Of a DNA stretch of 64,000 nt, positions 1-64,000 are shown one piece after another. The stretch is taken from contig CANQPB010000007.1 in assembly GCA_947625615.1 (NCBI GenBank), forward strand, positions 16,881-80,880, in the 5' to 3' direction. How positions within the stretch are numbered: position 1 is the first letter of the stretch; each line of letters starts with the position of its first letter. The stretch comes from an uncultured Clostridia bacterium. GTDB lineage: Bacteria; Bacillota; Clostridia; Oscillospirales; Ruminococcaceae. The notes beneath the pieces were generated by a model. That model saw only the letters and a list, made by a program, of their open reading frames with translations, did not search any database and was not told where the DNA came from. The position numbers were made by a program, and so were the translations under genes.

Positions 1-201
1 ATCCCCGAGGTCTTCGCCGTCTACAACAAGATGAAAAGGGATATCCACAAAAAGTGGGAGGCCAAGAAGGACTACGCCGAGCTGCTTAAAACCTCCGGCT
101 CGCCTGACAGCTGCATAGGCTGCGAACAGTGCGTAAACGCCTGCCCTCAGCATCTTGAAATACCTAAGCTCCTTGCCGAGTGCTCGGCCGATTTATCATG
201 A
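1..201 (+). CDS. C-terminal fragment of an aldo/keto reductase-like protein with ferredoxin-type cysteine motif (truncated by window start)
   Basis: Frame-1 translation ends ...[34 protein letters not shown]; CxxCxxC...CP motif typical of the 4Fe-4S tail of such reductases. Confidence 0.6.
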
Positions 202-2468
202 ACGGCAAAATCTGGCTCTCATCGCCTGCGCCCACGGGCGATGAGGCTTTTCGCGAGGGCTGGAACCGCGCCCTGCCGATAGGAAACGGCTCTTTGGGGG
301 CGATGGTTTACGGCGGGGTTTCGCGGGATATCCTTCAGCTTAACGAGGAGACCGTTTGGGTCGGCTCGGGCGGAAGAAACCGCGTCAATCCCAAGGCAAA
401 GGGCAGCTGGCGCCGCGTCAGAGAGCTTTTGTGCGAGGGCAGAATTAAAGAGGCCGAGGAGCTCTGCGCCTCAGACCTCTACGCCATACCCGACCAGCAG
501 CGCTATTACGACACCTGCGGCCACATCTCTTTCGGCTATCCGTTTGAGGATTTTTCTGGCTACCGCCGTGAGCTCAGCCTTGAAGAAGCCGTCTGCCGCG
601 TGGAGTTTACCTCCGGCGAAAGCCGCGTCCGGAGAGAATATTTCGCAAGCTTCCCGGATCAGGTGATCGTCTTGAGGCAGACATCTCAGGGCGGCGCGCG
701 CTTCGGCTGCAAGATAGATCTTTCCGAGCGCGACAACCCCGATTACCGACTTGACGTCGGCGAGCTCGGCCCCTATGTGACGGTAAACCAGCCGGATGGC
801 GGCTGCTGCTATTGCGTCATGGCCGCAGTTGAAAGCGACGGCTGCGTCATCTGCTCAGAAACCGGCGCCGAGGTGTTCGACGCCACCGATATGACCGTCT
901 ACATCACTGTAAGAAGCGATTTTCACGGCGACGATCCCATAGCGTGGTGCGAAAGCAAGCTTCGCGCCGCCGCGGAGCTCGGCTTTGATGCCGTCAAGGC
1001 CCGCCATATCGAGGACTACCGCGCCCTATTCGGCCGGGTATCCCTTCGCATCGATGGCGAGGATCGCGACAGTATCCCCACCGACGAGCGCCTTAAAAAC
1101 GCCGCCACCGATCCCTCCCTTGCCGAGCTCTACTTCGATTTCGGCCGGTATCTCATAATCTCATCTTCCAGACCCGGCACCCTGCCCGCAAATCTTCAGG
1201 GCATCTGGAACAAAGATCACACCCCGGCCTGGGGCTCGAAGTACACGATAAATATCAACGCCGAGATGAACTGCTGGCCCGATTGCGTCTGCGGCCTGCC
1301 CGAGTGCGAGCTCCCTCTTTTGGAGCATCTCAAAGTCATGCTTCCTTACGGGCAGAAGGTTGCGAAGGACATGTACGGCCTGAACGGCTTCTGCGCCCAC
1401 CACAACACCGACGTCTTCGGCGACTGCGCCCCTCAGGACATGTGGATGCCGGCAACCGTCTGGCCGATGGGCGCCGCATGGATCTGCACGCACATAAAAT
1501 CCCACTACGAATTCACCGGCGACAAATCAATCCTCAGCGAGTACATAGACATCTTAAAGGAGGCCTGCCGCTTCTTCACCGAATACCTCTTCGAGCGAAA
1601 CGGCGTTTTGATAACCGGCCCCTCCACCTCGCCGGAAAACATCTATATCCACCCCTCAGGCGAAAAGGGCAGCCTCTGCGTCGGCCCCACGATGGACTCG
1701 ATGATCATAAGAGAGATCTTTGAGAGCTGCCTTGAATACTCCCGCATTTTGGGCGTATGGGACGGCCTCTGCGACAAAATTTCCGAGATGCTCCCGAAGC
1801 TGCCGAAGCCGACAGTCGGAAAATACGGCCAGATAATGGAATGGGCCGAGGACTACGATGAGGCCGAGCCGGGGCACCGCCACATCTCCCATCTCTGGGG
1901 GCTTTATCCCTCCGATCAGCTCTCCTATGAAAAGACCCCCGAGCTGATGAGCGCCGCAAGGGTCACCCTCGAGCGCCGCCTTGCCAACGGGGGAGGGCAC
2001 ACCGGCTGGTCGCGCGCTTGGATAATCAACATGTGGGCCCGCCTCCGCGACGGCGAAAAGGTCGGCGAGAACGTCGAGGCGCTCCTCAATCGCTCCACAT
2101 ACCCCAACATGTTCGACATGCACCCGCCCTTCCAGATTGACGGAAACTTCGGCGGCACCGCCGGCATCGCCGAGGCCCTTTTGCAAAGCCAGGGCGGAGT
2201 GGTAAAACTTCTGCCCGCGCTTCCGCCCAAGTGGCAAAGCGGCTCGTTCAAGGGCCTTCTTGCCAGGGGAGGTCTCACCGTCGATGTCGGGTGGGAAGAT
2301 TCAAAGCTTAAGAGCTCGAAGATAATCTCCCGCCTCGGAAATCCCGTAAAGCTTGAAACAAAGCCGTTTTACAGGATATCCGCCCCCGGTGCTGAGATCG
2401 TCAAAACTGCCGAAAACATTGTCGAGATCACCGGGCAGCCCGGCTTTGAGGTCACAATCGAGGCATAA
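198..2468 (+). CDS. Glycoside hydrolase family 95 (alpha-L-fucosidase-like)
   Basis: [19 protein letters not shown]...[13 protein letters not shown] and [21 protein letters not shown] motifs; ATG at 198 overlaps the upstream stop (ATGA). Confidence 0.85.
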
Positions 2469-2469
2469 A

Positions 2470-2502
2470 AAATTTCCCGTCTGTTCACGCAGGCGGGATT
2501 AT
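2470..2502. terminator. Hairpin between convergent GH95 and his operon
   Basis: tCCCGTCTG-TTCACG-CAGGCGGGa followed by ATTATTTTG. Confidence 0.6.
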
Positions 2503-3236
2503 TTTGTGTATTCTATGTATTTTTCAAACCCGTAGGCGATACCCTCGGGCGAGTGAGCGTCGCTCGAAAGAATCAGATTCGCGCCCTTATTTTTGATGTA
2601 TTCTGCGATCTCTGAAGACGGGTAGGGCTCGTCGGTATACCCCCTGAAAATCCCGCCGGTGTTCACCTCAAACACGGCGCCCGCACGAATCAGCCTGTCC
2701 GCCGCGGCCTGCCATGCGCTTCGGTAACGCATGTCCGAGCTGTCAAACGGAACCGATCGCTTAAACTTCTTTATCAAATCAAAGTGCCCGATAATATCCG
2801 GTCTCATGTCGGCAAGCGAACCGACCGCCTTAAAGTAGTCCGCCGCGCAGAGATAAAAATCCCCGGAGTAGAATTCATCAATCATGCCCTTAAGCATCTC
2901 CGGCGTCTCGTCGACGGAAATATACTTGTCGCCCTGCTTAAGGTAATGCACCGAGCCTATGACGTAGTCGAAACCGTCGGTCGGGGCAGGGGAGTATAGA
3001 TCCTGCTCAACACCGCAGTATATGTCAATCTGCCCGGTATACTTTTCCTTCAGCCTTTTGATCTCGGAAATAAACTCCCGATACCTCTCAAGCGGCAAGC
3101 AGCAGCTGTCAAAGGGGACGTACGAATGCGCCAGAAGCCCCAAATGCCTGACGCCCTTTTTAATCGCCGCACGGACATACTCCTCAGGATAGGTCAATCC
3201 ATCGCAGAATTTTGTGTGGACATGAAGGTCGGTCAT
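2499..3236 (-). CDS. Histidinol-phosphatase, PHP family
   Basis: [14 protein letters not shown]...; PHP metal motifs; last gene of the his operon. Confidence 0.85.
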
Positions 3237-3886
3237 ACCATCTTCTCCTGCTTCACTTTGTGATCAATAACATGCCTCGACGCGAGCTCCGCCCTGATTT
3301 CGTCCGGCGAAATTCCCATTTCAACCATCATCACCATCACATGATACATCAAATCCGCAACCTCGTAAACTGTCTCGCGGCGGTCTCCGCCCTTCGCTGC
3401 GATGATCACCTCTGTCGATTCCTCACCGACCTTTTTCAGAATCTTGTCGATCCCCTTTTCAAACAGGTAGCTCGTGTACGACCCCTCCGGGAGTTCCTTC
3501 TTGCGCCCCTCAAGCAGCCGGTAGAGCCCGTCGGTGCTGAAATCCTCCTCCGATTTTTCAATTTCGAGAATTGTATTTGTAAAACAGGAATCCGTTCCCA
3601 AGTGGCATGCCGGGCCGTCCTTATTGACTAAAACCAACAGCGCGTCGCCGTCGCAGTCCGCCGTTATCGAGACGATATGCTGATAGTTTCCGCTTGTCTC
3701 GCCCTTTAGCCACAGCTCCTGCCGCGATCTGCTGAAAAAGCATGTCAGTCCCTTTTTCATCGTAATATCGAGGCTTTTGCGGGTCATATATGCAAGGGTG
3801 AGCACCTTTTTCGACGTGTTATCAACAACAATTGCCGGGATCAGCCCGTCCCTGTCAAATTTAAGCTCATTTACTGTCATGTCCAT
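3233..3886 (-). CDS. hisIE: Bifunctional phosphoribosyl-AMP cyclohydrolase / phosphoribosyl-ATP pyrophosphatase
   Basis: HisI domain ([13 protein letters not shown]...[18 protein letters not shown]) followed by HisE domain ([14 protein letters not shown]). Confidence 0.93.
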
Positions 3887-3892
3887 TCTCCT

Positions 3893-4654
3893 TTAACATA
3901 TTCTCACGGGTATGCCGTTTTTGTCAAGAAGCTTTTTCAGCTCGTGGATCGCCACCTCGCGGTAGTGGAAGATCGATGCCGCAAGCCCGGCGTCCGCGTT
4001 CGGGACGCTTTTGAAAAGCTCCACAAAATCCTCGGCCGATCCCGCGCCGCCTGACGCGATTACCGGCACCTTTGCCGTGCCGCACACGTCGTTGAGCATC
4101 TCTATGTCGAAGCCGTTTCGCACGCCGTCGGTGTCTATCGAATTCAGCACGATCTCCCCGGCGCCCTCGTCAACGCAGTATTTAATCCACTCAACCGCGT
4201 CGATTCCGGTGTAGTCGCGGCCGCCGCGCCCGTAAACGCGGTACTCGCCCTTATGCCTCTTTACGTCCGCCGAGATCACCACGCACTGGCTCCCGTAACG
4301 CTTTGCGGCCTTTCTGATAAGCGTTCTGTCGGCAATCGCCCCGCTGTTAACGCTCACCTTGTCGGCGCCGCATTTCAGAACCCTGTCGAAGTCCTCAAAC
4401 GAGTTGATCCCCCCGCCCACAGTCAGCGGAATGAACACCTTCGAGGCCACCTTTGTCAGCACATCGGTAAAAAGCTTTCTGCCGTCCGACGAGGCTGTTA
4501 TATCGTAGAAGACGAGCTCGTCGGCCCCGCAGTCGCTGTAATATTCGGCGAGCTCCACCGGGTCGGCGATGTCCTTGTTTCCAACGAAATTAACTCCCTT
4601 TGTAACCTTGCCGTCGCGCACGTCGAGGCAGGCGATTATCCTTTTTTTCAGCAT
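3893..4654 (-). CDS. hisF: Imidazole glycerol phosphate synthase subunit HisF
   Basis: MLKKRIIACLDVRDGKVTKGVNF. Confidence 0.96.
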   Translation of the reverse strand: MLKKRIIACLDVRDGKVTKGVNFVGNKDIADPVELAEYYSDCGADELVFYDITASSDGRKLFTDVLTKVASKVFIPLTVGGGINSFEDFDRVLKCGADKVSVNSGAIADRTLIRKAAKRYGSQCVVISADVKRHKGEYRVYGRGGRDYTGIDAVEWIKYCVDEGAGEIVLNSIDTDGVRNGFDIEMLNDVCGTAKVPVIASGGAGSAEDFVELFKSVPNADAGLAASIFHYREVAIHELKKLLDKNGIPVRIC

Positions 4655-4673
4655 GTTTTCTCCCTTATGCGAT

Positions 4674-5390
4674 TTATTTTGCGATCCTCACGGCCTCGGC
4701 AAGGTCGATTGCGCCCTCGTAATAGGCCTTCCCTATTATCGCGGCGTCTATTCCGCTCTCCTTTAATGCGGCGATGTCGCCGATATCCGTTACCCCTCCC
4801 GAGGCGACGATCTCCATTTTCAGAGCCTCTTTGAGCTCCTTATAGAGCTTAAGATTCGCCCCGCGCATCTCGCCGTCCCGGCTTATATCGGTGCAGATGA
4901 TCGCCGAGACGCCCAAATCCTGCATTCTGCGTGCAAAGTCCCAAAGCCTTATGCCGGAATCCTCAAGCCAGCCCTTCACGGCGATAAACCCGTCCTTGAC
5001 GTCCGCCCCGACGGCCACAGCCGCCGTCCCAAAGCGGCGCACCGCCTCGGTTATAAGCTCCTCATTCTCGACCGCCGCCGTCCCGAGTATCACCCTTGAA
5101 GCCCCGGCCGAGAGGTAGTTTTCTATGGTCTCAATGCTCCTGATCCCGCCGCCGATCTCACTGAAAAGCCCGGGGATCCCGAGAATTTTTTTGAGCACCT
5201 GCGAGTTTTTCGCCGAGCCGTCCCTTGCGCCCTCAAGGTCGACAAGGTGAATGCACTCGGCGCCCTTTTTAATAAAATCGCAGGCGACGGAATGGGGATC
5301 GTCGCTGTAGACGGTCATTTTTTGGTAGTCGCCCTTTCTCAGCCTCACGGCTTTGCCGCCGTAGAGGTCAATAGCAGGAAAAATTTTCAT
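4674..5390 (-). CDS. hisA: ProFAR isomerase HisA
   Basis: MKIFPAIDLYGGKAVRLRKGDY. Confidence 0.96.
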   Translation of the reverse strand: MKIFPAIDLYGGKAVRLRKGDYQKMTVYSDDPHSVACDFIKKGAECIHLVDLEGARDGSAKNSQVLKKILGIPGLFSEIGGGIRSIETIENYLSAGASRVILGTAAVENEELITEAVRRFGTAAVAVGADVKDGFIAVKGWLEDSGIRLWDFARRMQDLGVSAIICTDISRDGEMRGANLKLYKELKEALKMEIVASGGVTDIGDIAALKESGIDAAIIGKAYYEGAIDLAEAVRIAK

Positions 5391-5393
5391 AAT

Positions 5394-5996
5394 TTACATC
5401 TCACAGAATGATTTCAGAATATTCAGCCCGGTCTTGCCGCTCTTTTCGGGGTGGAACTGACAGCCCATGACGTTTTTATCCGCGACCGACGCCGTAAGCT
5501 CGGCGCCGTAGTCAGTCACCGCGATCACCGAGGGCGACCCGGCGGCATAGTAGGAGTGCACGAAATACACGCACTCGCCCGATTTTATGTACTTAAATAG
5601 GGGGTGCCCCTCGAATTTCAGCTCGTTCCACCCGATGTGGGGTATTTTGAACCCCTCGGGAATCACGTCGGAAATCGGCCGCACGCTGCCCTTGATAAGC
5701 CCGAGGCCGCCGTGCTCACCGAATTCATAGCTTTTTTCCATCAAAAGCTGCATTCCGAGGCAGATCCCCAAAATCGGCTTTCCCGCGGCCGCCTCTTTAA
5801 GAATTGCGTCAAAGAGACCCGATTTTTTGAGGCGCTCCGCGGCGTCGGCAAAGGCCCCCACGCCGGGCAGAATGATCCTGTCCGCCTCGTTAAGACCCTC
5901 CGGCGTGTCGGCCATAACTGCCTCGGCACCTATAGCGCTGAGCGACGAGCGCAGCGAAAACAAATTCCCGACGCCGTAATCGACGATTGCAAGCAT
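5394..5996 (-). CDS. hisH: Imidazole glycerol phosphate synthase subunit HisH
   Basis: MLAIVDYGVGNLFSLRSSL, GICLGMQLLME, GCQFHPEKSG; start overlaps hisB stop (TGATG). Confidence 0.95.
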   Translation of the reverse strand: MLAIVDYGVGNLFSLRSSLSAIGAEAVMADTPEGLNEADRIILPGVGAFADAAERLKKSGLFDAILKEAAAGKPILGICLGMQLLMEKSYEFGEHGGLGLIKGSVRPISDVIPEGFKIPHIGWNELKFEGHPLFKYIKSGECVYFVHSYYAAGSPSVIAVTDYGAELTASVADKNVMGCQFHPEKSGKTGLNILKSFCEM

Positions 5997-6583
5997 CAGA
6001 GCGCCCCCTTCGTCGAGGGCACCGAATCGGAAAATCTCTGATCCGTTTCGGTCGCCGCCCGTAAAGACCTCGCCGCCGATTTGAACGCCCCCTCGATTAT
6101 GTGGTGGGAGTTTTTCCCGGCGAGCTGCCTTATGTGCAGGGTGACGCGCGCCTCGCGGACAAACGCCGCGAAAAATTCCTCGCAAAGCTCGGTGTCGAAG
6201 TCGCCGACCTTCTCGGCGGGAATCTCAAGCCCGTAGCCGAGATATGCCCTGCCCGAGATGTCGACCGCCGTCATGATCAGCGCCTCGTCCATCGGAATGA
6301 TTGCCTCGCCGTAGCGGCTAATGCCCTTTTTGTCGCCGACGGCGCTGTTGAACGCCTGCCCGAGCGTAATGCCGATGTCCTCGACCGAGTGGTGGAAATC
6401 CACCTCGGTGTCGCCCTTGCAGGTGACGGAAAGATCAAAACCCGAGTGCCTTGCAAACAGCGTCAGCATGTGATCCAAAAATCCCACGCCGCTCGAGACG
6501 TTTGCCTCGCCCTTGCCGTCAAGATTGATATATAACGAGATATCGGTTTCCGCAGTACTGCGCTTAATTTCGGCTGTTCTCAT
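5996..6583 (-). CDS. hisB: Imidazoleglycerol-phosphate dehydratase
   Basis: GVGFLDHMLTLFARHSGFDL, DFHHSVEDIGI, NSHHIIEGAFKSAARSLR. Confidence 0.96.
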   Translation of the reverse strand: MRTAEIKRSTAETDISLYINLDGKGEANVSSGVGFLDHMLTLFARHSGFDLSVTCKGDTEVDFHHSVEDIGITLGQAFNSAVGDKKGISRYGEAIIPMDEALIMTAVDISGRAYLGYGLEIPAEKVGDFDTELCEEFFAAFVREARVTLHIRQLAGKNSHHIIEGAFKSAARSLRAATETDQRFSDSVPSTKGAL

Positions 6584-7650
6584 ATTTTTGCCTCCGAATC
6601 AATAATTTCAGCTATATTTTTTACAAGAATATCCATTTCTTCGTCGCTGCCGACGGTTATCCGAAGATACTCCGAAATCCTCGGCTTATCGAAGTGCCGA
6701 ACGAGAATTCCGCGCTCCTTGAGCTTTTCGTAGAGCGTTTTTCCGCCGATTCCGGGGTAGGAGGCGAACAGAAAATTAGCCGAGCTGTCGGTAACTTTAA
6801 AGCCCAAACCGCGCAGTTTCGCGGAGATCCGCTCTCTCGTCGCCGCGATCTTTTTGCAGTTGGCAACGGTGTAGTCTTCGTCCGAAATCGCCCCGATCCC
6901 GGCAGCAAGGTTTGTCCGCGAGAGGTTATACGGGTTTGTCGAGTAGATGATCCGGTAAATGTCGTCGATAATGTCCTTGCAGGCGACGGCAAATCCCACC
7001 CTTGCGCCCGCCAGCGAACGCGACTTTGAAAAGGTTTGCACTACGATCAGATTTTGATATTTTCTCACAAGCGGCACCGCACTGACGCCCCCGAAGTCAA
7101 CATACGCTTCGTCGATGACGACGATATTTTTGGGGTTTGATTCCGCAATCCTACAGATATCCTCCTGAGAAATTGTCAATCCCGTCGGCGCGTTGGGGTT
7201 GGCGATAAAAATGTTTTTTTCAATCCCGATATAGTCCTTAGGGTCGATCGAAAAATCTTGCCTCAGCGGAATGACCGTGAAGGGCACGCCGTTTATCGCC
7301 GCGAAAACCGAGTAAAACCCGTAGGTGATGTCCGCAAACGCTGCGGGGGAGCTCGGCGAGCAAAACGCCTTGAAGATAAAATTCAGCGCCTCGTCCGAAC
7401 CGTTCGTAACGGCCACATTCTCTTTCTCGACTCCCAGCCTCTCGGCGATGAGGCCTCTCAGCCCGCCGCCGTCAAGCTCGGGGTAGAGCTGCAGCCTTTT
7501 TGCGGCCTCCGCAGCCATCTCGACGACTTTCGGCGAGGGCGGAAAGGGCGATTCGTTCGTGTTCAGCTTGATAAATTTTTTTCCGACCGGCTGCTCGCCC
7601 GGAACATAGGGTTCCAAAGCCCTCAGCTCCGGCCTAAGAAATTCAGACAT
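6580..7650 (-). CDS. hisC: Histidinol-phosphate aminotransferase
   Basis: KLNTNESPFPPSP...TFSKSRSLAGARVGFA; operon context. Confidence 0.93.
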   Translation of the reverse strand: MSEFLRPELRALEPYVPGEQPVGKKFIKLNTNESPFPPSPKVVEMAAEAAKRLQLYPELDGGGLRGLIAERLGVEKENVAVTNGSDEALNFIFKAFCSPSSPAAFADITYGFYSVFAAINGVPFTVIPLRQDFSIDPKDYIGIEKNIFIANPNAPTGLTISQEDICRIAESNPKNIVVIDEAYVDFGGVSAVPLVRKYQNLIVVQTFSKSRSLAGARVGFAVACKDIIDDIYRIIYSTNPYNLSRTNLAAGIGAISDEDYTVANCKKIAATRERISAKLRGLGFKVTDSSANFLFASYPGIGGKTLYEKLKERGILVRHFDKPRISEYLRITVGSDEEMDILVKNIAEIIDSEAKI

Positions 7651-7674
7651 TTTCAGTCTCCTAACATCATTTTA

Positions 7675-7696
7675 TGTAAAGCATTTTATCTTTACA
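7675..7696. promoter_or_regulatory. 22-bp palindrome TGTAAAG-N8-CTTTACA (putative operator)
   Basis: Perfect 7-bp arms; recurs at 7774-7795, 31697-31718 and 53881-53902. Confidence 0.55.
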
Positions 7697-7711
7697 GATA
7701 GCTTAATTCAA
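7683..7711 (-). promoter_or_regulatory. Putative internal hisC promoter
   Basis: Minus strand TTGAAT-17 nt-TAAAAT; -10 lies inside palindrome 7675-7696. Confidence 0.5.
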
Positions 7712-7773
7712 CGCAAAATCCGCAATATTTCGTCATTTTCCGGTGATCTCTTATCTCTGCCTCCGGCATTTCA

Positions 7774-7795
7774 TGTAAAGCACATTACCTTTACG
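7774..7795. promoter_or_regulatory. Second TGTAAAG-N8-CTTTACg palindrome, at the hisD stop codon
   Basis: One mismatch to the 7675 copy; centres 99 bp apart. Confidence 0.45.
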
Positions 7796-9065
7796 ATTTT
7801 ATCCTCACCTTAGCGCTCCTTGCATGGGCGTCAAAGCCCTCTTTCTCGGCGAACGCCGCCACCTTTTCGGCGACCTCGGCAAATGCCTCCTCAGTGAAAT
7901 AGGTGAACTGCGTTTTTTTCACGAAATCGTCCACCGAAAGGGGACTTGAAAATCTCGCGGTGCCGCTCGTCGGCAGGGTGTGGTTCGGCCCGGCGAAGTA
8001 GTCGCCCAGCGGCTCGGGGCAGCTGTTCCCCAAGAAGATCGAGCCCGCGTTTTTGATCTCGCCCAAAAGGTCGAACGGCGCCTCGGTGCAAATTTCAAGG
8101 TGCTCGGGGGCGATCTCGTTCGAAAGCTTCACCGCCTCGCCGATGCTCCCGGCGACGATTATCTTTCCGTTTCTCTCTATAGACGCCCTCGCAATTTCTT
8201 CGCGGGGGAGGACTTTCAGCTGCTTTTCTGTCTCGGCGGCCACCTTTTCGGCGAGATCATAATCGTCGGTGATCAGAACGGCCGTCGCGAGCCTGTCGTG
8301 CTCGGCCTGCGACAAAAGATCCGCCGCAAGATATTCGGGCTTTGCCGTCCTGTCGGCGATTATCAGGATCTCGCTCGGGCCGGCGATCATGTCAATAGCC
8401 ACCCGGCCGAACACCTGGCGCTTCGCCTCGGCGACATACTGGTTGCCGGGGCCGACTATTTTGTCGACGCGCGGCACACTCTCGGTGCCGTAGGCGAGGG
8501 CGGCGACTGCCTGCGCCCCGCCGGTCTTGAATACCCTTGTAACCCCGCCGATCTTTGCTGCGGCGAGGATCTCCGGCATTATTGTTCCGTCGGCGCGGCA
8601 GGGGGTGGCCATAACGATCTCCCGGCAGCCCGCAAGTTTCGCCGGCACAGCGTTCATCAGAACGGTCGAGGGGTAAGCCGCCGTACCGCCGGGGACGTAA
8701 AGCCCCACCTTTTCAAGCGGCATCACCTTCTGGCCCATGACAACACCCGGCTTGTTTGAGAGAACAAACCCGCTGCGGAGCTGATTTTTGTGAAATTCGC
8801 GGATATTTTCCGCCGCTTCTTTCAGAATCTCTAAAAATTCCGGCCTGACCGCCGCCATAGCTTCGTCAAATTCGCGGTTGGTGACCTCTAACTTTTCAAG
8901 ATCGACTTTCTCAAACTTTTTTGCATACTCCAAAAGCGCGGAATCGCCGTTTTCGCGGACGTTTGCGATAATTTCCCGCACTGTTTCCGAGACGTCGACG
9001 GTCTGCGTGACCCGCTCGAACAGCTCGTTTGCGGTCGCCTGCGAGGTTCTCAGTATCTTTATCAT
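7791..9065 (-). CDS. hisD: Histidinol dehydrogenase
   Basis: GLYVPGGTAAYPSTVLMNAVPAKLAG, GPSEILI, GPNHTLPTSGTARF. Confidence 0.96.
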   Translation of the reverse strand: MIKILRTSQATANELFERVTQTVDVSETVREIIANVRENGDSALLEYAKKFEKVDLEKLEVTNREFDEAMAAVRPEFLEILKEAAENIREFHKNQLRSGFVLSNKPGVVMGQKVMPLEKVGLYVPGGTAAYPSTVLMNAVPAKLAGCREIVMATPCRADGTIMPEILAAAKIGGVTRVFKTGGAQAVAALAYGTESVPRVDKIVGPGNQYVAEAKRQVFGRVAIDMIAGPSEILIIADRTAKPEYLAADLLSQAEHDRLATAVLITDDYDLAEKVAAETEKQLKVLPREEIARASIERNGKIIVAGSIGEAVKLSNEIAPEHLEICTEAPFDLLGEIKNAGSIFLGNSCPEPLGDYFAGPNHTLPTSGTARFSSPLSVDDFVKKTQFTYFTEEAFAEVAEKVAAFAEKEGFDAHARSAKVRIKS

Positions 9066-9073
9066 GGCTAAAT

Positions 9074-9712
9074 TTATTCTCCTTTGGATTTTAATTCGGT
9101 GAGCCGGTTTTTGATTTCTGTTATCCTTTCGCGCTTGAAGCGATAGCTCGGCTTGTTGGCAATCAGCCTCGCCGAGACCTCAAACAGCGTGTTTTTCACT
9201 TCAAGATCGTTCTGCTTAAGGGTGGCGCCCGTCTCGACGATGTCTACGATGACGTCGGAAAGGCCGAGTATCGGCGCAAGCTCAATCGAACCGTTCAGCT
9301 TGATGATCTCTATGTCGCGGCCGGTCGAGCTGTAGTAATCCTTTGCCACGTTTGCAAATTTTGTCGCCACCCTAAGGGTTTTCTTGCGGTCGTCCTTAAA
9401 GCCGCGGGGGCCCGCCACCGTCATTCGGCATTTTCCGAGGCCGGTGTCAAAAAGCTCGTAGACGTCGGGGCGGTATTCCGAAAGAATGTCCAGCCCCGCG
9501 ACGCCTATATCCGCCGCGCCCTTTTCGACGTAGATTGCCACGTCCGAGGGCTTTACCCAGAAATATCTCACTCCCGCCTCGGGGTTTTCAAACGTGAGCC
9601 GCCTCCCGGGATTTTCAATTTCGGGGCAGCGGTATCCCGCGGCCGCGAACATCTCGTAAACCCTGTCGCCGAGCCTTCCCTTCGGCAGGGCGATGTTTAT
9701 AATGTCACTCAA
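9074..9712 (-). CDS. hisG: ATP phosphoribosyltransferase catalytic subunit (short form)
   Basis: IALPKGRLGDRVYEMF...GAADIGVAGLDIL...DIVETGATLKQNDL; followed by HisZ. Confidence 0.95.
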   Translation of the reverse strand: MSDIINIALPKGRLGDRVYEMFAAAGYRCPEIENPGRRLTFENPEAGVRYFWVKPSDVAIYVEKGAADIGVAGLDILSEYRPDVYELFDTGLGKCRMTVAGPRGFKDDRKKTLRVATKFANVAKDYYSSTGRDIEIIKLNGSIELAPILGLSDVIVDIVETGATLKQNDLEVKNTLFEVSARLIANKPSYRFKRERITEIKNRLTELKSKGE

Positions 9713-10790
9713 CCCTGCGCACCCCGCTTCCGTCGACAGTGTAAATTTTTCTGAATTTCATGTTATCCGGCCGCGAGCTCATCGCGCAGACGCTTTCTCC
9801 GTTTTCGGACAGCGCCTTTTTTGCCTTGAAGATCTCCGCGGCGGGAACATTATCTTTGTATAGCAGAAGTATGTCCGCGTCGACGTCCTGCCCGTCTTCA
9901 AAGAGGGGATCGAGCGCGTCGAGGTAAAGTGCAAAGCCTATTGCCCGGGCGGATTTTTTCAGCTTTTTCATCAGGCCGTCGTACTGCCCGCCGCTCAGCA
10001 CCCCCGAGGGAACGCCGTCGATATAACCTTTAAAGAAGATGCCGCTGTAGTATCTCAGATCTCCGACGGTGGAAAAATCAACCCTCACCGCCGAGGAAAA
10101 TTCACTTCCCAAAAGCTCGCAGGTGTCGCAGAAAAGATCTATCGAATCCTGCGGGGCAAGCTCTGAAAGAAGCTTCCTTATTTCGCCCGAAGCATCTTCA
10201 GCCGGAAGATCAAGCTGCGAAAGCTTCAGAAGCTTTTCCGAGGCGTCGCCGTCAATCTGCTCGCGCTTAAGAAGCTGCCCGAGGCCGTCGGAATTTTTAT
10301 CGCCGATAAGGCGGAAGGCCTCTTTTTTGGCGGGCTCGTTGAGCCCGGCGGCTTCAAGCGCCTGCCTCATAAGCCCGAGATGCGAAACGGCGAGCTCGTA
10401 GCTTTCGGATATCGTCCTTAGGCTTTGCGCCGCCAGAGCCAGCACCTCGCAGACGCAGTATTCGTCAATTTTTCCGATGCATTCAAGCCCGGCCTGCGCA
10501 ATCTCCTTAAAGCTGAGGCCAGCCGCGCGGTAGACGTTTTCGTGATAGTAAAGCTTTTCAATGCCCTCTTCGGGGCAGTTTTTCACGATCGAAAGGGTGA
10601 CGTCCGGCTTCAAAGCCATAAGCCGCCCGTCGAGATCGGTAAAGGTGAGCACGTTTTCCGAGACTAAAAAGTCCTTGTTTTCGGCGTAAAGGTCGTACTC
10701 TTCAAATTTAGACATCTTGTAGCGGCGGTATCCCGCGCTCTCAAAAACGGCTCTTAAGCGGCGGTGAAGCTCGCTCTTGGAATAATTCAT
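9705..10790 (-). CDS. hisZ: ATP phosphoribosyltransferase regulatory subunit
   Basis: HisRS-like: DLDGRLMALKPDVTLSIVKN...YYSGIFFKGY; adjacent to short hisG. Confidence 0.9.
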   Translation of the reverse strand: MNYSKSELHRRLRAVFESAGYRRYKMSKFEEYDLYAENKDFLVSENVLTFTDLDGRLMALKPDVTLSIVKNCPEEGIEKLYYHENVYRAAGLSFKEIAQAGLECIGKIDEYCVCEVLALAAQSLRTISESYELAVSHLGLMRQALEAAGLNEPAKKEAFRLIGDKNSDGLGQLLKREQIDGDASEKLLKLSQLDLPAEDASGEIRKLLSELAPQDSIDLFCDTCELLGSEFSSAVRVDFSTVGDLRYYSGIFFKGYIDGVPSGVLSGGQYDGLMKKLKKSARAIGFALYLDALDPLFEDGQDVDADILLLYKDNVPAAEIFKAKKALSENGESVCAMSSRPDNMKFRKIYTVDGSGVRRVE

Positions 10791-10821
10791 TTAAAACTCT
10801 CTTTCGTTGGGTAGTGCAGTT

Positions 10822-10850
10822 ATTTTATCATAGTAGCAGGCTAAAGTCAA
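10822..10850 (-). promoter_or_regulatory. his operon promoter
   Basis: TTGACT-17 nt-TAAAAT on minus strand upstream of hisZ. Confidence 0.65.
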
Positions 10851-10964
10851 GCAAAACTTTCCGCCTTTTATAAATTTCGTAGATTTAAACAAAATCGGAG
10901 GCATCGCCTTTGAGTGTATGCGTCCGATTAGCTAAAATTTGACCTTTGCATTAACTGCCGGCTT

Positions 10965-11058
10965 GGCGCAGCCCCCGCCCGCGCTTCGCGCGGGCTGCCC
11001 CGGCCCCCTCTGGGGGGGCCGGGGGCGCCGTCCCTGCGGGACGGCGCGGGGCTGCGCC
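10965..11058 (-). repeat. GC-rich cloverleaf-type inverted-repeat element A (3' of purL)
   Basis: Outer stem GGCGCAGCCCC/GGGGCTGCGCC (11 bp) enclosing three hairpins: GCCCGCGC-TTC-GCGCGGGC, CCCCGGCCCC..GGGGCCGGGG, GCGCCGTCCC-TGC-GGGACGGCGC. Confidence 0.7.
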
Positions 11059-11081
11059 CCGATTTTGCAGGCTGTGCGATT

Positions 11082-14000
11082 TTACTTAAAGTATTCAACC
11101 GCGGCCCTGAACATGCCTATGTCGTAGTTGCCCGGCACGTTCTTATAGAGCCCCGAGCCTATCCTCTCGGAATGTCCCATTTTGCCGAACACCCTGCCGT
11201 CCGGCGAGGTGATGCCCTCTATTGCATACATCGAGTCGTTCGGGTTGAAGTGAATATCCGAGGTCGCGTTTCCGTCGAGGTCTACATACTGCGTCGCGAC
11301 CTGTCCGTTATCGATAAGTTTTTTGATCATCTCTTCGCTCGCAAGGAAGCGCCCCTCGCCGTGAGATATCGGCACGTTGATGATGTCGCCGACATTCACG
11401 TTTCTGAGCCAAGGCGACTTGTTCGAGGCTATCCTCGTTCTGACTATCCTCGACTGGTGCCGCGAGATGGTGTTGAAGCTGAGGGTGGGGAATGACGGAT
11501 CTGCGTCAAGAATCTCCCCGTATGTCACAAGCCCGAGCTTTATAAGCGCCTGGAAGCCGTTGCATATGCCGCAGATAAGCCCGTCACGCCTGTTCAGCAG
11601 GTTCATGACCTCCTCGCGGATCTTCTGATTGCGGAAGAACGCGCAGATGAATTTTGCCGATCCGTCCGGTTCGTCTCCTCCCGAAAATCCTCCCGGAATG
11701 AATATCATCTGCGAGGTCTTAAGCTCGCTTGCGAATTTTTCCACGCTCTCGGCGATGCCTGCCGCCGAAAGGTTGTTTATAACCGTAATGACCGGCTCGG
11801 CTCCCGCGTCGCGCATGGCTTTCGCGCTGTCATATTCGCAGTTTGTCCCCGGGAATGCCGGGATAAGCACCTTCGGCTTTGCGGTTTTAACGGCAGGGGA
11901 GGCCTTGCTGCGGCCGTCATAGCTTATGTTCGGTATCTTTTCGCCGCCCTGCCTGATATTGCAGCTGTAAACTCCCTCAAGCTTGTCCTCATATGCGCCG
12001 AGCAGCCCGTCGAGCGATACCGCCTCGCCGCCAAAGGAAATAACTCTGTCCTCAACGGTTCTGCCGACAGTTCTGCCTATGTCGCTTCCGTCGGTAAGCT
12101 CGACAAGGAACGCGCCGCACTTAAGCCCGAAGATCTCGTCAAGGCTCATGCCGCGGTCGAATTCAAAGCCGATTCCGTTTCCTATCGCCATCTTGAAGAC
12201 CGCTTCGGCAATTCCGCCGATGCCGGGGGTATAGGCCGAAACCGCTTTACCGCTTCTTATAAGCCCTGTCACCTCCGAGTATACCTCCGTCAGCGACTTC
12301 GTCTCGGGCAGACCGTTTTCGTCGCATTTCGGCTCTATCAGCGCAACGCGGCGGCCCGCGCTCTTAAATTCGGGGGATATGACGTCCGAGGTCTTCCCTG
12401 TGGTAACCGCGAACGAAACGAGCGTCGGCGGCACGTCGAGATCCTCAAAGCTTCCGCTCATAGAATCCTTTCCGCCGATTGCCCCTATACCGAGGTCTAA
12501 CTGCGCCCTGAACGCGCCCAAAAGTGCGGCCAGCGGCTTGCCCCAGCGCTTGCCGTCCCGGCCGGGGTGTTCAAAATATTCCTGGAAGGTCAGGTAAACG
12601 TCCTTGAATTCCGCGCCGGTGGCGATAAGCTTCGAGACCGATTCCACCACCGCCGAATACGCGCCGTGATAGGGGCTCTGCTCGGTCAGATAGGGGTTAT
12701 ATCCCCAGGCCATAAAGGAGCAGTCGTCGGTGTGCTTTTTCTCGACAGAGATCTTCTGCACCATCGCCTGAATCGGCGTCAGCTGATTTTTCCCGCCGAA
12801 GGGCATAAGCACCGTTCCCGCGCCTATCGTCGAATCGAACCTCTCCGAAAGGCCTCTTTTTGAGCATATGTTCAGGTCGCTCGCCATCGAGGTGATGTTT
12901 TCTTTGAATCCGCCGTTTATTTCGCGCGCTTTTAATGCGGGAGCTGCGGGCGTCACGGTAATGTGCTTTTCCGCGCCGTTTGAATTGAGAAACTCCCTGC
13001 TTATGTCAACGATTTTTTTGCCGTTCCAGTTCATCACAAGCCTCGGCTCGCTCTGCACCTTTGCCACCGGGCAGGCCTGCAAATTTTCCTCGTGCGCAAG
13101 CTCAAGGAATCTTTTTACGTCCTCCGGCGCCACAACGACCGCCATTCTCTCCTGAGATTCCGAAATGGCGAGCTCGGTGCCGTCGAGGCCGTCATACTTT
13201 TTCGGCACGGCGTTCAGGTCTATCTCCAGCCCGTCGGCAAGCTCTCCGATGGCCACCGAAACGCCGCCCGCGCCGAAATCGTTGCAGCGCTTTATGAGCT
13301 TAGACGCTTCCGCGTTCCTGAAAAGCCTTTGCAGCTTTCTCTCCTCGGGGGCGTTGCCCTTTTGCACCTCTGCACCGCAGGTCTCAACGGAATGCGCGTT
13401 ATGCGCCTTCGAAGAGCCTGTCGCCCCGCCTATGCCGTCGCGGCCGGTTGAGCCGCCCAGCAGGATAACCACGTCGCCGGGGGCGGGAACCTCTCTGCGG
13501 ACGTTCTCCTGCGGGGTCGCCGCGATGACCGCGCCAATCTCCATTCTCTTCGCGGCATATCCGGGGTGGTAAATCTCATCAACAATGCCGGTGGCGAGGC
13601 CTATCTGGTTGCCGTAGGAGGAATACCCCGCCGCGGCGGTGGTGACAAGCTTTCTCTGCGGAAGCTTGCCGGGAATAGTCTCGGAAACGGGTACTGTCGG
13701 GTCGGCAGCGCCGGTAACACGCATGGCTCCGTAAACATATGACCTCCCCGAGAGGGGATCGCGTATGGCGCCGCCTATGCAGGTTGCCGCGCCGCCGAAC
13801 GGCTCGATCTCGGTCGGGTGGTTGTGCGTCTCGTTTTTAAAGAGAAGAAGCCAAGGCTCCTTTTTGCCGTCCGCCTCGATTTCTATTTTAACCGTGCAGG
13901 CGTTGATCTCCTCCGATTCGTCAAGCTTCGGCAGCTTTCCGACGGATTTCAGATATTTAACCGCTACTGTCGCAAGATCCATAAGGCAGACCGGCTTTTT

Positions 14001-14771
14001 GTCGCCCACCCTGCGGCGCACCTCAAGGTATTCCTCATAGGCCTTCTGCAAAAGCCCGTCCTCGAATTTAACGCCGTCAATGATTGTTAAAAATGTGGTG
14101 TGGCGGCAGTGATCCGACCAGTAGGTGTCAATCATTCTTATCTCGGTGACGGTCGGGTCGCGGTGCTCAGATCTGAAATATTTCTGACAGAATTCAATGT
14201 CGTCAGCGTCCATAGCGAGGTTATAATCCGCGACGAATTTTTCAAGACCCGCCCTGTCAAGGTCAATAAAGCCCTCAAGGGTCTTTGCCTCCGTCGGAAT
14301 GTCATATTTCACGACCAGGGTTTCCGGCTTTTCAAGAGAGGCTTCCCTCGCTTCGACCGGATTGATGACGTATTTTTTTATCTCCGAGATGTCTTCGTCG
14401 CTCAGCTCGCCGTAGAGGCAGTATACCTTTGCCGAGCGTATGAGCGGGCGCTCTCCCTGGGAAATTATCTGAATGCACTGCGCCGCAGAATCCGCGCGCT
14501 GATCGAACTGCCCGGGCAAATATTCCACGGCAAATACGGTCGCGCCGTCGGCGTCAAGCGTCTCGGAGGCGATATCGAGCTGGGGCTCCGAAAAGACGTT
14601 GGCGACGGAGTAGTCGAACAGCTCGCGCGAGATATTCTCGGCGTCATAGCGGTTAATCACCCTGACGCCCTTTAGGCTCTCAATCATCAGCAGCCCGCGG
14701 ATATCTCCCAAAAGCGCTTTGGCCTCGTGGGCAAGCTCCGGCTTCTTCTCAACATATATTCTGTATACCAT
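11082..14771 (-). CDS. purL: Phosphoribosylformylglycinamidine synthase, single-chain form with C-terminal glutaminase
   Basis: 1229 aa; TFLTIIDGVKFED..., FKNETHNHPTEIEPFGGAATCIGGAIRDPLSGR, C-terminal FPGTNCEYDSAKA...GICNGFQALIKLGL glutamine amidotransferase. Confidence 0.95.
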   Translation of the reverse strand: MVYRIYVEKKPELAHEAKALLGDIRGLLMIESLKGVRVINRYDAENISRELFDYSVANVFSEPQLDIASETLDADGATVFAVEYLPGQFDQRADSAAQCIQIISQGERPLIRSAKVYCLYGELSDEDISEIKKYVINPVEAREASLEKPETLVVKYDIPTEAKTLEGFIDLDRAGLEKFVADYNLAMDADDIEFCQKYFRSEHRDPTVTEIRMIDTYWSDHCRHTTFLTIIDGVKFEDGLLQKAYEEYLEVRRRVGDKKPVCLMDLATVAVKYLKSVGKLPKLDESEEINACTVKIEIEADGKKEPWLLLFKNETHNHPTEIEPFGGAATCIGGAIRDPLSGRSYVYGAMRVTGAADPTVPVSETIPGKLPQRKLVTTAAAGYSSYGNQIGLATGIVDEIYHPGYAAKRMEIGAVIAATPQENVRREVPAPGDVVILLGGSTGRDGIGGATGSSKAHNAHSVETCGAEVQKGNAPEERKLQRLFRNAEASKLIKRCNDFGAGGVSVAIGELADGLEIDLNAVPKKYDGLDGTELAISESQERMAVVVAPEDVKRFLELAHEENLQACPVAKVQSEPRLVMNWNGKKIVDISREFLNSNGAEKHITVTPAAPALKAREINGGFKENITSMASDLNICSKRGLSERFDSTIGAGTVLMPFGGKNQLTPIQAMVQKISVEKKHTDDCSFMAWGYNPYLTEQSPYHGAYSAVVESVSKLIATGAEFKDVYLTFQEYFEHPGRDGKRWGKPLAALLGAFRAQLDLGIGAIGGKDSMSGSFEDLDVPPTLVSFAVTTGKTSDVISPEFKSAGRRVALIEPKCDENGLPETKSLTEVYSEVTGLIRSGKAVSAYTPGIGGIAEAVFKMAIGNGIGFEFDRGMSLDEIFGLKCGAFLVELTDGSDIGRTVGRTVEDRVISFGGEAVSLDGLLGAYEDKLEGVYSCNIRQGGEKIPNISYDGRSKASPAVKTAKPKVLIPAFPGTNCEYDSAKAMRDAGAEPVITVINNLSAAGIAESVEKFASELKTSQMIFIPGGFSGGDEPDGSAKFICAFFRNQKIREEVMNLLNRRDGLICGICNGFQALIKLGLVTYGEILDADPSFPTLSFNTISRHQSRIVRTRIASNKSPWLRNVNVGDIINVPISHGEGRFLASEEMIKKLIDNGQVATQYVDLDGNATSDIHFNPNDSMYAIEGITSPDGRVFGKMGHSERIGSGLYKNVPGNYDIGMFRAAVEYFK

Positions 14772-14773
14772 TT

Positions 14774-16057
14774 TTATCTCCTCTGTCTGTGTAGGAATTC
14801 AAGAGCTTTTTTGCCTATGTCGCGGCGGTAGTAGGCGTTTTCAAAGCTTATCTTTTCGCATTTTTTATACGCCTCGGCGACGGCCTCTTCAAGGTCTTTT
14901 CCGCACGCCGTAACGCCCAAAACTCGCCCGCCGGAGGTCAGAAGCCTGTTTCCGTCAAGCTTTGCCCCCGCGACATATACTGAGGACTTAAGCCCGTCGG
15001 GAATTGTAATCTCAAAGCCCTTTTCATATTTTTCGGGATATCCCGATGAGGCCATTATAACGCAGCAGGCCGCGCCGTCGGAAAATTCCACGGGGACGTC
15101 CTTTAAATTGCCGTTCGTCGTCGCGAGCATAATGTTAAGTAAATCCGATTTCAGAAGCGGCAGCACCACCTGTGTCTCTGGGTCTCCGAAGCGGCAGTTA
15201 TATTCAACCACCTTCGGACCCTCGGGGGTTATCATCAGCCCGAAGTAGAGGCAGCCCTTAAAGGGCCTTCCCTCGGCTTTCATGGCCTTGACTGTCGGCA
15301 GAATTATCCTCTCCATTGCCTGCTTATGGACTTCGGGGGTGTAATAGGGGCTCGGGGCGACGGTGCCCATGCCGCCGGTGTTAAGGCCCTCGTCGTTGTC
15401 GTGCGCGCGCTTGTGATCGGTCGAGGGAACCATAGGTATAACGGTCTCGCCGTCGGTAAAGGAGAGCACCGAAACTTCCGGGCCGGTCATGAATTCCTCA
15501 ATGACGATTCTGTCGCCGCTCGCGCCGAATTTTTTGTCCTGCATAATTTCGTGGACGGCGTTCTTGGCCTCGTCTTTAGTCATGCAGACCAAAGCGCCCT
15601 TTCCGAGGGCGGGGCCGTCGGCTTTCACGACGGTGGGAATCTTTGCGGTCTCAAGGTATTCAAGGGCCTTTTCGGCGTCGGTGAACACCTCATACTCCGC
15701 CGTGGGGATATTGTTTCTTCGCATGAAATCTTTGGAGAACACCTTTGAGCCCTCGATTATCGCGGCCTTTTTGTCGGGTCCGAAGCAGGGGACGCCGACT
15801 GCGTTGAGCTCGTCTACGCAGCCCATTACAAGGGGGTCGTCCTGTGCGACGACAGCGTAATCGACGGCATTATCCTTTGCAAAAGAAACTATCGCGGGGA
15901 TATCGGTGGAGGAAATCGGCACGCACTCGGCGTCGGCGGCAATCCCGCCGTTTCCGGGAAGGCAGTATATTTTTTCAACGGAGGAATTTTCGGCGAGCTT
16001 TTTTATTATAGCGTGTTCGCGGCCGCCTCCGCCTACAACCATTATTTTCATAGTCAA
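14774..16057 (-). CDS. purD: Phosphoribosylamine-glycine ligase
   Basis: MKIMVVGGGGREHAIIKKL, GLNTGGMGTVAPSP, NCRFGDPETQVVLP. Confidence 0.96.
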   Translation of the reverse strand: MTMKIMVVGGGGREHAIIKKLAENSSVEKIYCLPGNGGIAADAECVPISSTDIPAIVSFAKDNAVDYAVVAQDDPLVMGCVDELNAVGVPCFGPDKKAAIIEGSKVFSKDFMRRNNIPTAEYEVFTDAEKALEYLETAKIPTVVKADGPALGKGALVCMTKDEAKNAVHEIMQDKKFGASGDRIVIEEFMTGPEVSVLSFTDGETVIPMVPSTDHKRAHDNDEGLNTGGMGTVAPSPYYTPEVHKQAMERIILPTVKAMKAEGRPFKGCLYFGLMITPEGPKVVEYNCRFGDPETQVVLPLLKSDLLNIMLATTNGNLKDVPVEFSDGAACCVIMASSGYPEKYEKGFEITIPDGLKSSVYVAGAKLDGNRLLTSGGRVLGVTACGKDLEEAVAEAYKKCEKISFENAYYRRDIGKKALEFLHRQRR

Positions 16058-16126
16058 TGCTCCTAAACTGAAAATTTCGCCGGCTGCATTACGGCCGCAG
16101 CGCGGCTATAGGCCTTTTTTGCGGGC

Positions 16127-16211
16127 GGTGCGCGTCGCTCAGCTGTCATGGCGGGTAACTCCGGGCTTTCATCGCCCCACCCGCCCGCCGCTTTGCTGAG
16201 CGACGCGCACC
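16127..16211. repeat. Long perfect inverted repeat in the purD-glyA intergenic region
   Basis: 17-bp arms GGTGCGCGTCGCTCAGC / GCTGAGCGACGCGCACC, with inner hairpin GGCGGGT/ACCCGCC. Confidence 0.75.
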
Positions 16212-16221
16212 CGTAGTCAAG

Positions 16222-17463
16222 TCAATAGCAGTCCCCGTATATTGGGAATTTCTTGCAGAGCTCCTGAACCTCTTTCGAGACTCTTTCCTTCTGCCCCTCA
16301 AAATCGGTGACGACGTCGTGGATCCACCCGGCGATCTTTACCATCTCCGCCTCTTTGAATCCGCGAGATGTTACCGCCGGAGTGCCTATCCTTATGCCGC
16401 TGGTGATGAACGGGCTTTGGGGGTCGTTCGGAACGGCGTTCTTGTTAGCGGTGATGTGCACCTCGTCGAGGTTGTGCTCAAGCTGCTTTCCGGTGATGCC
16501 GAAATTCTGCAAATCAATAAGCATGAGGTGGTTGTCCGTTCCGCCCGAGACAAGGTTGAAGCCGCGCGCTTTAAGCTCTTCGGCGAGCTTCGCCGCGTTT
16601 TTGACGATCTGCTGCTGATATTCCTTGAATTCCGGCTGCAAGGCCTCCTTAAAGGCGACGGCCTTTGCGGCGATAATGTGCATAAGCGGGCCGCCCTGAA
16701 TTCCCGGAAAGATGGCCTTGTCTATGGCCTTTGCAAGCTCCTCTTTGCAGAGTATCATTCCTCCGCGAGGGCCTCTTAGGGTCTTGTGGGTGGTGGTGGT
16801 TACGACGTCGGCATAGGGCACGGGATTCTGGTGGAGCCCCGCGGCGACAAGTCCCGCGATGTGCGCCATGTCGACCATAAGGTATGCGCCGACCTTCTTT
16901 GCAATTTTTCCGAATCTCTCAAAGTCGATGGCCCTCGGGTAAGCCGAAGCGCCCGCAAGTATCAGCTTGGGCTTGCATTCCTCGGCAAGCCTTTCAACCT
17001 CGTCATAGTTGATCCTGCCGTCGTCGCCGACGCCGTAGGGGACTATCTTGAAGTATTTGCCAGAGATGTTTACCGGCGAGCCGTGAGAAAGGTGTCCGCC
17101 GTGGGCAAGGCTCATCGAAAGAACGGTGTCGCCCGGCTGCAAAAGCGCGAAGAATACCGCAAGGTTTGCCGAAGCGCCGCTGTGAGGCTGCACGTTCGCA
17201 TGCTCCGCCCCGAACAGCTCGCAGGCGCGGCTGCGGGCAATCTCCTCAACCTCGTCGACATACTGGCAGCCGCCGTAATAGCGGTGCGCGGGATATCCTT
17301 CCGCATATTTGTTCGTCAGAACCGTTCCCGCCGCCAAAAGCACTCCTTTGGAGACAATGTTCTCCGAGGCTATAAGCTCGATATTGTGCTGCTGCCTTTT
17401 CAGCTCGCGTTCCGAAGCGGCGTAAATTTCCTCGTCATACTGTTTAAGTTCCTTGAAATCCAT
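16222..17463 (-). CDS. glyA: Serine hydroxymethyltransferase
   Basis: [54 protein letters not shown]. Confidence 0.97.
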
Positions 17464-17507
17464 CTTTAAACCCCTTTCAATTGTCGGTTGTCGGTATTGT
17501 TTTTAAA

Positions 17508-18695
17508 TCAGTGGTGGAATAGCCTCATGCCGGTGAAGGACATCACCATGTTGTATTTGTTCGCGGTCGCGATAACTGCGTCGTCCCTTACCGATCCTCC
17601 CGGCTCTGCGACGTAGCATACGCCCGAGCGGTGAGCTCTTTCAATATTGTCGTCAAACGGGAAGAACGCGTCTGAGCCGAGGGCCACCCCGGTTATCGAG
17701 GCGAGATATTCCTTGGCCTCTTCGTCGGTGAGGGGCTCGGGCCTTTCGGTGAAGTAGCGCTGCCACACTCCGTCGGCGCAAACGTCCTCCTCGTTTTTGT
17801 TGATGTATCCGTCGATGACGTTGTCGCGGTCGGGGCGCTTTATTTCCGGCTTAAAGGGCAGATTCAGCACCTTTTCATGCTGCCTTAAGAACCAGGTGTC
17901 TGCCTTTGTGCCCGCAAGGCGGGTGCAGTGAATCCTCGACTGCTGCCCGGCGCCCACGCCGATGGCCTGGCCGTCGTATGCATAGCATACCGAATTCGAC
18001 TGCGTATATTTCAGCGTTATAAGCGAGATTATAAGGTCTCTTGCGGCCTCGTCCGAGAGATCCTTGTTTTCGGTGACTATGTTGCTCAGAAGCTCGCGGT
18101 CAATCTTGAAGTTGTTGCGGCCCTGTTCAAAGGTGATTCCGAACACCTGCTTGTGCTCAATGGGCTCAGGCACATAGTCGGGATCGATTTTTAAGATCGT
18201 ATAGTTGCCGCTCTTTTTGGTCTTCAGAATTTCGAGCGCCTCCGGCTCATATCCCGGGGCGATGATTCCGTCCGAGACCTCTCTTTTCAGCATCGTAGCC
18301 GTGGTGACGTCGCAGACGTCGGAGAGCGCCACCCAGTCGCCGAAGGAGCACATTCTGTCGGTGCCTCTTGCCCTCGCATATGCGCAGGCGAGAGGGGAAT
18401 CGTCGAGACCCTTGATGTCGTCTACAAAGCAGGCTTTTTTGAGTTTTTCGGGCAGGGGAATGCCCACCGCCGCCGACGTCGGGCTGACGTGCTTAAATGA
18501 CGTCACCGCCGGAAGCCCGAGGGCCTCCTTAAGCTCCTTTACGAGCTGCCAGGAATTGAACGCGTCCAAAAGATTGATGTAGCCGGGCTTGCCGTTTAAA
18601 ATTTCAAAGGGCAGCTCGCCGCCGTTTTCCATGAACACCCGCGACGGCTTCTGATTGGGGTTGCACCCGTATTTAAGCAGAACTTCGTTTGACAT
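17508..18695 (-). CDS. AICAR formyltransferase, single-domain (no N-terminal MGS/IMP cyclohydrolase domain)
   Basis: LKYGCNPNQKP, TSFKHVSPTSAAVG, VGAGQQSRIHCTRLAG; 395 aa. Confidence 0.88.
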   Translation of the reverse strand: MSNEVLLKYGCNPNQKPSRVFMENGGELPFEILNGKPGYINLLDAFNSWQLVKELKEALGLPAVTSFKHVSPTSAAVGIPLPEKLKKACFVDDIKGLDDSPLACAYARARGTDRMCSFGDWVALSDVCDVTTATMLKREVSDGIIAPGYEPEALEILKTKKSGNYTILKIDPDYVPEPIEHKQVFGITFEQGRNNFKIDRELLSNIVTENKDLSDEAARDLIISLITLKYTQSNSVCYAYDGQAIGVGAGQQSRIHCTRLAGTKADTWFLRQHEKVLNLPFKPEIKRPDRDNVIDGYINKNEEDVCADGVWQRYFTERPEPLTDEEAKEYLASITGVALGSDAFFPFDDNIERAHRSGVCYVAEPGGSVRDDAVIATANKYNMVMSFTGMRLFHH

Positions 18696-18707
18696 GATCT
18701 CTCTCCT

Positions 18708-19424
18708 TTACTTTATGTACTTATTGATTATTTTCTGGCTCACGCTACCTGTCTCGATATCGGTATATCTCACGAACAGCGAAATTTTATTGTCCTCGTT
18801 AAGCGATTCCCAGATGTCGTTTGCAAATTCTTGGGCGTTGTTCGGAATTTTAACGCGCTCAGGCTCGCCCTGGAAAGTCGGCAGGGGATTGCCGTCGCCG
18901 ACATATGTGTGGATAAAATGCCCGAGGCCGGCGATAGGCGAATATTCAAAGGTATATCTTGCGCATGCCGAACCCGCAGCGTCCTCGCTCTTTAAAATCG
19001 ACATCTTATAGCTGTAGCCCTGCGAAAAATCGAGCTCCGCCGAAATTCTCGGCGTGAGGTTCGGCGCGTCCGGCTCGAACTCGCGAGTTCTTAAGGCACC
19101 CGAAAAGTCGCTTCCCAGGCGGATCCCCTCGACAATGGTGTCGGTCTGATCGCCGTTTGTGACTATAAGCTTTTTGCCGATTTTTCGCACCGCCGCGTAG
19201 ATGATAAGGCTCGGATCCTCAACCTTCGAGGCGTCGAACGGCTCGGTGAAGACGGCGCCGTCATGCTCGGCGAATACGCGGTTGCGGCTGTTTGCCGATC
19301 TTCCCATTATAAAATAGGCCGTCACGGCGCTCCTTCCGTCCTCAGACATTCCCGCGATGATGCCTCTGCCGACATAGGGGTCGCGCGTAAGCTCTTTGAT
19401 CGTGTTGATTTTGTAGATGTCCAT
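18708..19424 (-). CDS. IMP cyclohydrolase, PurO-like
   Basis: PYVGRGIIAGMSEDGRSAVTAYFIMGRSANSRNRVF; adjacent to lone AICAR formyltransferase. Confidence 0.8.
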   Translation of the reverse strand: MDIYKINTIKELTRDPYVGRGIIAGMSEDGRSAVTAYFIMGRSANSRNRVFAEHDGAVFTEPFDASKVEDPSLIIYAAVRKIGKKLIVTNGDQTDTIVEGIRLGSDFSGALRTREFEPDAPNLTPRISAELDFSQGYSYKMSILKSEDAAGSACARYTFEYSPIAGLGHFIHTYVGDGNPLPTFQGEPERVKIPNNAQEFANDIWESLNEDNKISLFVRYTDIETGSVSQKIINKYIK

Positions 19425-19425
19425 T

Positions 19426-20559
19426 TTACTCTCCCTTTACAAGTCCGTAGACGTATTCATTATAAAGCTTGCCGTTCTTATAAAACGCGTCTCTTAAGAC
19501 GCCCTCAAGCTCAAAGCCCGCCTTTTCAAGCACTCTTCGGCTCGCCATATTCGGCTCAAATATCGTTCCCTCGATGCGCGAAATATCAAGCTTTTCAAAT
19601 GCTTCGGCGCAAATTCGCTTTGCGGCTTCGGTCATGATGCCTCTGCCGTAAAACTCGGGTATCAGGCAGTAGCCGATGACGCCGACTTTCGAGCACAGAT
19701 CGCTCCGCTTTTCCACCGAGATATTGCCGACCGCCTTGCCGTCAACAACTATTCCGTAAAAAATTCCGGTATTTTTCGCTTCGCCCTTTTGCGCCATTTC
19801 GGTGATGAACCACTCGGCGTCTTTTTCGGTATATGGGTTCGGAATACCGTCGGTGAGATATTTTCTGTCGACTTTGTTGATCGTTTCGGCAAGGCCGGCG
19901 GCGTCCGAAAGCTCCCACTTTCTGAGGGTAAAGCTCGGGGTTTCAGGCTTCTTTTCGTTCAAAAGCCTCCGGCAGAGCTTTTCCGCGGCCTCGGGCAAAA
20001 GCTTCCACTCCGCCTGCTCCATAATTCTGCGCTGGAGCTTTTCCGGCGTGTCGCCCTCCTTTACCTCAACGGCCTTTTGTGCCAAAATCTCGCCGCCGTC
20101 GCACACCTCGTTGACAAGGTGCACCGTCGCGCCGGAAACCTTAACTCCCTTTTTAAGGGCCTCCTCGTGCACTTTAAGCCCATAGTAGCCCTTTCCGCAG
20201 AAGGAGGGTATCAGCGCCGGGTGTACGTTTATAATGCGGTTTGCATACCGCTTTGTGAAGTCCTCCGAGAGTATAGACATGAATCCCGCAAGAATTATCA
20301 CCTCGGCGCCGTGATCTTCAAGTGCCTTGACGATTCCCGCCTCGAATTCCGAAAGATCCCGGCAGTCCTTTCTCGATATCGTCAGCGCGTCTATCCCGGC
20401 ATTTTTTGCCCTCTCGAGGGCATATGCCCCTGCCTTTGAGGATATCACGCAGACGATCTCGCCGCTTGTCAGAACGCCCGACTTCTCGGCGTCGATAAGA
20501 GCCTGCAAATTAGTTCCTCCGCCCGAGACTAAAACGGCTATCCGAATTTTTCTGTTCAT
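19426..20559 (-). CDS. purN: Phosphoribosylglycinamide formyltransferase fused to C-terminal GNAT acetyltransferase domain
   Basis: N-term IRIAVLVSGGGTNLQALID...INVHPALIPSFCGKGYYG...GATVHLVNEVCDGG; C-term TLRKWELSDAAGLAE...IGYCLIPEFYGRGIMTEAAKRI...NMASRRVLEKAGFELEGVLRD. Confidence 0.92.
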   Translation of the reverse strand: MNRKIRIAVLVSGGGTNLQALIDAEKSGVLTSGEIVCVISSKAGAYALERAKNAGIDALTISRKDCRDLSEFEAGIVKALEDHGAEVIILAGFMSILSEDFTKRYANRIINVHPALIPSFCGKGYYGLKVHEEALKKGVKVSGATVHLVNEVCDGGEILAQKAVEVKEGDTPEKLQRRIMEQAEWKLLPEAAEKLCRRLLNEKKPETPSFTLRKWELSDAAGLAETINKVDRKYLTDGIPNPYTEKDAEWFITEMAQKGEAKNTGIFYGIVVDGKAVGNISVEKRSDLCSKVGVIGYCLIPEFYGRGIMTEAAKRICAEAFEKLDISRIEGTIFEPNMASRRVLEKAGFELEGVLRDAFYKNGKLYNEYVYGLVKGE

Positions 20560-20568
20560 ATCAGTTTC

Positions 20569-21609
20569 CTATTCTATGACTATCTTGTCCTCGCCCCTGA
20601 CGGTGACGCCGATTACATAAGCGTCCTCGCCGCTGTCGCGAAGAATCTCAAGGGCCTTTTCCGCCTCGCTTTCGGGGACGACTATGCTCATTCCCACGCC
20701 CATGTTATAGGTGTTGAACATGTCCCTTTCGGGGATATTCCCGGTGCGCTGTATCAGCCCGAATATCGGCGGAATTCTGAGCGATTTTCTGTCTATTTTA
20801 GCGCAAAGCCCGTCGGGTATAGAGCGGGGGATATTCTCGTAGAATCCGCCGCCGGTGATATGCGAAATCCCCTTTACGTCCACGCTCTCAAGAAGCTTCA
20901 AAACCGGCTTTACATATATCTTTGTCGGCTCCAAAAGCGTCTCGCCGAGGCTCTTTCCGCCGAGCTCCTCAACGGGGGAGGCAAGGTCGGCGTTTTCGAT
21001 GTCGAACACCTTTCTTATCAGGGAGAATCCGTTTGAATGCACCCCCGAGGAGGGCAGGGCGATTATAACGTCTCCCTCGCGCATTCTTTGGTTGTCAATG
21101 ATTTTATCCATATCCACAACGCCGGTGCAGTATCCCGCGAGGTCATATTCCTCCTCCGGCATCATGCCGGGGTGTTCGGCGGTCTCGCCGCCTATAAGCG
21201 ACGCCCCCGCCATAACGCAGCCGTCGCAGACTCCCTTGACTATCGCCGCGATCTTTTCGGGAATGTTTCGGCCGCAGGCTATGTAGTCCAAAAATACCAG
21301 CGGCTTTGCCCCGCAGCATATGATGTCGTTCACGCACATGGCAACGCAGTCGATGCCGACGGTGTCGTGCTTATTCATCATGAACGCGAGCTTTAGCTTT
21401 GTGCCCACTCCGTCCGTTCCGCTCACAAGCACCGGCTTTTTATATCCCGAAAGATCCGGCAGGAAAAGCCCGCCGAAGCCGCCTATTCCCGACACCTCGC
21501 CGCCGGTGGCGGTACGCTTAATGTCGGCCTTCATCAGCTCGACCGACTTATAACCCGCGGTTATGTCCACGCCCGCCTGTCTGTAGCTTTCAGAAAAACT
21601 TTTTTCCAT
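20569..21609 (-). CDS. purM: Phosphoribosylformylglycinamidine cyclo-ligase
   Basis: SYRQAGVDITAGYKSVELMK, SGTDGVGTKLKLAF, GGETAEHPGMM. Confidence 0.97.
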   Translation of the reverse strand: MEKSFSESYRQAGVDITAGYKSVELMKADIKRTATGGEVSGIGGFGGLFLPDLSGYKKPVLVSGTDGVGTKLKLAFMMNKHDTVGIDCVAMCVNDIICCGAKPLVFLDYIACGRNIPEKIAAIVKGVCDGCVMAGASLIGGETAEHPGMMPEEEYDLAGYCTGVVDMDKIIDNQRMREGDVIIALPSSGVHSNGFSLIRKVFDIENADLASPVEELGGKSLGETLLEPTKIYVKPVLKLLESVDVKGISHITGGGFYENIPRSIPDGLCAKIDRKSLRIPPIFGLIQRTGNIPERDMFNTYNMGVGMSIVVPESEAEKALEILRDSGEDAYVIGVTVRGEDKIVIE

Positions 21610-21618
21610 AGGATTACC

Positions 21619-23070
21619 TCACTTGTTTCTGTCGGCAAATTTGGGATTTGTCGAGATCTTTCTTTCAAAGCGCGATTTGTTCGACTGTGTCGGCTCCTTG
21701 GTGGGGTAGTTGCCGTCAAAGCAGGCATAGCAGAAGCCGGAGCCGTCCGTGCCGGCGATCTTCCTGACGTCCTCGATGCTCAGAAAATGCACCGAGTCCG
21801 CGCCGATTATCCCGGCTATCTCGTCAAGGCTGTGATTTGCCGCTATCAGCGATTCCCGCGAATCGATGTCTACCCCGTAGTAGCAGGGATTCATAAACGG
21901 GGGAGCCGACGAAAGCATGTGCACCTCTTTGGCGCCGCCGTCACGCAGCCTCTTGACTATCTTTGCCGAGGTGGTGCCGCGCACTATCGAGTCGTCAACC
22001 AAAATAACGCGCTTGTCCTTTACCACCGACTGAACCACGTTCAGCTTTATCGACACCATTTCCTCCCGCATTCCCTGGCTGGGCGCTATGAAAGTCCGGC
22101 CTATGTATTTATTTTTGATCAGACCTATGTCGTAGGGTATACCCGATTTTCTTGAATAGCCTATTGCGGCGTCGGTACCGCTGTCCGGCACGCCCACGAC
22201 GATGTCTGCGTCAATGGGATAGGCGTCGGCCAAAAGCTCGCCCACTCTCATTCTTGCGGCGTGCACCGAGCAGCCCTCGCATACGGAATCGGGCCGGGCG
22301 ATGTAAAGGTATTCGAACACGCAGAAGGCTTTTTTTGCGGTGTTGCAGTTTTCGGTTATCGAGGTGACGCCGTCCTTTGTGAACACCATAACCTCTCCCG
22401 GTTCAATCTCGCGGATAAGCTCGGCGTTCACGGCGTCCAAAGCGCAGGTCTCCGAGGCGACTATATAGGTGCCGTCCTCGCGGCGGCCGTAGCAAAGCGG
22501 CCTGAAACCGTGTGGGTCGCGCGCGGCTATAAGCTTCGAGGGTGACATTATTATCATCGAGAAAGCTCCCTCAAGCTTTTTTATTGACTGCACGACCGCG
22601 TCTTCTATATTTCTCGTCTTAAGACGTTCCTTCGTCACGACGTAGGCTATAACCTCGGTGTCGGAGGTGGAATGGAAGATAGAGCCCTGCTCCTCGAGCG
22701 CGGTTCTCAGCTCGTAGGAATTCACAAGGTTTCCGTTGTGGGCAAGTGCCATGTTTCCTTTGAGGTGATTCACCACCACAGGCTGGGCGTTTCTGCGCTC
22801 GCCGCCGCCCGTCGTGCCGTAGCGTACGTGGCCGACGGCCATGTTGCCGAGGCCGAGCTTTTCAAGCCGCTCCGCCGTGAAGATCTCGCTGACAAGGCCG
22901 GTGTCCTTACGGTATGTAAACACGCCGTCGTCGTTCACGACAATTCCGGCCGATTCCTGTCCGCGGTGCTGCAAAGCGAACAGCCCGTAGTATACCAAAG
23001 AGGCGACGTCCTGTGTATTCGGCGCGAAAACACCGAACACGCCGCATTCTTCATGAATGACATTTTCCAT
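21619..23070 (-). CDS. purF: Amidophosphoribosyltransferase
   Basis: HEECGVFGVFAPNTQDVASLVYYGLFALQHRGQESAGI, VLVDDSIVRGTTS. Confidence 0.97.
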   Translation of the reverse strand: MENVIHEECGVFGVFAPNTQDVASLVYYGLFALQHRGQESAGIVVNDDGVFTYRKDTGLVSEIFTAERLEKLGLGNMAVGHVRYGTTGGGERRNAQPVVVNHLKGNMALAHNGNLVNSYELRTALEEQGSIFHSTSDTEVIAYVVTKERLKTRNIEDAVVQSIKKLEGAFSMIIMSPSKLIAARDPHGFRPLCYGRREDGTYIVASETCALDAVNAELIREIEPGEVMVFTKDGVTSITENCNTAKKAFCVFEYLYIARPDSVCEGCSVHAARMRVGELLADAYPIDADIVVGVPDSGTDAAIGYSRKSGIPYDIGLIKNKYIGRTFIAPSQGMREEMVSIKLNVVQSVVKDKRVILVDDSIVRGTTSAKIVKRLRDGGAKEVHMLSSAPPFMNPCYYGVDIDSRESLIAANHSLDEIAGIIGADSVHFLSIEDVRKIAGTDGSGFCYACFDGNYPTKEPTQSNKSRFERKISTNPKFADRNK

Positions 23071-23090
23071 AAAATACTCCTCAGAAGGCA

Positions 23091-23801
23091 TTATTCGCCG
23101 AAAACGCGGCGCATCATTTCGTTATAGGCGTCCTCTACGCCGCCCATGTCGCGGCGGAAGCGGTCTTTGTCAAGCTTTTCGTTGGTTTTGGAATCCCAGA
23201 AGCGGCAGGTGTCGGGGGAAATTTCGTCCGCAAGGACGATTTCGCCGTCGGCGGTTTTGCCGAATTCAAGCTTGAAGTCTACAAGCGTGACGCCGAGGCC
23301 CTTGAAGTATTCGCGCATGATCTCGTTCACCTTGAATGCCATCGTCTTGATCTTTTCGATCTCCTCCTTGGTGGCCAGCTTAAGGGCAACAGCGTGGTAG
23401 CTGTTTATCAGGGGATCGTGCAGGTCGTCGTTCTTGTAGGAGAATTCGATGGTGGGCTCGTCGAATACTATGCCCTCCTCAACGCCGTAGCGCTTTGCAA
23501 AGCTTCCGGCGGAGATGTTGCGGATAATTACCTCAAGCGGGACTATCGACACCTTTTTGACGAGGGTATCGCGGTCGCTCAGCTCTTCGACGAGGTGGGT
23601 GGGAATGCCGCTCTTTTCAAGAAGCTTCATGATGTAGTTCGACATTCTGTTGTTGATTGCGCCCTTTCCGACGATGGTGCCTTTTTTGAGGCCGTCGAGA
23701 GCGGTGGCGTCGTCCTTATAGGAGACGATGACAAGATTGGGGTCGTCGGTGGCAAATACCTTTTTGGCCTTGCCTTCATAAAGCTGTACAGTTTTTTCCA
23801 T
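23091..23801 (-). CDS. purC: SAICAR synthetase
   Basis: [37 protein letters not shown]; start chosen internal to the ORF track. Confidence 0.96.
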
Positions 23802-23876
23802 GATAAATTCCTCCGTAAAATATAATAAAGTTGGTTTGGGTGTCAAAATTTCGGGGTTCGGCATTTCCCCGGTTCC

Positions 23877-23964
23877 GGCGCAGCCCGGCGCCGCCCCTTC
23901 GGGGCGGCCCGCCCGCCGCGCAGCGGCGGGCGTCTTGCGCTTGGGGCGCAAGACGGGCTGCGCC
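23877..23964 (-). repeat. GC-rich cloverleaf-type inverted-repeat element B (between purE and purC)
   Basis: Outer stem GGCGCAGCCCG/CGGGCTGCGCC enclosing GCCGCCCC-TTC-GGGGCGGC, CGCCCGCCGC-GCA-GCGGCGGGCG and GTCTTGCGC-..-GCGCAAGAC hairpins. Confidence 0.7.
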
Positions 23965-23993
23965 CAAAGCCCTCAGCCTCAGCCGAGGCCGGT

Positions 23994-24488
23994 TTATTCC
24001 GCTATTCTCTCGGCGATGCCCCTGTCCTTTTCAAGAACCGCCGCGGCGTCTTTGCGGCGCTTTTCGTCAAGCTTCGCGGCAAGGCCCTCGTCCTCAACGG
24101 CAAGTATCTGCGCCGCAAGTAAAGCGGCATTGACTCCGCCGTCTATGGCAACGGTAGCAACGGGAATTCCCGAAGGCATCATTACCGTTGACAGAAGGGC
24201 GTCAATGCCGTCAAGTGTCTGTGATTTGCAGGGTATTCCGATAACCGGCAGCGTGGTGTTCGCCGCGATGGCGCCGGCCAGATGAGCCGCCATTCCCGCC
24301 GCACATATCAGAACCCCAAAGCCGTTTTTGCGCGCTGATACGGCAAAGTCACGCGCCTCGGCAGGCGTCCTGTGCGCCGAGTAAACGTGAACCTCATACC
24401 CGATCCCGAGCGATGTAAGTGTTGCAGCTGTTTTTTTGAGAATCGGCAGATCGCTGTCGCTGCCCATAATGATTCCGACCTTTCTCAT
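23994..24488 (-). CDS. purE: N5-carboxyaminoimidazole ribonucleotide mutase
   Basis: [21 protein letters not shown]...[13 protein letters not shown]. Confidence 0.95.
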
Positions 24489-24672
24489 TTCGAGCCTCCC
24501 TGATACGGTTTTAAAAATGTAAGAGCGCTTCCCATAATATTCCGACATTTTTCGCAAAATCACAGCAAACGCTCAGCATTAAATTACTACTTATAATATA
24601 ACATTATTGCGCGTCAAAGTCAAACCAAAAAAAGCTCATATAAACGCGCATAAATTGGCTTTTATGCCGAAA

Positions 24673-25098
24673 TTAAGAATCCGATGAGGCCTTGGTGTCG
24701 CAGTAAACGCAGCGGTAGATTTTTTCCTCGGCGTTTTCAAGCCTGAAAACGTGGTCGAGCTCCTGCTCTGTCGAGGTTATGCAGCGCGGATTTTTGCACC
24801 TTATCACGTTTTTAAGAATCTTCGGCAGCCCTATAGAGCGCTTCTCGCACAGAACCCCGTCTCTTATAATGTTTATCGTCACGTTCGGCGCGACATATCC
24901 GATAATGTCAAGATTCACCGGAATGTCCGCGTCTATCTTTATGATGTCCTTTTTCCCCATGGCCGAGCTGTTCGCGTTTTTAATGATCGCCACCGGGCAG
25001 TCCAGCTTGCCGAGGCCCAAAAGATCGTAAAGCGTCATTCCGCGCCCCGCGGGGATATGGTCGATGACAATGCCGTTTTTAATGGAATCTATATTCAT
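24673..25098 (-). CDS. pyrI: Aspartate carbamoyltransferase regulatory subunit
   Basis: GIVIDHIPAGRG...; Zn motif CKNPRCIT...YRCVYCDT. Confidence 0.93.
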   Translation of the reverse strand: MNIDSIKNGIVIDHIPAGRGMTLYDLLGLGKLDCPVAIIKNANSSAMGKKDIIKIDADIPVNLDIIGYVAPNVTINIIRDGVLCEKRSIGLPKILKNVIRCKNPRCITSTEQELDHVFRLENAEEKIYRCVYCDTKASSDS

Positions 25099-25111
25099 AT
25101 CCTGTCCTTTC

Positions 25112-26035
25112 TCAGATCGTCCCGGCTTCCTTAAGAAGCATGAGGATAAGCGCCATTCTGATGTATTTCCCGTTCAGCACCTGCTTGAAGTAGCATGCGC
25201 GCGGATCTTTATCTATCTCCACCGAGATCTCGTTCACCCTCGGCAGCGGGTGCATCACCGAAAGGCTCTCCTTGGCGGTCTTAAGCTTTTCGGGAGTCAG
25301 AATATAGCTGTCCTTAAGTCTCAGGTAGTCCTCCTCGTTGAAGAATCTCTCCCGCTGCACCCTTGTCATGTAAAGGATATCCAGCTCTGGCATATATTCC
25401 TCAAGGCTGGTCGTCTGGACATATTCTATCCCCGCCGGCTTCAATACCTCCGATTTAACATAGCTCGGCAGCTTAAGCTCCTCGGGGGAGATGAGCACCA
25501 CCTTAAGCCCCTTATATCTTGCGAGCGCGCTTATCAGCGAGTGAACCGTCCTACCGAATTTAAGGTCGCCGCAGAAGCCCACCGTCAGGTTTTCAAAGCT
25601 TCCCTTTTCGCGCTGAATGGTCAGCAGGTCGGCGAGGGTCTGCGTCGGGTGGAAGTGTCCGCCGTCCCCGGCGTTAATCACCGGCACCGTCGAATTAAGC
25701 GAGGCCACAAGCGGCGCGCCCTCCTTGGGGTGGCGCATGGCGATGATGTCGGCGTAGCAGCTCACCACCTTTGTGGTGTCGGCCACGCTTTCGCCCTTTG
25801 AGGCCGAAGACGACTGCGCCTCGGAAAATCCGAGCACGTTTCCGCCGAGCTCGTACATCGCCGCCTCAAAGCTCAGGCGGGTGCGGGTCGAGGGCTCAAA
25901 GAACAGCGTCGCAAGCTTTTTGCCGTGGCAAACTTCCGAATATTTATCGGGGTGGGCGATAATGTCGTTCGCGGTCGAGATGAGCTCCTCGATATCGCTC
26001 ACCGAAAGATCCTGAATGTCTATAAGATGTCTCAT
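25112..26035 (-). CDS. pyrB: Aspartate carbamoyltransferase catalytic subunit
   Basis: [32 protein letters not shown]. Confidence 0.96.
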
Positions 26036-26688
26036 AGTGCGGCTCCGTTCACAGAAAGATATTTTCTGATTCTCTCTACGTTTTCGGCGTTTTCGGGTTT
26101 TTCCTCAAGGTATTCAATAATGTCATATACCGTCGCGACCGAATAGACCGGGAAGCCGAATTCCTGCTCTATCTCCTTCATGGCCGACATCTCTGTTCTG
26201 CCCTTTTCCATGCGGTTCACCATTATAAGGCAGGCGGCCACCTTTACGCCCTCAAGCTTAGAGAGTATCTCCATGCTCTCCCTAATGGCCGTCCCCGCGG
26301 TTATAACGTCCTCGACTATGACAACCTCGTCGCCCGGCTTTGGGGTGTAACCCACCAAAACGCCGCCCTCGCCGTGATCCTTTGCCTCTTTTCTGTTGAA
26401 GAAGAAGGGGACGTCCACGCCGCTTTTCGAGAGCCCGACCGCCGCCGCGACCGCTATTGGAATGCCCTTATATGCCGGGCCGAAGAGAACGGTTCTTTTT
26501 TCGCCGACGTTTTCAAGATAGGCCCTTGCGTAAAATTCGCCCAGCTTTGATATCTGCGCGCCGGTCTTGATGTCCCCGGCGTTCAGAAAATAGGGTATCT
26601 TTCGGCCGGATTTTGCGGTGAAGTCGCCGAATTTAAGCACCCCGGCGTCCTCAAGAAAACTGATGAATTCTCTTTTGTAGCTGTCCAT
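26032..26688 (-). CDS. pyrE: Orotate phosphoribosyltransferase
   Basis: [29 protein letters not shown]. Confidence 0.95.
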
Positions 26689-26705
26689 TATATATCCTCC
26701 TTAAC

Positions 26706-27404
26706 TTAATCGACAAATTCGCGAAGGCATCTTTCATAGGCGTCAACCGGGTCTTCCGCCGCGGTTATCGGCCGCCCGACTACAATGTAGTCGGATCCCG
26801 CCTTTTTTGCCTCCTCGGGGGTCATCACCCGCTTTTGGTCGCCCTTGTCGCCGTCGGCAAATCTCACCCCGGGGGTGACCGTCAGGAAGTTCCGGCCGCA
26901 CCGCTTATGAACCGCTTCCGCCTCAAGAGGGGAGCAGACAACGCCGTCGAGGCCCGATCTCATGGCGTTTTCGGCGTAGCTCATCACCGTTTCCGGCATC
27001 GGCGTCTCGATAAGCAGCTCGTTTTTAAGCGTCTCGGGGTCGGTCGACGTCAGCTGCGTCACCGCTATAAGAATAGGCCTCTTTCCGTCGGGGCGGGTAA
27101 GCCCCTCGACAGCCGCCGCCATCATCTTCGAGCCTCCCGCAGCGTGAAGATTTGTCATGTCCACGTCGAGCCCCGACAGCACCGACATCGCCTTTTTGAC
27201 GGTGTTCGGAATGTCGTGCAGCTTCAGATCCAAAAAGATCTTGTGCCCTCTTTCCTTGATCTTTCCTACTATAGACGGCCCCTCGGCATAGTAAAGCTCC
27301 ATGCCTATCTTGACGAACGGCTTTTTCTCGCCGAATCTGTCAAGAAATTCAAGGGTCTTCTGCCCGCTTGAAAAATCGCAGGCCACTATAACGTCTCTGC
27401 CCAT
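26706..27404 (-). CDS. pyrF: Orotidine-5'-phosphate decarboxylase
   Basis: VIVACDFSSGQKTLEFLDRF, FLDLKLHDIPNTV, SDYIVVGRPIT. Confidence 0.95.
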   Translation of the reverse strand: MGRDVIVACDFSSGQKTLEFLDRFGEKKPFVKIGMELYYAEGPSIVGKIKERGHKIFLDLKLHDIPNTVKKAMSVLSGLDVDMTNLHAAGGSKMMAAAVEGLTRPDGKRPILIAVTQLTSTDPETLKNELLIETPMPETVMSYAENAMRSGLDGVVCSPLEAEAVHKRCGRNFLTVTPGVRFADGDKGDQKRVMTPEEAKKAGSDYIVVGRPITAAEDPVDAYERCLREFVD

Positions 27405-27437
27405 AATTTACCTCCGAATATATAAATTTTAACCGAT

Positions 27438-28349
27438 TCACAGCGCCGCGCCGATAATGTCCGAGAGCTTTTCAACGCGGTATTTTTCCATCGCCCTCGG
27501 CAGATCTGCGATAATGTCCCGGCAGGCGTAGGGGTCTACAAGATTCTGCGCGCCCACCTCAACGGCCGTTGCCCCCGCGAACATCATCTCCAAAACGTCC
27601 TCCGCCTTGGATACGCCGCCCATGCCGACTACCGGTATCTTAACGGCTTTTGCGCACTGATATACCATTCTCAGCGCCACCGGGAAAATTGCCGGCCCCG
27701 AAAGCCCGCCGGTGGTGTTTTTTAATAAAGGCTTTCTTGTTTTAAGATCTATTCTCATTCCCATAAGGGTGTTTATCAGGCTGACCCCGTCGGCACCCTC
27801 GGCTTCGCAGGCCTTTGCGATCTCAACTATATCGGTGACGTTCGGCGAAAGCTTTACTATAACAGGCTTTCTGACCGCTCTTTTCACGGCTTTAGTCACC
27901 TCGGCGGCCGATTTAGCGCTCGTGCCGAAGCTCATTCCGCCGCCGTGCACGTTCGGGCAGCTAATATTCACCTCGAGCCAGCCTATGTCCTCGCATTCGT
28001 CGAGCTTTGAACAGGTGTAAACGTAGTCGTCAAGGGAGAACCCGCTTATGTTCGCCATCACCTTTTTGTGAAACACCTTTCTCATCTTCGGCAGCTCTTC
28101 CGAGATCACCTTTTCAACCCCCGGGTTTTGCAGCCCGACAGCGTTAAGCATTCCCGAGGCCGTCTCGGCGATCCTCGGCGTGGGGTTTCCGAATCTCGGC
28201 TCGCGGGTGGTGCCTTTAAAAGAAAACGTGCCCAGAATGTTTATATCGTATAGCTCGCCGAATTCATATCCGTAGCCGAAGGTGCCGCTTGCCGGTATCA
28301 CCGGGTTGTCAAGCGTTATCCCGCAGAGCGAAACTCTGGTGTCTACCAT
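27438..28349 (-). CDS. pyrD: Dihydroorotate dehydrogenase (class 1B catalytic subunit)
   Basis: NPVIPASGTFGYGYEF, VNISCPNVHGGGMSFG; paired with pyrK. Confidence 0.95.
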   Translation of the reverse strand: MVDTRVSLCGITLDNPVIPASGTFGYGYEFGELYDINILGTFSFKGTTREPRFGNPTPRIAETASGMLNAVGLQNPGVEKVISEELPKMRKVFHKKVMANISGFSLDDYVYTCSKLDECEDIGWLEVNISCPNVHGGGMSFGTSAKSAAEVTKAVKRAVRKPVIVKLSPNVTDIVEIAKACEAEGADGVSLINTLMGMRIDLKTRKPLLKNTTGGLSGPAIFPVALRMVYQCAKAVKIPVVGMGGVSKAEDVLEMMFAGATAVEVGAQNLVDPYACRDIIADLPRAMEKYRVEKLSDIIGAAL

Positions 28350-29068
28350 TTTATCTCCTCCTTTTTAAGAACCGGGCCGTCCCGGCAGATCCTCTTATAG
28401 CCGGTGAGGGTCTCGCAGCTGCAGCCCATGCACGCCCCGAAGCCGCAGCCCATTCGCTCCTCAAAGCTGAGCTGCCCCGAGGCGACTGTGCTTTTGCAGA
28501 CCGCTTTTAGCATCGGCTCCGGCCCGCAGCAGTAAAAGTAGGAATATTTTTCCGGCAGGGCGTCGGTGACGAATCCCTTTGTCCCGTATGATCCGTCGGC
28601 GGTGGTCACCCTGACGTCGCAGCCGATCTTTTTGAATTTATCCTCGTAAAAGATCTCTCCCGCGGTGTTGAATCCGAGAATTGCGGTCACTCTGCTGCCT
28701 CTTTTTATAAGCTCCTTTGCCAGAAGATACAGCGGCGGCACACCCACCCCTCCGCCGAGCAGCAGGGGAGTATCCCCCGACGGCTCAAGGTCGTATCCGT
28801 TTCCGAGGCCGGTCAAAAGGTCGAGCTTTCCGCCGGCCATCTTCGACATTTTTTCGGTGCCCTGCCCGACTACCTTATATATAAGGGTGAGCCTTCCGCC
28901 CGAAACGTCGCAGACGGATATCGGCCGCCTGAGAAAAAGCCCGTCGAGCTTTATGTTTACAAACTGCCCCGGCCGGGTGATATCCGTACAGTCGCCTAAA
29001 AGTGTCATCTCAAAGACGTTTTCGGTGAGCGGCACGTTCGTCATAATTTCAAATATCGACTGTTTCAT
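28343..29068 (-). CDS. pyrK: Dihydroorotate dehydrogenase electron transfer subunit
   Basis: FAD/NAD binding plus CGFGACMGCSCETL [2Fe-2S] motif. Confidence 0.93.
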   Translation of the reverse strand: MKQSIFEIMTNVPLTENVFEMTLLGDCTDITRPGQFVNIKLDGLFLRRPISVCDVSGGRLTLIYKVVGQGTEKMSKMAGGKLDLLTGLGNGYDLEPSGDTPLLLGGGVGVPPLYLLAKELIKRGSRVTAILGFNTAGEIFYEDKFKKIGCDVRVTTADGSYGTKGFVTDALPEKYSYFYCCGPEPMLKAVCKSTVASGQLSFEERMGCGFGACMGCSCETLTGYKRICRDGPVLKKEEIKW

Positions 29069-30276
29069 CTTCTCTCCCTTTCTTTGCGTTCTTTATTTTC
29101 ATATGCGACCCTTCCGCCTAAAACCGTCAGGCAGTTTACGCCGTAAAGGCTCATTCTCTCAAAGGGCGTCGCGCGCCCCTTGCTCAAAAATTCTGAGGGG
29201 TCTGCGGTGAACCTCTCGCCGAGCTTCCATACCGAAAACCCGTTTTCTTCCGGCAGGCCGAACCTCCTGCGCGGGTTATACGCCATAAGCTCCAGCAGCT
29301 TTTCAAGGCTGATAATTCCCTCCCGCACAAAGCGGGTGTACATCACCGAAAATGCCGTTTCAAGCCCGACTATCCCGAAAGCGCTCTTTTCAAGCCCCCT
29401 CGATTTTTCCTCCGCGGAATGCGGCGCGTGGTCGGTGGCTATCATATCTACCGTCCCGTCGAGGAGCCCCTCTATAAGCGCCTCGCGGTCTCGCTTCGAG
29501 CGCAGCGGGGGATTCATCTTAAAGCGCCCGTCCTCAATAAGGTCGCCGTCGTCGAGCACAAGGTAGTGCGGCCCCGTCTCGCAGGTGACGTCGACGCCCT
29601 CAGCCTTTGCCCTTCTTATAAGCTCCACGCTCTCGGCGGTGGATATGTGGCAGACGTGATAGGCGCAGCCCGTCTTTTTCGCGAGCTTAAGATCCCGCTC
29701 TATCTGCCTCCATTCGCTCTCCGAGGATATCCCCGCGTGGCCGTGGGCCTTGGCGTATTCGCCGTCGTGGATATATCCGCCGCGGAGCAGCGAATTTACT
29801 TCGCAGTGCGCGGCTATTATCTTCCCGAGGCGCTTTGCCTCCGTCATGGCGGCCTCCATCATCTCGTCCCGCTGAACGCCCTTTCCGTCGTCCGAAAAGG
29901 CTATGACGCTTTTATGCATGCCTTTCATATCCGAGAGCTGCTCGCCCTTTTCGCCGACTGTTATCGCTCCGTACGGGTGGACGTTTATTACCGCGTCGCG
30001 GTTTATAATGTCGAGCTGGACTTTCAGGTTTTCGCAGGAATCGGGCACCGGGTTTAAATTCGGCATGGTGCAGACGTCCGTATATCCGCCCCTTGCCGCC
30101 GACATCGAGCCGGTCTTTATCGTCTCCTTATAAGAAAATCCCGGCTCGCGAAAATGCACATGCACGTCGCAAAAGCCGGGTAAAACGGTGTATTCTTCGG
30201 GGTCGGCGCAAAAGCCGCGGACGCCGAGCGTTCCGGGAATTTCGGGATATTTTACTTTTGTCGCAAATTTCAGCAT
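29065..30276 (-). CDS. pyrC: Dihydroorotase
   Basis: VLPGFCDVHVHFREPGFSYKETIKTG, MIATDHAPHSAEEK; start at 30276 supported by AAAGGA RBS. Confidence 0.94.
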   Translation of the reverse strand: MLKFATKVKYPEIPGTLGVRGFCADPEEYTVLPGFCDVHVHFREPGFSYKETIKTGSMSAARGGYTDVCTMPNLNPVPDSCENLKVQLDIINRDAVINVHPYGAITVGEKGEQLSDMKGMHKSVIAFSDDGKGVQRDEMMEAAMTEAKRLGKIIAAHCEVNSLLRGGYIHDGEYAKAHGHAGISSESEWRQIERDLKLAKKTGCAYHVCHISTAESVELIRRAKAEGVDVTCETGPHYLVLDDGDLIEDGRFKMNPPLRSKRDREALIEGLLDGTVDMIATDHAPHSAEEKSRGLEKSAFGIVGLETAFSVMYTRFVREGIISLEKLLELMAYNPRRRFGLPEENGFSVWKLGERFTADPSEFLSKGRATPFERMSLYGVNCLTVLGGRVAYENKERKERERR

Positions 30277-30291
30277 AGCTTGTCCTTTCCT

Positions 30292-30417
30292 AAAAAATCC
30301 TGCCGACAAAAACGCAGCAGGACAGTAAAGACCGGCAGGGGAGCCCCTGCGGAAAATATAAGCTTTTCGACCTCTCTGTGCCGCAATTAAAGTTTCATTC
30401 TCATCTGAGCCGAGATG
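30292..30417 (-). promoter_or_regulatory. pyr operon leader with PyrR-like RNA motif and hairpins (putative attenuator)
   Basis: Minus-strand leader contains GGCACAGAGAGGTC (PyrR anti-antiterminator-like), GCAGGGG-CT-CCCCTGC, and CCTGC..GCAGG-ATTTTTT. Confidence 0.5.
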
Positions 30418-30446
30418 ATTATATCACAGTTGCCCCGCCATGTCAA
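30418..30446 (-). promoter_or_regulatory. pyr operon promoter
   Basis: TTGACA-17 nt-TATAAT on minus strand. Confidence 0.8.
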
Positions 30447-30492
30447 GCATAAGTTGTCTCCGTTTGGGCAGTTTTTTGCCCTCAAAAGGAGT

Positions 30493-30616
30493 GTCCATTC
30501 CGCACGCATTATCAGAAATATTTAGATGCGTCGCCACAGGCGACACCTTGAAATTCTGATATCTGATTTCTAACTTCTATCTTCTATCTTCTTGATGTGG
30601 CCATCAGGCCACATCA
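30493..30616 (+). repeat. Dispersed repeat family R2, copy 1
   Basis: GTCCATTCCGCACGCATTATCAGAAATATTTAGATGCGTCGCC..AGGCGACACCTTGAAA...CTTCTATCTTCTTGATGTGGCC..GGCCACATC; matches 42985-43105 inverted and partly 39606-39675. Confidence 0.75.
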
Positions 30617-30694
30617 GCCCTCAAAATTAACTGTTGACATTTCTGTCTTAATCTGTTATACTTTCGCTCGGATTATTTTTTTGGAGGGTTAATT

Positions 30695-31627
30695 ATGTGG
30701 TTTTTATTCACAGTCCTTACCACCTGCCTATGGGGCCTTGCGGATCTCTTCTATAAAAAGGGCGCCCGCGGTGGTGCGGAAAAATACAGTCATCTTCTCA
30801 CGGGAATAACCGTCGGCCTCGTAATGGGCGCGCAGGCGATCTTTTCCCTCATCTTCGCCGACGTCGGCTACAACCCGATAAACATTCTCGTCTATCTTCC
30901 CGTTTCGCTGTTCTATATTCTTTCGATGGTGGTCGGCTATCTCGGCCTGAAATACCTCGAGCTCTCGATAAGCTCGCCTGTCGAAAACAGCTCCGGCGCC
31001 ATTGTCTGCATTCTCTGCCTCATCTTCCTCGGCGAGAGTCTCGATCTTCTCTCCGCCGGCGCGGTGATTATAATCACCTTCGGAATCATTCTTTTAGGCT
31101 GGTCTGAGCGCGTAAAGTCCTCCGACATCTCCCCTTCGGACAAAAAATATTCAAAGGGCGCCTTCGCCCTCATCTTCCCGCTCATCTACTGCGTCCTCGA
31201 CGCCATGGGCACCTTCTTCGACGCCTTCTACCTCGACGACATCGCCACCACCCCCCTCGTCGACGTCACCGAAGACAACTTCGAGACGGTCGCGAACATC
31301 TCCTACGAGCTGACATTTCTCATCGCCGCCGTCGTTATGCTCATCTACATACTCGTCGTCAAGCGTGAAAAAATCGAGATCCCGAAGCAGGGGGACAAGC
31401 TTGTCGCCGCCGTCTTCGAAACAGCCGGTCAGTACTTCTACGTCTTCGCGATGTCCGGCCGCGCCGTCATCGCCGCCCCGATGATAGCCTCCTACTGCGT
31501 GGTCTCGGCTCTGCTGGCCGCAATATTCCTCCGCGAAAAGCTCAAGCCGCTGCAGTACGCCGCGGTCGTCTGCGTTATCGCCGGAATAGTCATGCTCGGC
31601 GTTGCCGAGGGTCTTGCCGAGGCCTGA
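30695..31627 (+). CDS. EamA/DMT-family transporter
   Basis: Ten-TM drug/metabolite transporter pattern, two repeats; TTGACA-17-TATACT promoter upstream. Confidence 0.75.
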   Translation: MWFLFTVLTTCLWGLADLFYKKGARGGAEKYSHLLTGITVGLVMGAQAIFSLIFADVGYNPINILVYLPVSLFYILSMVVGYLGLKYLELSISSPVENSSGAIVCILCLIFLGESLDLLSAGAVIIITFGIILLGWSERVKSSDISPSDKKYSKGAFALIFPLIYCVLDAMGTFFDAFYLDDIATTPLVDVTEDNFETVANISYELTFLIAAVVMLIYILVVKREKIEIPKQGDKLVAAVFETAGQYFYVFAMSGRAVIAAPMIASYCVVSALLAAIFLREKLKPLQYAAVVCVIAGIVMLGVAEGLAEA

Positions 31628-31649
31628 ACGCCGCCCCACCTTTATACTG

Positions 31650-31683
31650 TCAATCGCCGCCGGTCAGCCCGGCGGTTTTTGTA
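31650..31683 (+). terminator. Rho-independent terminator
   Basis: CCGCCGG-TCAG-CCCGGCGG-TTTTTG. Confidence 0.75.
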
Positions 31684-31696
31684 TGCCAAAAAAGTC

Positions 31697-31718
31697 TGTA
31701 AAGCATATCGCCTTAACA
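31697..31718. promoter_or_regulatory. TGTAAAG-N8-CTTaACA palindrome upstream of nrdG
   Basis: Same arms and N8 spacing as the hisC copies, one mismatch. Confidence 0.45.
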
Positions 31719-31825
31719 GATATCACATGTAAAAATCTTCAAAAATCATAATGTAAAGCTCCTTTACTTTCTGCAAGTATTATGCCTTTACAAAACACCA
31801 GGTTTTGAGAAAAATTTTGCATCAA

Positions 31826-31841
31826 CCACAATATTTTGTGG
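31826..31841. promoter_or_regulatory. NrdR-box-like palindrome upstream of nrdG
   Basis: CCACAATATTTTGTGG, close to the NrdR consensus ACACwATATaTwGTGT; just upstream of -35. Confidence 0.7.
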
Positions 31842-31850
31842 TCAGACCCC

Positions 31851-31879
31851 TTGACAACTCCGAAATGCGGTGCTATAAT
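31851..31879 (+). promoter_or_regulatory. nrdG promoter
   Basis: TTGACA-17 nt-TATAAT. Confidence 0.8.
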
Positions 31880-31921
31880 CAATCTCGCAGTCATGCAAAT
31901 TCCGGCAAGGGAGGGAATGTT

Positions 31922-32623
31922 CTGGAAATACACGGATTTCAGAAAATGACGCTTTTAGACTACCCCGGAAAGGTTGCTGCCACGCTTTTCACGGCCGGCT
32001 GCAATCTGCGATGCCCGTTTTGCCACAACGCTTCGCTGGTGACGAGAATAAATCTTGCCGATCAGCTTGATAAGGAGGATATCCTCGCATATCTTAAAAA
32101 GCGCAGCGGCATTCTTGACGGCGTGTGCATCACCGGCGGCGAGCCGCTTCTGTCCGACGGCGTCTTCGATCTGATAAAGAGAATACGGGATCTCGGCTAC
32201 CTTATCAAGCTCGACACCAACGGCACATTTCCCGAGCGCCTAAAGCGCGCGGTCATGGGCAGGCTTGTGGACACAGTGGCCATGGACATCAAAAATTCTA
32301 AGGAGCGCTACGCTGAGACTGTCGGCATAAAGGATTTTGACATCTCGCCTATAGAGGAGAGCGTCGCGTTTTTAAAGTCGGGCGCCGTCGATTTCGAATT
32401 TCGCACCACCGTCTGCCCCGAGCTGCACACCGAGGCCGACATGGAATCCATCGGCCGCTGGCTCGAGGGTTCGCCGAGGTATTATCTTCAGTGTTTTAAG
32501 GATTCGGGCGACCTTATAGGCGGCCCGGCGGAGGGCTTTACCGAGCCTTCACAGCAGTTTATGGAAACCCTACAAAAAATCGCGGCAAAATATATTGAAA
32601 ACGTAGAATTGCGGGGAATATAA
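31922..32623 (+). CDS. nrdG: Anaerobic ribonucleoside-triphosphate reductase activating protein (radical SAM)
   Basis: LEIHGFQKMTLLDYPGKVAATLFTAGCNLRCPFCHNASL (CxxxCxxC); probable CTG start after GGGAGGG RBS because upstream in-frame ATGs precede or lie in the promoter. Confidence 0.85.
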   Translation: MEIHGFQKMTLLDYPGKVAATLFTAGCNLRCPFCHNASLVTRINLADQLDKEDILAYLKKRSGILDGVCITGGEPLLSDGVFDLIKRIRDLGYLIKLDTNGTFPERLKRAVMGRLVDTVAMDIKNSKERYAETVGIKDFDISPIEESVAFLKSGAVDFEFRTTVCPELHTEADMESIGRWLEGSPRYYLQCFKDSGDLIGGPAEGFTEPSQQFMETLQKIAAKYIENVELRGI

Positions 32624-32631
32624 CAGTCAAA

Positions 32632-32647
32632 ACACAATATATTGTAT
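32632..32647. promoter_or_regulatory. NrdR-box-like palindrome upstream of nrdD
   Basis: ACACAATATATTGTAT, 8 nt upstream of the -35. Confidence 0.75.
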
Positions 32648-32655
32648 TTTACCCC

Positions 32656-32684
32656 TTGACAACCGTCAAGATATGCGGTATATT
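32656..32684 (+). promoter_or_regulatory. nrdD promoter
   Basis: TTGACA-17 nt-TATATT. Confidence 0.7.
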
Positions 32685-32784
32685 AGTTGACAGCCGCTTT
32701 CTCGGCAAATCAATTATTTTGTATTTTTACGGGCGCGGGCAGACGTCCCGGCCCTTTAAAAGCTAAAGCAAAGGAGACCTCAAA

Positions 32785-35151
32785 ATGTATCAGGTAATCA
32801 AAAGAGACGGGAAAATTGTAGACTTCGACATTTCGAAAATTTCACATGCGATTGTTCTTGCATTCGACGCGTGCGACAAGCAGTACAACCAGGACGTCAT
32901 CGACTTTCTGGCTCTCAAAGTCACCGCCGACTTCGAGCCGAAGATAAAGGACGGCAGAATAGCCGTCGAGGACATTCAGGACAGCGTTGAAAGCGTTCTC
33001 ATAAAGGGCGGTTACGACACCGTCGCCAAGGCGTATATCCTTTACCGCAAGCAGCGCGAAAAAGTCCGCAATCTCAATCAGACCGCCGTCAACTACAAGG
33101 AAGTCGTCGACAACTACCTCAAGATAAACGACTGGCGCGTCAAGGAGAACTCCACCGTCACCTATTCTGTCGGCGGACTTATCCTCTCCAATTCCGGCGC
33201 AATCACCGCCAACTACTGGCTCTCCGAGATCTACGATCAGGAGATCGCCGACGCCCACCGCAACTGCGATATCCACCTTCACGATCTTTCCATGCTCACC
33301 GGCTACTGCGCCGGCTGGAGCCTCAAGCAGCTCATAAAAGAGGGCCTCGGCGGCATCAACGGCAAGATAACCTCCAGCCCCGCGAGCCATCTTTCCACCC
33401 TCTGCAACCAGATGGTCAATTTCCTCGGCATCATGCAGAACGAGTGGGCGGGCGCACAGGCTTTCTCCAGCTTCGATACCTACCTCGCCCCCTTCGTCAA
33501 GGTCGATAACCTCTCTTACAAAGAGGTCAAGCAGTGCATTCAGAGCTTTGTCTACGGCGTGAACACCCCCTCCCGCTGGGGCACGCAGGCTCCCTTCTCT
33601 AACATCACCCTCGACTGGACGGTTCCCAACGATCTCGCCGAGCTGCCCTGCATAGTCGGCGGCAAGGAGATGGACTTCTGCTACAAGGACTGCAAGAAGG
33701 AAATGGATATGGTGAACAAGGCGTTCATCGAGATAATGATAGAGGGCGACGCCAACGGCCGCGGCTTCCAGTATCCCATACCCACCTATTCCATCACAAA
33801 AGATTTCGACTGGTCTGAGACCGAGAACAACAGGCTTCTCTTCGAGATGACCGCGAAATACGGCACCCCCTATTTCTCCAACTACATCAATTCCGACATG
33901 GAACCCTCCGACGTCAGAAGCATGTGCTGCCGCTTAAGGCTCGATCTCAGGGAGCTCCGCAAGAAATCCGGCGGCTTCTTCGGCTCGGGCGAATCGACCG
34001 GCTCCGTCGGCGTCGTCACCATAAACATGCCGAAGATCGCCTATCTTTCCAAGGACGAAAAGGAATTCTACGAGCGCCTTGACAGGCTTATGGATCTTTC
34101 CGCCCGCTCTCTCAAGATAAAGAGAACGGTCATCACAAAGCTTATGGACGCCGGGCTTTACCCTTACACCAAGCGCTATCTCGGCACCCTTGACAACCAC
34201 TTCTCCACTATCGGTCTTGTCGGCATGAACGAGGCCTGCCTGAATGCAAAGTGGCTCGGCTGCGATCTTGTAGACGAGCGCGCCCAAAAATTCACTCAGG
34301 ACGTTTTGAACCACATGCGCGAGCGCCTCTCCGACTATCAGGAGCAGTACGGCGATCTCTACAATCTTGAGGCCACCCCCGCCGAATCCACCGCCTACCG
34401 CCTCGCCAAGCATGATAAGGAGAAATATCCCGACATAATCACCGCCTCCGACGGCACGCCTTACTACACCAATTCCTCTCATCTTCCCGTCGGATACACC
34501 GACGACATCTTCTCCGCCCTCGACATTCAGGACGACCTGCAGACCCTTTACACCTCCGGCACCGTCTTCCACGCGTTCCTCGGCGAGAAGCTCCCCGATT
34601 GGAAGTCCGCGGCAAATCTTGTCCGCAAGATCGCCGAAAACTACAGACTGCCCTATTACACCCTTTCTCCGACCTATTCGGTCTGCCGCAACCACGGCTA
34701 CCTCGCCGGCGAGCAGCACGTCTGCCCGCACTGCGGCGAAGCCACCGAGACCTACAGCCGCATCACCGGCTACTACCGCCCCGTCCAGGCCTGGAACGAT
34801 GGCAAGGCCCAGGAATTCAAGGAGCGCAAGACCTATAACATCGCCGGCTCCGTTCTTCGCAGAAACGGCGTGGAGTCGAGAGTAGAGGTCACCGGCACCA
34901 ACGGCGGCGCGCAGATGGCCGACGGAGCATATTTGTTCACCACCGCCACCTGCCCCAACTGCAAGGTCATAAAGGGCATACTCGACAGGCAGGGCTATAA
35001 GTATGAAACGCTTTTGGCTAACGAAAACCGCGAACTCTGCGAGGCGTTCGACATTCGCCAGGCGCCCACGCTTGTCGTCGTCAAGGGCGGCGAGTTTGAA
35101 AAGTTTGCCGGCGTCTCGGACATCAAGAAGCACGCGACGGTCAGCGCCTGA
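32785..35151 (+). CDS. nrdD: Anaerobic ribonucleoside-triphosphate reductase with C-terminal thioredoxin/glutaredoxin-like domain
   Basis: N-terminal ATP cone (VIKRDGKIVDFDISKISHAI), C-terminal CPHCG Zn site and RITGY glycyl-radical motif, then AYLFTTATCPNCKVIKGIL...FDIRQAPTLVVVKGG. Confidence 0.95.
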   Translation: MYQVIKRDGKIVDFDISKISHAIVLAFDACDKQYNQDVIDFLALKVTADFEPKIKDGRIAVEDIQDSVESVLIKGGYDTVAKAYILYRKQREKVRNLNQTAVNYKEVVDNYLKINDWRVKENSTVTYSVGGLILSNSGAITANYWLSEIYDQEIADAHRNCDIHLHDLSMLTGYCAGWSLKQLIKEGLGGINGKITSSPASHLSTLCNQMVNFLGIMQNEWAGAQAFSSFDTYLAPFVKVDNLSYKEVKQCIQSFVYGVNTPSRWGTQAPFSNITLDWTVPNDLAELPCIVGGKEMDFCYKDCKKEMDMVNKAFIEIMIEGDANGRGFQYPIPTYSITKDFDWSETENNRLLFEMTAKYGTPYFSNYINSDMEPSDVRSMCCRLRLDLRELRKKSGGFFGSGESTGSVGVVTINMPKIAYLSKDEKEFYERLDRLMDLSARSLKIKRTVITKLMDAGLYPYTKRYLGTLDNHFSTIGLVGMNEACLNAKWLGCDLVDERAQKFTQDVLNHMRERLSDYQEQYGDLYNLEATPAESTAYRLAKHDKEKYPDIITASDGTPYYTNSSHLPVGYTDDIFSALDIQDDLQTLYTSGTVFHAFLGEKLPDWKSAANLVRKIAENYRLPYYTLSPTYSVCRNHGYLAGEQHVCPHCGEATETYSRITGYYRPVQAWNDGKAQEFKERKTYNIAGSVLRRNGVESRVEVTGTNGGAQMADGAYLFTTATCPNCKVIKGILDRQGYKYETLLANENRELCEAFDIRQAPTLVVVKGGEFEKFAGVSDIKKHATVSA

Positions 35152-35177
35152 GCGGCCCTAAAAACCAACTTTAAGGT

Positions 35178-36095
35178 GTGTCAATGTATGATATAATCAT
35201 CATCGGCGGAGGCCCCGCCGGCCTCACCGCTGCGCTTTACGCCAAAAGAGCCAACAAGTCGGTTCTTGTTCTTGAAAAATCGGCCTTCGGCGGACAGATA
35301 ACCTTTTCCCCGCTCGTAGAGAATATCCCCGGGCGGGAGCCCCTCTCGGGAAACGATTTTGCCGCCTCTTTGGTGGATCAGGTTCTCGAGCTCGGCGCCG
35401 ATCTCGAGCCAGCCGAGGCGCTTGAAATAAAGTCTTCCGCAGATGAAAAGACCGTCGTCACCGACAGCGGCAAGTTTTCCGCCAAGGCTGTGATAATAGC
35501 CTGCGGTGCTAAGCACCGCACCCTCGGCGTCCCCGGCGAGGAGCGCTTTATAGGCAGCGGAATATCCTTCTGCGCGGTCTGCGACGGCGCGTTCTACCAG
35601 GGAAAATCCGTGGGCGTCGTCGGCGGAGGAAACTCTGCGCTTCAGGAAGCCCTCCTGCTTGCCGATCTCTGCGAGCATGTCACCGTTATCCAGAATCTCG
35701 ATTTTCTCACCGGCGAAAGCCGCCTTTGCGAGCGCCTCGCCTCAAAAAAGAACGTCGAGGTCATCTACGGCTCGACGGTCTCAAGTATAAACGGCGATGA
35801 TAATTTTGAGGGCGTCACCGTCAAAAACTCCTCCGGCGAGGAAAAATATATCCCCTTAGACGGCCTCTTTGTTGCGATAGGCCTTATTCCCCAGAACGCC
35901 CCGTTCGCCTCGGTGATAAATACCGATTCCTTCGGGTATGCTGCCTCGGGCGAGGACTGCCTCACCGAAACCCCGGGAATTTTTGTCGCCGGCGATTGCC
36001 GCGCAAAAAAAATAAGGCAGGTCACCACCGCCTGCGCCGACGGCGCCGTCGCGGCCCTTGCCGCCTGCGACTACATCGAAGGCTTGCCGCAATAA
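35178..36095 (+). CDS. trxB: Thioredoxin reductase-like FAD protein
   Basis: DIIIIGGGPAGLTAALYAKRA, FCAVCDGAFYQGK (CxxC), GIFVAGDCRAKKIRQVTTACADGAVAA. Confidence 0.9.
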   Translation: MSMYDIIIIGGGPAGLTAALYAKRANKSVLVLEKSAFGGQITFSPLVENIPGREPLSGNDFAASLVDQVLELGADLEPAEALEIKSSADEKTVVTDSGKFSAKAVIIACGAKHRTLGVPGEERFIGSGISFCAVCDGAFYQGKSVGVVGGGNSALQEALLLADLCEHVTVIQNLDFLTGESRLCERLASKKNVEVIYGSTVSSINGDDNFEGVTVKNSSGEEKYIPLDGLFVAIGLIPQNAPFASVINTDSFGYAASGEDCLTETPGIFVAGDCRAKKIRQVTTACADGAVAALAACDYIEGLPQ

Positions 36096-36127
36096 CAAGC
36101 AACCCACGTTTCATTTACTATATTGGA

Positions 36128-36162
36128 AATCGCCCGCCGAAAAACTCGGCAGGCGTTTTCTT
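36128..36162 (+). terminator. Rho-independent terminator after trxB
   Basis: CGCCcGCCGA-AAAAC-TCGGCaGGCG-TTTTC. Confidence 0.7.
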
Positions 36163-36191
36163 TTGCGGATATTTTGCGGCAGGGGAGGGGT

Positions 36192-36758
36192 TCACCTCGT
36201 CAGCCGCTCTTTCATGGTTTTAATTTCGTTCAGGCTGTAGCTTCGCCTGAAATCCTCAACGCGCGCGCCCTTTTTAAGGCAGTAGATGAGTATCTCCGCG
36301 CAGGCCCTGGCGTCGCTTCCGGCGTTGTGGTGGCTTAAATCTATAAACAGCGCCCGGCAGATGGTGTCGAGCCGGTGGTTTTCAAGCCCCGGCAGAAACC
36401 GCTTTCCCATTCGGCAGGTGCAGGCGTATTCGGTAAAGCTTTTGTGGGGGATCGAATATGCTCTCAGGCACTTTGACAGCACGCTCATATCGAACTGCGC
36501 GTTGTGCGCAACAAGCAGCCCGCTTTTCATTATCGGGGAGAGCTTCGGCCACAGCTCGCCGAAGGTAGGGGCCGAGGAGGCCATTTCCGGCGTTATCCCG
36601 GTCAGGCGGACGTTGAAGTCGTCGAAGCGCTGCTCGGGGTTCACGAGCGAGTAGAATTCCTCGGTCACCGCGCCGTTTTCCACAACGCTTATACCGATAG
36701 CGCTCATTCGGTCGTTTATGCGGTTGGGCGTTTCAACGTCGAAGCATATGTATCTCAC
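36192..36758 (-). CDS. DnaQ-like 3'-5' exonuclease
   Basis: YICFDVETPNRIND...VAHNAQFDMSVL...HNAGSDARACAEI (DEDDh pattern). Confidence 0.82.
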   Translation of the reverse strand: MRYICFDVETPNRINDRMSAIGISVVENGAVTEEFYSLVNPEQRFDDFNVRLTGITPEMASSAPTFGELWPKLSPIMKSGLLVAHNAQFDMSVLSKCLRAYSIPHKSFTEYACTCRMGKRFLPGLENHRLDTICRALFIDLSHHNAGSDARACAEILIYCLKKGARVEDFRRSYSLNEIKTMKERLTR

Positions 36759-36855
36759 GGAGCGCAGCCGCCTCCCTTCGTCAAAATTCGGGTATAGCAG
36801 CTATTCTATCACGAAATCCCGCCCACGTCAATACACATATCTTATTTGATGAGAA

Positions 36856-37118
36856 AATGAGAAAAGTTTTCGCCGGCCTTTTTCAAAAGGCAGCAGGGGT
36901 CTCGGGGGCGGAGCCCTCGAGCCGCGATCGCAATCGCGGAATTTCCCCGGAGCGGGCCGAGCAGGCACGCTCCGGTCAATGCGAAGCGAAGCGCAGGACG
37001 GGGAGAAAAAAACTGTCCGGTGGACAGTTTTTTCGTGGGGAGACCCTCGCCGGGGGTCTCCCCGGCAAGGCGCCGCAGGCGCCTTGCAGCCCGGAAAAGG
37101 CGAAAGGAAAAATTTTGT
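36856..37118 (+). repeat. Modular multi-hairpin repeat family R1, copy a
   Basis: AAAGTTTTCGCCGGCCTTTTTCAAAAGG...CGCA-loop hairpin...ACTGTCC-GGT-GGACAGT...GGGGAGACCC-TCGCC-GGGGGTCTCCCC...GCAAGGCGCC-GCA-GGCGCCTTGC. Confidence 0.75.
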
Positions 37119-37137
37119 AGTTTACTTTCGCGTTGCG

Positions 37138-37380
37138 CTACTTCACTATCTCATAAAGCTCCCCGGCGTTTTCCTTTCTCACAACCTCCTCGACCGAGGT
37201 CACCCTCGCCCTCAGAGGCGTCTGCCCGAGCCTTATTTCAATTATGTCTCCCACCTTGACGTCATACGAAGCCCGAGCCGGTTTTTCGTTCACAAAGACC
37301 CTGCCTGCGTCGCAGGCCTCGTTGGCAACGGTGCGCCGCTTTATAAGCCGCGACACCTTAAGATATTTGTCAAGTCTCAT
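37138..37380 (-). CDS. S4-domain RNA-binding protein, RqcP/YabO-like
   Basis: MRLDKYLKVSRLIKRRTVANEACDAGRVFVN. Confidence 0.88.
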   Translation of the reverse strand: MRLDKYLKVSRLIKRRTVANEACDAGRVFVNEKPARASYDVKVGDIIEIRLGQTPLRARVTSVEEVVRKENAGELYEIVK

Positions 37381-37437
37381 ATATTTCCTCCTAAAAAATT
37401 AACCGACTGGCATGAGCCAATCGGTTAAAGGGTGGCA

Positions 37438-37713
37438 TTACTTTGCAATCTCGTCCTTAAGAGCTTTACCTGCCTTGAAGGTGGGAACCTTTCTGGCGGG
37501 GATAGTGATCTTTGTCTTGTTGCGCGGGTTGATGCCCTCTTTAGCCTTGCGCTCTTTGACCTCAAAGGTGCCGAAGCCGACCAGAGTGATTTTCTCGCCT
37601 TCGGTAAGCGCTTCAGTGATGCTGTTTACAACGGCGTTGAGAGCCTTCTCAGCGTCCTTCTTGGAGCAATCAGCTTTTTCGGCGATTTTGGTTACCAATT
37701 CAACTTTAGTCAT
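37438..37713 (-). CDS. hup: HU family DNA-binding protein
   Basis: MTKVELVTKIAEKADCSKKDAEKALNAVV...GFGTFEVKERKAKEGINPRNKTKI. Confidence 0.95.
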   Translation of the reverse strand: MTKVELVTKIAEKADCSKKDAEKALNAVVNSITEALTEGEKITLVGFGTFEVKERKAKEGINPRNKTKITIPARKVPTFKAGKALKDEIAK

Positions 37714-37830
37714 TTTTGTTTCCTCCTGTGGTTTTGCAGAATCTTTGCTTTTTGGGTGTCTTGTGGGAGCTGACCCCACTCAAACCCAAGGTATAAAACA
37801 TTTTATACGAATTTTTCGCAAAAATCAAGC

Positions 37831-39519
37831 CTATTTTCCGAAGATTTCTGATAACAGACGATTTTTAGTAGAAATGTCCAACAAAAGAACGAAAATTATG
37901 TACGATATAACAGCAAAAATCAACGGTATAATCACCCCGAGCGCCGACGGTATGGAAAAAATAAGGGAAGAATAAATTTTTTTTGCTCCGTATCCGCAAA
38001 GCAACCCGCCGAGCAGGGGAATAATGAGCGATCTCAAAAGCCTCGGCTTAGTCCCGGTAATCTTGTAAAGCGAGGCGACCGCCCATATGCACATGAACCC
38101 TCCGCTCATCAGCGATGCGAGCGCCGCGCCCTTAAGCCCCAGCTCAGGCATCGGCACGAGCAGGGTGTTCAGCCCGAGCTTCAAAAACGCCCCGCATAGG
38201 TTTATTTTTATCATCATATCCGCCCTGCCCACTGCCTGAAGCATGGCGTATGCCGCTCCCTCGGCGGCGGCGAACGCGGTGCCGAGCGCTAAAATCGCAA
38301 GAGGCGCCGAGGCCGCCTCCACCTCGTTCGCCCTTGAGGAGAAGAGCAACCCCAATATTTCGCGGGACATCGCCGAAAGCCCCAGCCCCGCCGGCACGGA
38401 TATGTAAAGTATCAGCGTCATCACCCGGCGTATCTCCCGCGAGGCCCTTTCCCTGTCTTTTTTCGCCCACGCCTCCGAAACCGCCGGCAGGGCGCTTTTA
38501 CCGAACACCGAACATACCGACGGCGTCAGCCCGAAGACCGTCGCCGCAAGCCCCGTGAATGAGCCGTAGAGGTAGTTCGGCAGCTCTTTTAGCGAAACCC
38601 CGTCCGAAATTATCCCGGAATATTTCTCGGCGTAAAGCTCGGGGTGCTTTGCAAGAGATGTCTTTATCCCGAGGATTATCGTGTACAGATCCACCGAATT
38701 TGCGAGCGACGAAACTATCGCCGCAAGCGTCACCGGGGCGATGAACGCCAAAAGCCGCCGCTTTTCGCTTTTTATCTCGTAGTCCTTCGGGCGTATTTCT
38801 TTTTCGATCCCGTCCGAGCCGAGGCGGTGGCGCAAAAGCATGAACGCAAAGCTGGAAAATTCCGAAACCGTCACCCCGGCTACGGCCGCCGCCGCGACAT
38901 ACGGCAGGCTCGCCTCCGAAAACTCCGCCAAAGAGGCCACGGTCTTTCCGAAAACGGCTTTGCCGTTGATAAAGCAGCCTTGGGCGTAAATCTGCGCGCC
39001 GACCGCCAGGCCGATCCCCGCCGCCACCCTCACAATCGACTCCGTTATCTGCGAGAGCGCCGTGGGAACCATATTTCGCAGCCCCTCGTAGTATCCGCGG
39101 TAGATAGCTGTCACCGTCGTAAGAAAAACGCAGGGGAGTATAGCCGCAACGGCGGGGCGGGCGTTTGCGCTGCCTATGAATCTTTCGGTGATGAACCCCG
39201 AAAAGATCATAGGTATCAACGAGCAGAGGACGCTCGGCAGCAAAAAAAGCCGGAGCGCCGCAGTCTTTACACCCCTTACCCGCCCGAAGCTTTTTCTCGC
39301 CTCGTTTTCAGAGACAAGCTGCGCCACCGCCGGAGTAAGGCTTGCCGCGCAGAGGGCGTAGAGCGGGGTGTAGACGGCATACGCCGAGGAAAAATACCCC
39401 ATTCCCGTCCCGCCGAGCAGGTTGGCAAGAAATATTTTAAAGACGAGTCCCGCGGCCTTTCCGATAAAAACCGCCGCCATCAGAATCATCGAGCTGCCGA
39501 TAAGCCCCTGTTTTTTCAC
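37831..39519 (-). CDS. SpoVB/MATE-type oligosaccharide flippase-like membrane protein
   Basis: MKKQGLIGSSMILMAAVFIGKAAGLVFKIFLANLLGGTGMGYFSSAY; many TM segments; adjacent to hup/rqcP. Confidence 0.8.
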   Translation of the reverse strand: MKKQGLIGSSMILMAAVFIGKAAGLVFKIFLANLLGGTGMGYFSSAYAVYTPLYALCAASLTPAVAQLVSENEARKSFGRVRGVKTAALRLFLLPSVLCSLIPMIFSGFITERFIGSANARPAVAAILPCVFLTTVTAIYRGYYEGLRNMVPTALSQITESIVRVAAGIGLAVGAQIYAQGCFINGKAVFGKTVASLAEFSEASLPYVAAAAVAGVTVSEFSSFAFMLLRHRLGSDGIEKEIRPKDYEIKSEKRRLLAFIAPVTLAAIVSSLANSVDLYTIILGIKTSLAKHPELYAEKYSGIISDGVSLKELPNYLYGSFTGLAATVFGLTPSVCSVFGKSALPAVSEAWAKKDRERASREIRRVMTLILYISVPAGLGLSAMSREILGLLFSSRANEVEAASAPLAILALGTAFAAAEGAAYAMLQAVGRADMMIKINLCGAFLKLGLNTLLVPMPELGLKGAALASLMSGGFMCIWAVASLYKITGTKPRLLRSLIIPLLGGLLCGYGAKKIYSSLIFSIPSALGVIIPLIFAVISYIIFVLLLDISTKNRLLSEIFGK

Positions 39520-39605
39520 TCCACCAGCCCCTTAGAAATAGGTTTGTACTATTCTATTTCTTTCGGGGACAAAGTATACCCGCGCCGACAAACGGCATCG
39601 GGGAA

Positions 39606-39675
39606 TGTCCGTTTCGCGCGCACTATCAGAAATATTTACGCGCTCCCCCGCCTCACAGCAGGGGAGCGTGTTTTA
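39606..39675 (+). repeat. Dispersed repeat family R2, partial copy 3
   Basis: GTCCGTTTCGCGCGCACTATCAGAAATATTTA shared with 30493 copy; followed by a different hairpin CGCTCCCC..GGGGAGCG. Confidence 0.55.
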
Positions 39676-39688
39676 GGGGGAGCAGCCG

Positions 39689-42600
39689 TCACTCGGCGAG
39701 CTTTTTGGCGCGTTCCGTCAAAGCCTTATATCTTTCATCGCTCCTTGCGGGGTCGAACCATTCCCAGCCGCTCGGGGCGGTCATGGCGTAATAGATCATT
39801 CCGCTGTCCGAAAGCCAGCCGTCTATTGAGCCGTCGGCCTCTATCTCGCGCCTTGAGCCGTCGGGGAGCTCTATCACCGACTGCCCCTTGATGTAAACGA
39901 TGTTCCCGAAAACGGCCTCGTCGCCGAAGTTCAGCTTTTCGCCCTTGGGGATAGCCTTCCACTTCTCGGCGTAGTCGATCGCGAGCTCTAAATACTTATA
40001 GCCTTCCTCCCGCTCTCCGCCGCCGATGAAAGCCACCGCCGCCAAAAGACACGCCCTTGAAGCCCTCGCATAAAACGCCGGCGCGATTTCTCCGTTTCCG
40101 GCGGCCTCCATAAGGCGGTAGTTGTACAAAAACCTCTTTGCCCTTCTTATCGGGTCCCAGAAATGGTGGAAGCCCTTGGTCATCTGGTAAAGAAGGATAT
40201 TTATCGCGTTGCAGCAGCCCTCTAAATTCGCCTCGTTGTATTTTTCCCCGTCGGCAAGGCGATCTTCCTCCTGCTCGCCCATTATGGTATCATAGCGGGT
40301 TATCTTTTGAAACTTATGCTTAATTCCCGTGGCGTCGCTGAATATAACGGTCTTGCCCTCGCAGTCCTTGGCGTAAACATATTCCGCCGCGCCGACGTAG
40401 CCGTCCGTAAGGCCTAAATCTTCATAGCGCCGCCTCATGCCCTCCTCAATGGGCATATATCCCTCGCCGGTGCCCTCGTAAGAGGTCAGCTCGTAGGCGC
40501 TCTTAAAGCCCATTTTGGAGTATATCTCCACCTTTACGAGCCCGATTCCCGGCGCAAAGTAATATGTCCTTCTGCCGCCGCGATAGGACACCCCTTCGCC
40601 GAAGCCGTCGCATTCGGTATCCAACGCGAGGCAGTTTTCAAAGCTTCCCGCCTTTACCTCGACGGTTCCGGCGTCATCGCAGCTTATTTTTACCTTGAGA
40701 GCGTCGTCGAAATAATCCCTTGCTTCCTCGGAGCTGTAGCCCGGCTTCCACTGCTCGTCGAATATGCAGCCGGCGACGTCGTTCAGAATCATGTAAATGT
40801 GGTTCGAGAGCAGGCGGTCGTTGAGAGAGGTGCCGTCGTATCTCTTCCACTCAAAGCTGAATCTTCCGGAGTGCTGCAAAAGCGACGTCTTTCCGTCGTC
40901 GGTGCCGATCTCGAAGCGGTTAAAGAAGTTCCAAAGACCTATCGCCTCGCAGTCGGGGTTGAACACTTGATCCGTCTCGGTTATCCTCTTCACTACCGAA
41001 TATGCTGTCTCGGCGTGGGCCTTTTCATAAGGCGTTTTCGCAAGCTCTACCGCGCGCTTGGCATAGGGGCGGACGTCACGAATCTGCTCGTTGCCATCTC
41101 TGTTGCAGACGTAGTCGGCGCGGGTCTTTAAGATCATATCGAGCCAGGAGTTTTCGTCGTATTTTTTCCTGACGACTTCCGCGGTTGCAACGGCAACTGC
41201 CTTTTCGCCCCGGCAATAGGGAATGTCTATTTTCCAAGCAGCGGCGTATGTCTCGGGATCGGTATCCGAAATATATTCCCAGAAATTGCCCCTGTGGATA
41301 GGCAGCAGCCCCTCGCTGCCGGCCGTCTTATAGGATTTCAGCAGCGCGGCCTCGCAGACGCCCTCCGAGATTACCTCCTGCTTTATTACGCCTACGCCGC
41401 TTTTAAGCCAGCTGCGATATGTTACTCCCGATCCCTTTAGGCGGGAAGTCCAGATCTCGCAGCCCGTAAATTTTCCGGCGGGCACCTCTATGTCCGCGCA
41501 TTCCGATTCAAAGGTCAGCGTCGAGCCGTCTGAGGCGGTAAAGCTCTCGCCCGGTTTAATGTCGGCGGTCATCACGCCGTCGCAGCTAAAGAGGTTGTCT
41601 AAGATATAGCTGCTATGGCGGTTGTGGGAATAAAGCTCTCCGAAGTGGTTGTACCAGCACCAGCTGTCCCCAAGCTTCACTCCGCCCGAAAGGTCTACCT
41701 CGAAAGTTCCTCCCTGGAGATAGCGGTTCTGTTCGTCGCCTGTAAATTCCTCCGTCGCCGCCTTTTCAAAGTTCTCCTTTGCGTTGACTGCGGCGTAATA
41801 TAGGGGATCCTCCGGCTTTAAAAGCTTCAGCGCGTTGTCATAGGCCTCAGGCGCCTCGTCCTTATTTACGTATCTTATGCAGTGTGCATAAGACAGCCAA
41901 AGCTTGGCTATAGTGAGCCGAAAATCAGTAGGGTCGAGCGATGGTATCTGCACGTTCTTTATGTGATCGCATTTGCCTTTTCCCCAGTATTTCAGAAGCT
42001 CGCGGGATAAGAGGGAATACATCACCTCGTTGTTCTTGCCGAGCAGCGCGGCCTCCTTGATTCTCTCCAAAAGCTTGTCGTTCTTTTCGCCGGGTAGCCA
42101 CCAGTAGCCTCGCATCAGAACGTCTGCAAGGGCGTGATATTTTTCCCGGCATTCCGGCATGGTGTCTATGTCCTTTAATACGTCGTTATACACCTTGTCG
42201 AAGCCCTTTTTCGAGTTTTTGCGCTGCCAGCTTTTAACTTCCTCTATCTTCTTTTTTATCTTTGTGAGCAGGGTATCGTTTAATTTTTCGTCCATTGAAC
42301 AAAGCTCCTTTCGCATTTTACGTCTGCCGTCGTGAAGCTGCGATTTTACCGTTCCCACAGAAACGCCTATAAGCTTGGCTATCTGCTCCGCGGTCATATC
42401 CTCGTAGTAGTGCAGATAGACCACCTGCTTTGCGCGTTCCGGCAGCTTTCGCAGTCCCCGGCGCATAAGTCTTGCCTCCTCCTCGGTCATAAGCATCTGT
42501 TCGGGGTCGCATTCGTCGGCGCGGATATACTCCGCCCCTTTGATATCCTCAAGGCTGAGATAGTTTCTGAACCGTTTCACCATGTTGATCGAGCAGTTTT

Positions 42601-42841
42601 TTGCGATCCGGCATACCCACACGCCGAACTTTGCCGGCTCAATAAGCCGGTCGAGCTTAAGCCAGGCGGCCAAAAAGGCGTCCTGCGCGGCGTCCTCGGC
42701 TATATGCGCGTTATGTATCACCGAATACGCCGCCGCACGTGCGCGCTGCTCGTGGCGTCTGACGAGCTCGTCATAGGCGGTGGGGTCGCCCGAAAGCGTC
42801 AGAAGCACAAGGGTGCTGTCCGAACATTCGTTGTGAGGCAT
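39689..42841 (-). CDS. ECF-type RNA polymerase sigma factor with ~850-aa C-terminal extension
   Basis: N-term region 2 (YDELVRRHEQRARAAAYSVIHNAHIAEDAAQDAFLAAWLKLDRL) and region 4 (LRKLPERAKQVVYLHYYEDMTAEQIAKLIGVSVGTVKSQLHDGRRKMRKEL), then one uninterrupted extension. Confidence 0.88.
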   Translation of the reverse strand: MPHNECSDSTLVLLTLSGDPTAYDELVRRHEQRARAAAYSVIHNAHIAEDAAQDAFLAAWLKLDRLIEPAKFGVWVCRIAKNCSINMVKRFRNYLSLEDIKGAEYIRADECDPEQMLMTEEEARLMRRGLRKLPERAKQVVYLHYYEDMTAEQIAKLIGVSVGTVKSQLHDGRRKMRKELCSMDEKLNDTLLTKIKKKIEEVKSWQRKNSKKGFDKVYNDVLKDIDTMPECREKYHALADVLMRGYWWLPGEKNDKLLERIKEAALLGKNNEVMYSLLSRELLKYWGKGKCDHIKNVQIPSLDPTDFRLTIAKLWLSYAHCIRYVNKDEAPEAYDNALKLLKPEDPLYYAAVNAKENFEKAATEEFTGDEQNRYLQGGTFEVDLSGGVKLGDSWCWYNHFGELYSHNRHSSYILDNLFSCDGVMTADIKPGESFTASDGSTLTFESECADIEVPAGKFTGCEIWTSRLKGSGVTYRSWLKSGVGVIKQEVISEGVCEAALLKSYKTAGSEGLLPIHRGNFWEYISDTDPETYAAAWKIDIPYCRGEKAVAVATAEVVRKKYDENSWLDMILKTRADYVCNRDGNEQIRDVRPYAKRAVELAKTPYEKAHAETAYSVVKRITETDQVFNPDCEAIGLWNFFNRFEIGTDDGKTSLLQHSGRFSFEWKRYDGTSLNDRLLSNHIYMILNDVAGCIFDEQWKPGYSSEEARDYFDDALKVKISCDDAGTVEVKAGSFENCLALDTECDGFGEGVSYRGGRRTYYFAPGIGLVKVEIYSKMGFKSAYELTSYEGTGEGYMPIEEGMRRRYEDLGLTDGYVGAAEYVYAKDCEGKTVIFSDATGIKHKFQKITRYDTIMGEQEEDRLADGEKYNEANLEGCCNAINILLYQMTKGFHHFWDPIRRAKRFLYNYRLMEAAGNGEIAPAFYARASRACLLAAVAFIGGGEREEGYKYLELAIDYAEKWKAIPKGEKLNFGDEAVFGNIVYIKGQSVIELPDGSRREIEADGSIDGWLSDSGMIYYAMTAPSGWEWFDPARSDERYKALTERAKKLAE

Positions 42842-42938
42842 ATTGTTGACAATCCTTTCGTGAAAGCTTTCAATAATAAGACAGAAAAAATGCGAAAAAG
42901 GTTGGGAAAAAATAAAAAAATTTTACTGCGTGTTTTTT

Positions 42939-42967
42939 ATTATACAACATCGAGGCTAAGGGTTCAA
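42939..42967 (-). promoter_or_regulatory. Promoter of the ECF-fusion gene
   Basis: TTGAAC-17 nt-TATAAT on minus strand. Confidence 0.6.
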
Positions 42968-42984
42968 TAGAAATGTTTGGGGGA

Positions 42985-43105
42985 GATGTGGCCTAAACGG
43001 CCACATCAAGAAGATAGAAGTTAGAAATTAGAAGAGAAGTTAGAGTTTCAAGGTGTCGCCTGCGGCGACATATCTAAATATTACAAATAATGCGGCGGAA
43101 GGGAC
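42985..43105 (-). repeat. Dispersed repeat family R2, copy 2 (inverted)
   Basis: Reverse complement of the 30493-30616 unit with substitutions. Confidence 0.75.
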
Positions 43106-43159
43106 GCTCCCTTTGGGGGAGTATGTATGCAGCAGGTTTTATTTGCCTCGCTTCACTCA

Positions 43160-43500
43160 GCAAATCGGGGAAACCACGCTGCGCTCAGACTATAGCGGTT
43201 GTCGTACTGGCTGCGCGCAGCTGCTGCCGAGCCCATAGGGCTCGGCCAAACTAAAGGTCGTTTCTATAACAGGGTTTTCCCCATAGCCCCTTTCCGAATG
43301 CGAGGCGCCTGAAGCGCCTCGCCGGGGGGAACCCCGGCGAGGGTTCCCCCCGGCCCGAAACAGTCCACCGGACTGATTTCGGGCTCCCCTCCTGCGCTTT
43401 TTTTGTGAGAAAGATTTCGCAGTTTGCGGGCTGCGACCAGAGGCTGCTCGCCTCTGGACTCTCGCAAACCTTTTGAAAAAGGTTTGATCGAAAACTTTTA
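43160..43500 (-). repeat. Modular multi-hairpin repeat family R1, copy b (inverted), plus adjacent GCCGAGCCC module
   Basis: Minus strand AAAAGTTTTCGATCAAACCTTTTTCAAAAGGTTTG...CAGTCC-GGT-GGACTG...GGGGGGAACCC-TCGCC-GGGGTTCCCCCC...GCGAGGCGC..GGCGCCTCGC then GCCGAGCCC-TAT-GGGCTCGGC. Confidence 0.75.
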
Positions 43501-43578
43501 TCATATCACTCCCGCATCGCCCCCGCCGATTGACATTTCCTCGCCTCAATGCTATAATTCCCTAAAAGGAGGGGTACC

Positions 43579-44679
43579 ATGCCGGCCGTTTACATTCACA
43601 TTCCCTTTTGCCGCCGCCGCTGCAACTACTGCGATTTCTGCTCGTCGATCCATTCACCTGAAACCGCTGCCGCCTACGTCGACGCGCTCGTCCGCAACAT
43701 TCGCGCATATTCGCGCCTTTCCCTTGAAGCCGATACTGTTTACATCGGCGGGGGAACCCCCTCGCTGCTCACCCCTCGCGAAATGTCACGGATCCTTGAC
43801 GCCCTCCGCGAGAGCTTTTCCCTCTCCGACGGCGCCGAAATAACCGCCGAGGCCAATCCCGACACCGCCGATTACGACAAGCTCTCCGCATGGCATGACT
43901 GCGGCGTCAACCGCGTCTCCTTCGGCGTTCAAAGCTGTAAAGATTCGGAGCTTTACACGCTTGGCAGGCTTCACACCTTTACACAGGCGGCAGAGGCAGT
44001 GAGATCCGCCCGCCTCGCGGGAATCAAGAATATCTCCTGCGACCTTATGCTCGGCATTCCCGGGCAGACCCTTAAGACCGCAGAAGAATCGGTCAATGCC
44101 GTCTGCGACTTGGGGATAAAGCATCTTTCCGCGTATATGCTTAAGGTCGAGAGCGGCACCCCCTTTGACCGCCCCGAAATAATATCCTCCCTTCCCACCG
44201 ACGACGAGACCGCTGACATCTACCTGATGACGGTTGAAACCGCGGAAAATCGCGGTCTAATGCAGTATGAGATATCCAATTTCGCCGCCCCGGGATATCA
44301 GTCACGCCATAATTTAAAATATTGGCAGCTTGAGGAATACATCGGCTTCGGCCCGTCGGCGCATTCTCTTTTTGGCGGCCGCCGCTTTTTCGTCCCGCCC
44401 GATATCTCGGAATTCATCAATTCCGATCTTCAAAAGACCGAAACCGAGGACGCCTCGCCAGATTTTTTATTTGAGTACGTCATGCTCGGTCTTAGACTAT
44501 GTAAAGGCATTCAGCTTGACAGGCTTGGCCCCGCCCTGCCGAAAATTTTGCGGGCGGCAAAGCCGTTTGAGGCCGCGGGTCTTTTAAAAATCTCCGAAAA
44601 TAACCTCAGTCTCACCCGCGAGGGCTTTTTAGTTTCAAACGGGATCATCGGCGCGCTTACCGAAGTTTTAGAAAAATGA
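43579..44679 (+). CDS. hemW: HemW-like radical SAM protein (coproporphyrinogen III oxidase family)
   Basis: AVYIHIPFCRRRCNYCDFCS (CxxxCxxC), YIGGGTPSLL; TTGACA-17-TATAAT promoter at ~43529. Confidence 0.92.
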   Translation: MPAVYIHIPFCRRRCNYCDFCSSIHSPETAAAYVDALVRNIRAYSRLSLEADTVYIGGGTPSLLTPREMSRILDALRESFSLSDGAEITAEANPDTADYDKLSAWHDCGVNRVSFGVQSCKDSELYTLGRLHTFTQAAEAVRSARLAGIKNISCDLMLGIPGQTLKTAEESVNAVCDLGIKHLSAYMLKVESGTPFDRPEIISSLPTDDETADIYLMTVETAENRGLMQYEISNFAAPGYQSRHNLKYWQLEEYIGFGPSAHSLFGGRRFFVPPDISEFINSDLQKTETEDASPDFLFEYVMLGLRLCKGIQLDRLGPALPKILRAAKPFEAAGLLKISENNLSLTREGFLVSNGIIGALTEVLEK

Positions 44680-44768
44680 AACAATTTTCGGAAAAGGTAT
44701 TGCGTTTTTTTCGGATTTATGCTACAATTTCACTGTATGGAATACACATTTTGTCTGGAGGTTATACC

Positions 44769-45812
44769 GTGAAAAAAATACTGTCCGTTCTGGCCGCTGC
44801 CGCAGTCCTCGGAACAATGCTCGTCTCCTGCGGCGAAGAGTCCGTCGAAGACAATGTTTACATACCCATAAGAACAGGAAACGTCATAAATTATGAGACC
44901 GCTCACGCCATTGTCGGCACCCTTAAGGAGGAGGTCACTCTGCAGGGCACCGTCACAATGCCCTACACCATGGATCTCAGCTTCACCCGCATCGGCGGCA
45001 CCCTCGCCTCCGTCGACGTCCGCCAGGATCAGGAGGTTGCCAAGGGCGACGTCATCGCCGTCCTTAAGTCCGACGATCTTGAGGAGCAGATAACCGTTCA
45101 GAAAATCAAGCTCGATTCCGCGCAGGCGCTCTACGAGACCTTGCAGTCTCAGCATGCCGACGCCAACGATATCGAATTCGCGAGGATCGATTACGAGATA
45201 GAAAAAGGGGAGTACGACGCCCTCGTCGAAAACCGCGAGTATCTCACGCTGCGCGCCCCCTTTGACGGCAAGATAACCAGCGTGCGCAACTATCGCGGCG
45301 GCTCGTATATCGACGTGAATACCCCTGTCTGCACCATTTCTGATTCCTCCCGCTACCGCCTCACCGTCCCCGACTATAACGGTCAGCTTTCAAACGTCTC
45401 CTTCGGCATGAAGGTCGACATCGTCCAGGGCGCGATTATTTCGACAACCGGCAAGGTAGTCGACATGATCACCTCGGAGACCCCGCGCGGCTGGGGCGAC
45501 TGGGTCATGGGCGGCGGCGACATGCCCTCCGAATATATTAGCTATATCATTCAGACCGATGAAGATGTCACCTTCTCCGAGCTCGGCGGCGTGGACGTCA
45601 CCTTTACCACGCTTCGCCGCGACGACGCCGTGATCGTCCCCACCTCCGCGATCTACGAGGCCACCGACGCCGGCAACGTCACCAGCAACTATGTAAACGT
45701 CCTGATGAACGGCATAAAGGTACAGACCCCCGTCACCGTCGGCGTCATCTCCGGCGAAAGGGCGGAGATCCTGAACGGTCTCGAGGGCAACGAAACGCTC
45801 ATTCTGAAATAA
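44769..45812 (+). CDS. HlyD/RND-adaptor-like lipoprotein (GTG start)
   Basis: VKKILSVLAAAAVLGTMLVSCGEES lipobox; biotinyl-lipoyl-like LRAPFDGKITSVRNYRGGSYIDVNTPVCTI; RBS CTGGAGG before GTG. Confidence 0.78.
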   Translation: MKKILSVLAAAAVLGTMLVSCGEESVEDNVYIPIRTGNVINYETAHAIVGTLKEEVTLQGTVTMPYTMDLSFTRIGGTLASVDVRQDQEVAKGDVIAVLKSDDLEEQITVQKIKLDSAQALYETLQSQHADANDIEFARIDYEIEKGEYDALVENREYLTLRAPFDGKITSVRNYRGGSYIDVNTPVCTISDSSRYRLTVPDYNGQLSNVSFGMKVDIVQGAIISTTGKVVDMITSETPRGWGDWVMGGGDMPSEYISYIIQTDEDVTFSELGGVDVTFTTLRRDDAVIVPTSAIYEATDAGNVTSNYVNVLMNGIKVQTPVTVGVISGERAEILNGLEGNETLILK

Positions 45813-45832
45813 TTTACGACCAAAAAATCCAG

Positions 45833-45866
45833 CCTTCCCGAATCACCCCGGGAAGGCTGTTTTGTG
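45833..45866 (+). terminator. Rho-independent terminator
   Basis: CAGCCTTCCCG..CGGGAAGGCTG-TTTTG. Confidence 0.75.
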
Positions 45867-45892
45867 TTGGCTGAAAAGCAGAGGGTTGTCAG

Positions 45893-46253
45893 ATGAAAAA
45901 GTTTTCGCCGGCCTTTTTCAAAAGGACGCAGGGGTCGAGGGGCGTGCAGCCCATCGTCGCGCTCCGCAGAGCGCGAAATCCTCCGGGGCGTGCCGAAGCA
46001 GGCACGCCCCGGGATAATGCAAAGCGAAACGCAGGAGGGGGAGCCCGAAACAGTCCGGTGGACTGTTTCGGGCCGGGGGAACATGTTATATGTATTTAAA
46101 TATGTTTAGCCGAGCCCAATGGGCTCGGCAGCAGCTGCGCGTAGCCGGTTCGACAAGCGTCAAAGTCCGGGCGCAGCGTGGTTCCCCCTGCGAGGCGTCT
46201 TGGGCGCCTCGCAGCTCGGAAAGGGGCGCGGGGAAAACCCCGCAGGGGATTGT
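45893..46253 (+). repeat. Modular multi-hairpin repeat family R1, copy c, with internal GCCGAGCCC module
   Basis: AAAGTTTTCGCCGGCCTTTTTCAAAAGG..., TCGCGCTC-CGCA-GAGCGCGA, GCCCGAAACAGTCC-GGT-GGACTGTTTCGGGC, GCCGAGCCC-AAT-GGGCTCGGC, GCGAGGCG..CGCCTCGC. Confidence 0.75.
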
Positions 46254-46416
46254 CCCCGATTTGCAGAGCGCAACGCGAAAGAATACTGCAAAACCGTATT
46301 TTCGTATTGCTGACTTTCCCGATAGTCGTTATATAACCGTATGCTGTCAACATACGGCAACCGCTGCACCTAAAGTGCCGTGCCTAATTGCGACTTTGCA
46401 GCATACCTTTGGGAAC

Positions 46417-46530
46417 ACACCCCTCCCCTTGAGGGGAGGGGTCGCGCCGTTCGCCGCAAGGTGAACGGCCGGGTGACGGGGTGGAACCCCCTCTCCCTTT
46501 GCGAGGGAGAGGGGGCAGGGGGGTGAGACA
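46417..46530. repeat. GC-rich palindromic intergenic repeat
   Basis: ACCCCTCCCCTTGAGGGGAGGGGT ... GGGTGACGGGGTGG ... CCCCCTCTCCCTTTGCGAGGGAGAGGGGG. Confidence 0.65.
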
Positions 46531-46537
46531 GACAAAA

Positions 46538-46563
46538 AAGAGACGCCCTATAAGTGGGCGTCC
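46538..46563 (-). terminator. Rho-independent terminator of the 46575-47393 gene
   Basis: Minus strand GACGCCC-ACTTATA-GGGCGTC-TCTTTTTT. Confidence 0.75.
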
Positions 46564-46574
46564 CCTAAATAAAT

Positions 46575-47393
46575 TTACCCTATATTCAAGAACCTCAGGT
46601 AGTTCTTTTCCTTCATTTCGGTTATCGTCGAGGTTCGCCATTCGCCGTCGCCGAAGGTGTAGGAAATAGTCTTTCCGTCCACCCATCTGATGTCCGGGGT
46701 CACGCCTCTCACGTTGTGTATTGCCACGCGGGTGGTATATCCCACCTCGACGAGCGTGAAGTAGCGGTATTCGCGGTCGAGGTCGTTAGGCTCTACGACG
46801 ATCATCACCTTTCCGCGCGAGTTGTCCTGAACGTCAAGAATGTAGTAACGGTATTTCCCGTCAGGCGATACGCTCATGCTGTTGAGGTTCTCTATCTGCG
46901 CCATGTCGTACTGCTCGGTCACCTTTGCGGGGGCGTCGGCGTTTATCTTCGTCTCAACGGTCGAGCCGCCGAACAGCGTGCAGGCTATCCAGAAAACCAC
47001 AAGCCCGACTACGTACATCAGAATGTATATCGTGCCCATAATCACCTTTGTCGATTCTCCGGCAGAGCAGGCGAAGAACAGGATTATTCCCACCACGAGC
47101 GGCGGAACGAATATCACCGGTCGGGAGACGTTGAAGAGTATCAGTAAAAATACCGGCAGCAAAAGCAGCATGCCAACGATTCTCGTCGGAATCTGCTTGC
47201 GGGTGTAGATCATGAGTATAAGAAACAGAACGCTCAGGGCGATATATATGATATCGAACGCCCTTTCCGAGCGGAAGCGTATCTCATACAAAAACGTCCA
47301 CACCGAAAGGACAGTCACCATGCCTAAATAGGCGAGCGTCAGAAACGAAACCCCGAGCCTCAGCCATTTGTTTGACAGAATATTCTTGTTCAT
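46575..47393 (-). CDS. Hypothetical membrane protein
   Basis: N-terminal TM segments followed by soluble C-terminal domain; no family recognised. Confidence 0.6.
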   Translation of the reverse strand: MNKNILSNKWLRLGVSFLTLAYLGMVTVLSVWTFLYEIRFRSERAFDIIYIALSVLFLILMIYTRKQIPTRIVGMLLLLPVFLLILFNVSRPVIFVPPLVVGIILFFACSAGESTKVIMGTIYILMYVVGLVVFWIACTLFGGSTVETKINADAPAKVTEQYDMAQIENLNSMSVSPDGKYRYYILDVQDNSRGKVMIVVEPNDLDREYRYFTLVEVGYTTRVAIHNVRGVTPDIRWVDGKTISYTFGDGEWRTSTITEMKEKNYLRFLNIG

Positions 47394-47405
47394 GTTTACC
47401 TCCCG

Positions 47406-49214
47406 TTATGTGTCAAGCTTAAGCACGCTCATGAAAGCCTCCTGCGGGACTTCAACCGTGCCGAGCTGGCGCATTCTCTTTTTGCCCTCTTTCTGCTTTT
47501 CGAGGAGCTTTTTCTTTCTCGTGACGTCGCCGCCGTAGCATTTTGCAAGCACGTCCTTGCGGTATGCCTTAACGGTCTCTCTTGCGATTATCTTTCCGCC
47601 AATCGCCGCCTGAATAGGCACCTCGAACAGCTGGCGGGGAATATTCTCCTTAAGCTTTTCGCAGAGCCGCCTTGCGCGGTTATATGCCCTGTCCGCGTGA
47701 ACTATAAAGCTCAGCGCGTCGACTATCTCGCCGTTCAGCAAAAGATCCAATTTTACGAGCTTCGAGGGCGCGTAGCCGAGCATCTCGTAGTCGTATGACG
47801 CGTAGCCGCGGGTGCGGGATTTAAGCGTGTCGAAAAAGTCGTAGATGACCTCGTTCAGCGGCAGCTCGTAGTGAATGTCCACCCGCTTGTCGTCGATATA
47901 TTTCATGTCCTTAAAGACGCCGCGCCGCTCCTGGCAGAGCTCCATTATATTTCCCACAAAATCTGAGGGGGAGAATATGTGGGCGTTTATAATCGGCTCC
48001 TCCGCCGACTGTATCTGCCCCGGATCGGGGTAGTTTGTCGGGTTGTCGATATATCTCACCTCGCCGCTCGTCATCGTGACCTTATAGATAACCGACGGCG
48101 CCGTTGTTATAAGATCGAGATTATATTCCCTTTCAAGCCGCTCCTGAATTATGTCCATGTGCAAAAGGCCTAAAAATCCGCATCTGAATCCGAAGCCGAG
48201 CGCCACCGAGGTCTCGGGGTCAAAGGTGAGGGAGGCGTCGTTTAGGCGCAGCTTTTCAAGGGCGTCCTTGAGGTCTCCGTATTTCGCACCGTCGGCGGGG
48301 TAAATTCCCGAAAACACCATCGGCTGAACATTTCTGTATCCCGGCAGCGCCTCGGTGCAGGGGGCGAATGCGTTTGTGACGGTGTCGCCAACCTTGGTGT
48401 CGGAGATGCTCTTTATCGAGGCGGTTATATATCCCACCTCGCCGGCGCGGAGTATTCCCGAGGGAATAAGCTCCGTCGCGCCCATATAGCCGATCTCGAC
48501 CGTCTGGAACTGCGCGCCCGTCGCCATAAGCTTAATGGTGTCGCCGGCCTTAAGGGTGCCCTCCTCAACGCGGACGTAGATTATAACTCCCTTATAGGAA
48601 TCGTAAACGCTGTCGAAGATGAGGCATTTCAGTGGCGCGTCGGGGCTTCCCTTCGGCGGGGGAACGTCGGTGATGACGCGCTCCAAAACCTCGCGGATAT
48701 TGATGCCCTGCTTTGCCGATATCCTCGGGGCGTCCTCCGCCGGCAGGCCGATGACGTTTTCAATCTCTTTGATAACCTCGTCGGGATTGGCGCTCGGAAG
48801 GTCTATCTTGTTTATAACGGGCAGAACCTCCAAGTCGTGCTCGATGGCAAGATAGGTGTTCGCAAGGGTCTGCGCCTCAATTCCCTGCGAGGCGTCCACC
48901 ACAAGTATGGCTCCCTCGCAGGCCGCGAGCGAGCGGGACACCTCGTAGTTGAAGTCAACATGCCCGGGGGTGTCTATAAGGTTGAAGACATATTCCTCTC
49001 CCGAATCGGCAAGATATTTCAGCCTTACCGCTCTCGCCTTTATGGTTATTCCGCGCTCCCGCTCTATGTCCATGTTGTCTAAAAGCTGCTCCTCCATGTC
49101 GCGCTTGGCGACGGTTTCGGTCAGCTCCAATATTCTGTCTGCAAGGGTGGATTTTCCGTGATCGATATGCGCAATAATGCAAAAGTTTCTGATGTGTCCC
49201 TGATCCTGATTCAT
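47406..49214 (-). CDS. lepA: Elongation factor 4 (LepA GTPase)
   Basis: [72 protein letters not shown]-like C-terminus. Confidence 0.97.
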
Positions 49215-49478
49215 AATCAGACTCCCGATATAAATAGATAATATTTGAATGCGGTTAAATTTTTATGATTTGCAGAGAAATTATACCACAATTATTCAAA
49301 AAAGTAAAGCCCGGCAGGGGATACAATAACAAAACTCTGAAAAAATAATGAAAATAAAATGAAATCGCCAAATAATGTTTGCATTTTCTGAAAATAGTGC
49401 TATAATCATATTAAAGCAACAGGCGCGGCCGAAAGATCCGGCTTTGCGCCCTGTCTGAATTTTTCCGGAGGTCATGCA

Positions 49479-50444
49479 ATGAATTACATCGGACAGTCCT
49501 GCACGTCGTGCAGAAAGGTTTTTAACGAGGGTGACGAAATCGTCGTCTGCCCGGAATGCGGCTCGCCCTATCACCGCGAATGCTATAAAAACGAAGGCCG
49601 CTGCATAAACACCGCGCTTCACGAAAGCGGCAGGGGGTGGCAGCCCGAGAACAGAAATACCCTTGATCCCGCCGCGGTCGGCCGGGTATGCCCAAATTGC
49701 GGCACCCATAACGACGCCTCGGCCTCCTTCTGCTCAGGCTGCGGGATTCCTTTGAGACAGCCCGGACAGGATCAGCCGGCGGAGCAGGCGCAGCCCAATC
49801 AGCCCGGCCCCGGAGCGTTTCCTCCCTTCGGAATGCCCCCGTTCGGCGGTCAGCAGCCCGGCGGTCAGAACGGCATGCCGCAGTTTGTAAACGTCCGCAC
49901 CGTCGCCGCGGATACCGACGTCGACGGCAACACCGTCGGCGAATATACCGAATATGTCGGCAGCAAATTCTATTACTATATCCCGAAATTCCTTAGATTT
50001 TCAAAGTCGGGCTCAAAGTTCAGCTTCAATTTTGCGGCGTTCTTTATTCCGCAGTTCTGGTTTGCCTACCGCAAAATGCCGCTTTACAGCATAATCTCGA
50101 TATTCGCCTCCATGCTTTTCAGCATGCCCTCGATAATCCTCTACGGCCAGGAGGCGGGCTATTTCTCCTTCGCCTGGACAAATTCTCAGGCGTTTCAGAC
50201 GGTTGACATGCTCTTTTATATTTTAAGCTACGTCTTCAGCCTTGCCTGCGGAATTTTTGGCAACTGGCTCTACTACAGAAAAGCCCGCCGCGATGTAACC
50301 CGCATAAAGTCCGAGGTTCCCGATGTCGCTGCCGCCGTGCAGCGCATGAAGCTTGAGGGCGGCGTCTCGATGCCCTATCTCTGGATGGCTCTCGGCATTT
50401 CGATGCTCGCGTCTTTGATAGCTTCGGTATTTCTCGTTCTTTAA
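49479..50444 (+). CDS. Prokaryotic RING/zinc-ribbon protein with C-terminal DUF2628-like membrane domain
   Basis: CTSCRKVF...VVCPECGSPYHRECYKNEGRC (RING-like), CPNCGTHNDASASFCSGCG zinc ribbon, then FNFAAFFIPQFWFAYRKMPLYSII and TM helices. Confidence 0.72.
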   Translation: MNYIGQSCTSCRKVFNEGDEIVVCPECGSPYHRECYKNEGRCINTALHESGRGWQPENRNTLDPAAVGRVCPNCGTHNDASASFCSGCGIPLRQPGQDQPAEQAQPNQPGPGAFPPFGMPPFGGQQPGGQNGMPQFVNVRTVAADTDVDGNTVGEYTEYVGSKFYYYIPKFLRFSKSGSKFSFNFAAFFIPQFWFAYRKMPLYSIISIFASMLFSMPSIILYGQEAGYFSFAWTNSQAFQTVDMLFYILSYVFSLACGIFGNWLYYRKARRDVTRIKSEVPDVAAAVQRMKLEGGVSMPYLWMALGISMLASLIASVFLVL

Positions 50445-50556
50445 AATTCCCGAAAATTTGTTTCAACCCCTTGACATTTTGCTCAGGGTTTGATATACTT
50501 CTAATGTTATCCTTGTCCGTGACAAACGCGGACGTAATCCAGAAGGAGGTGCAATT

Positions 50557-50850
50557 ATGGCAAAGACCAACGGAAACTACGAATCTATGGTAGTTCTCTC
50601 TGTTAAGGACGGCGAAGAGGCTGTTGAAGCCCTGGTAGCAAAGTTCAGGAGCCTGATTGAATCGAATGCCGAGCTGACCGGTGTTGACGAGTGGGGAAAA
50701 AGAAAACTTGCCTACGACATCAACTACGAGTCCGAGGGTTACTATGTAATCTTCACTTTCAGCTCCAAGCCCGATTTCCCGGCCGAGCTCACCCGCGTCC
50801 TTAACATCACCGACGGCGTTCTTCGCTCGATAGTTATTTCCAAGGACTGA
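50557..50850 (+). CDS. rpsF: 30S ribosomal protein S6
   Basis: YESMVVLSVKDGEEAVEALVAKFRSLIE...WGKRKLAYDINYESEGYYV; first gene before ssb and rpsR. Confidence 0.95.
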   Translation: MAKTNGNYESMVVLSVKDGEEAVEALVAKFRSLIESNAELTGVDEWGKRKLAYDINYESEGYYVIFTFSSKPDFPAELTRVLNITDGVLRSIVISKD

Positions 50851-50886
50851 CAGGTTTTGTCGTTTGCGCAGGAAAGGGGAATTTAA

Positions 50887-51387
50887 ATGCTTAACAGAGT
50901 CATTTTAATGGGCAGGATCACACAGGATCTCGAGCTTAAGACCACACAGTCGGGCGTCAGCGTTCTTTCCTTCACCATTGCCGTCGACCGCAATTATGCG
51001 AGGCAGGGCGAGGAGCGCCAGACCGATTTTATCGACTGTGTCGCATGGCGTCAGCAGGCGGAGTTTATCAACAGATATTTCTCCAAGGGCAGAATGATAG
51101 CCGTCGAGGGCAGCTTGCAGAAGCGCTCGTATGACGGCCGCGACGGCAACAAGCGCTGGGTCACCGAGGTCGTGATCGACAGCGTGTCCTTTACCGGCGA
51201 GAGAGCTCAGCAGAGCGGAGACTATCAGCCCAGCTACCAAAGCCGCAGCGAACAGTCCGCCCCCCGCAACGATTTCCCGCGTGAGCGCGAACAGAACAAC
51301 TACCGCGAACCCGATAACAAGCCTATCTCGATAGGCGGGCTCGACGACTTCGAGGAAATACTCTCAGACGACGGCGTGCCGTTCTGA
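50887..51387 (+). CDS. ssb: Single-stranded DNA-binding protein
   Basis: MLNRVILMGRITQDLELKTTQSGVSVLSFTIAVDR; acidic C-terminus ...DDFEEILSDDGVPF. Confidence 0.96.
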   Translation: MLNRVILMGRITQDLELKTTQSGVSVLSFTIAVDRNYARQGEERQTDFIDCVAWRQQAEFINRYFSKGRMIAVEGSLQKRSYDGRDGNKRWVTEVVIDSVSFTGERAQQSGDYQPSYQSRSEQSAPRNDFPREREQNNYREPDNKPISIGGLDDFEEILSDDGVPF

Positions 51388-51411
51388 AATTTTTGAAAGG
51401 AGAATTTTACC

Positions 51412-51651
51412 ATGGAAAGATCCAATGACAGACCCGCGAGGAGATCTCGCAAGAAGGTCTGCATGTTCTGCGTAGACAGAGCAGAAACCATCGACTATAA
51501 AGACACCGCAAAGCTCCGCAAGTGCATGACCGAGCGCGCGAAGATTCTTCCCCGCCGCGTCACCGGCACCTGCGCCTATCATCAGCGCGAGCTCACCAAG
51601 GCTATCAAGAGAGCCCGCTACTGCGCGCTTCTGCCTTATTCGGCCGACTAA
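51412..51651 (+). CDS. rpsR: 30S ribosomal protein S18
   Basis: [60 protein letters not shown]. Confidence 0.96.
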
Positions 51652-51741
51652 AAAGGCCGCCTTTTAGGCAATGTCATTAAGTCAAGCCTCAATCTGCGTT
51701 TCGTAGGTTGAGGCTTTATCGTTTTGATTTTATTTTTTAGC

Positions 51742-52686
51742 TCAGGAGTTTTCTTCCTGCTTTTTCAAACACAGCATTTGGCAGGCGGTGTAAACGCCGA
51801 GAATCGCAGATGTCAGCGGAATCTGCGCAAGCGAGCTCTCCGCCAGAAACTTCCCGGTCGCCTTATGAAACGAGTAAAAGTCGACGACCGATTTTAACGC
51901 GATGACGGCGCCCGTCGCCAGAATCATCAGAAAAATAATCAGCGGCTTTTTGCCGAGCCCTCTGCCTCCCCACGGAAAAACAATAAGGTATGCCGACAGC
52001 ATTACAAACGCGAAGATGTTGCTTTTAATCACAAAATCCGCGTCTCGCACCGCAAGGTCAAATATAAGCGGCAGCACGGGATATCTCAGCAAGAGGACGG
52101 CGATCACCTTATGAAAGCCGTATCTGAAAAACGACGGCTTATTTTTGTCATAGAGATTTTTTGTAAAGGGGCAGCCCCCGCGGTCGAATATTACGAACAG
52201 AAGAAGCAGCAGGGGAATGGAGAGCGGCGTCGAAAGCCAGTTTATGATGTATTCGGTATACTTTGTAAGCCCGACGGCCGGCATTATTTGCGAGACGGCC
52301 ATGCCCAAAAGCCTCGCCACCAGGCTTGAAACCGCCTGCAGGCAGATTATCAGAATAATGTTTATCGCGCAGGAGGCAAAGAGCCCCGGCCCGTTATTTT
52401 CGGCCGCTTCAAATGCCGTGTTTTTTGGGGGAGCAGCGGCGGCATGCAGCGGCTTCGGCGGCTCGGGCGGCGGGGCAGGGGAAGGGGAAACGTCCTTCAC
52501 GAGGCTGTCAAGGCTGACGCCGAAATAGTCGCTCAGGGCGACGAGGTTATCCAGTGTGGGGGTGCCGGTGCCCATCTCCCATTTTGAGATCGCCTGCCGC
52601 GACACTCCGATCGCCTCGGCGAGCTCCTCCTGCTTAAGCCCGCGGGCTGATCTCAGTTCATAAAGCCTTCCGGCAAGGTAGTTCAT
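51742..52686 (-). CDS. XRE-family HTH regulator with C-terminal membrane domain
   Basis: LYELRSARGLKQEELAEAIGVSRQAISKWEMGTGTPTLDNLVALSDYFGVSLDSLV then several TM segments. Confidence 0.82.
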   Translation of the reverse strand: MNYLAGRLYELRSARGLKQEELAEAIGVSRQAISKWEMGTGTPTLDNLVALSDYFGVSLDSLVKDVSPSPAPPPEPPKPLHAAAAPPKNTAFEAAENNGPGLFASCAINIILIICLQAVSSLVARLLGMAVSQIMPAVGLTKYTEYIINWLSTPLSIPLLLLLFVIFDRGGCPFTKNLYDKNKPSFFRYGFHKVIAVLLLRYPVLPLIFDLAVRDADFVIKSNIFAFVMLSAYLIVFPWGGRGLGKKPLIIFLMILATGAVIALKSVVDFYSFHKATGKFLAESSLAQIPLTSAILGVYTACQMLCLKKQEENS

Positions 52687-52713
52687 ATATATTAAGCACT
52701 CCTTTCAGTGCTG

Positions 52714-52742
52714 ATTATACCAAAGAATCCCGAAAAAGTAAA
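52714..52742 (-). promoter_or_regulatory. Promoter of XRE membrane regulator
   Basis: TTTACT-17 nt-TATAAT on minus strand. Confidence 0.65.
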
Positions 52743-52906
52743 GCGACGGGTGTTTACATTTTCGCGCAACGCTTCGTGGCACGGGCTTATACGGGCCTAT
52801 ATGAAACTTTCGGAAAATATTTTCAAATAAGTCTTGACAAACCGGCGGGTTTTCTGTATAATAGAAAAAGTCGGCACGGCAAGTGACCGACTGTGGTTTA
52901 GATCAT

Positions 52907-52983
52907 GGCCCGGTAGTTCAGCTGGTTAGAACGCTAGCCTGTCACGCTAGAGGTCGTCGGTTCGAGCCCGATCCGGGTCGCCA
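52907..52983 (+). tRNA. tRNA-Asp (GTC)
   Basis: GGCCCGG acceptor, anticodon loop CTGTCAC, GGTTCGAGCCC T-arm, encoded CCA. Confidence 0.95.
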
Positions 52984-52988
52984 CATAT

Positions 52989-53064
52989 GCGGATTTAGCT
53001 CATCTGGCAGAGCGCCACCTTGCCAAGGTGGAGGTAGCGAGTTCAAGCCTCGTAATCCGCTCCA
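52989..53064 (+). tRNA. tRNA-Gly (GCC)
   Basis: GCGGATT/AATCCGC acceptor, anticodon loop TTGCCAA, encoded CCA. Confidence 0.95.
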
Positions 53065-53067
53065 TAG

Positions 53068-53141
53068 GGTGCCATAGCCAAGTGGTAAGGCGTAGGACTG
53101 CAACTCCTTGACCCCCAGTTCAAATCTGGGTGGCACCTCCA
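53068..53141 (+). tRNA. tRNA-Cys (GCA)
   Basis: GGTGCCA/TGGCACC acceptor, anticodon loop CTGCAAC, encoded CCA. Confidence 0.95.
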
Positions 53142-53209
53142 AAATAAGACCGGCCGCAGCTTTTGCGGCTGTTCTTTTTATCTTATTTTACAATAAAGGA
53201 GTCATGACG

Positions 53210-53665
53210 ATGAAACTTGCCGAAGCATTACAAGAACGCGCCGATCTTAAAATCAGGCTTTCAAACCTTTGCACGCGACTTACAAACAATTGCCTCTATC
53301 AGGAAGACGAAAAGCCCGCCGAAGATCCCGCTGAGCTTTTGAAGGAATACGATGAATGCGCCTCAAGGTTTCGCTATCTTGTCGAGAAGATAAATCTCAC
53401 CAACTGCAGAACCTTAGTCGGCGGCAAAACTCTCACCGAGATTCTTGCCGAAAAGGACGCCATGTCGCTCCGCCTTTCTCTTTACCGCAATCTTGTCAAC
53501 ACAGCAAGCTCGGGCGCTCAGCGTGCGCGCCGCTCCGAGATAAAAATTCTCAGCGCTCTCGACGCAAAATCCCTCCAGAAGACCGCCGACCAAATCGCCC
53601 GTGAATTAAGGCTCCTTGACAACACCGTTCAAGCCGCCAACTGGGCGAACGACCTCATTGAGTGA
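53210..53665 (+). CDS. DIP1984/septicolysin-family protein
   Basis: MKLAEALQERADLKIRLSNLCTRLTNNCLYQEDEKPAEDPAELLKEYDECASRFRYLVEKINLTNC; RBS AAAGGAG. Confidence 0.75.
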   Translation: MKLAEALQERADLKIRLSNLCTRLTNNCLYQEDEKPAEDPAELLKEYDECASRFRYLVEKINLTNCRTLVGGKTLTEILAEKDAMSLRLSLYRNLVNTASSGAQRARRSEIKILSALDAKSLQKTADQIARELRLLDNTVQAANWANDLIE

Positions 53666-53880
53666 ACTTTCAGCCGGTAGCCGTTTTCAGAGCGAATGCT
53701 ATCTCCCGCAGTTGAGAATGAACTTGCAGCCTGAGGAGGCCCATAGGACAGGGCTCGGGTTCAAATCCCGGCTTATCGTAAGTCTTGACAGCTTACAGGC
53801 GCATAATATATCGAGTATATCTCACTACCTTGGCATTGACTGAAACCCGGCGAGGGTGGGCAAGGGGCAAACTAAAAATA
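53666..53880 (+). ncRNA. Candidate structured RNA with tRNA-like T-arm, downstream of the DIP1984-family gene
   Basis: 5-bp T-stem and 7-nt T-loop TCGGG-TTCAAAT-CCCGG at 53755-53771; upstream hairpins AGTT-GAGAATG-AACT (7-nt loop) and GCCT-GAGG-AGGC; no complete cloverleaf. Confidence 0.4.
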
Positions 53881-53902
53881 TGTAAAGAATATTTACTTTA
53901 CA
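53881..53902. promoter_or_regulatory. TGTAAAG-N8-CTTTACA palindrome
   Basis: Perfect arms with the same N8 spacing as 7675-7696. Confidence 0.4.
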
Positions 53903-53910
53903 AGCTAAAA

Positions 53911-53941
53911 AGCGGCAGAAGCAATCATCGCCTCTGCCGCT
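53911..53941 (-). terminator. Terminator of hslO transcript
   Basis: Minus strand AGCGGCAGA..TCTGCCGCT-TTTTAG. Confidence 0.75.
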
Positions 53942-53954
53942 GAATTTATATGCC

Positions 53955-54854
53955 CTATTTTTGGGTTTTTTTACGGCGCATCGCGAGGATCTCATCACGT
54001 GTAAAGCGATATGCCTTGCCGCAGAAATGGCATTTTACCTCCGTCACATCGTCCTCCGCAAGGCTGTTTATATCCTTTTCGGGCAGACTGTAGAGTATTC
54101 TCTCCGTCCTCTCGCGGCTGCAATCGCACTTATAGCTCACCTCAAAGTTGTCAAGGATATTCGGCTCAAGCCCCTCAAGGGCTTTCATGGCGATCTCCTC
54201 GGCCGTGAGGCCCGCCTCCATCATCGAGGTGACACTCGGCATTCCGGCGATGTTTTTCTCGATTATGTCTATGCATTCGTCCGGCGCAAAGGGCAGAAGG
54301 TGGAGCAAAAATCCACCCGCGCGTCTCACAGTCAGATCGGGATTCACAAGCACCCCGAGCGCGCACACCGTCGGCGTCTGCTCGCTTACCGCGAAGTAGT
54401 TGGTGATATCCTCGGCAATCTCTCCGCTGATAAGCTCTGTCTGCCCAACATAGGGCTCCTTAAGGCCTAAATCTTTTATAACGGTAACGGTGCCGTTTCG
54501 CCCCACAGCCGAACCGACGTCGAGCTTTCCGTTTTGTTTCAGCGGAAGCTCTACCACGCTGTTGTCGCAGTAGGCTTTCACGTTTCCGAAGCTGTCCGAA
54601 ACGGCCACCATGCTGCCTATAGGCCCTCCGCCGTTGATTTTTATGCTCACGCTGTCGTCCTTGTCCTTAAGGCCGAAGCCGATCAGCGAGCAGCCGAGCG
54701 CAAGCCTGCCGAGCGCCGCCGTTACGACCGCGCTTGTTTGGTGTATCCTTTCAATTTCTGCGACGATATCCGTGCCGTCCACCGCCGAACAGACTACCGA
54801 GGCATCGGCGCTTATAGTTCTTACAATTCTTGACAATTCAAATTCTCCTTGCAA
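53955..54854 (-). CDS. hslO: Hsp33 redox chaperone
   Basis: CDCSRERTERILYSL...VKCHFCGKAYRF (CxC..CxxC) and LPFAPDECIDIIEKNI. Confidence 0.93.
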   Translation of the reverse strand: MQGEFELSRIVRTISADASVVCSAVDGTDIVAEIERIHQTSAVVTAALGRLALGCSLIGFGLKDKDDSVSIKINGGGPIGSMVAVSDSFGNVKAYCDNSVVELPLKQNGKLDVGSAVGRNGTVTVIKDLGLKEPYVGQTELISGEIAEDITNYFAVSEQTPTVCALGVLVNPDLTVRRAGGFLLHLLPFAPDECIDIIEKNIAGMPSVTSMMEAGLTAEEIAMKALEGLEPNILDNFEVSYKCDCSRERTERILYSLPEKDINSLAEDDVTEVKCHFCGKAYRFTRDEILAMRRKKTQK

Positions 54855-55605
54855 CGTAAAGAATACGCTCCGTAAATTTTGTCGGGGCGCTGTTTTTCAG
54901 CCCGTCGAAGATCTCCAAAAGCTCAAATCCGCAGTTTTCAACAAGCTCCGCGACGGTTTTCGTGTGATACGCCCTCTCCCGGAAGCTCTCGCTCTTTCTT
55001 GCAAAGCTTCCGTCTTCCTGCCTCAAAAAGAAATCGAGGGTTATTTTCACCGTGCAGTCCCCGGGGCGGTATTCGTTCTGCCAGACCGCGTAAACGCCTT
55101 CCTTAGGCCTGTCGAAGACAAAGAAATTGTCCGCGAGAACCTTTCGGTGCTTATAGGGCGTATTCATATCAAAAATAAACAGACCGCCCGGCTTTAAATT
55201 TTCCGCAGCGGCCAAAAAGGCTTGTTTAACGCTGTCAAGCCGCGGCAGGTGGTTCAAGGCGTCCAGTGAACACACCGCTGCGTCCGCACAGTAAGGCAAA
55301 CACAGCTTTCGCATATCCTGCTTAAAAAGAATAATGCTCGAGCCTGAATCTTTAATTTTATGTTTTGCAGCCGATATCATATCAAGGCTCAGGTCTGTCC
55401 CGATGACCTTAAATCCCAGATCTTCAAGGCATATTCCGAGATTGAGGGTGCCGCAGGCAATGTCGGCGACGGTTATTTTCTGTCCCGGGCCGGGCGCCGC
55501 CTTAAGGTAACGGCGTATAAGCGAAAAGACCCGCCCCGCATACCCCTTGTAATTGACATTCTGCGTCAGCAAGTCATAATACGGGGCGAATACTTCGTAG
55601 CTCAT
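54838..55605 (-). CDS. Class I SAM-dependent methyltransferase
   Basis: VADIACGTLNLGICLEDLGFKVIGTDLSLDMISAAKHK. Confidence 0.85.
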   Translation of the reverse strand: MSYEVFAPYYDLLTQNVNYKGYAGRVFSLIRRYLKAAPGPGQKITVADIACGTLNLGICLEDLGFKVIGTDLSLDMISAAKHKIKDSGSSIILFKQDMRKLCLPYCADAAVCSLDALNHLPRLDSVKQAFLAAAENLKPGGLFIFDMNTPYKHRKVLADNFFVFDRPKEGVYAVWQNEYRPGDCTVKITLDFFLRQEDGSFARKSESFRERAYHTKTVAELVENCGFELLEIFDGLKNSAPTKFTERILYVARRI

Positions 55606-55905
55606 TTATTGCGGCTTGCGTTCGCTCAGGCGCTTGAATATCATGGAATATCCGCCGCTGCCGTAGTTTATCGAGCGGTTCACGCGGCTAATGGTTGCCG
55701 TAGAGGCGCCCGTCTCGGCGACGATATCGCTGTAGACGAAATGGTTTGTAAGCATCTTCGCGACTTCATAGCGCTGTGAAATGCTCTTAAGCTCAAGAAC
55801 GGTGCACAGGTCTTCGAAGAAGGAATAGCATTCCTCCTTGGTTTCAAGCGCAAGGATAGCCTCAAACAGATCGTCGAGCTGCTGGTCTTTCAATACAGTT
55901 TTCAT
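55606..55905 (-). CDS. YerC/YecD-family TrpR-related regulator
   Basis: LDDLFEAILALETKEECYSFFEDLCTVLELKSISQRYEVAKMLTNHFVYSDIVAETGASTATISRVNRSINYGSGGY. Confidence 0.88.
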   Translation of the reverse strand: MKTVLKDQQLDDLFEAILALETKEECYSFFEDLCTVLELKSISQRYEVAKMLTNHFVYSDIVAETGASTATISRVNRSINYGSGGYSMIFKRLSERKPQ

Positions 55906-55958
55906 AAATTTCTCCTTGGATTTATTCTTGTCATGCGTTCCTGTTTTCTGCTCATTAT

Positions 55959-55987
55959 ATTGTAGCACATCTTTTGAAAAAAGTAAA
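55959..55987 (-). promoter_or_regulatory. yerC-like gene promoter
   Basis: TTTACT-17 nt-TACAAT on minus strand. Confidence 0.6.
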
Positions 55988-56013
55988 GTGGTAATTTGCC
56001 AAATTACCACTTT
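55985..56013. promoter_or_regulatory. 29-bp perfect palindrome overlapping the yerC-like -35
   Basis: AAAGTGGTAATTTG-C-CAAATTACCACTTT (14-bp arms). Confidence 0.6.
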
Positions 56014-56040
56014 TTTTGTAATTTTTTCTCAATTATTTTT

Positions 56041-56628
56041 TTACTGACCGGCGATTTCCCCGACAATTTCCCTCAGCTGACCAACTCCCTCATCGGTTAC
56101 GGCCGAAAATTCAACGACCGTCAGCCCTTCGCAGCTCGGAAGCTCGGTCTTAAAGGCCTCGGTTCTTTTGGCCCTCTCGGTCTTGTTCAGCTTATCCGCC
56201 TTTGTCAGAACGACTATAAAGGGAATCCCGCTGTCGATGAGAAAGTCTATCATATTAAGGTCGTCCTTTGTCGGCGGGTGGCGCATGTCTATAAGCTGCA
56301 TGACAAGCGCAAGATCCCGCTCGCCGTCGCCGAGATATCCGCCGATAAGCTCCCGCCACCGTTTTATGTCTGCCTTCGATACCTTTGCATAGCCGTATCC
56401 CGGCAGATCGACAAAGTTTATGTTTTCAAGCCGATAGAAGTTTATCGTCGCAGTCTTTCCCGGCACGGCGCTCACCCGCGCCAGATTCTTTCGGCCGAAA
56501 AGCCTGTTTATCAGCGAGGATTTCCCCACGTTCGAGCGCCCCGAAAAGGCTATCTCCATTCTGTCCGAAGGGGGAAGCTGGTTAAAAGTCCCGTAGGAAG
56601 CCGAAAATTCTGCCTGCGAAAAGTTCAT
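56041..56628 (-). CDS. engB: Ribosome biogenesis GTP-binding protein YsxC/EngB
   Basis: EIAFSGRSNVGKSSLINRLFGRKNLARVSAVPGKTATINFY. Confidence 0.95.
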   Translation of the reverse strand: MNFSQAEFSASYGTFNQLPPSDRMEIAFSGRSNVGKSSLINRLFGRKNLARVSAVPGKTATINFYRLENINFVDLPGYGYAKVSKADIKRWRELIGGYLGDGERDLALVMQLIDMRHPPTKDDLNMIDFLIDSGIPFIVVLTKADKLNKTERAKRTEAFKTELPSCEGLTVVEFSAVTDEGVGQLREIVGEIAGQ

Positions 56629-59024
56629 CAGCTTCTTGCCCCCACGGCCGCCGCCGTCTTCTTGAAAGCCGTCGGGATAACCGGTTTTTTGGCCTCCGGC
56701 ATGATGAGCGCTGTGTTTAAAACGTCCTCAATCGTCTCGGCGAAGACGAATTCCACCGACGCCTTTACCTTTTCGTCCACCTCTTCAAGATCCGGCTTGT
56801 TGTCGCTCGGGATAATCACCGTCTTTATGCCTGCCTTGTAGGCGGCCATTGTCTTTTCTCTAAGCCCGCCTATTGCGAGCACCTTTCCGCGCAGCGTTAT
56901 CTCGCCGGTCATCGCCACGTCTGATCTCACGGGTATCCCCGAAAGCTCCGAAATAAGCGCGGTCGCGAGAGTTACGCCCGCCGACGGGCCGTCCTTGGGC
57001 ACGGCGCCCTCCGGCGCGTGGATATGAATGTCCTTTTTCGAGTAAAAGTCCTTGTCGATGCCGTATTTTTCCGCAACGCTCCTTGAATAGCTCACCGCTA
57101 TCTTCGCGCTTTCCTTCATAACGTCGCCCAGTGAGCCCGTCAGCTCGATAGCCCCTTTTCCGTCCATCGAGAGGACTTCCAGAGGCATTAGCGTTCCTCC
57201 CACCGAAGTCCACGCGAGCCCGTTCACCTCGCCGATCTGCGGCTTATCCAACTTTAAATCGGAGGTGAATTTTCTCACGCCGAGATATTTTTCCACCGTC
57301 TCGGGGGTTACGGTTATCCTTGCCGATGTTTTGGAAACTATTTCCTTTGCGGCCTTGCGGCAGACCGACGCTATCGACCTTTCAAGCGTCCTCACGCCGG
57401 CCTCGCGGGTGTAAAAGTCTATGAGCTCGTAAAGCCCGGCGTCGCTGAATCTGAGCATATTGCCGTTGAGACCGTTTGCCTTAAGCTGCTTCGGCACAAG
57501 ATGGCGCTTTGCAATCTCAAATTTTTCCTCGCGGGTATAGCTCGGCAGCTCGATGATGTCCATTCTGTCAAGAAGCGGGGGAGCCACGGTGTCAAGGTTA
57601 TTCGCCGTGGTGACAAATAAAACGTCGGAGAGATCAAAGGGTATCTCAAGGTAATGATCCCTGAATTCCTTGTTCTGCTCGCTGTCGAGAACTTCAAGCA
57701 TGGCGCTCGAGGGGTCGCCCCTGAAATCGTTCGACATCTTGTCAATCTCGTCAAGAAGTATAAGCGGATTTGAGGATCCCGCCTGCCTTATCGCCGCGAT
57801 TATTCTGCCCGGCATCGAGCCTATGTAAGTCTTTCTGTGGCCTCTTATGTCGCTTTCGTCGCGTATTCCGCCCAGAGAAACCCTTGCGTATTTCCGCCCG
57901 AGGGCCTTTGCTATCGACTTTCCGATCGAGGTCTTGCCTACGCCGGGAGGGCCGACAAGGCAGATTATCTGCCCCTTGACGTCGGGAATGAGGTTTCTCA
58001 CCGAAATAAGCTCAAGAATACGCTCCTTGACCTTTTTCATGCCGTAGTGATCCTTGTCAAGCTGCGCCGACACCTTTTCGATGTCGAGCTTATCCGAGGT
58101 CTTTGTATTCCAGGGGAGCTCTAAAACGGTGTCGAGATACCCCCTTATCACCGCCGCCTCCTGCGAGCCGAAGGGCATTTTTTCCAGCCTTTTCGCCTCC
58201 GAGACGAGCTTTTCTACGCTCTCCTGCGGCAGCCCTAATTTTGAAATTTTTTCGAGATATAAATAGCTCTCATCGGCGGGGTCTTCCTCCTCGCCGAGCT
58301 CCTCGCGGATTATTCTCATCTCCTCGCGAAGGTAATATTCCCGCTGCCCGCGGTCGATAGCCTCTCCCACGCGCATGTGAATGTCCTTTTCTATGGCGAG
58401 GATCTGCGTTTCTTTCGCAAGTATTGCAAGAATCACCGCAAGCTTGTCGCTCAAAGACTGCGCCTCTAAAATCTCCTGCCTTGCCTCTGCGGGAATGCTT
58501 ATGTTAAAGGCGATGAGCTCGTAAAGGTTTTCGGGGGTCTTCGCGTTCTCAACGGAGGTTTTCAGCACGTCAGGCATTCTCGGAACGACGGCGGAATACG
58601 CCGTAAACGCGTTTTTGAGCACCCTCATCAGCGCGTATAGCTCCTCGTCTGAGGCATGCTCGCGGGAAAAATTCTTAAGCGGCCTGACTATTGCATACAT
58701 TCCCACGCCGTCTTTGTTTAAATCGATAAGCTTTGCGCGGTAAAGCCCCTCTACATTCACGCGGGATATTCCGTCGGCGGTCTTGACGATCTGCTTGACC
58801 TCGCATACCGTTCCCACGCGGTAGACGTCGTCGAAGCCGGGGTCTTTCACCGAGGGGTCGCGCTGCGCGGTCAGAAAGACGGTTCTGTCGCCGTCCAACG
58901 AGAGCCTGAGCGACTCGAGAGAGCGCTGCCTCGAAACGTCGAACCTAAGGTTAAGTCCCGGGAAAACCACCACGTCTCGCGTGGCAACGCAGGGCAGGGT
59001 GGTGAAAGTAATTTTTTCGGACAT
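56628..59024 (-). CDS. lon: ATP-dependent protease Lon
   Basis: [76 protein letters not shown]. Confidence 0.97.
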
Positions 59025-59189
59025 TAAAAATACCTCTTTTTTATTTTAAAGTTGAAGCGTCAAATCAATAGGTCTGCGCTCCTATTATAGCAGACCCCGC
59101 GCAATTTTGCAATAGATAAAATAATGGATTATATATTGCAGAAAAAGCGGGCGGAAATTTCCTCCCGCCCGCCGCAAAACGACGCCTTT

Positions 59190-60896
59190 TTATTTCTTTT
59201 TCATATGCTTTCTGACAAACTCGTTCAGCGCGTCCTCGTCGATATAGGAATACCAATCCTCGGGCAGGGCCCTGAACCCCTCTTTTTCCATGGCCGCCAC
59301 CGCTATCTCGGTCAGCACGTCTTCGTCAACATAATCTAACCAGTCATAGGGGATCGCCTTTATCCCGCCTTTTTCGGCGGCCTCTTTAGCGATTTTCGAA
59401 AGAACGTCTTCGTCAACAAACGGAAGCATCGGCGTCGGAACGCTGTCGAGGCCTTCCCCGGCTTCGCCGCTCCCGCTTCCGTCTTCCTTGCCGGCGGGGG
59501 AGTTCTCGCCTTCGCTGTTAAGATTTTTACTCTTATTTATGCGTTTTCTTACAAACTCGCTCAGCGCGTCCTCATCGATATAGGGATACCAATCCTCGGG
59601 CAGGGCCCTGAACCCGTCTTTTTCCATGGCCGCCACCGCTATCTCGGTAAGCACGTCTTCGTCATCATAGTCAAGCCAAGTCTCGGGAATTGCGCTTATT
59701 CCGTCTTTTTCGGCGGCCTCTTTAGCGATTTTCGAAAGAACGTCTTCGTCAACAAACGGAAGCATCGGCGTCGGAACGCTGCCGAGGCCTTCCCCGGCTT
59801 CGCCGCTCCCGCTTCCGCCTTCGCTGTTAAGATTTTTACTCTTATTTATGCGTTTTCTTACAAACTCGCTCAGCGCGTCCTCATCGATATAGGGATACCA
59901 ATCCTCGGGCAGGGCCCTGAACCCGTCTTTTTCCATGGCCGCCACCGCTATCTCGGTCAGAACATCTTCGTCATCATAGTCAAGCCAAGCCTCGGGAATT
60001 GCGCTTATTCCGTCTTTTTCGGCGGCCGCTTTTGCGATTTCCGAGAGAATATCGTCGTCAACGTAATCCAGCCAGGTGTCGGGAATCGCGCTGATTCCGT
60101 TTTTTTCCGCGGCTTCTTTCGCGATTTCCGAGAGAACGTCGTCGTCAACGTAATCCAGCCAGGTGTCGGGAATCGCACTGATTCCGTCTTTTTCGGCGGC
60201 TTCTTTTGCGATTTCCGAGAGAATATCATCGTCAACATAATCCAGCAAGGTATCGGGAATTGCGCTTATTCCGTCTTTTTCGGCGGCCGCTTTTGCGATA
60301 TCGCCGATATATTCCTCGTCAACAAACGGCAGCCAATCCTCGGGTATTGCGTTAATCCCGCCCTTTTTGACAGCGTCTACCGCCAGCTCGCCTATAAGCT
60401 CGTCGCTTAAAAACGGCAGCAGCGACGCCGGAACGCTGTCGAGGCTTTCTATGGCCTCGCTATTCCTGCCGCCGTCTTCTTTGGAGGCAGGGGAGGCTTC
60501 GTCTTCGCTCAGGAGATTTTTCCTCACAACGCTGTCCACCTGGGCGTCGACAAGTATCGGGGCTATTTGATTTATCTCCTCGGCCGACATTTCCGGCGCT
60601 TTCTCCTCGCTTATGTCGGTGACGAGCTTCGCCGCGCGCTCGCTGCCAAGTATCCTGTCCACGCTGACGTCGAACAGCGAGGCCAGCTCCATAAGGTTGG
60701 CGATGTCGGGGCGGCTTTGGCCCCTTTCCCAGTTCGAGACCGCCTGAAAGCTCACGTTCAGCCTGTCGGCAAGCTCGGATTGGGTGATTCCCGCTGCCTT
60801 GCGAAGCTTAGAGATGTTTGCGCCGACCCTCATAATGTCGAAGACCTCGCTCTGAGGTTTCTTTAAAATTTCGTTTTTTGATTTTCCGAAGATCAT
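59190..60896 (-). CDS. XRE-family HTH regulator with ~13 tandem 29-aa repeats
   Basis: MIFGKSKNEILKKPQSEVFDIMRVGANISKLRKAAGITQSELADRLNVSFQAVSNWERGQSRPDIANLMELASLFDVSVDRILG then repeats of AIPDTWLDYVDDDxLSEIAKEAAEKDGIS; RBS AAAGGA before 60896. Confidence 0.85.
   Translation of the reverse strand: MIFGKSKNEILKKPQSEVFDIMRVGANISKLRKAAGITQSELADRLNVSFQAVSNWERGQSRPDIANLMELASLFDVSVDRILGSERAAKLVTDISEEKAPEMSAEEINQIAPILVDAQVDSVVRKNLLSEDEASPASKEDGGRNSEAIESLDSVPASLLPFLSDELIGELAVDAVKKGGINAIPEDWLPFVDEEYIGDIAKAAAEKDGISAIPDTLLDYVDDDILSEIAKEAAEKDGISAIPDTWLDYVDDDVLSEIAKEAAEKNGISAIPDTWLDYVDDDILSEIAKAAAEKDGISAIPEAWLDYDDEDVLTEIAVAAMEKDGFRALPEDWYPYIDEDALSEFVRKRINKSKNLNSEGGSGSGEAGEGLGSVPTPMLPFVDEDVLSKIAKEAAEKDGISAIPETWLDYDDEDVLTEIAVAAMEKDGFRALPEDWYPYIDEDALSEFVRKRINKSKNLNSEGENSPAGKEDGSGSGEAGEGLDSVPTPMLPFVDEDVLSKIAKEAAEKGGIKAIPYDWLDYVDEDVLTEIAVAAMEKEGFRALPEDWYSYIDEDALNEFVRKHMKKK
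59213..60425 (-). repeat. Intragenic tandem repeats (87-bp unit; 309-bp higher-order duplication)
   Basis: gatttttactcttatttatgcgttttcttacaaactcgct block at 59522 and again at 59831. Confidence 0.85.
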
Positions 60897-61112
60897 TTTG
60901 ACCGTCCTTTCGTAATTTGATGTCTTCATTATGCCACTTCCGAGTAAAACTGGCCAGCAAGCGCTGATTGAATTGCGCCGCTCAACTGCTGCTTGAATAA
61001 AGTATACCTTATTTTTTATCGCTGGGCAACAGGCTTTCGAAAATATTTCAAAAAAATTTTCCCAAACGCTTGACAAACCCGCGTCTTTGTGGTAACATAC
61101 TTTCTCGGAGAT

Positions 61113-61188
61113 GCGCCCGTAGCTCAGTGGATAGAGTGCCCGGCTACGAACCGGTAGGTCGAGAGTTCGAATCTCCCCGGGCGCGCCA
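61113..61188 (+). tRNA. tRNA-Arg (ACG)
   Basis: GCGCCCG/CGGGCGC acceptor, anticodon loop CTACGAA, encoded CCA; promoter TTGACA-17-TAACAT upstream. Confidence 0.95.
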
Positions 61189-61274
61189 CGGCGTCGCAAG
61201 CTCAATCGCTTGTGACGCTGTTTTTATGTCTTTGCGCCTATTAAATTTACATTTTATAATTTCGGGGGAATTTT

Positions 61275-62468
61275 ATGAAGCTTACCTACAGTCACACCGT
61301 GCGCGCCTGCTATTTCGGCTATATAACGCAGGGGATAGTCAACAACCTCGCGCCGCTTTTGTTTTTGACATTCATTTCAAACGGCTGGGCGAGCCTTTCG
61401 CAGATCACCCTGCTATCCACTCTCAATTTTACATTCCAGCTTCTTATCGACCTCTTATCCGCCCGCTTTGTCGACAAAATCGGCTACCGCAGATGCATAG
61501 TCGCCGCGCATGTCTTTTCGGCGCTCGGCCTAATGGGCATGGCAGTGCTGCCTCCTCTTTTCGGAGTTCCCTTTGTCGGGCTTTTAATTTCCACCGCGCT
61601 CTACGCCGTCGGTGGGGGACTTTTAGAAGTTCTCGTCAGCCCAATAGTCGAGGCCTGCCCTTCGGAAAACAAAGCCGCTGCGATGAGCCTTCTGCATTCG
61701 TTCTACTGCTGGGGCGTCGTCGCGGTGATAGCCCTTTCCACTCTCTGGCTCAAGGTCTTCGGCATTGAAAGCTGGCGGATACTCTGCTTTGTCTGGGCGC
61801 TGCTGCCTATACTCAACGGTATCTTCTTTGCGTTTGTGCCGATAAACTCCCTCACCGAAAGCGGCGAGGGAATGAGCCTTTCCGCTCTGTTCAGATCGGG
61901 GCTGTTCTGGCTGTTCATGCTTTTGATGTTCGCCGCTGGATCCTCCGAAATGGCGATGGCCCAGTGGGCGTCCGCCTTTGCCGAAAGCGGCCTTAAGGTG
62001 TCAAAGGCAGTCGGCGACATCGCCGGGCCCTGCTGCTTTGCAGTCTTAATGGGCCTTTCGAGGACGATCTACGCAAAATTCGGCGATAAAATAAATCTCA
62101 AGGGCTTTATAATGTTCAGCGGGGTCTTATGCCTTGCAAGCTACGCCGCCGCGTCGTTTTCCGAAAACCCCGTCATAGCGCTCGCGGGCTGCGCGCTCTG
62201 CGGCTTTTCCGTCGGAATAATGTGGCCGGGAGTTTTCAGCCTCGCGTCCGCAAATATGCCCAAGGGCGGAACGGCGCTCTTTGCAATGCTCGCCCTCGGG
62301 GGAGATCTCGGCTGCTCCGGCGGGCCGACACTTGTGGGGCTTGTCTCCTCCGCTTTCGGCGACAGCCTCCGCATGGGGCTTCGCGCGGCGTTTGTCTTCC
62401 CGATTATCATGATCGCCGGGATAGTCGCCTTATGGCTATTGCTCTCGCGAAAAAAGCAAAAACGCTGA
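61275..62468 (+). CDS. MFS transporter
   Basis: Twelve-TM pattern; ARFVDKIGYRRCIVAAHVFSALG motif. Confidence 0.85.
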   Translation: MKLTYSHTVRACYFGYITQGIVNNLAPLLFLTFISNGWASLSQITLLSTLNFTFQLLIDLLSARFVDKIGYRRCIVAAHVFSALGLMGMAVLPPLFGVPFVGLLISTALYAVGGGLLEVLVSPIVEACPSENKAAAMSLLHSFYCWGVVAVIALSTLWLKVFGIESWRILCFVWALLPILNGIFFAFVPINSLTESGEGMSLSALFRSGLFWLFMLLMFAAGSSEMAMAQWASAFAESGLKVSKAVGDIAGPCCFAVLMGLSRTIYAKFGDKINLKGFIMFSGVLCLASYAAASFSENPVIALAGCALCGFSVGIMWPGVFSLASANMPKGGTALFAMLALGGDLGCSGGPTLVGLVSSAFGDSLRMGLRAAFVFPIIMIAGIVALWLLLSRKKQKR

Positions 62469-62506
62469 TTGTTACCGAATATTAACCGAATTGTAACCGC
62501 TCCGAA

Positions 62507-62538
62507 ATTGCATTTTTCGGGGCGGTGTTTTATAATGA
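62507..62538 (+). promoter_or_regulatory. Promoter of 35-aa ORF
   Basis: TTGCAT-17 nt-TATAAT. Confidence 0.55.
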
Positions 62539-62588
62539 AACTGCCGACATTTTTCGACAAAATAAACTGGCAGAAGGAGAAGATTTAA

Positions 62589-62696
62589 ATGCCTGAAATT
62601 TCCAAAAAAGTCATGCTTGCAATCATTATCCCGCTTTGCCTCGGCGCGGCCGCTATGACGGGATATCTTATCTGTGCGCATTTCGGAATCATGTGA
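62589..62696 (+). CDS. Small single-TM protein (35 aa), not in ORF track
   Basis: MPEISKKVMLAIIIPLCLGAAAMTGYLICAHFGIM*; RBS AGAAGGAG 8-10 nt upstream; own promoter. Confidence 0.55.
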   Translation: MPEISKKVMLAIIIPLCLGAAAMTGYLICAHFGIM

Positions 62697-62823
62697 ACAT
62701 TCCGGCTAAATTTTCCGCCGTTTTTTTAGAAAAAGCGGGGAATAGTATTTCTGCGAAGAAATTCGCGAAAGTTCAAGAGAAGTGTAAATAAATGCCGCAA
62801 TGCGGCAAAAGCAGGGTGACAAA

Positions 62824-63852
62824 ATGTTTGATTTTAAACGTACGGTTTCATTTTTCGCCGCCATGGCGGTCTTAAGCTCGCTTTGCGGGTGCATGTCCCT
62901 CGACGGGCCTCTGCCCGGCAGCGAGGGCAGCTCTTCCGAAACCTCGGCCGACTATGATTCGGGGACGCCTTTTTCCGTCGTCACGACGGATACCGGCGTT
63001 TTGACCGAAAATACTTCCGCCGAGCCGCAAATCCCCCAGACCGAGCCGCCGCTCACCGAGCCGGTGACGACCACGGAGCCCGCCATTTCTGCGGAGCCGC
63101 CAACGGCGGTCAGCGATGTAATTGTCGAACTCGGCACAGTTTCCACAGAGGCGCGCGATTATTCGTCTCTTGACTCCGAGTCTCACGGTTACGGTCAGGG
63201 CGTTCATTTCGACGATCTCAACCGTCCGAGGGGCGCGGTTGAATTCAACAGCGGCTATTCCGAATATAATGCCACGGCCATAAACATGACGGAGGAAAAG
63301 GTTATAAACCTCACCTTCGACCAGGGCTATGAAAACGGCTTTACCGGCAAAATTCTCGACACCCTAAAGGAAAAGGGCGTAAAGGCCACCTTCTTTGTCG
63401 TCGGGGATTACGCCGAGCGCGAGCCCGAGCTTGTCAGAAGAATGATAGACGAAGGCCACACGGTCGGCTCACATTCGGTGAACCACTATTCCATGCCCGA
63501 GCTTTCCGAGGAAGAGGCTGTATCCGAGATAATGGATCTTCACAGATACGTCCTCGAGAACTTCGGGATCCAGATGAATCTGTTCAGACCCCCGAAGGGG
63601 GAGTATTCCGAGAGAAGCCTTGCCATCACCTCAGACCTCGGTTATAAAACCGTTCTCTGGAGCTTTGCCTATGCCGACTGGGACACCGACGACCAGCCCG
63701 ATCCCGATACGGCTCTGCAAAAGCTCATCGACAGGGCGCACCCGGGTGCAATCTACCTCCTGCACTCGGTCTCCGAGACGAATGCTATGATTCTCGGCGA
63801 TTTTATCGACGCTATGCTCGCCGAGGGCTACACCTTCGGCTGCAGCTTTTAA
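62824..63852 (+). CDS. Polysaccharide deacetylase (NodB/PdaA-like) lipoprotein
   Basis: SSLCGCMSLDG lipobox; INLTFDQGYENGFTGKILDTLKEKGVKATFFVVG, GHTVGSHSVNH, FRPPKGEY. Confidence 0.9.
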   Translation: MFDFKRTVSFFAAMAVLSSLCGCMSLDGPLPGSEGSSSETSADYDSGTPFSVVTTDTGVLTENTSAEPQIPQTEPPLTEPVTTTEPAISAEPPTAVSDVIVELGTVSTEARDYSSLDSESHGYGQGVHFDDLNRPRGAVEFNSGYSEYNATAINMTEEKVINLTFDQGYENGFTGKILDTLKEKGVKATFFVVGDYAEREPELVRRMIDEGHTVGSHSVNHYSMPELSEEEAVSEIMDLHRYVLENFGIQMNLFRPPKGEYSERSLAITSDLGYKTVLWSFAYADWDTDDQPDPDTALQKLIDRAHPGAIYLLHSVSETNAMILGDFIDAMLAEGYTFGCSF

Positions 63853-63889
63853 GCCGAGCCTTTCGGACAGCCGATAACAAAGATAAAAA

Positions 63890-63920
63890 ATACAGCCTCG
63901 TCAAGCGGGGCTGTATTTTG
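63890..63920 (+). terminator. Terminator after deacetylase
   Basis: ATACAGCCTCG-TCAAG-CGGGGCTGTAT-TTTG. Confidence 0.75.
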
Positions 63921-63935
63921 CAGTTGTAAAACCAA

Positions 63936-63954
63936 CCCCACGCTACGCGTGGGG
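63936..63954 (+). repeat. Perfect hairpin near window end, start of an unidentified element
   Basis: CCCCACGC-TAC-GCGTGGGG followed by GACGAGAATAGCG. Confidence 0.5.
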
Positions 63955-64000
63955 ACGAGAATAGCGATAGCGTTGATATGGAAAATAAAGCCTCCTTTTG

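What the first reader, a model, noticed from the sequence alone, without database searches (positions are those of the whole stretch)
36856..37118. Modular multi-hairpin repeat (R1): compensatory stem changes with fixed loops across three copies
Copies at 36856-37118 (+), 43260-43500 (-) and 45893-46253 (+) share the same order of blocks. They begin AAAGTTTTCG..CCTTTTTCAAAAGG. Next is a hairpin with loop CGCA (CCGCGAT-CGCA-ATCGCGG in a, TCGCGCTC-CGCA-GAGCGCGA in c, TCGCAG..CGCA..CTGCGA in b). A hairpin with loop GGT follows (ACTGTCC-GGT-GGACAGT in a versus ACAGTCC-GGT-GGACTGT in c). Then a hairpin with loop TCGCC (GGGGAGACCC/GGGTCTCCCC in a versus GGGGGGAACCC/GGGTTCCCCCC in b). Last is GCAAGG..CCTTGC in a versus GCGAGG..CCTCGC in b and c. 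Stems differ in paired positions while loops are kept, which argues for selected secondary structure (RNA or ssDNA) rather than decayed sequence. Short ORFs called inside (e.g. 36857..37120, 45893..46099) look spurious. Function is unknown: a non-autonomous mobile element or a structured RNA are both possible.
Basis: seen in the sequence. Interest (0 to 1): 0.8.

Follow-up and report, generated by a model that had tools for sequence, protein, structure and literature searches.

The report
Interspersed multi-hairpin mobile DNA repeat
The three copies belong to an apparently undescribed family of short, non-coding repeats built from several DNA hairpins and scattered through the chromosomes of gut Clostridia; in sister bacteria they look like small passenger transposons that insert at transcription terminators, while in this genome the enzyme that moved them was not found.

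Summary
R1 is a real multi-hairpin repeat: 36 strict and about 40 alignable copies in the 2.17 Mb genome, relatives in 12-18 same-genus species, and the same core in many gut and rumen Clostridia, including the isolate Caproiciproducens galactitolivorans. Stems covary strongly (95.8% of cells paired; 370 double-change cells against 113 in shuffles) while loops (GTCCnnnGGAC, ACCCTCGnCGGGG) and GCGCAGGA are nearly fixed. It matches no Rfam family, phage or plasmid and has no consistent ORF. Imperfect pairs show no G-U excess over A-C, unlike tRNAs, and orientation to genes is random. This favours DNA-level palindromes over a functional RNA. In sister genomes the core sits in 245-260 bp MITEs whose ends (CAGnCTGTCGAnAAA) match an IS1182-family IS found in the window's genus; both insert by duplicating a whole stem-loop (24-39 nt). 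Best reading: a non-autonomous hairpin-cassette MITE family, IS1182-mobilised in some lineages. In the window's own genome no TSD, reliable TIR or transposase was detected, so its mobiliser is unresolved. Copies b and c carry a second repeat (R2) in a hairpin loop. What keeps the core conserved is unknown.

The parts
36862..37092 (+). R1 copy a (5' end to just past hp8; usual 3' terminal hairpin missing or diverged; 3' limit approximate)
36875..36891 (+). hp1 GGCCTTTTTCAAAAGGC
   Evidence: helix 1 covaries
36901..36921 (+). hp2 CTCGGGGGCGGAGCCCTCGAG
   Evidence: helix 2
36922..36939 (+). hp3 CCGCGAT-CGCA-ATCGCGG
   Evidence: helix 3
36945..36975 (+). hp4, extra hairpin present in part of the genus
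36991..36998 (+). conserved linker GCGCAGGA
37007..37033 (+). hp6 AAAAAACTGTCC-GGT-GGACAGTTTTTT
   Evidence: helix 4
37037..37063 (+). hp7 GGGGAGACCCTCGCCGGGGGTCTCCCC
   Evidence: helix 5
37065..37087 (+). hp8 GCAAGGCGCC..GGCGCCTTGC
43137..43499 (-). R1 copy b, full length, ends GATTTGC..GCAAATAAAA
43176..43272 (-). R2 repeat sitting in the loop of hp9 of copy b
   Evidence: (I1)
45897..46257 (+). R1 copy c (3' limit approximate)
46083..46179 (+). R2 repeat sitting in the loop of hp7 of copy c
   Evidence: (I1)

Best explanation
R1 is a family of non-autonomous mobile DNA elements (MITE-like) with a conserved core of about 150-160 nt made of at least five short, nearly perfect hairpins. In at least one related lineage the core lies between terminal inverted repeats of the IS1182 type and was inserted by a transposase acting in trans, which recognises a target stem-loop, often terminator-like, and duplicates the whole stem-loop. 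In the window's own genome the same core spread to about 40 intergenic places with different outer ends, gained extra hairpins and was invaded by other repeats at its hairpin loops. Shown: the repeat family, the covariation, TIR and palindromic TSD in sister genomes, and the matching ends of an IS1182 IS. Inferred: that IS1182 transposase moved R1, and that the structure acts as DNA. Not resolved: what moved R1 in this genome and what the core is for.
For: Copy number and scatter. In sister genomes whole-palindrome TSDs of 24-36 nt (L140, L186, L209, L210, L211) flank ends of the type CnnTGTCGAnAAA. An IS in the window's genus has TIR CAGACTGTCGAAAAA, an exact 39-nt palindromic TSD and an IS1182 transposase (NF033551, E=1.9e-116). 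[quoted passage not shown] Random orientation to genes. G-U 15 against A-C 17 in stems, versus 20 and 0 in tRNAs (Fisher p=3.5e-5). No phage or plasmid carriers.
Against: In the own genome no TSD, no reliable TIR and no DDE_Tnp_1_6, DDE_Tnp_1, rve or Y1 transposase domain. Most R1-positive species of the genus, and four of the five TIR-type sister genomes, also lack the IS1182 transposase domain. A transposase needs only the ends, so IS1182 mobilisation alone does not explain why the core is conserved. Another lineage has different ends (L217, L138: TTCACGrAAAGTTGGGGAAT).
Confidence: 0.6

Rival explanations
1. R1 is a functional structured RNA (sRNA or cis-regulator) that has multiplied in the genome.
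For: Strong covariation with fixed loops and one conserved linker; very stable fold.
Against: G-U pairs are no commoner than A-C mismatches, unlike tRNA. No orientation bias to genes. No Rfam match at gathering score and only sub-threshold hits. Multi-copy, mosaic and patchy.
Confidence: 0.15
2. The stems stay paired because imperfect palindromes are turned into perfect ones by template switching or hairpin repair, with little selection on structure; R1 is a decaying MITE remnant.
For: Double changes (370 cells) far outnumber single-side changes that keep a pair; symmetry of G-U and A-C at DNA level. The mechanism itself is from my own knowledge of quasipalindrome mutation.
Against: Number, order and loops of the hairpins and the mostly unpaired GCGCAGGA are kept across many MAG lineages, which drift plus repair alone would not keep.
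Confidence: 0.17
3. R1 is a REP/BIME-like element moved as single-stranded DNA by a Y1 (IS200/RAYT-type) transposase.
For: Hairpins near both ends, no TSD and no reliable TIR in the own genome; A-rich left flank.
Against: No Y1_Tnp domain in the own genome; TIR and TSD in sister lineages.
Confidence: 0.08

Closest known systems
IS1182 family / IS1272 stem-loop-targeted transposition (PMC5678879)
   Same: Ends CAGnCTGTCGAnAAA of the TIR-type R1 copies are shared with an IS1182 IS of the window's genus; the target is a stem-loop; the whole stem-loop is duplicated (pathway b of that paper's model).
   Different: R1 has no gene. IS1272 itself was reported to replace the stem-loop, not duplicate it. 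The own-genome copies show neither TIR nor TSD.
Bacterial MITEs and small intergenic repeat units (e.g. the enterobacterial RU units of PMC2759123)
   Same: Short, intergenic, multi-copy, non-coding; TIR plus TSD in sister lineages.
   Different: The internal core is highly conserved and made of at least five covarying hairpins, and outer ends differ between lineages.
BOX elements of pneumococcus (PMC3049150; details from own knowledge)
   Same: Modular interspersed repeat with variable module content.
   Different: No sequence match was tested; the R1 core has a fixed order of hairpins shared across lineages.
REP/BIME
   Same: Extragenic palindromes, mosaic copies.
   Different: No RAYT/Y1 transposase found here; the unit is much longer.

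Membership tests
MITE | Short, non-coding, many dispersed copies | tested here: met
MITE | Terminal inverted repeats | tested here: inconclusive
   Met in Lapin-022, -005, -004, -003-2 and -030 copies and in RGIG3116 copies; not convincing in the own genome (17 copies, mean p 0.26)
MITE | Target site duplication | tested here: inconclusive
   24-36 nt in sister genomes; none in the own genome (mean longest match 5.6 against 5.8 shuffled)
IS1182-mobilised MITE | Ends match an IS1182 element | tested here: met
   Sister lineages only: CAGnCTGTCGAnAAA in both; transposase NF033551. Not met for the own-genome copies
IS1182-mobilised MITE | IS1182-type transposase in the same genome | tested here: inconclusive
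   Domain PF13751 present in G061, G004, G007, G012; absent from G000 and from G060, G062-G064
REP/BIME (RAYT-moved) | Y1 transposase in the genome | tested here: not met
Known Rfam RNA | Score at or above gathering threshold | tested here: not met
   only sub-threshold hits
Structured RNA | Covariation with tolerated G-U wobble | tested here: inconclusive
   Covariation yes; wobble excess over A-C no, but the numbers are small
Structured RNA | Discrete transcript | not testable with these tools
   No RNA-seq available
BOX element | boxA-boxB-boxC sequence modules | not tested
   Recalled resemblance only

The most novel reading that the evidence does not exclude
The hairpin core is a portable DNA cassette that is selected in its own right and has been carried by several MITE types with different ends across gut Clostridia, for example as a bidirectional terminator that makes insertions harmless or as a stem-loop landing pad for structure-guided transposases.
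Probability: 0.25. Interest if true: 0.7.

Novelty: new variant of a known kind. Interest (0 to 1): 0.5.

Why it matters
It is a large, apparently undescribed repeat family in gut Clostridia, with a direct sequence link to stem-loop-targeted IS1182 transposition, a mechanism that rests on few examples. It offers natural substrates (MITE, target hairpin, candidate transposase) to test that mechanism. It also illustrates that strong stem covariation can reflect DNA palindromes rather than RNA, and it would help annotators drop spurious small ORFs.

Tried and rejected
Rfam at gathering and relaxed thresholds: nothing credible. Y1 transposase, DDE_Tnp_1, rve and DDE_Tnp_1_6 in the own genome: none; other transposase families were not searched. 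Two tandem reverse transcriptases as mobilisers: their presence does not follow R1, being absent from most R1-positive species. TSD in own-genome copies: none. Empty site of copy a by synteny: gene order differs and flanks are only about 70% identical, so no clean empty site. The first TIR pattern was too strict and found nothing. Phage and plasmid collections: no match. Literature in the held library: no description of this repeat found. ORFs: the open length in one frame varies from 7 to 128 codons between copies, so no conserved peptide.

Full report
Observation. Reading the three copies directly confirms the order of blocks and the named hairpins; exact positions are. The left end AAAAGTTTTCG is sharp. 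Both folded copies are about seven standard deviations more stable than shuffles.

Copies in this genome. The full-length copy is about 300 nt, from AAAAGTTTTCG to TTTGCCGAGC..GCGAGGCAAATAAAA. Copies are mosaics: the same slots hold alternative versions of hp1, hp2, hp3, hp6 and hp7. Copies lie between genes with no orientation bias: left gene 16 same and 17 opposite, right gene 20 and 13. Reading frames are not conserved.

Distribution. With a DNA query 18 of 60 relatives matched, nearly all in the genus; by strict pattern 12 of 31 genus genomes (own included) and none of 68 others sampled in the family and order. A few hits (Pelobacter, Tersicoccus) look like chance. No phage or plasmid record matched. 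The distribution is patchy.

Structure. A sequence-only alignment of 48 diverse cores was scored against the named hairpins: 95.8% of cells paired against 79.7% in shuffles and at most 56% in slid versions; 27 of 46 pairs change on both sides; 370 double-change cells against 113.5. Invariant or nearly invariant parts are GTCC..GGAC, ACCCTCG.CGGGG and GCGCAGGA. RNAalifold independently returns the same five hairpins. Among anchored hp3 and hp6 stems, G-U pairs (15) do not exceed A-C (17), whereas 13 tRNAs from the same loci give 20 and 0 (Fisher p=3.5e-5). The tRNA caller itself favours G-U, which exaggerates the contrast. The result suggests palindromes kept at the DNA level; it does not exclude RNA.

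Mobility. In sister MAGs (Lapin-022, -030, -005, -004, -003-2, -002) the core sits in a 245-260 bp unit with ends of the type CnnTGTCGATAAA and TTTTTCGACAnnCTG, flanked by direct repeats of 24-36 nt that are complete palindromes, several of them terminator-like (L140, L186, L209, L210, L211). In the window's genus an IS1182-family IS (L241, transposase E=1.9e-116) has TIR CAGACTGTCGAAAAA and an exact 39-nt palindromic duplication; L242, L243 and L244 show the same left end beside palindromes. The published IS1272 study describes stem-loop-directed transposition and models whole stem-loop duplication as one outcome (PMC5678879). Mobilisation of R1 in trans by such an enzyme is therefore the best-supported mechanism for those lineages; it is inferred from ends and targets, not shown.

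Own genome. Here neither TSD nor a reliable TIR is seen, and none of four transposase domains tested was found. Two tandem reverse transcriptases exist but do not track R1 across species. The copies may be relics, or moved by an enzyme not searched for. No clean empty site could be built.

What the core is for. Transposases need only ends, yet hairpin order, loops and GCGCAGGA persist across lineages while the outer ends change (L217 and L138 have a different TIR). Either the core is useful (terminator, landing pad, protein site), or it is kept partly by palindrome-correcting repair plus descent from active masters. I could not separate these. A terminator scan of the region found no excess over shuffles, so the terminator idea has no support from that scan and is otherwise untested.

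Noticed in passing
window 43176-43272 (-) and 46083-46179 (+); L024, L030, L035, L037: R2, a ~97-nt repeat (GTTATAGAAAC..GGCCGAGCCC..GCGCAGCGT), repeatedly sits in the loop of R1 hp7 or hp9 with the stem largely kept, suggesting insertion aimed at hairpins.
   Followed up: partly
L031, L032, L033, L036, L040, L041: R3 (AAAGTCCGGCAAAGCCGG..TTTCGCGTTGCGCT), another repeat inserted in R1 at several positions, in short and long forms.
   Followed up: partly
window 30488-30602 and 42999-43094; L015, L017, L025, L027, L031, L032, L042: Further repeat families lie in arrays next to R1 (GTCGCC..GGCGAC block in the window; CATATCAAACGCC..GAGAGGGGGTTCC block downstream of other copies).
   Followed up: no
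G000:C4:44355-47256 (L261, L262): Two tandem divergent reverse transcriptases; one protein is 100% identical in G003 although the G003 genes compared here are about 70% identical in DNA, suggesting recent horizontal transfer.
   Followed up: partly
window 59173-60405: Tandem repeat with 87-nt period (29 codons), possibly a repetitive protein.
   Followed up: no
alignment A1 (window copy b included), columns 120-122 against 163-165 and 183-185: The purine run after GCGCAGGA tends to copy the 5' arm of hp7 (GAG with GAG, AAG with GAA), so it might pair with the 3' arm of hp7 as an alternative fold.
   Followed up: partly

Follow-up and report, generated by a model that had tools for sequence, protein, structure and literature searches.

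A widespread pseudoknotted RNA class coupled to DIP1984-family genes and carrying an optional tRNA T-arm

Little is understood about scaffold RNAs, Y RNAs among them, in tRNA damage and phage conflict. A novel tRNA-like molecule of rtcB operons, linked to Band-7/SPFH, was reportedly described by Burroughs and Aravind in 2016. In Salmonella, an rsr-yrlBA-rtcBA operon is known (PMC7790460). We analysed a 64,000-nucleotide stretch of DNA (the window) that encodes a structured RNA 3′ of a DUF6847/DIP1984-family gene. This RNA resembles the Ro60 (Rsr)-Y RNA/YrlA pairs in that it is small and structured, has a tRNA-like part and adjoins the gene of its suspected protein partner. In at least one lineage (A. 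baumannii), though not in the window, it also lies in an operon with RtcR, RtcB and RtcA, a parallel to the YrlA precedent invoked in an earlier, sequence-only reading of the locus. It differs in that the partner is DUF6847 rather than a TROVE protein, and in that the RNA is ~195 nt long, pseudoknotted, devoid of a D or anticodon arm and of any Rfam match. No Y RNA-type Rfam match was obtained at E-values up to 5–10 in 12 loci, the window segment and the A. baumannii operon. By this comparison, the cassette would be at most functionally analogous to Ro60-YrlA, and membership fails on both the partner protein and the RNA family.

tRNA (RF00005) folds into a cloverleaf of acceptor, D, anticodon and T arms, whereas the RNA described here has the T-arm only, in agreement with the sequence-only reading, which had found no canonical D-arm or anticodon arm; its covarying structure also differs. 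tmRNA likewise combines pseudoknots with a tRNA T-arm, and the T-arm gives a sub-threshold tmRNA match (8.2 bits; gathering threshold 47), but the present RNA has neither acceptor/CCA nor a tag reading frame, its partner is not SmpB, and ARAGORN found no tmRNA at the RNA in the window. The Band-7-linked tRNA-like RNA shares an association with RNA-repair loci, and in G436, an IMG/VR contig from a putative phage or plasmid, a Band_7/SPFH protein is encoded at 15075–15971 (L144), ~2 kb from the cassette; its partner is reportedly Band-7 and not DIP1984. Rfam, at gathering and permissive thresholds, holds no family for the RNA, and the Rfam check suggested by the sequence-only reading gave no tRNA or other family at 53672–53868. 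Likewise, a literature search found no link between DIP1984/DUF6847 and an RNA. The RNA class thus compared appears to be new, the main risk to its newness being the Band-7-linked RNA.

The cassette in the window consists of the following features.

52834–52862, + strand: consensus promoter TTGACA-17-TATAAT (12/12 match), upstream of tRNA-Asp/Gly/Cys and DIP1984
53210–53665, + strand: DUF6847/DIP1984-family gene, 151 aa, helical, predicted protein partner of the RNA
53672–53868, + strand: DIP1984-associated structured RNA, core ~195 nt (match to covariance model R1 of 144.9 bits, E = 5.6×10−42, model positions 1–191; covariation)
53911–53941, no strand assigned: terminator-like hairpin shared with hslO, scored on the − strand only

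The protein passes the family threshold of PF20935 (156.9 bits; cut-off 27) and also matches NCBIfam NF038048 (168.5 bits; cut-off 70). Its AlphaFold2 model (pLDDT 93) has a sole match in the fold search, PDB 3kdq, which is DIP1984 of C. diphtheriae (TM 0.95, 39% identity); no recognisable catalytic or RNA-binding relative was found in this search. The 3kdq structure, solved in 2009, contains the protein alone without RNA and is annotated ‘unknown function’, and on Acinetobacter plasmids the family is annotated ‘septicolysin’. As previously noted from the sequence, the gene follows a tRNA cluster (tRNA-Asp/Gly/Cys); the cluster and DIP1984 are probably transcribed together from the promoter at 52834–52862, and a terminator-like hairpin lies between them. 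The RNA starts 6 nt past the DIP1984 stop.

Within the RNA, the following elements were located by alignment of its homologs.

53676–53680, + strand: conserved GGTAG motif at the RNA 5′ end (T7 and A8 invariant in alignment A3)
53680–53690, + strand: P1 5′ strand GCCGTTTTCAG, partner 53840–53851 (covariation helices 1–3)
53693–53699, + strand: P2 5′ strand CGAATGC, partner 53833–53838 (helix 4)
53702–53705, + strand: PK1 5′ strand TCTC, partner GAGA in the P3 loop at 53714–53717
53708–53727, + strand: P3 hairpin with GAGAATG loop (helices 6–7)
53738–53755, + strand: P4 hairpin GCCC/GGGC with loop ATAGGACA (helix 9)
53746–53749, + strand: P5 pseudoknot 5′ strand GGAC in the P4 loop, partner GTCT at 53782–53785 beyond the T-arm (helix 10)
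53755–53771, + strand: T-arm TCGGG-TTCAAAT-CCCGG, with a 5-bp stem and a 7-nt loop
53833–53851, + strand: P2 and P1 3′ strands, GCATTG A CTGAAACCCGGC (covariation, coordinates)
53852–53868, + strand: conserved G-rich 3′ tail GAGGGTGGGCAAGGGGC (pattern match in most of 80 loci)

P1 and P2 thus form a closing helix, the T-arm is placed between P4 and the P5 3′ strand, and the G-rich tail comes last; this tail is missing from the Acinetobacter and Psychrobacter copies. Near-invariant stretches include GGGCGAATG, RCATTGACTG and GAGGGYGGG..GGGG. The GGTAG motif resembles a tRNA D-loop, a likeness of sequence alone.

Two alignments were used for covariation, A3 with 41 sequences, independent of R1 fitting, and A4 with 100 sequences fitted by R1. 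In A4, 87.9% of cells pair compared with 64.4% in shuffles, and the covariation score is 0.538, compared with 0.193 ± 0.005 after shuffling and at most 0.101 when the partners are slid. Double changes are found at 36 of the 38 pairs (equalled by 10 of 500 shuffles). A3 is concordant (84.7% paired, covariation 0.392 vs. 0.198), and an unsupervised APC scan places the same pairs on top. All six pairs of P2 show double changes, with 98% of cells paired, as does every pair of P4 (96%). P5 is paired in 95.7% of cells, with GGGC/GCCC, GGAC/GTCC and GAGC/GCTC among its variants, and PK1 shows double changes at all four pairs (72% of cells paired), its variants including TCTC/GAGA, ACGC/GCGT and TCTT/AAGA. 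Since R1 was built without the P5 and PK1 pairs, the covariation support for these two helices is independent of the model. Taken by itself, the window offers a weak case, the single-sequence fold of its RNA being no more stable than shuffles (z = +0.75). The significance lies in conservation. It is near certain that the RNA is a real conserved class of its own, with several pseudoknots.

Some of the structure proposed from the window sequence alone survives this comparison. Relatives retain the hairpin whose 7-nt loop reads GAGAATG, here called P3. The acceptor-like stem CGGTAG/TTATCG is not kept in relatives, and neither are the hairpins GCCT-GAGG-AGGC, GTAAG..CTTAC and ACCC-GGCGA-GGGT; most bases of these four elements take part instead in P1 and P5, which covary. 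A candidate GGTAG/TNACC helix was also rejected, with no covariation and with GGTAG missing in Acinetobacter and Enterococcus, as was a GCGTACAAACGC hairpin that is disrupted in relatives.

It is evident that the RNA is coupled to DIP1984 both physically and phyletically. R1 finds a match in all 80 DIP1984 loci fetched from GTDB genomes, including, at E ≤ 8×10−17, every one of the 40 that were left out when the model was built; these had been picked by protein similarity and so are not fully independent of the model set. The RNA is found 3′ of DIP1984 in Mycobacterium (93 bits), Streptomyces (66), Picosynechococcus (51–58) and Paracoccus (55), and with weaker scores in Psychrobacter (24.6), Acinetobacter (19–22) and Enterococcus (19). 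Together, RNA and gene occur in at least six phyla (Bacillota, Actinomycetota, Cyanobacteriota, Pseudomonadota, Spirochaetota and Bacteroidota). Among the 80 loci, those of Treponema (Spirochaetota) and of a Paludibacteraceae (Bacteroidota) nest within Bacillota on the protein tree, which argues for horizontal transfer. Among 31 congeneric genomes, the gene is present in four and the RNA in the identical four; a fifth RNA match (G019, L133) proved to be a false positive within coding sequence. Of 392 genomes of the class, nine gave the RNA in a strict search and 12 gave the gene at a score over its cut-off; eight genomes had the two together. Two of the four genes without a strict RNA match carry a weak RNA (L018 and L020); of the others, L019 is a divergent paralogue that lacks the RNA, and L021 is a partial family match. 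The ninth RNA (G063, L129, C286:183–383) has the T-arm, and no DIP1984 is found in the 182 bases up to the contig edge; this copy is possibly an orphan. A scan of viral_contigs with the genus profile gave no match.

The RNA starts from a few to ~25 nt past the DIP1984 stop in nearly all loci. The neighbors in Bacillota are otherwise variable, with his genes, a HIGH nucleotidyltransferase, phage lysozyme and tRNAs among them, which makes the gene and its RNA the unit. In three loci (L036, L064 and L096), ~100 nt are inserted between the stop and the RNA, with a CTTTTTC...GAAAAAG inverted repeat, and the insert is perhaps a small mobile element.

The T-arm reported by the sequence-only reading is indeed present 3′ of the DIP1984 gene, at the coordinates listed above. 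It occurs at the same site in ~64 of 100 RNA copies, in Actinomycetota, Bacillota and Spirochaetota, and is hence neither absent from homologous loci nor a scar unique to this one. When the best hairpin of each copy was taken with no sequence filter, all 35 with a 7-nt loop read T54, T/C55, C56, R57, A58, N59, Y60 and were closed by G53-C61. In copies with a T-arm, most of the other best hairpins have this same sequence, with the stem running into the loop. By itself, the motif GGTTCRANYCC carries little weight: chance predicts 0.60 matches in the window, and three were seen. The presence of the T-arm on the protein tree needs at least 14 changes, eight of which are forced by supported branches, so it has been repeatedly lost or gained over a persistent core. 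About one-third of the copies are without it, as is the copy of Acinetobacter, and the core function therefore cannot lie in tRNA mimicry. The pseudoknotted ~195-nt core accepts the T-arm as an optional insert, which has full tRNA identity in many copies. Thus, the idea of a tRNA-like RNA tied to this protein family holds for the T-arm, at a constant site in three phyla, but not for the RNA overall, which is not tRNA-like, has no acceptor or anticodon arm, and carries the T-arm as an option.

RNA-repair and tRNA genes surround the cassette in some genomes. A. baumannii has a divergent rtcR, followed in order by RNase Z, rtcB, a hypothetical open reading frame, DIP1984, the RNA and rtcA, and the rtc/RNase Z region is a genomic island according to PMC3224125. 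This context was found in one genus, and the RNA copy there is divergent (21.8 bits). The hypothetical protein between rtcB and DIP1984 (216 aa; L120:4340–4990) had no match in a Pfam search; it contains RNKLEH, which may be read as a HEPN-like R-x4-H motif. In G436, the DIP1984-RNA pair is located within 26 tRNA genes in 20 kb (L144:9222–19992), and the cassette is beside tRNA genes in a minority of loci only. RtcB is absent from the genome to which the window belongs and is thus not required by the system, and tblastn with the Acinetobacter sequence as query found no RtcB near the other loci.

Because gene and RNA travel together over at least six phyla, once in an RNA-repair operon, they are probably the two parts of a machine for tRNA or RNA damage. 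On balance we favor, with some reserve, the overall proposal that DIP1984 and the RNA form a ribonucleoprotein that handles damaged tRNA, like but unrelated to Ro60-Y RNA. That the two form a ribonucleoprotein at all is likely. A role in handling tRNA or RNA damage, by analogy with Ro60-Y RNA in rtcBA operons, is put forward tentatively, at slightly less than even chances. The helical DIP1984 protein would bind the RNA and the two would act as one particle. In it, the RNA core would serve DIP1984 as a scaffold, and through the optional T-arm the particle could contact enzymes that recognize tRNA elbows. A particle with a T-arm might guide enzymes of tRNA repair or quality control to damaged tRNA, or it might act as a decoy and keep nucleases away from tRNAs. 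A broader version, which we regard as somewhat less likely than not, would be a hitherto unknown, horizontally mobile, pan-bacterial ribonucleoprotein that guards or repairs tRNA under attack by anticodon nucleases, with the T-arm, a mimic of the tRNA elbow, as a swappable part for docking or as decoy; it would be a second, independently evolved counterpart of Ro60-Y RNA. Through its one-to-one tie to such a large and widespread class of structured RNA, the DIP1984 family gains a testable mechanism for the first time. Its contexts in the rtc operon and the tRNA array point to tRNA damage and phage conflict, and the optional T-arm is a natural experiment on the effect of a tRNA elbow on a non-tRNA RNA.

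The same data could be explained by a cis-acting 3′-UTR element of the DIP1984 mRNA, serving stability, processing or autoregulation by DIP1984, with no trans-acting RNA. The close position of the RNA behind the stop in nearly all loci and the varying gene downstream fit this explanation, which we nevertheless consider unlikely: ~195 nt with covarying pseudoknots and near-invariant unpaired bases exceed the usual needs of autoregulation, the full tRNA identity of the T-arm is left unexplained, the A. baumannii RNA sits within an operon between DIP1984 and rtcA, and the ~100-nt inserts between stop and RNA are tolerated. The patchy spread (four of 31 congeneric genomes), the location of the cassette on plasmids with toxin-antitoxin genes close by, the horizontal spread on the protein tree and the co-occurrence of gene and RNA would also suit a mobile addiction or defense cassette of type III toxin-antitoxin kind, with DIP1984 as effector and the RNA as neutralizer. 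In type III systems, the toxin gene is preceded by an RNA made of tandem repeats. The RNA here has no tandem repeats and lies downstream, PADLOC models gave no match, and the DIP1984 fold matches 3kdq only, which makes this a distinctly improbable reading.

Slightly less probable again is a catalytic RNA (ribozyme) or a small-ligand binder with DIP1984 as cofactor. Nested pseudoknots and long near-invariant stretches recall compact ribozymes and aptamers, but Acinetobacter and Psychrobacter have lost the G-rich tail, the T-arm is dispensable, and no regulated gene is conserved downstream. A decayed tRNA, a tRNA pseudogene or an att scar, the alternative given by the sequence-only reading, draws on the T-arm identity and on the tRNA genes alongside. 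It is refuted by covariation and has almost no probability left: ~100 loci over six phyla share identical position and structure with compensatory changes, and neither ARAGORN nor Rfam finds a tRNA at 53672–53868. The decayed tRNA or att remnant is thus rejected because T-arm and RNA recur at homologous loci.

Several observations concern the genes around the cassette. In Picosynechococcus plasmids (L115:1611–3544 and L118:2347–4286), divergent VWA and MerR genes adjoin the DIP1984-RNA cassette. In congeners without the cassette (L137 and L138), the tRNA-Asp/Gly/Cys cluster adjoins hslO, in reversed orientation. Elsewhere in the window, at 59190–61205 (− strand), a 671-aa open reading frame encodes an HTH_3 domain followed by many EAAEKDGISAIPDTWLDYVDDD-like repeats.

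Follow-up and report, generated by a model that had tools for sequence, protein, structure and literature searches.

The operator OR2 lies at -42 of the lambda promoter PRM, and OR1 and OR2 are 24 bp apart. When bound cooperatively at OR1 and OR2, lambda CI activates its own promoter PRM (PMC3708714). The RRNPPA systems carry TPR or TPR-like helical pairs, with a gene for the peptide ligand in most of them, and PrgX and Rgg are also devoid of recognisable TPR sequence (PMC9765709). The regulator gene described here is located on the minus strand (59190-60896, 568 aa) of a window of 64,000 nucleotides, this term designating the whole stretch of DNA that was analysed. Like lambda CI, its product has an HTH_3-type fold, and, as in lambda, two predicted operators separated by about 24 bp precede its gene; the one nearer the gene lies at about -42/-43 and adjoins a weak -35. 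Unlike lambda CI, an alpha-solenoid array replaces the C-terminal dimerisation/autocleavage domain: the C-terminal half gave no peptidase family match of the CI Ser-Lys peptidase/dimerisation type and consists instead of helical solenoid units. Also, in contrast to the lambda CI locus, no third operator or opposing PR promoter was identified at the gene. With PlcR, Rgg, PrgX and ComR of the RRNPPA group, the protein shares an XRE helix-turn-helix (HTH) followed by a C-terminal alpha-solenoid.

The coding sequence begins with ATG at 60896 and ends with TAA at 59190-59192. A GAAAGGA/GAAAGGG ribosome site precedes the ATG, and both site and start are conserved in the five orthologues, each from a different species. 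Residues 28-80 (60657-60815) match the XRE/Cro-CI helix-turn-helix family HTH_3 (PF01381, 1.9e-16, above the cut-off), confirming the XRE regulator of the original prediction. The nearest solved structures to this HTH are the DNA-binding domain of ImmR from ICEBs1 (7t8i; Z 12.6, 1.9 Å over 65 residues, 37% identity) and the P22 c2 repressor (Z 11.9, 31% identity), and SinR is also among the matches. Neither ImmR nor P22 c2 has a solenoid, the ImmR entry comprising the DNA-binding domain alone. Directly C-terminal to the HTH, alignment revealed a degenerate unit 0, SAEEINQIAPILVDAQVDSVVRKN (aa 104-128, 60513-60587), which is helical in the model and common to distant family members. An acidic flexible linker 1 follows (aa 129-153, 60438-60512; pLDDT below 50 at 131-151).

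Downstream, we counted 13 units of 29 aa, as read from a draft assembly, where about 13 had been predicted; the predicted span is exactly the coding sequence. Repeat analysis and the AlphaFold2 model placed the units in three blocks (7+3+3): D1 with units 1-7 and a cap EFVRKRINK (59841-60437), D2 with units 8-10 and a cap (59532-59780), and D3 with units 11-13 and the C-terminal cap (59196-59444). Comparison of the repeat families identified the segments between them as linker 2, a shortened copy of linker 1 (59781-59840), and linker 3, another linker 1 copy (59445-59531). Every block opens with a SVPxxxLPF unit and closes with a cap (EFVRK...) that resembles the C terminus of the protein itself. 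Successive units start 29 aa apart, save for two steps of 45 and 54 aa in which a linker intervenes, and Tandem Repeats Finder gave a period of 87 bp for the array.

The full protein was modelled by AlphaFold2 (4-row alignment) with a mean pLDDT of 79.7, the solenoid blocks being mostly at 80-96 and the three linkers below 50. D1 modelled together with unit 0 and linker 1 reached a mean of 81.6, with about 90-97 in units 2-6. The structure prediction that had been proposed as a check thus returned confident alpha-solenoids, and the net charge is -69 across residues 131-568, as expected for the acidic solenoid-like array that had been announced. Foldseek and structure comparison gave the solenoid only weak shape matches (PUF, Sel1 and designed-repeat shapes). 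Pumilio proteins came first (Z 8.3, 10.7 Å over 233 residues), a match that lies below the meaningful level for repeats and may reflect a common arrangement only. PUF repeats are triple-helix units of 36 aa, RNA-binding and eukaryotic, whereas the units here are of 29 aa; the array is strongly acidic, which argues against RNA binding, and the window protein has no PUF match in Pfam. No Pfam model covers the repeat in the window protein and the seven relatives scanned, in line with the expectation that it lies outside well-characterised domains, and no credible sequence relative was found among solved structures. The family is not described in the curated libraries searched, and literature searches found no paper on an XRE HTH combined with an expandable 29-aa solenoid.

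The longest identical stretch in the array is 142 bp at lag 309 (59816-59957 versus 59507-59648), which corroborates the 309-bp duplication noticed beforehand; a second higher-order offset of 336 bp comes in addition. Array units reach 100% DNA identity with one another, far beyond chance, in agreement with the suggested recent expansion. The Gly/Ser/Glu linkers are present as well, but they are not mere low complexity: the inter-block linkers (KNLNSEGENSPAGKEDGSGSGEAGEGLDSVP) resemble the HTH-solenoid linker (KNLLSEDEASPASKEDGGRNSEAIESLDSVP), at the DNA level too, and are degenerate copies of it. The higher-order repeat is thus the whole linker+solenoid module, including a former C-terminal cap, and in the window lineage the solenoid grew as 87-bp units and such modules were duplicated in frame. 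Most pairs of recently duplicated units have dN/dS values of 0.06-0.3; units 8/11 (0.87, from four differences only) and the older pair 2/5 (0.7) fall outside this range. Since most pairs are under purifying selection, the array is a conserved scaffold and not an antigen-like variable region, and the term "hypervariable" first applied to it is not borne out.

Orthologues are found between a tRNA-Arg gene (ACG; 61113-61188 in the window, plus strand) and the lon protease gene (56628-59024, minus strand), a conserved downstream neighbour with its own promoter, in genomes G003, G005 and G016. In G011 the orthologue adjoins the same tRNA-Arg and is cut off by the contig end, which makes the unit number unreadable. 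The number of units is 13 in the window, 9 in G005, which has its own 3-unit higher-order repeat, and 6 in both G003 and G016; the proposed copy-number variation is therefore seen between species, in a comparison of draft assemblies with one genome per species. Three further genomes (G010, G017, G023; Lon 84-85% identical) keep the order lon, tRNA-Arg, MFS with no XRE-solenoid gene there and a lon-to-tRNA gap of 219-240 bp. The carriers are dispersed over the lon tree, which implies losses or repeated gains. The tRNA-Arg/lon gap of another species (L084, G007:C15, 3343-5595) is occupied by an unrelated gene of 750 aa whose start resembles a signal peptide, and the gap may thus be a small insertion site. 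The isolate names (Lapin-) suggest that the MAGs of two relatives come from rabbit gut.

No prophage was seen around the XRE-solenoid gene. A phage origin was considered and rejected, as the solenoid has no credible PHROG family and its sole full IMG/VR relative lies on a lon-encoding, probably bacterial contig; a defence link was similarly discarded, the PADLOC matches being to the generic HTH only. The IMG/VR contig, filed as viral (L121, 3300021387_005004, 3001-6886), carries in succession an XRE gene with LAPFL repeats, TetR and lon; its DNA is probably bacterial, and it offers another, distant example of an XRE-solenoid gene close to lon.

In searches with a repeat profile, 20 of the 247 genomes from the order matched, as did 2 of the 249 in the phylum sample, the window's own genome being one of these two. 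Most matched proteins combine an XRE HTH with "LAPFLSxExLDxLV" units, while a few carry the units on coiled-coil or secreted-looking proteins. The window gene has all the traits of membership (XRE HTH, unit 0, PFL-type units, paired TTCAAGC operator, -10 at +38). The architecture had been called unusual; the window gene is the most expanded among the orthologues found, but it belongs to a wider, unannotated XRE-solenoid family. The suggested search of the own genome (G000) found no other close solenoid copy, but a divergent XRE with related LAPIL units on contig C27. This second XRE of the genus (L150 = G000:C27, L159, L160) has divergent LAPIL-type units of fixed length and no TTCAAGC operator. 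In two genomes of one genus (L097/L140, L095/L141), a short XRE gene (122-138 aa frame) shares a few bases with a second gene, which encodes a coiled coil and LAPFL units. The arrangement looks like a division of HTH and solenoid between two proteins, and the paired operator precedes the XRE gene.

The best clue to function had escaped the original prediction: an operator/promoter module. Read on the minus strand, this module contains two predicted operators: site 1, TTCAAGCAGCAGTTGAG (60981-60997, 10/12 consensus positions), and site 2, TTCAATCAGCGCTTGCT (60956-60972), 25 bp from site 1. TTCAAG-N5-CTTGAA palindromes are conserved across the five aligned orthologous upstream regions, and distant XRE-solenoid genes have the same pair in the form TTCAAGC-N3-GCTTGAA. 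A site scoring at least 10/12 precedes 19 of 25 family members, against 0.3 expected from dinucleotide shuffles (maximum 3 in 100 sets), and at least 11/12 is reached in 14 of 25 against 0.02 in shuffles. Of the ten XRE genes used as controls, three being members of the divergent LAPIL paralogue group, a single one scores 10/12, and its core differs. No TTCAAGC-type site lies upstream in L121 and G008 (chosen start uncertain).

A family-conserved promoter (60928-60956, minus strand) consists of a -35 TGGCCA (60956-60951), 17 bp and a -10 CATAAT (60933-60928). The distance from the beginning of the proximal 15-mer (site 2) to that of the -10 hexamer (at least 4/6) is exactly 38 bp in 20 of 22 members, and in 15 of 17 once close relatives are removed, compared with a maximum of 5 at any offset in 1000 shuffles, both the consensus and the selection of site 2 having been partly learned on the same sequences. 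None of the ten control XRE genes has this 38-bp arrangement. The -35, followed by the 17-bp spacer, lies immediately next to the proximal site and is weak in many members; this geometry is post hoc, having been tested, and having held, after a -35 overlapping site 2 had failed in the first promoter test (4 seen versus 3.9 expected). Inter-site spacings fall into groups of 24-27, 33-35 and 42-44 bp (Rayleigh test for a 10.5-bp period, p about 7e-4, n = 16), G173 (22 bp) and G040 (38 bp) being off helical phase. Judging from these motifs, transcription should start near 60921, about 25 bases before the ATG. A possible second promoter, TTGCCC-17-TATACT (61001-61029, minus strand), was found upstream in the window species, G003 and G011, with site 1 just downstream of it.

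When the genus was scanned, the tandem operator occurred once per genome in G000, G003, G005 and G011, always at the XRE-solenoid gene; two further matches in other species are apparently due to chance. Across the order, nine XRE-solenoid promoters, that of the window included, carry the pair, and it also occurs close to another XRE gene whose C-terminal region is acidic; the remaining matches, among those examined, were not family-like. A tandem match on C42 of the own genome was rejected, since it belongs to an XRE gene without solenoid and has a different half-site core.

The proximal site is centred near -43, counted from the -10, and the paired operators and -10 reproduce the OR1/OR2-PRM geometry of lambda, which points to CI-like positive autoregulation. 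The fixed operator-to--10 distance favours it as well, since a repressor needs no exact distance, while an activator touching sigma beside the -35 does. By analogy and from sequence, we estimate at about 0.6 the probability that the protein is a self-controlling factor of the lambda-CI/XRE type, with positive autoregulation by cooperative dimers. The HTH would bind, presumably as a dimer, the two palindromes ahead of its own gene; site 2 would abut the weak -35 where OR2 sits at PRM, with the second palindrome 25 bp upstream in the window and, in relatives, farther away by about one or two additional helical turns. Cooperative binding together with positive autoregulation would produce a switch-like ON state. 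The solenoid would most probably bind a partner (protein or peptide) and/or bridge DNA-bound dimers, and in this way set when the switch holds; this role as partner-gated sensor and/or inter-dimer contact is conjecture on our part. In this scheme we infer dimerisation, activation and not repression, cooperativity, ligand or partner binding, and tuning by repeat number.

The main rival is a simple autorepressor using the same two sites, which would block RNA polymerase at the abutting -35, and in the window clade also at the upstream promoter, and keep its own level low and constant. Many XRE regulators with operators in their promoters repress themselves, and an operator that abuts the -35 can also repress, which counts against autoactivation. 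In the window clade, moreover, binding at site 1, just downstream of the upstream -10 TATACT, would repress. Nevertheless, autorepression explains poorly a distance that is fixed to the base pair across families, or a -35 that is weak in many members, and we regard it as rather unlikely. It is improbable that the protein is an RRNPP-like pheromone receptor, in which a secreted peptide, held in a TPR-like groove, would turn the HTH on or off. The layout of XRE HTH and alpha-solenoid is the same, and PrgX, ComR, PlcR and Rgg appear among the structural matches, mostly through the HTH; but Pfam detects no TPR, the units are of 29 and not 34 aa, and neither flank of the gene contains a plausible secreted-propeptide ORF. 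Also, we know of no RRNPP-type receptor whose unit number varies from 6 to 13 between sibling species.

A last pair of alternatives concerns the neighbourhood and the array itself. The protein might regulate the neighbouring lon as a proteostasis switch: lon is adjacent in the four carriers whose contig reaches it (that of G011 ends inside the gene), and the distant L121 gene likewise precedes TetR and lon. However, a core block of the lon promoter is conserved in species without the XRE-solenoid gene, a terminator-like hairpin (59146-59173, minus strand) separates the two genes, lon has no tandem operator and other family members are not near lon, so that we give this idea hardly any credence. 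That the 13-unit count is a product of assembly, or of neutral repeat slippage without function, seems only a little less far-fetched. The assemblies are drafts and the G011 contig ends within the array; against this stand the distinct substitutions carried by the units, the two distinct module offsets, dN/dS well below 1 in most pairs and the independent 3-unit duplication in G005.

A wider regulon was not found for the self-activating switch that we favour, single near-perfect sites being about as frequent as a reversed-pattern control; most of the seven non-promoter single-site matches examined lie inside open frames. That its own gene is the only detectable target is odd, and real targets may thus be missed or use single sites.

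On a broader and more tentative level, which we hold to be possible but short of an even chance, these genes would form an undescribed Clostridia family of chromosomal switches that activate themselves in the manner of CI. An expandable alpha-solenoid would serve as their sensor or cooperativity arm, and gain or loss of whole modules by recombination would retune the switch. Self-activating regulators with such a promoter geometry are best known from phages. If true, a chromosomal family with a copy-number-variable arm would constitute a natural experiment relating repeat number to cooperativity or partner choice. Also, thanks to the paired operator and the exact 38-bp distance, the binding site and promoter of the regulator can be predicted from sequence; few uncharacterised XRE families of uncultured gut bacteria offer this.

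Two minor observations were made alongside. Repeats related to the family units ("LLPYMSESKVDELVKTEYDKNGLKN") occur at L099 and L111 (G080) in membrane-bound- or secreted-looking proteins without HTH. In the lon promoter, the block ATCCATTATTTTATCTATTGCAAAAT (59084-59130; L076, L078, L079), upstream of TATAAT, is strikingly conserved with and without the XRE gene, and is possibly the site of another regulator.
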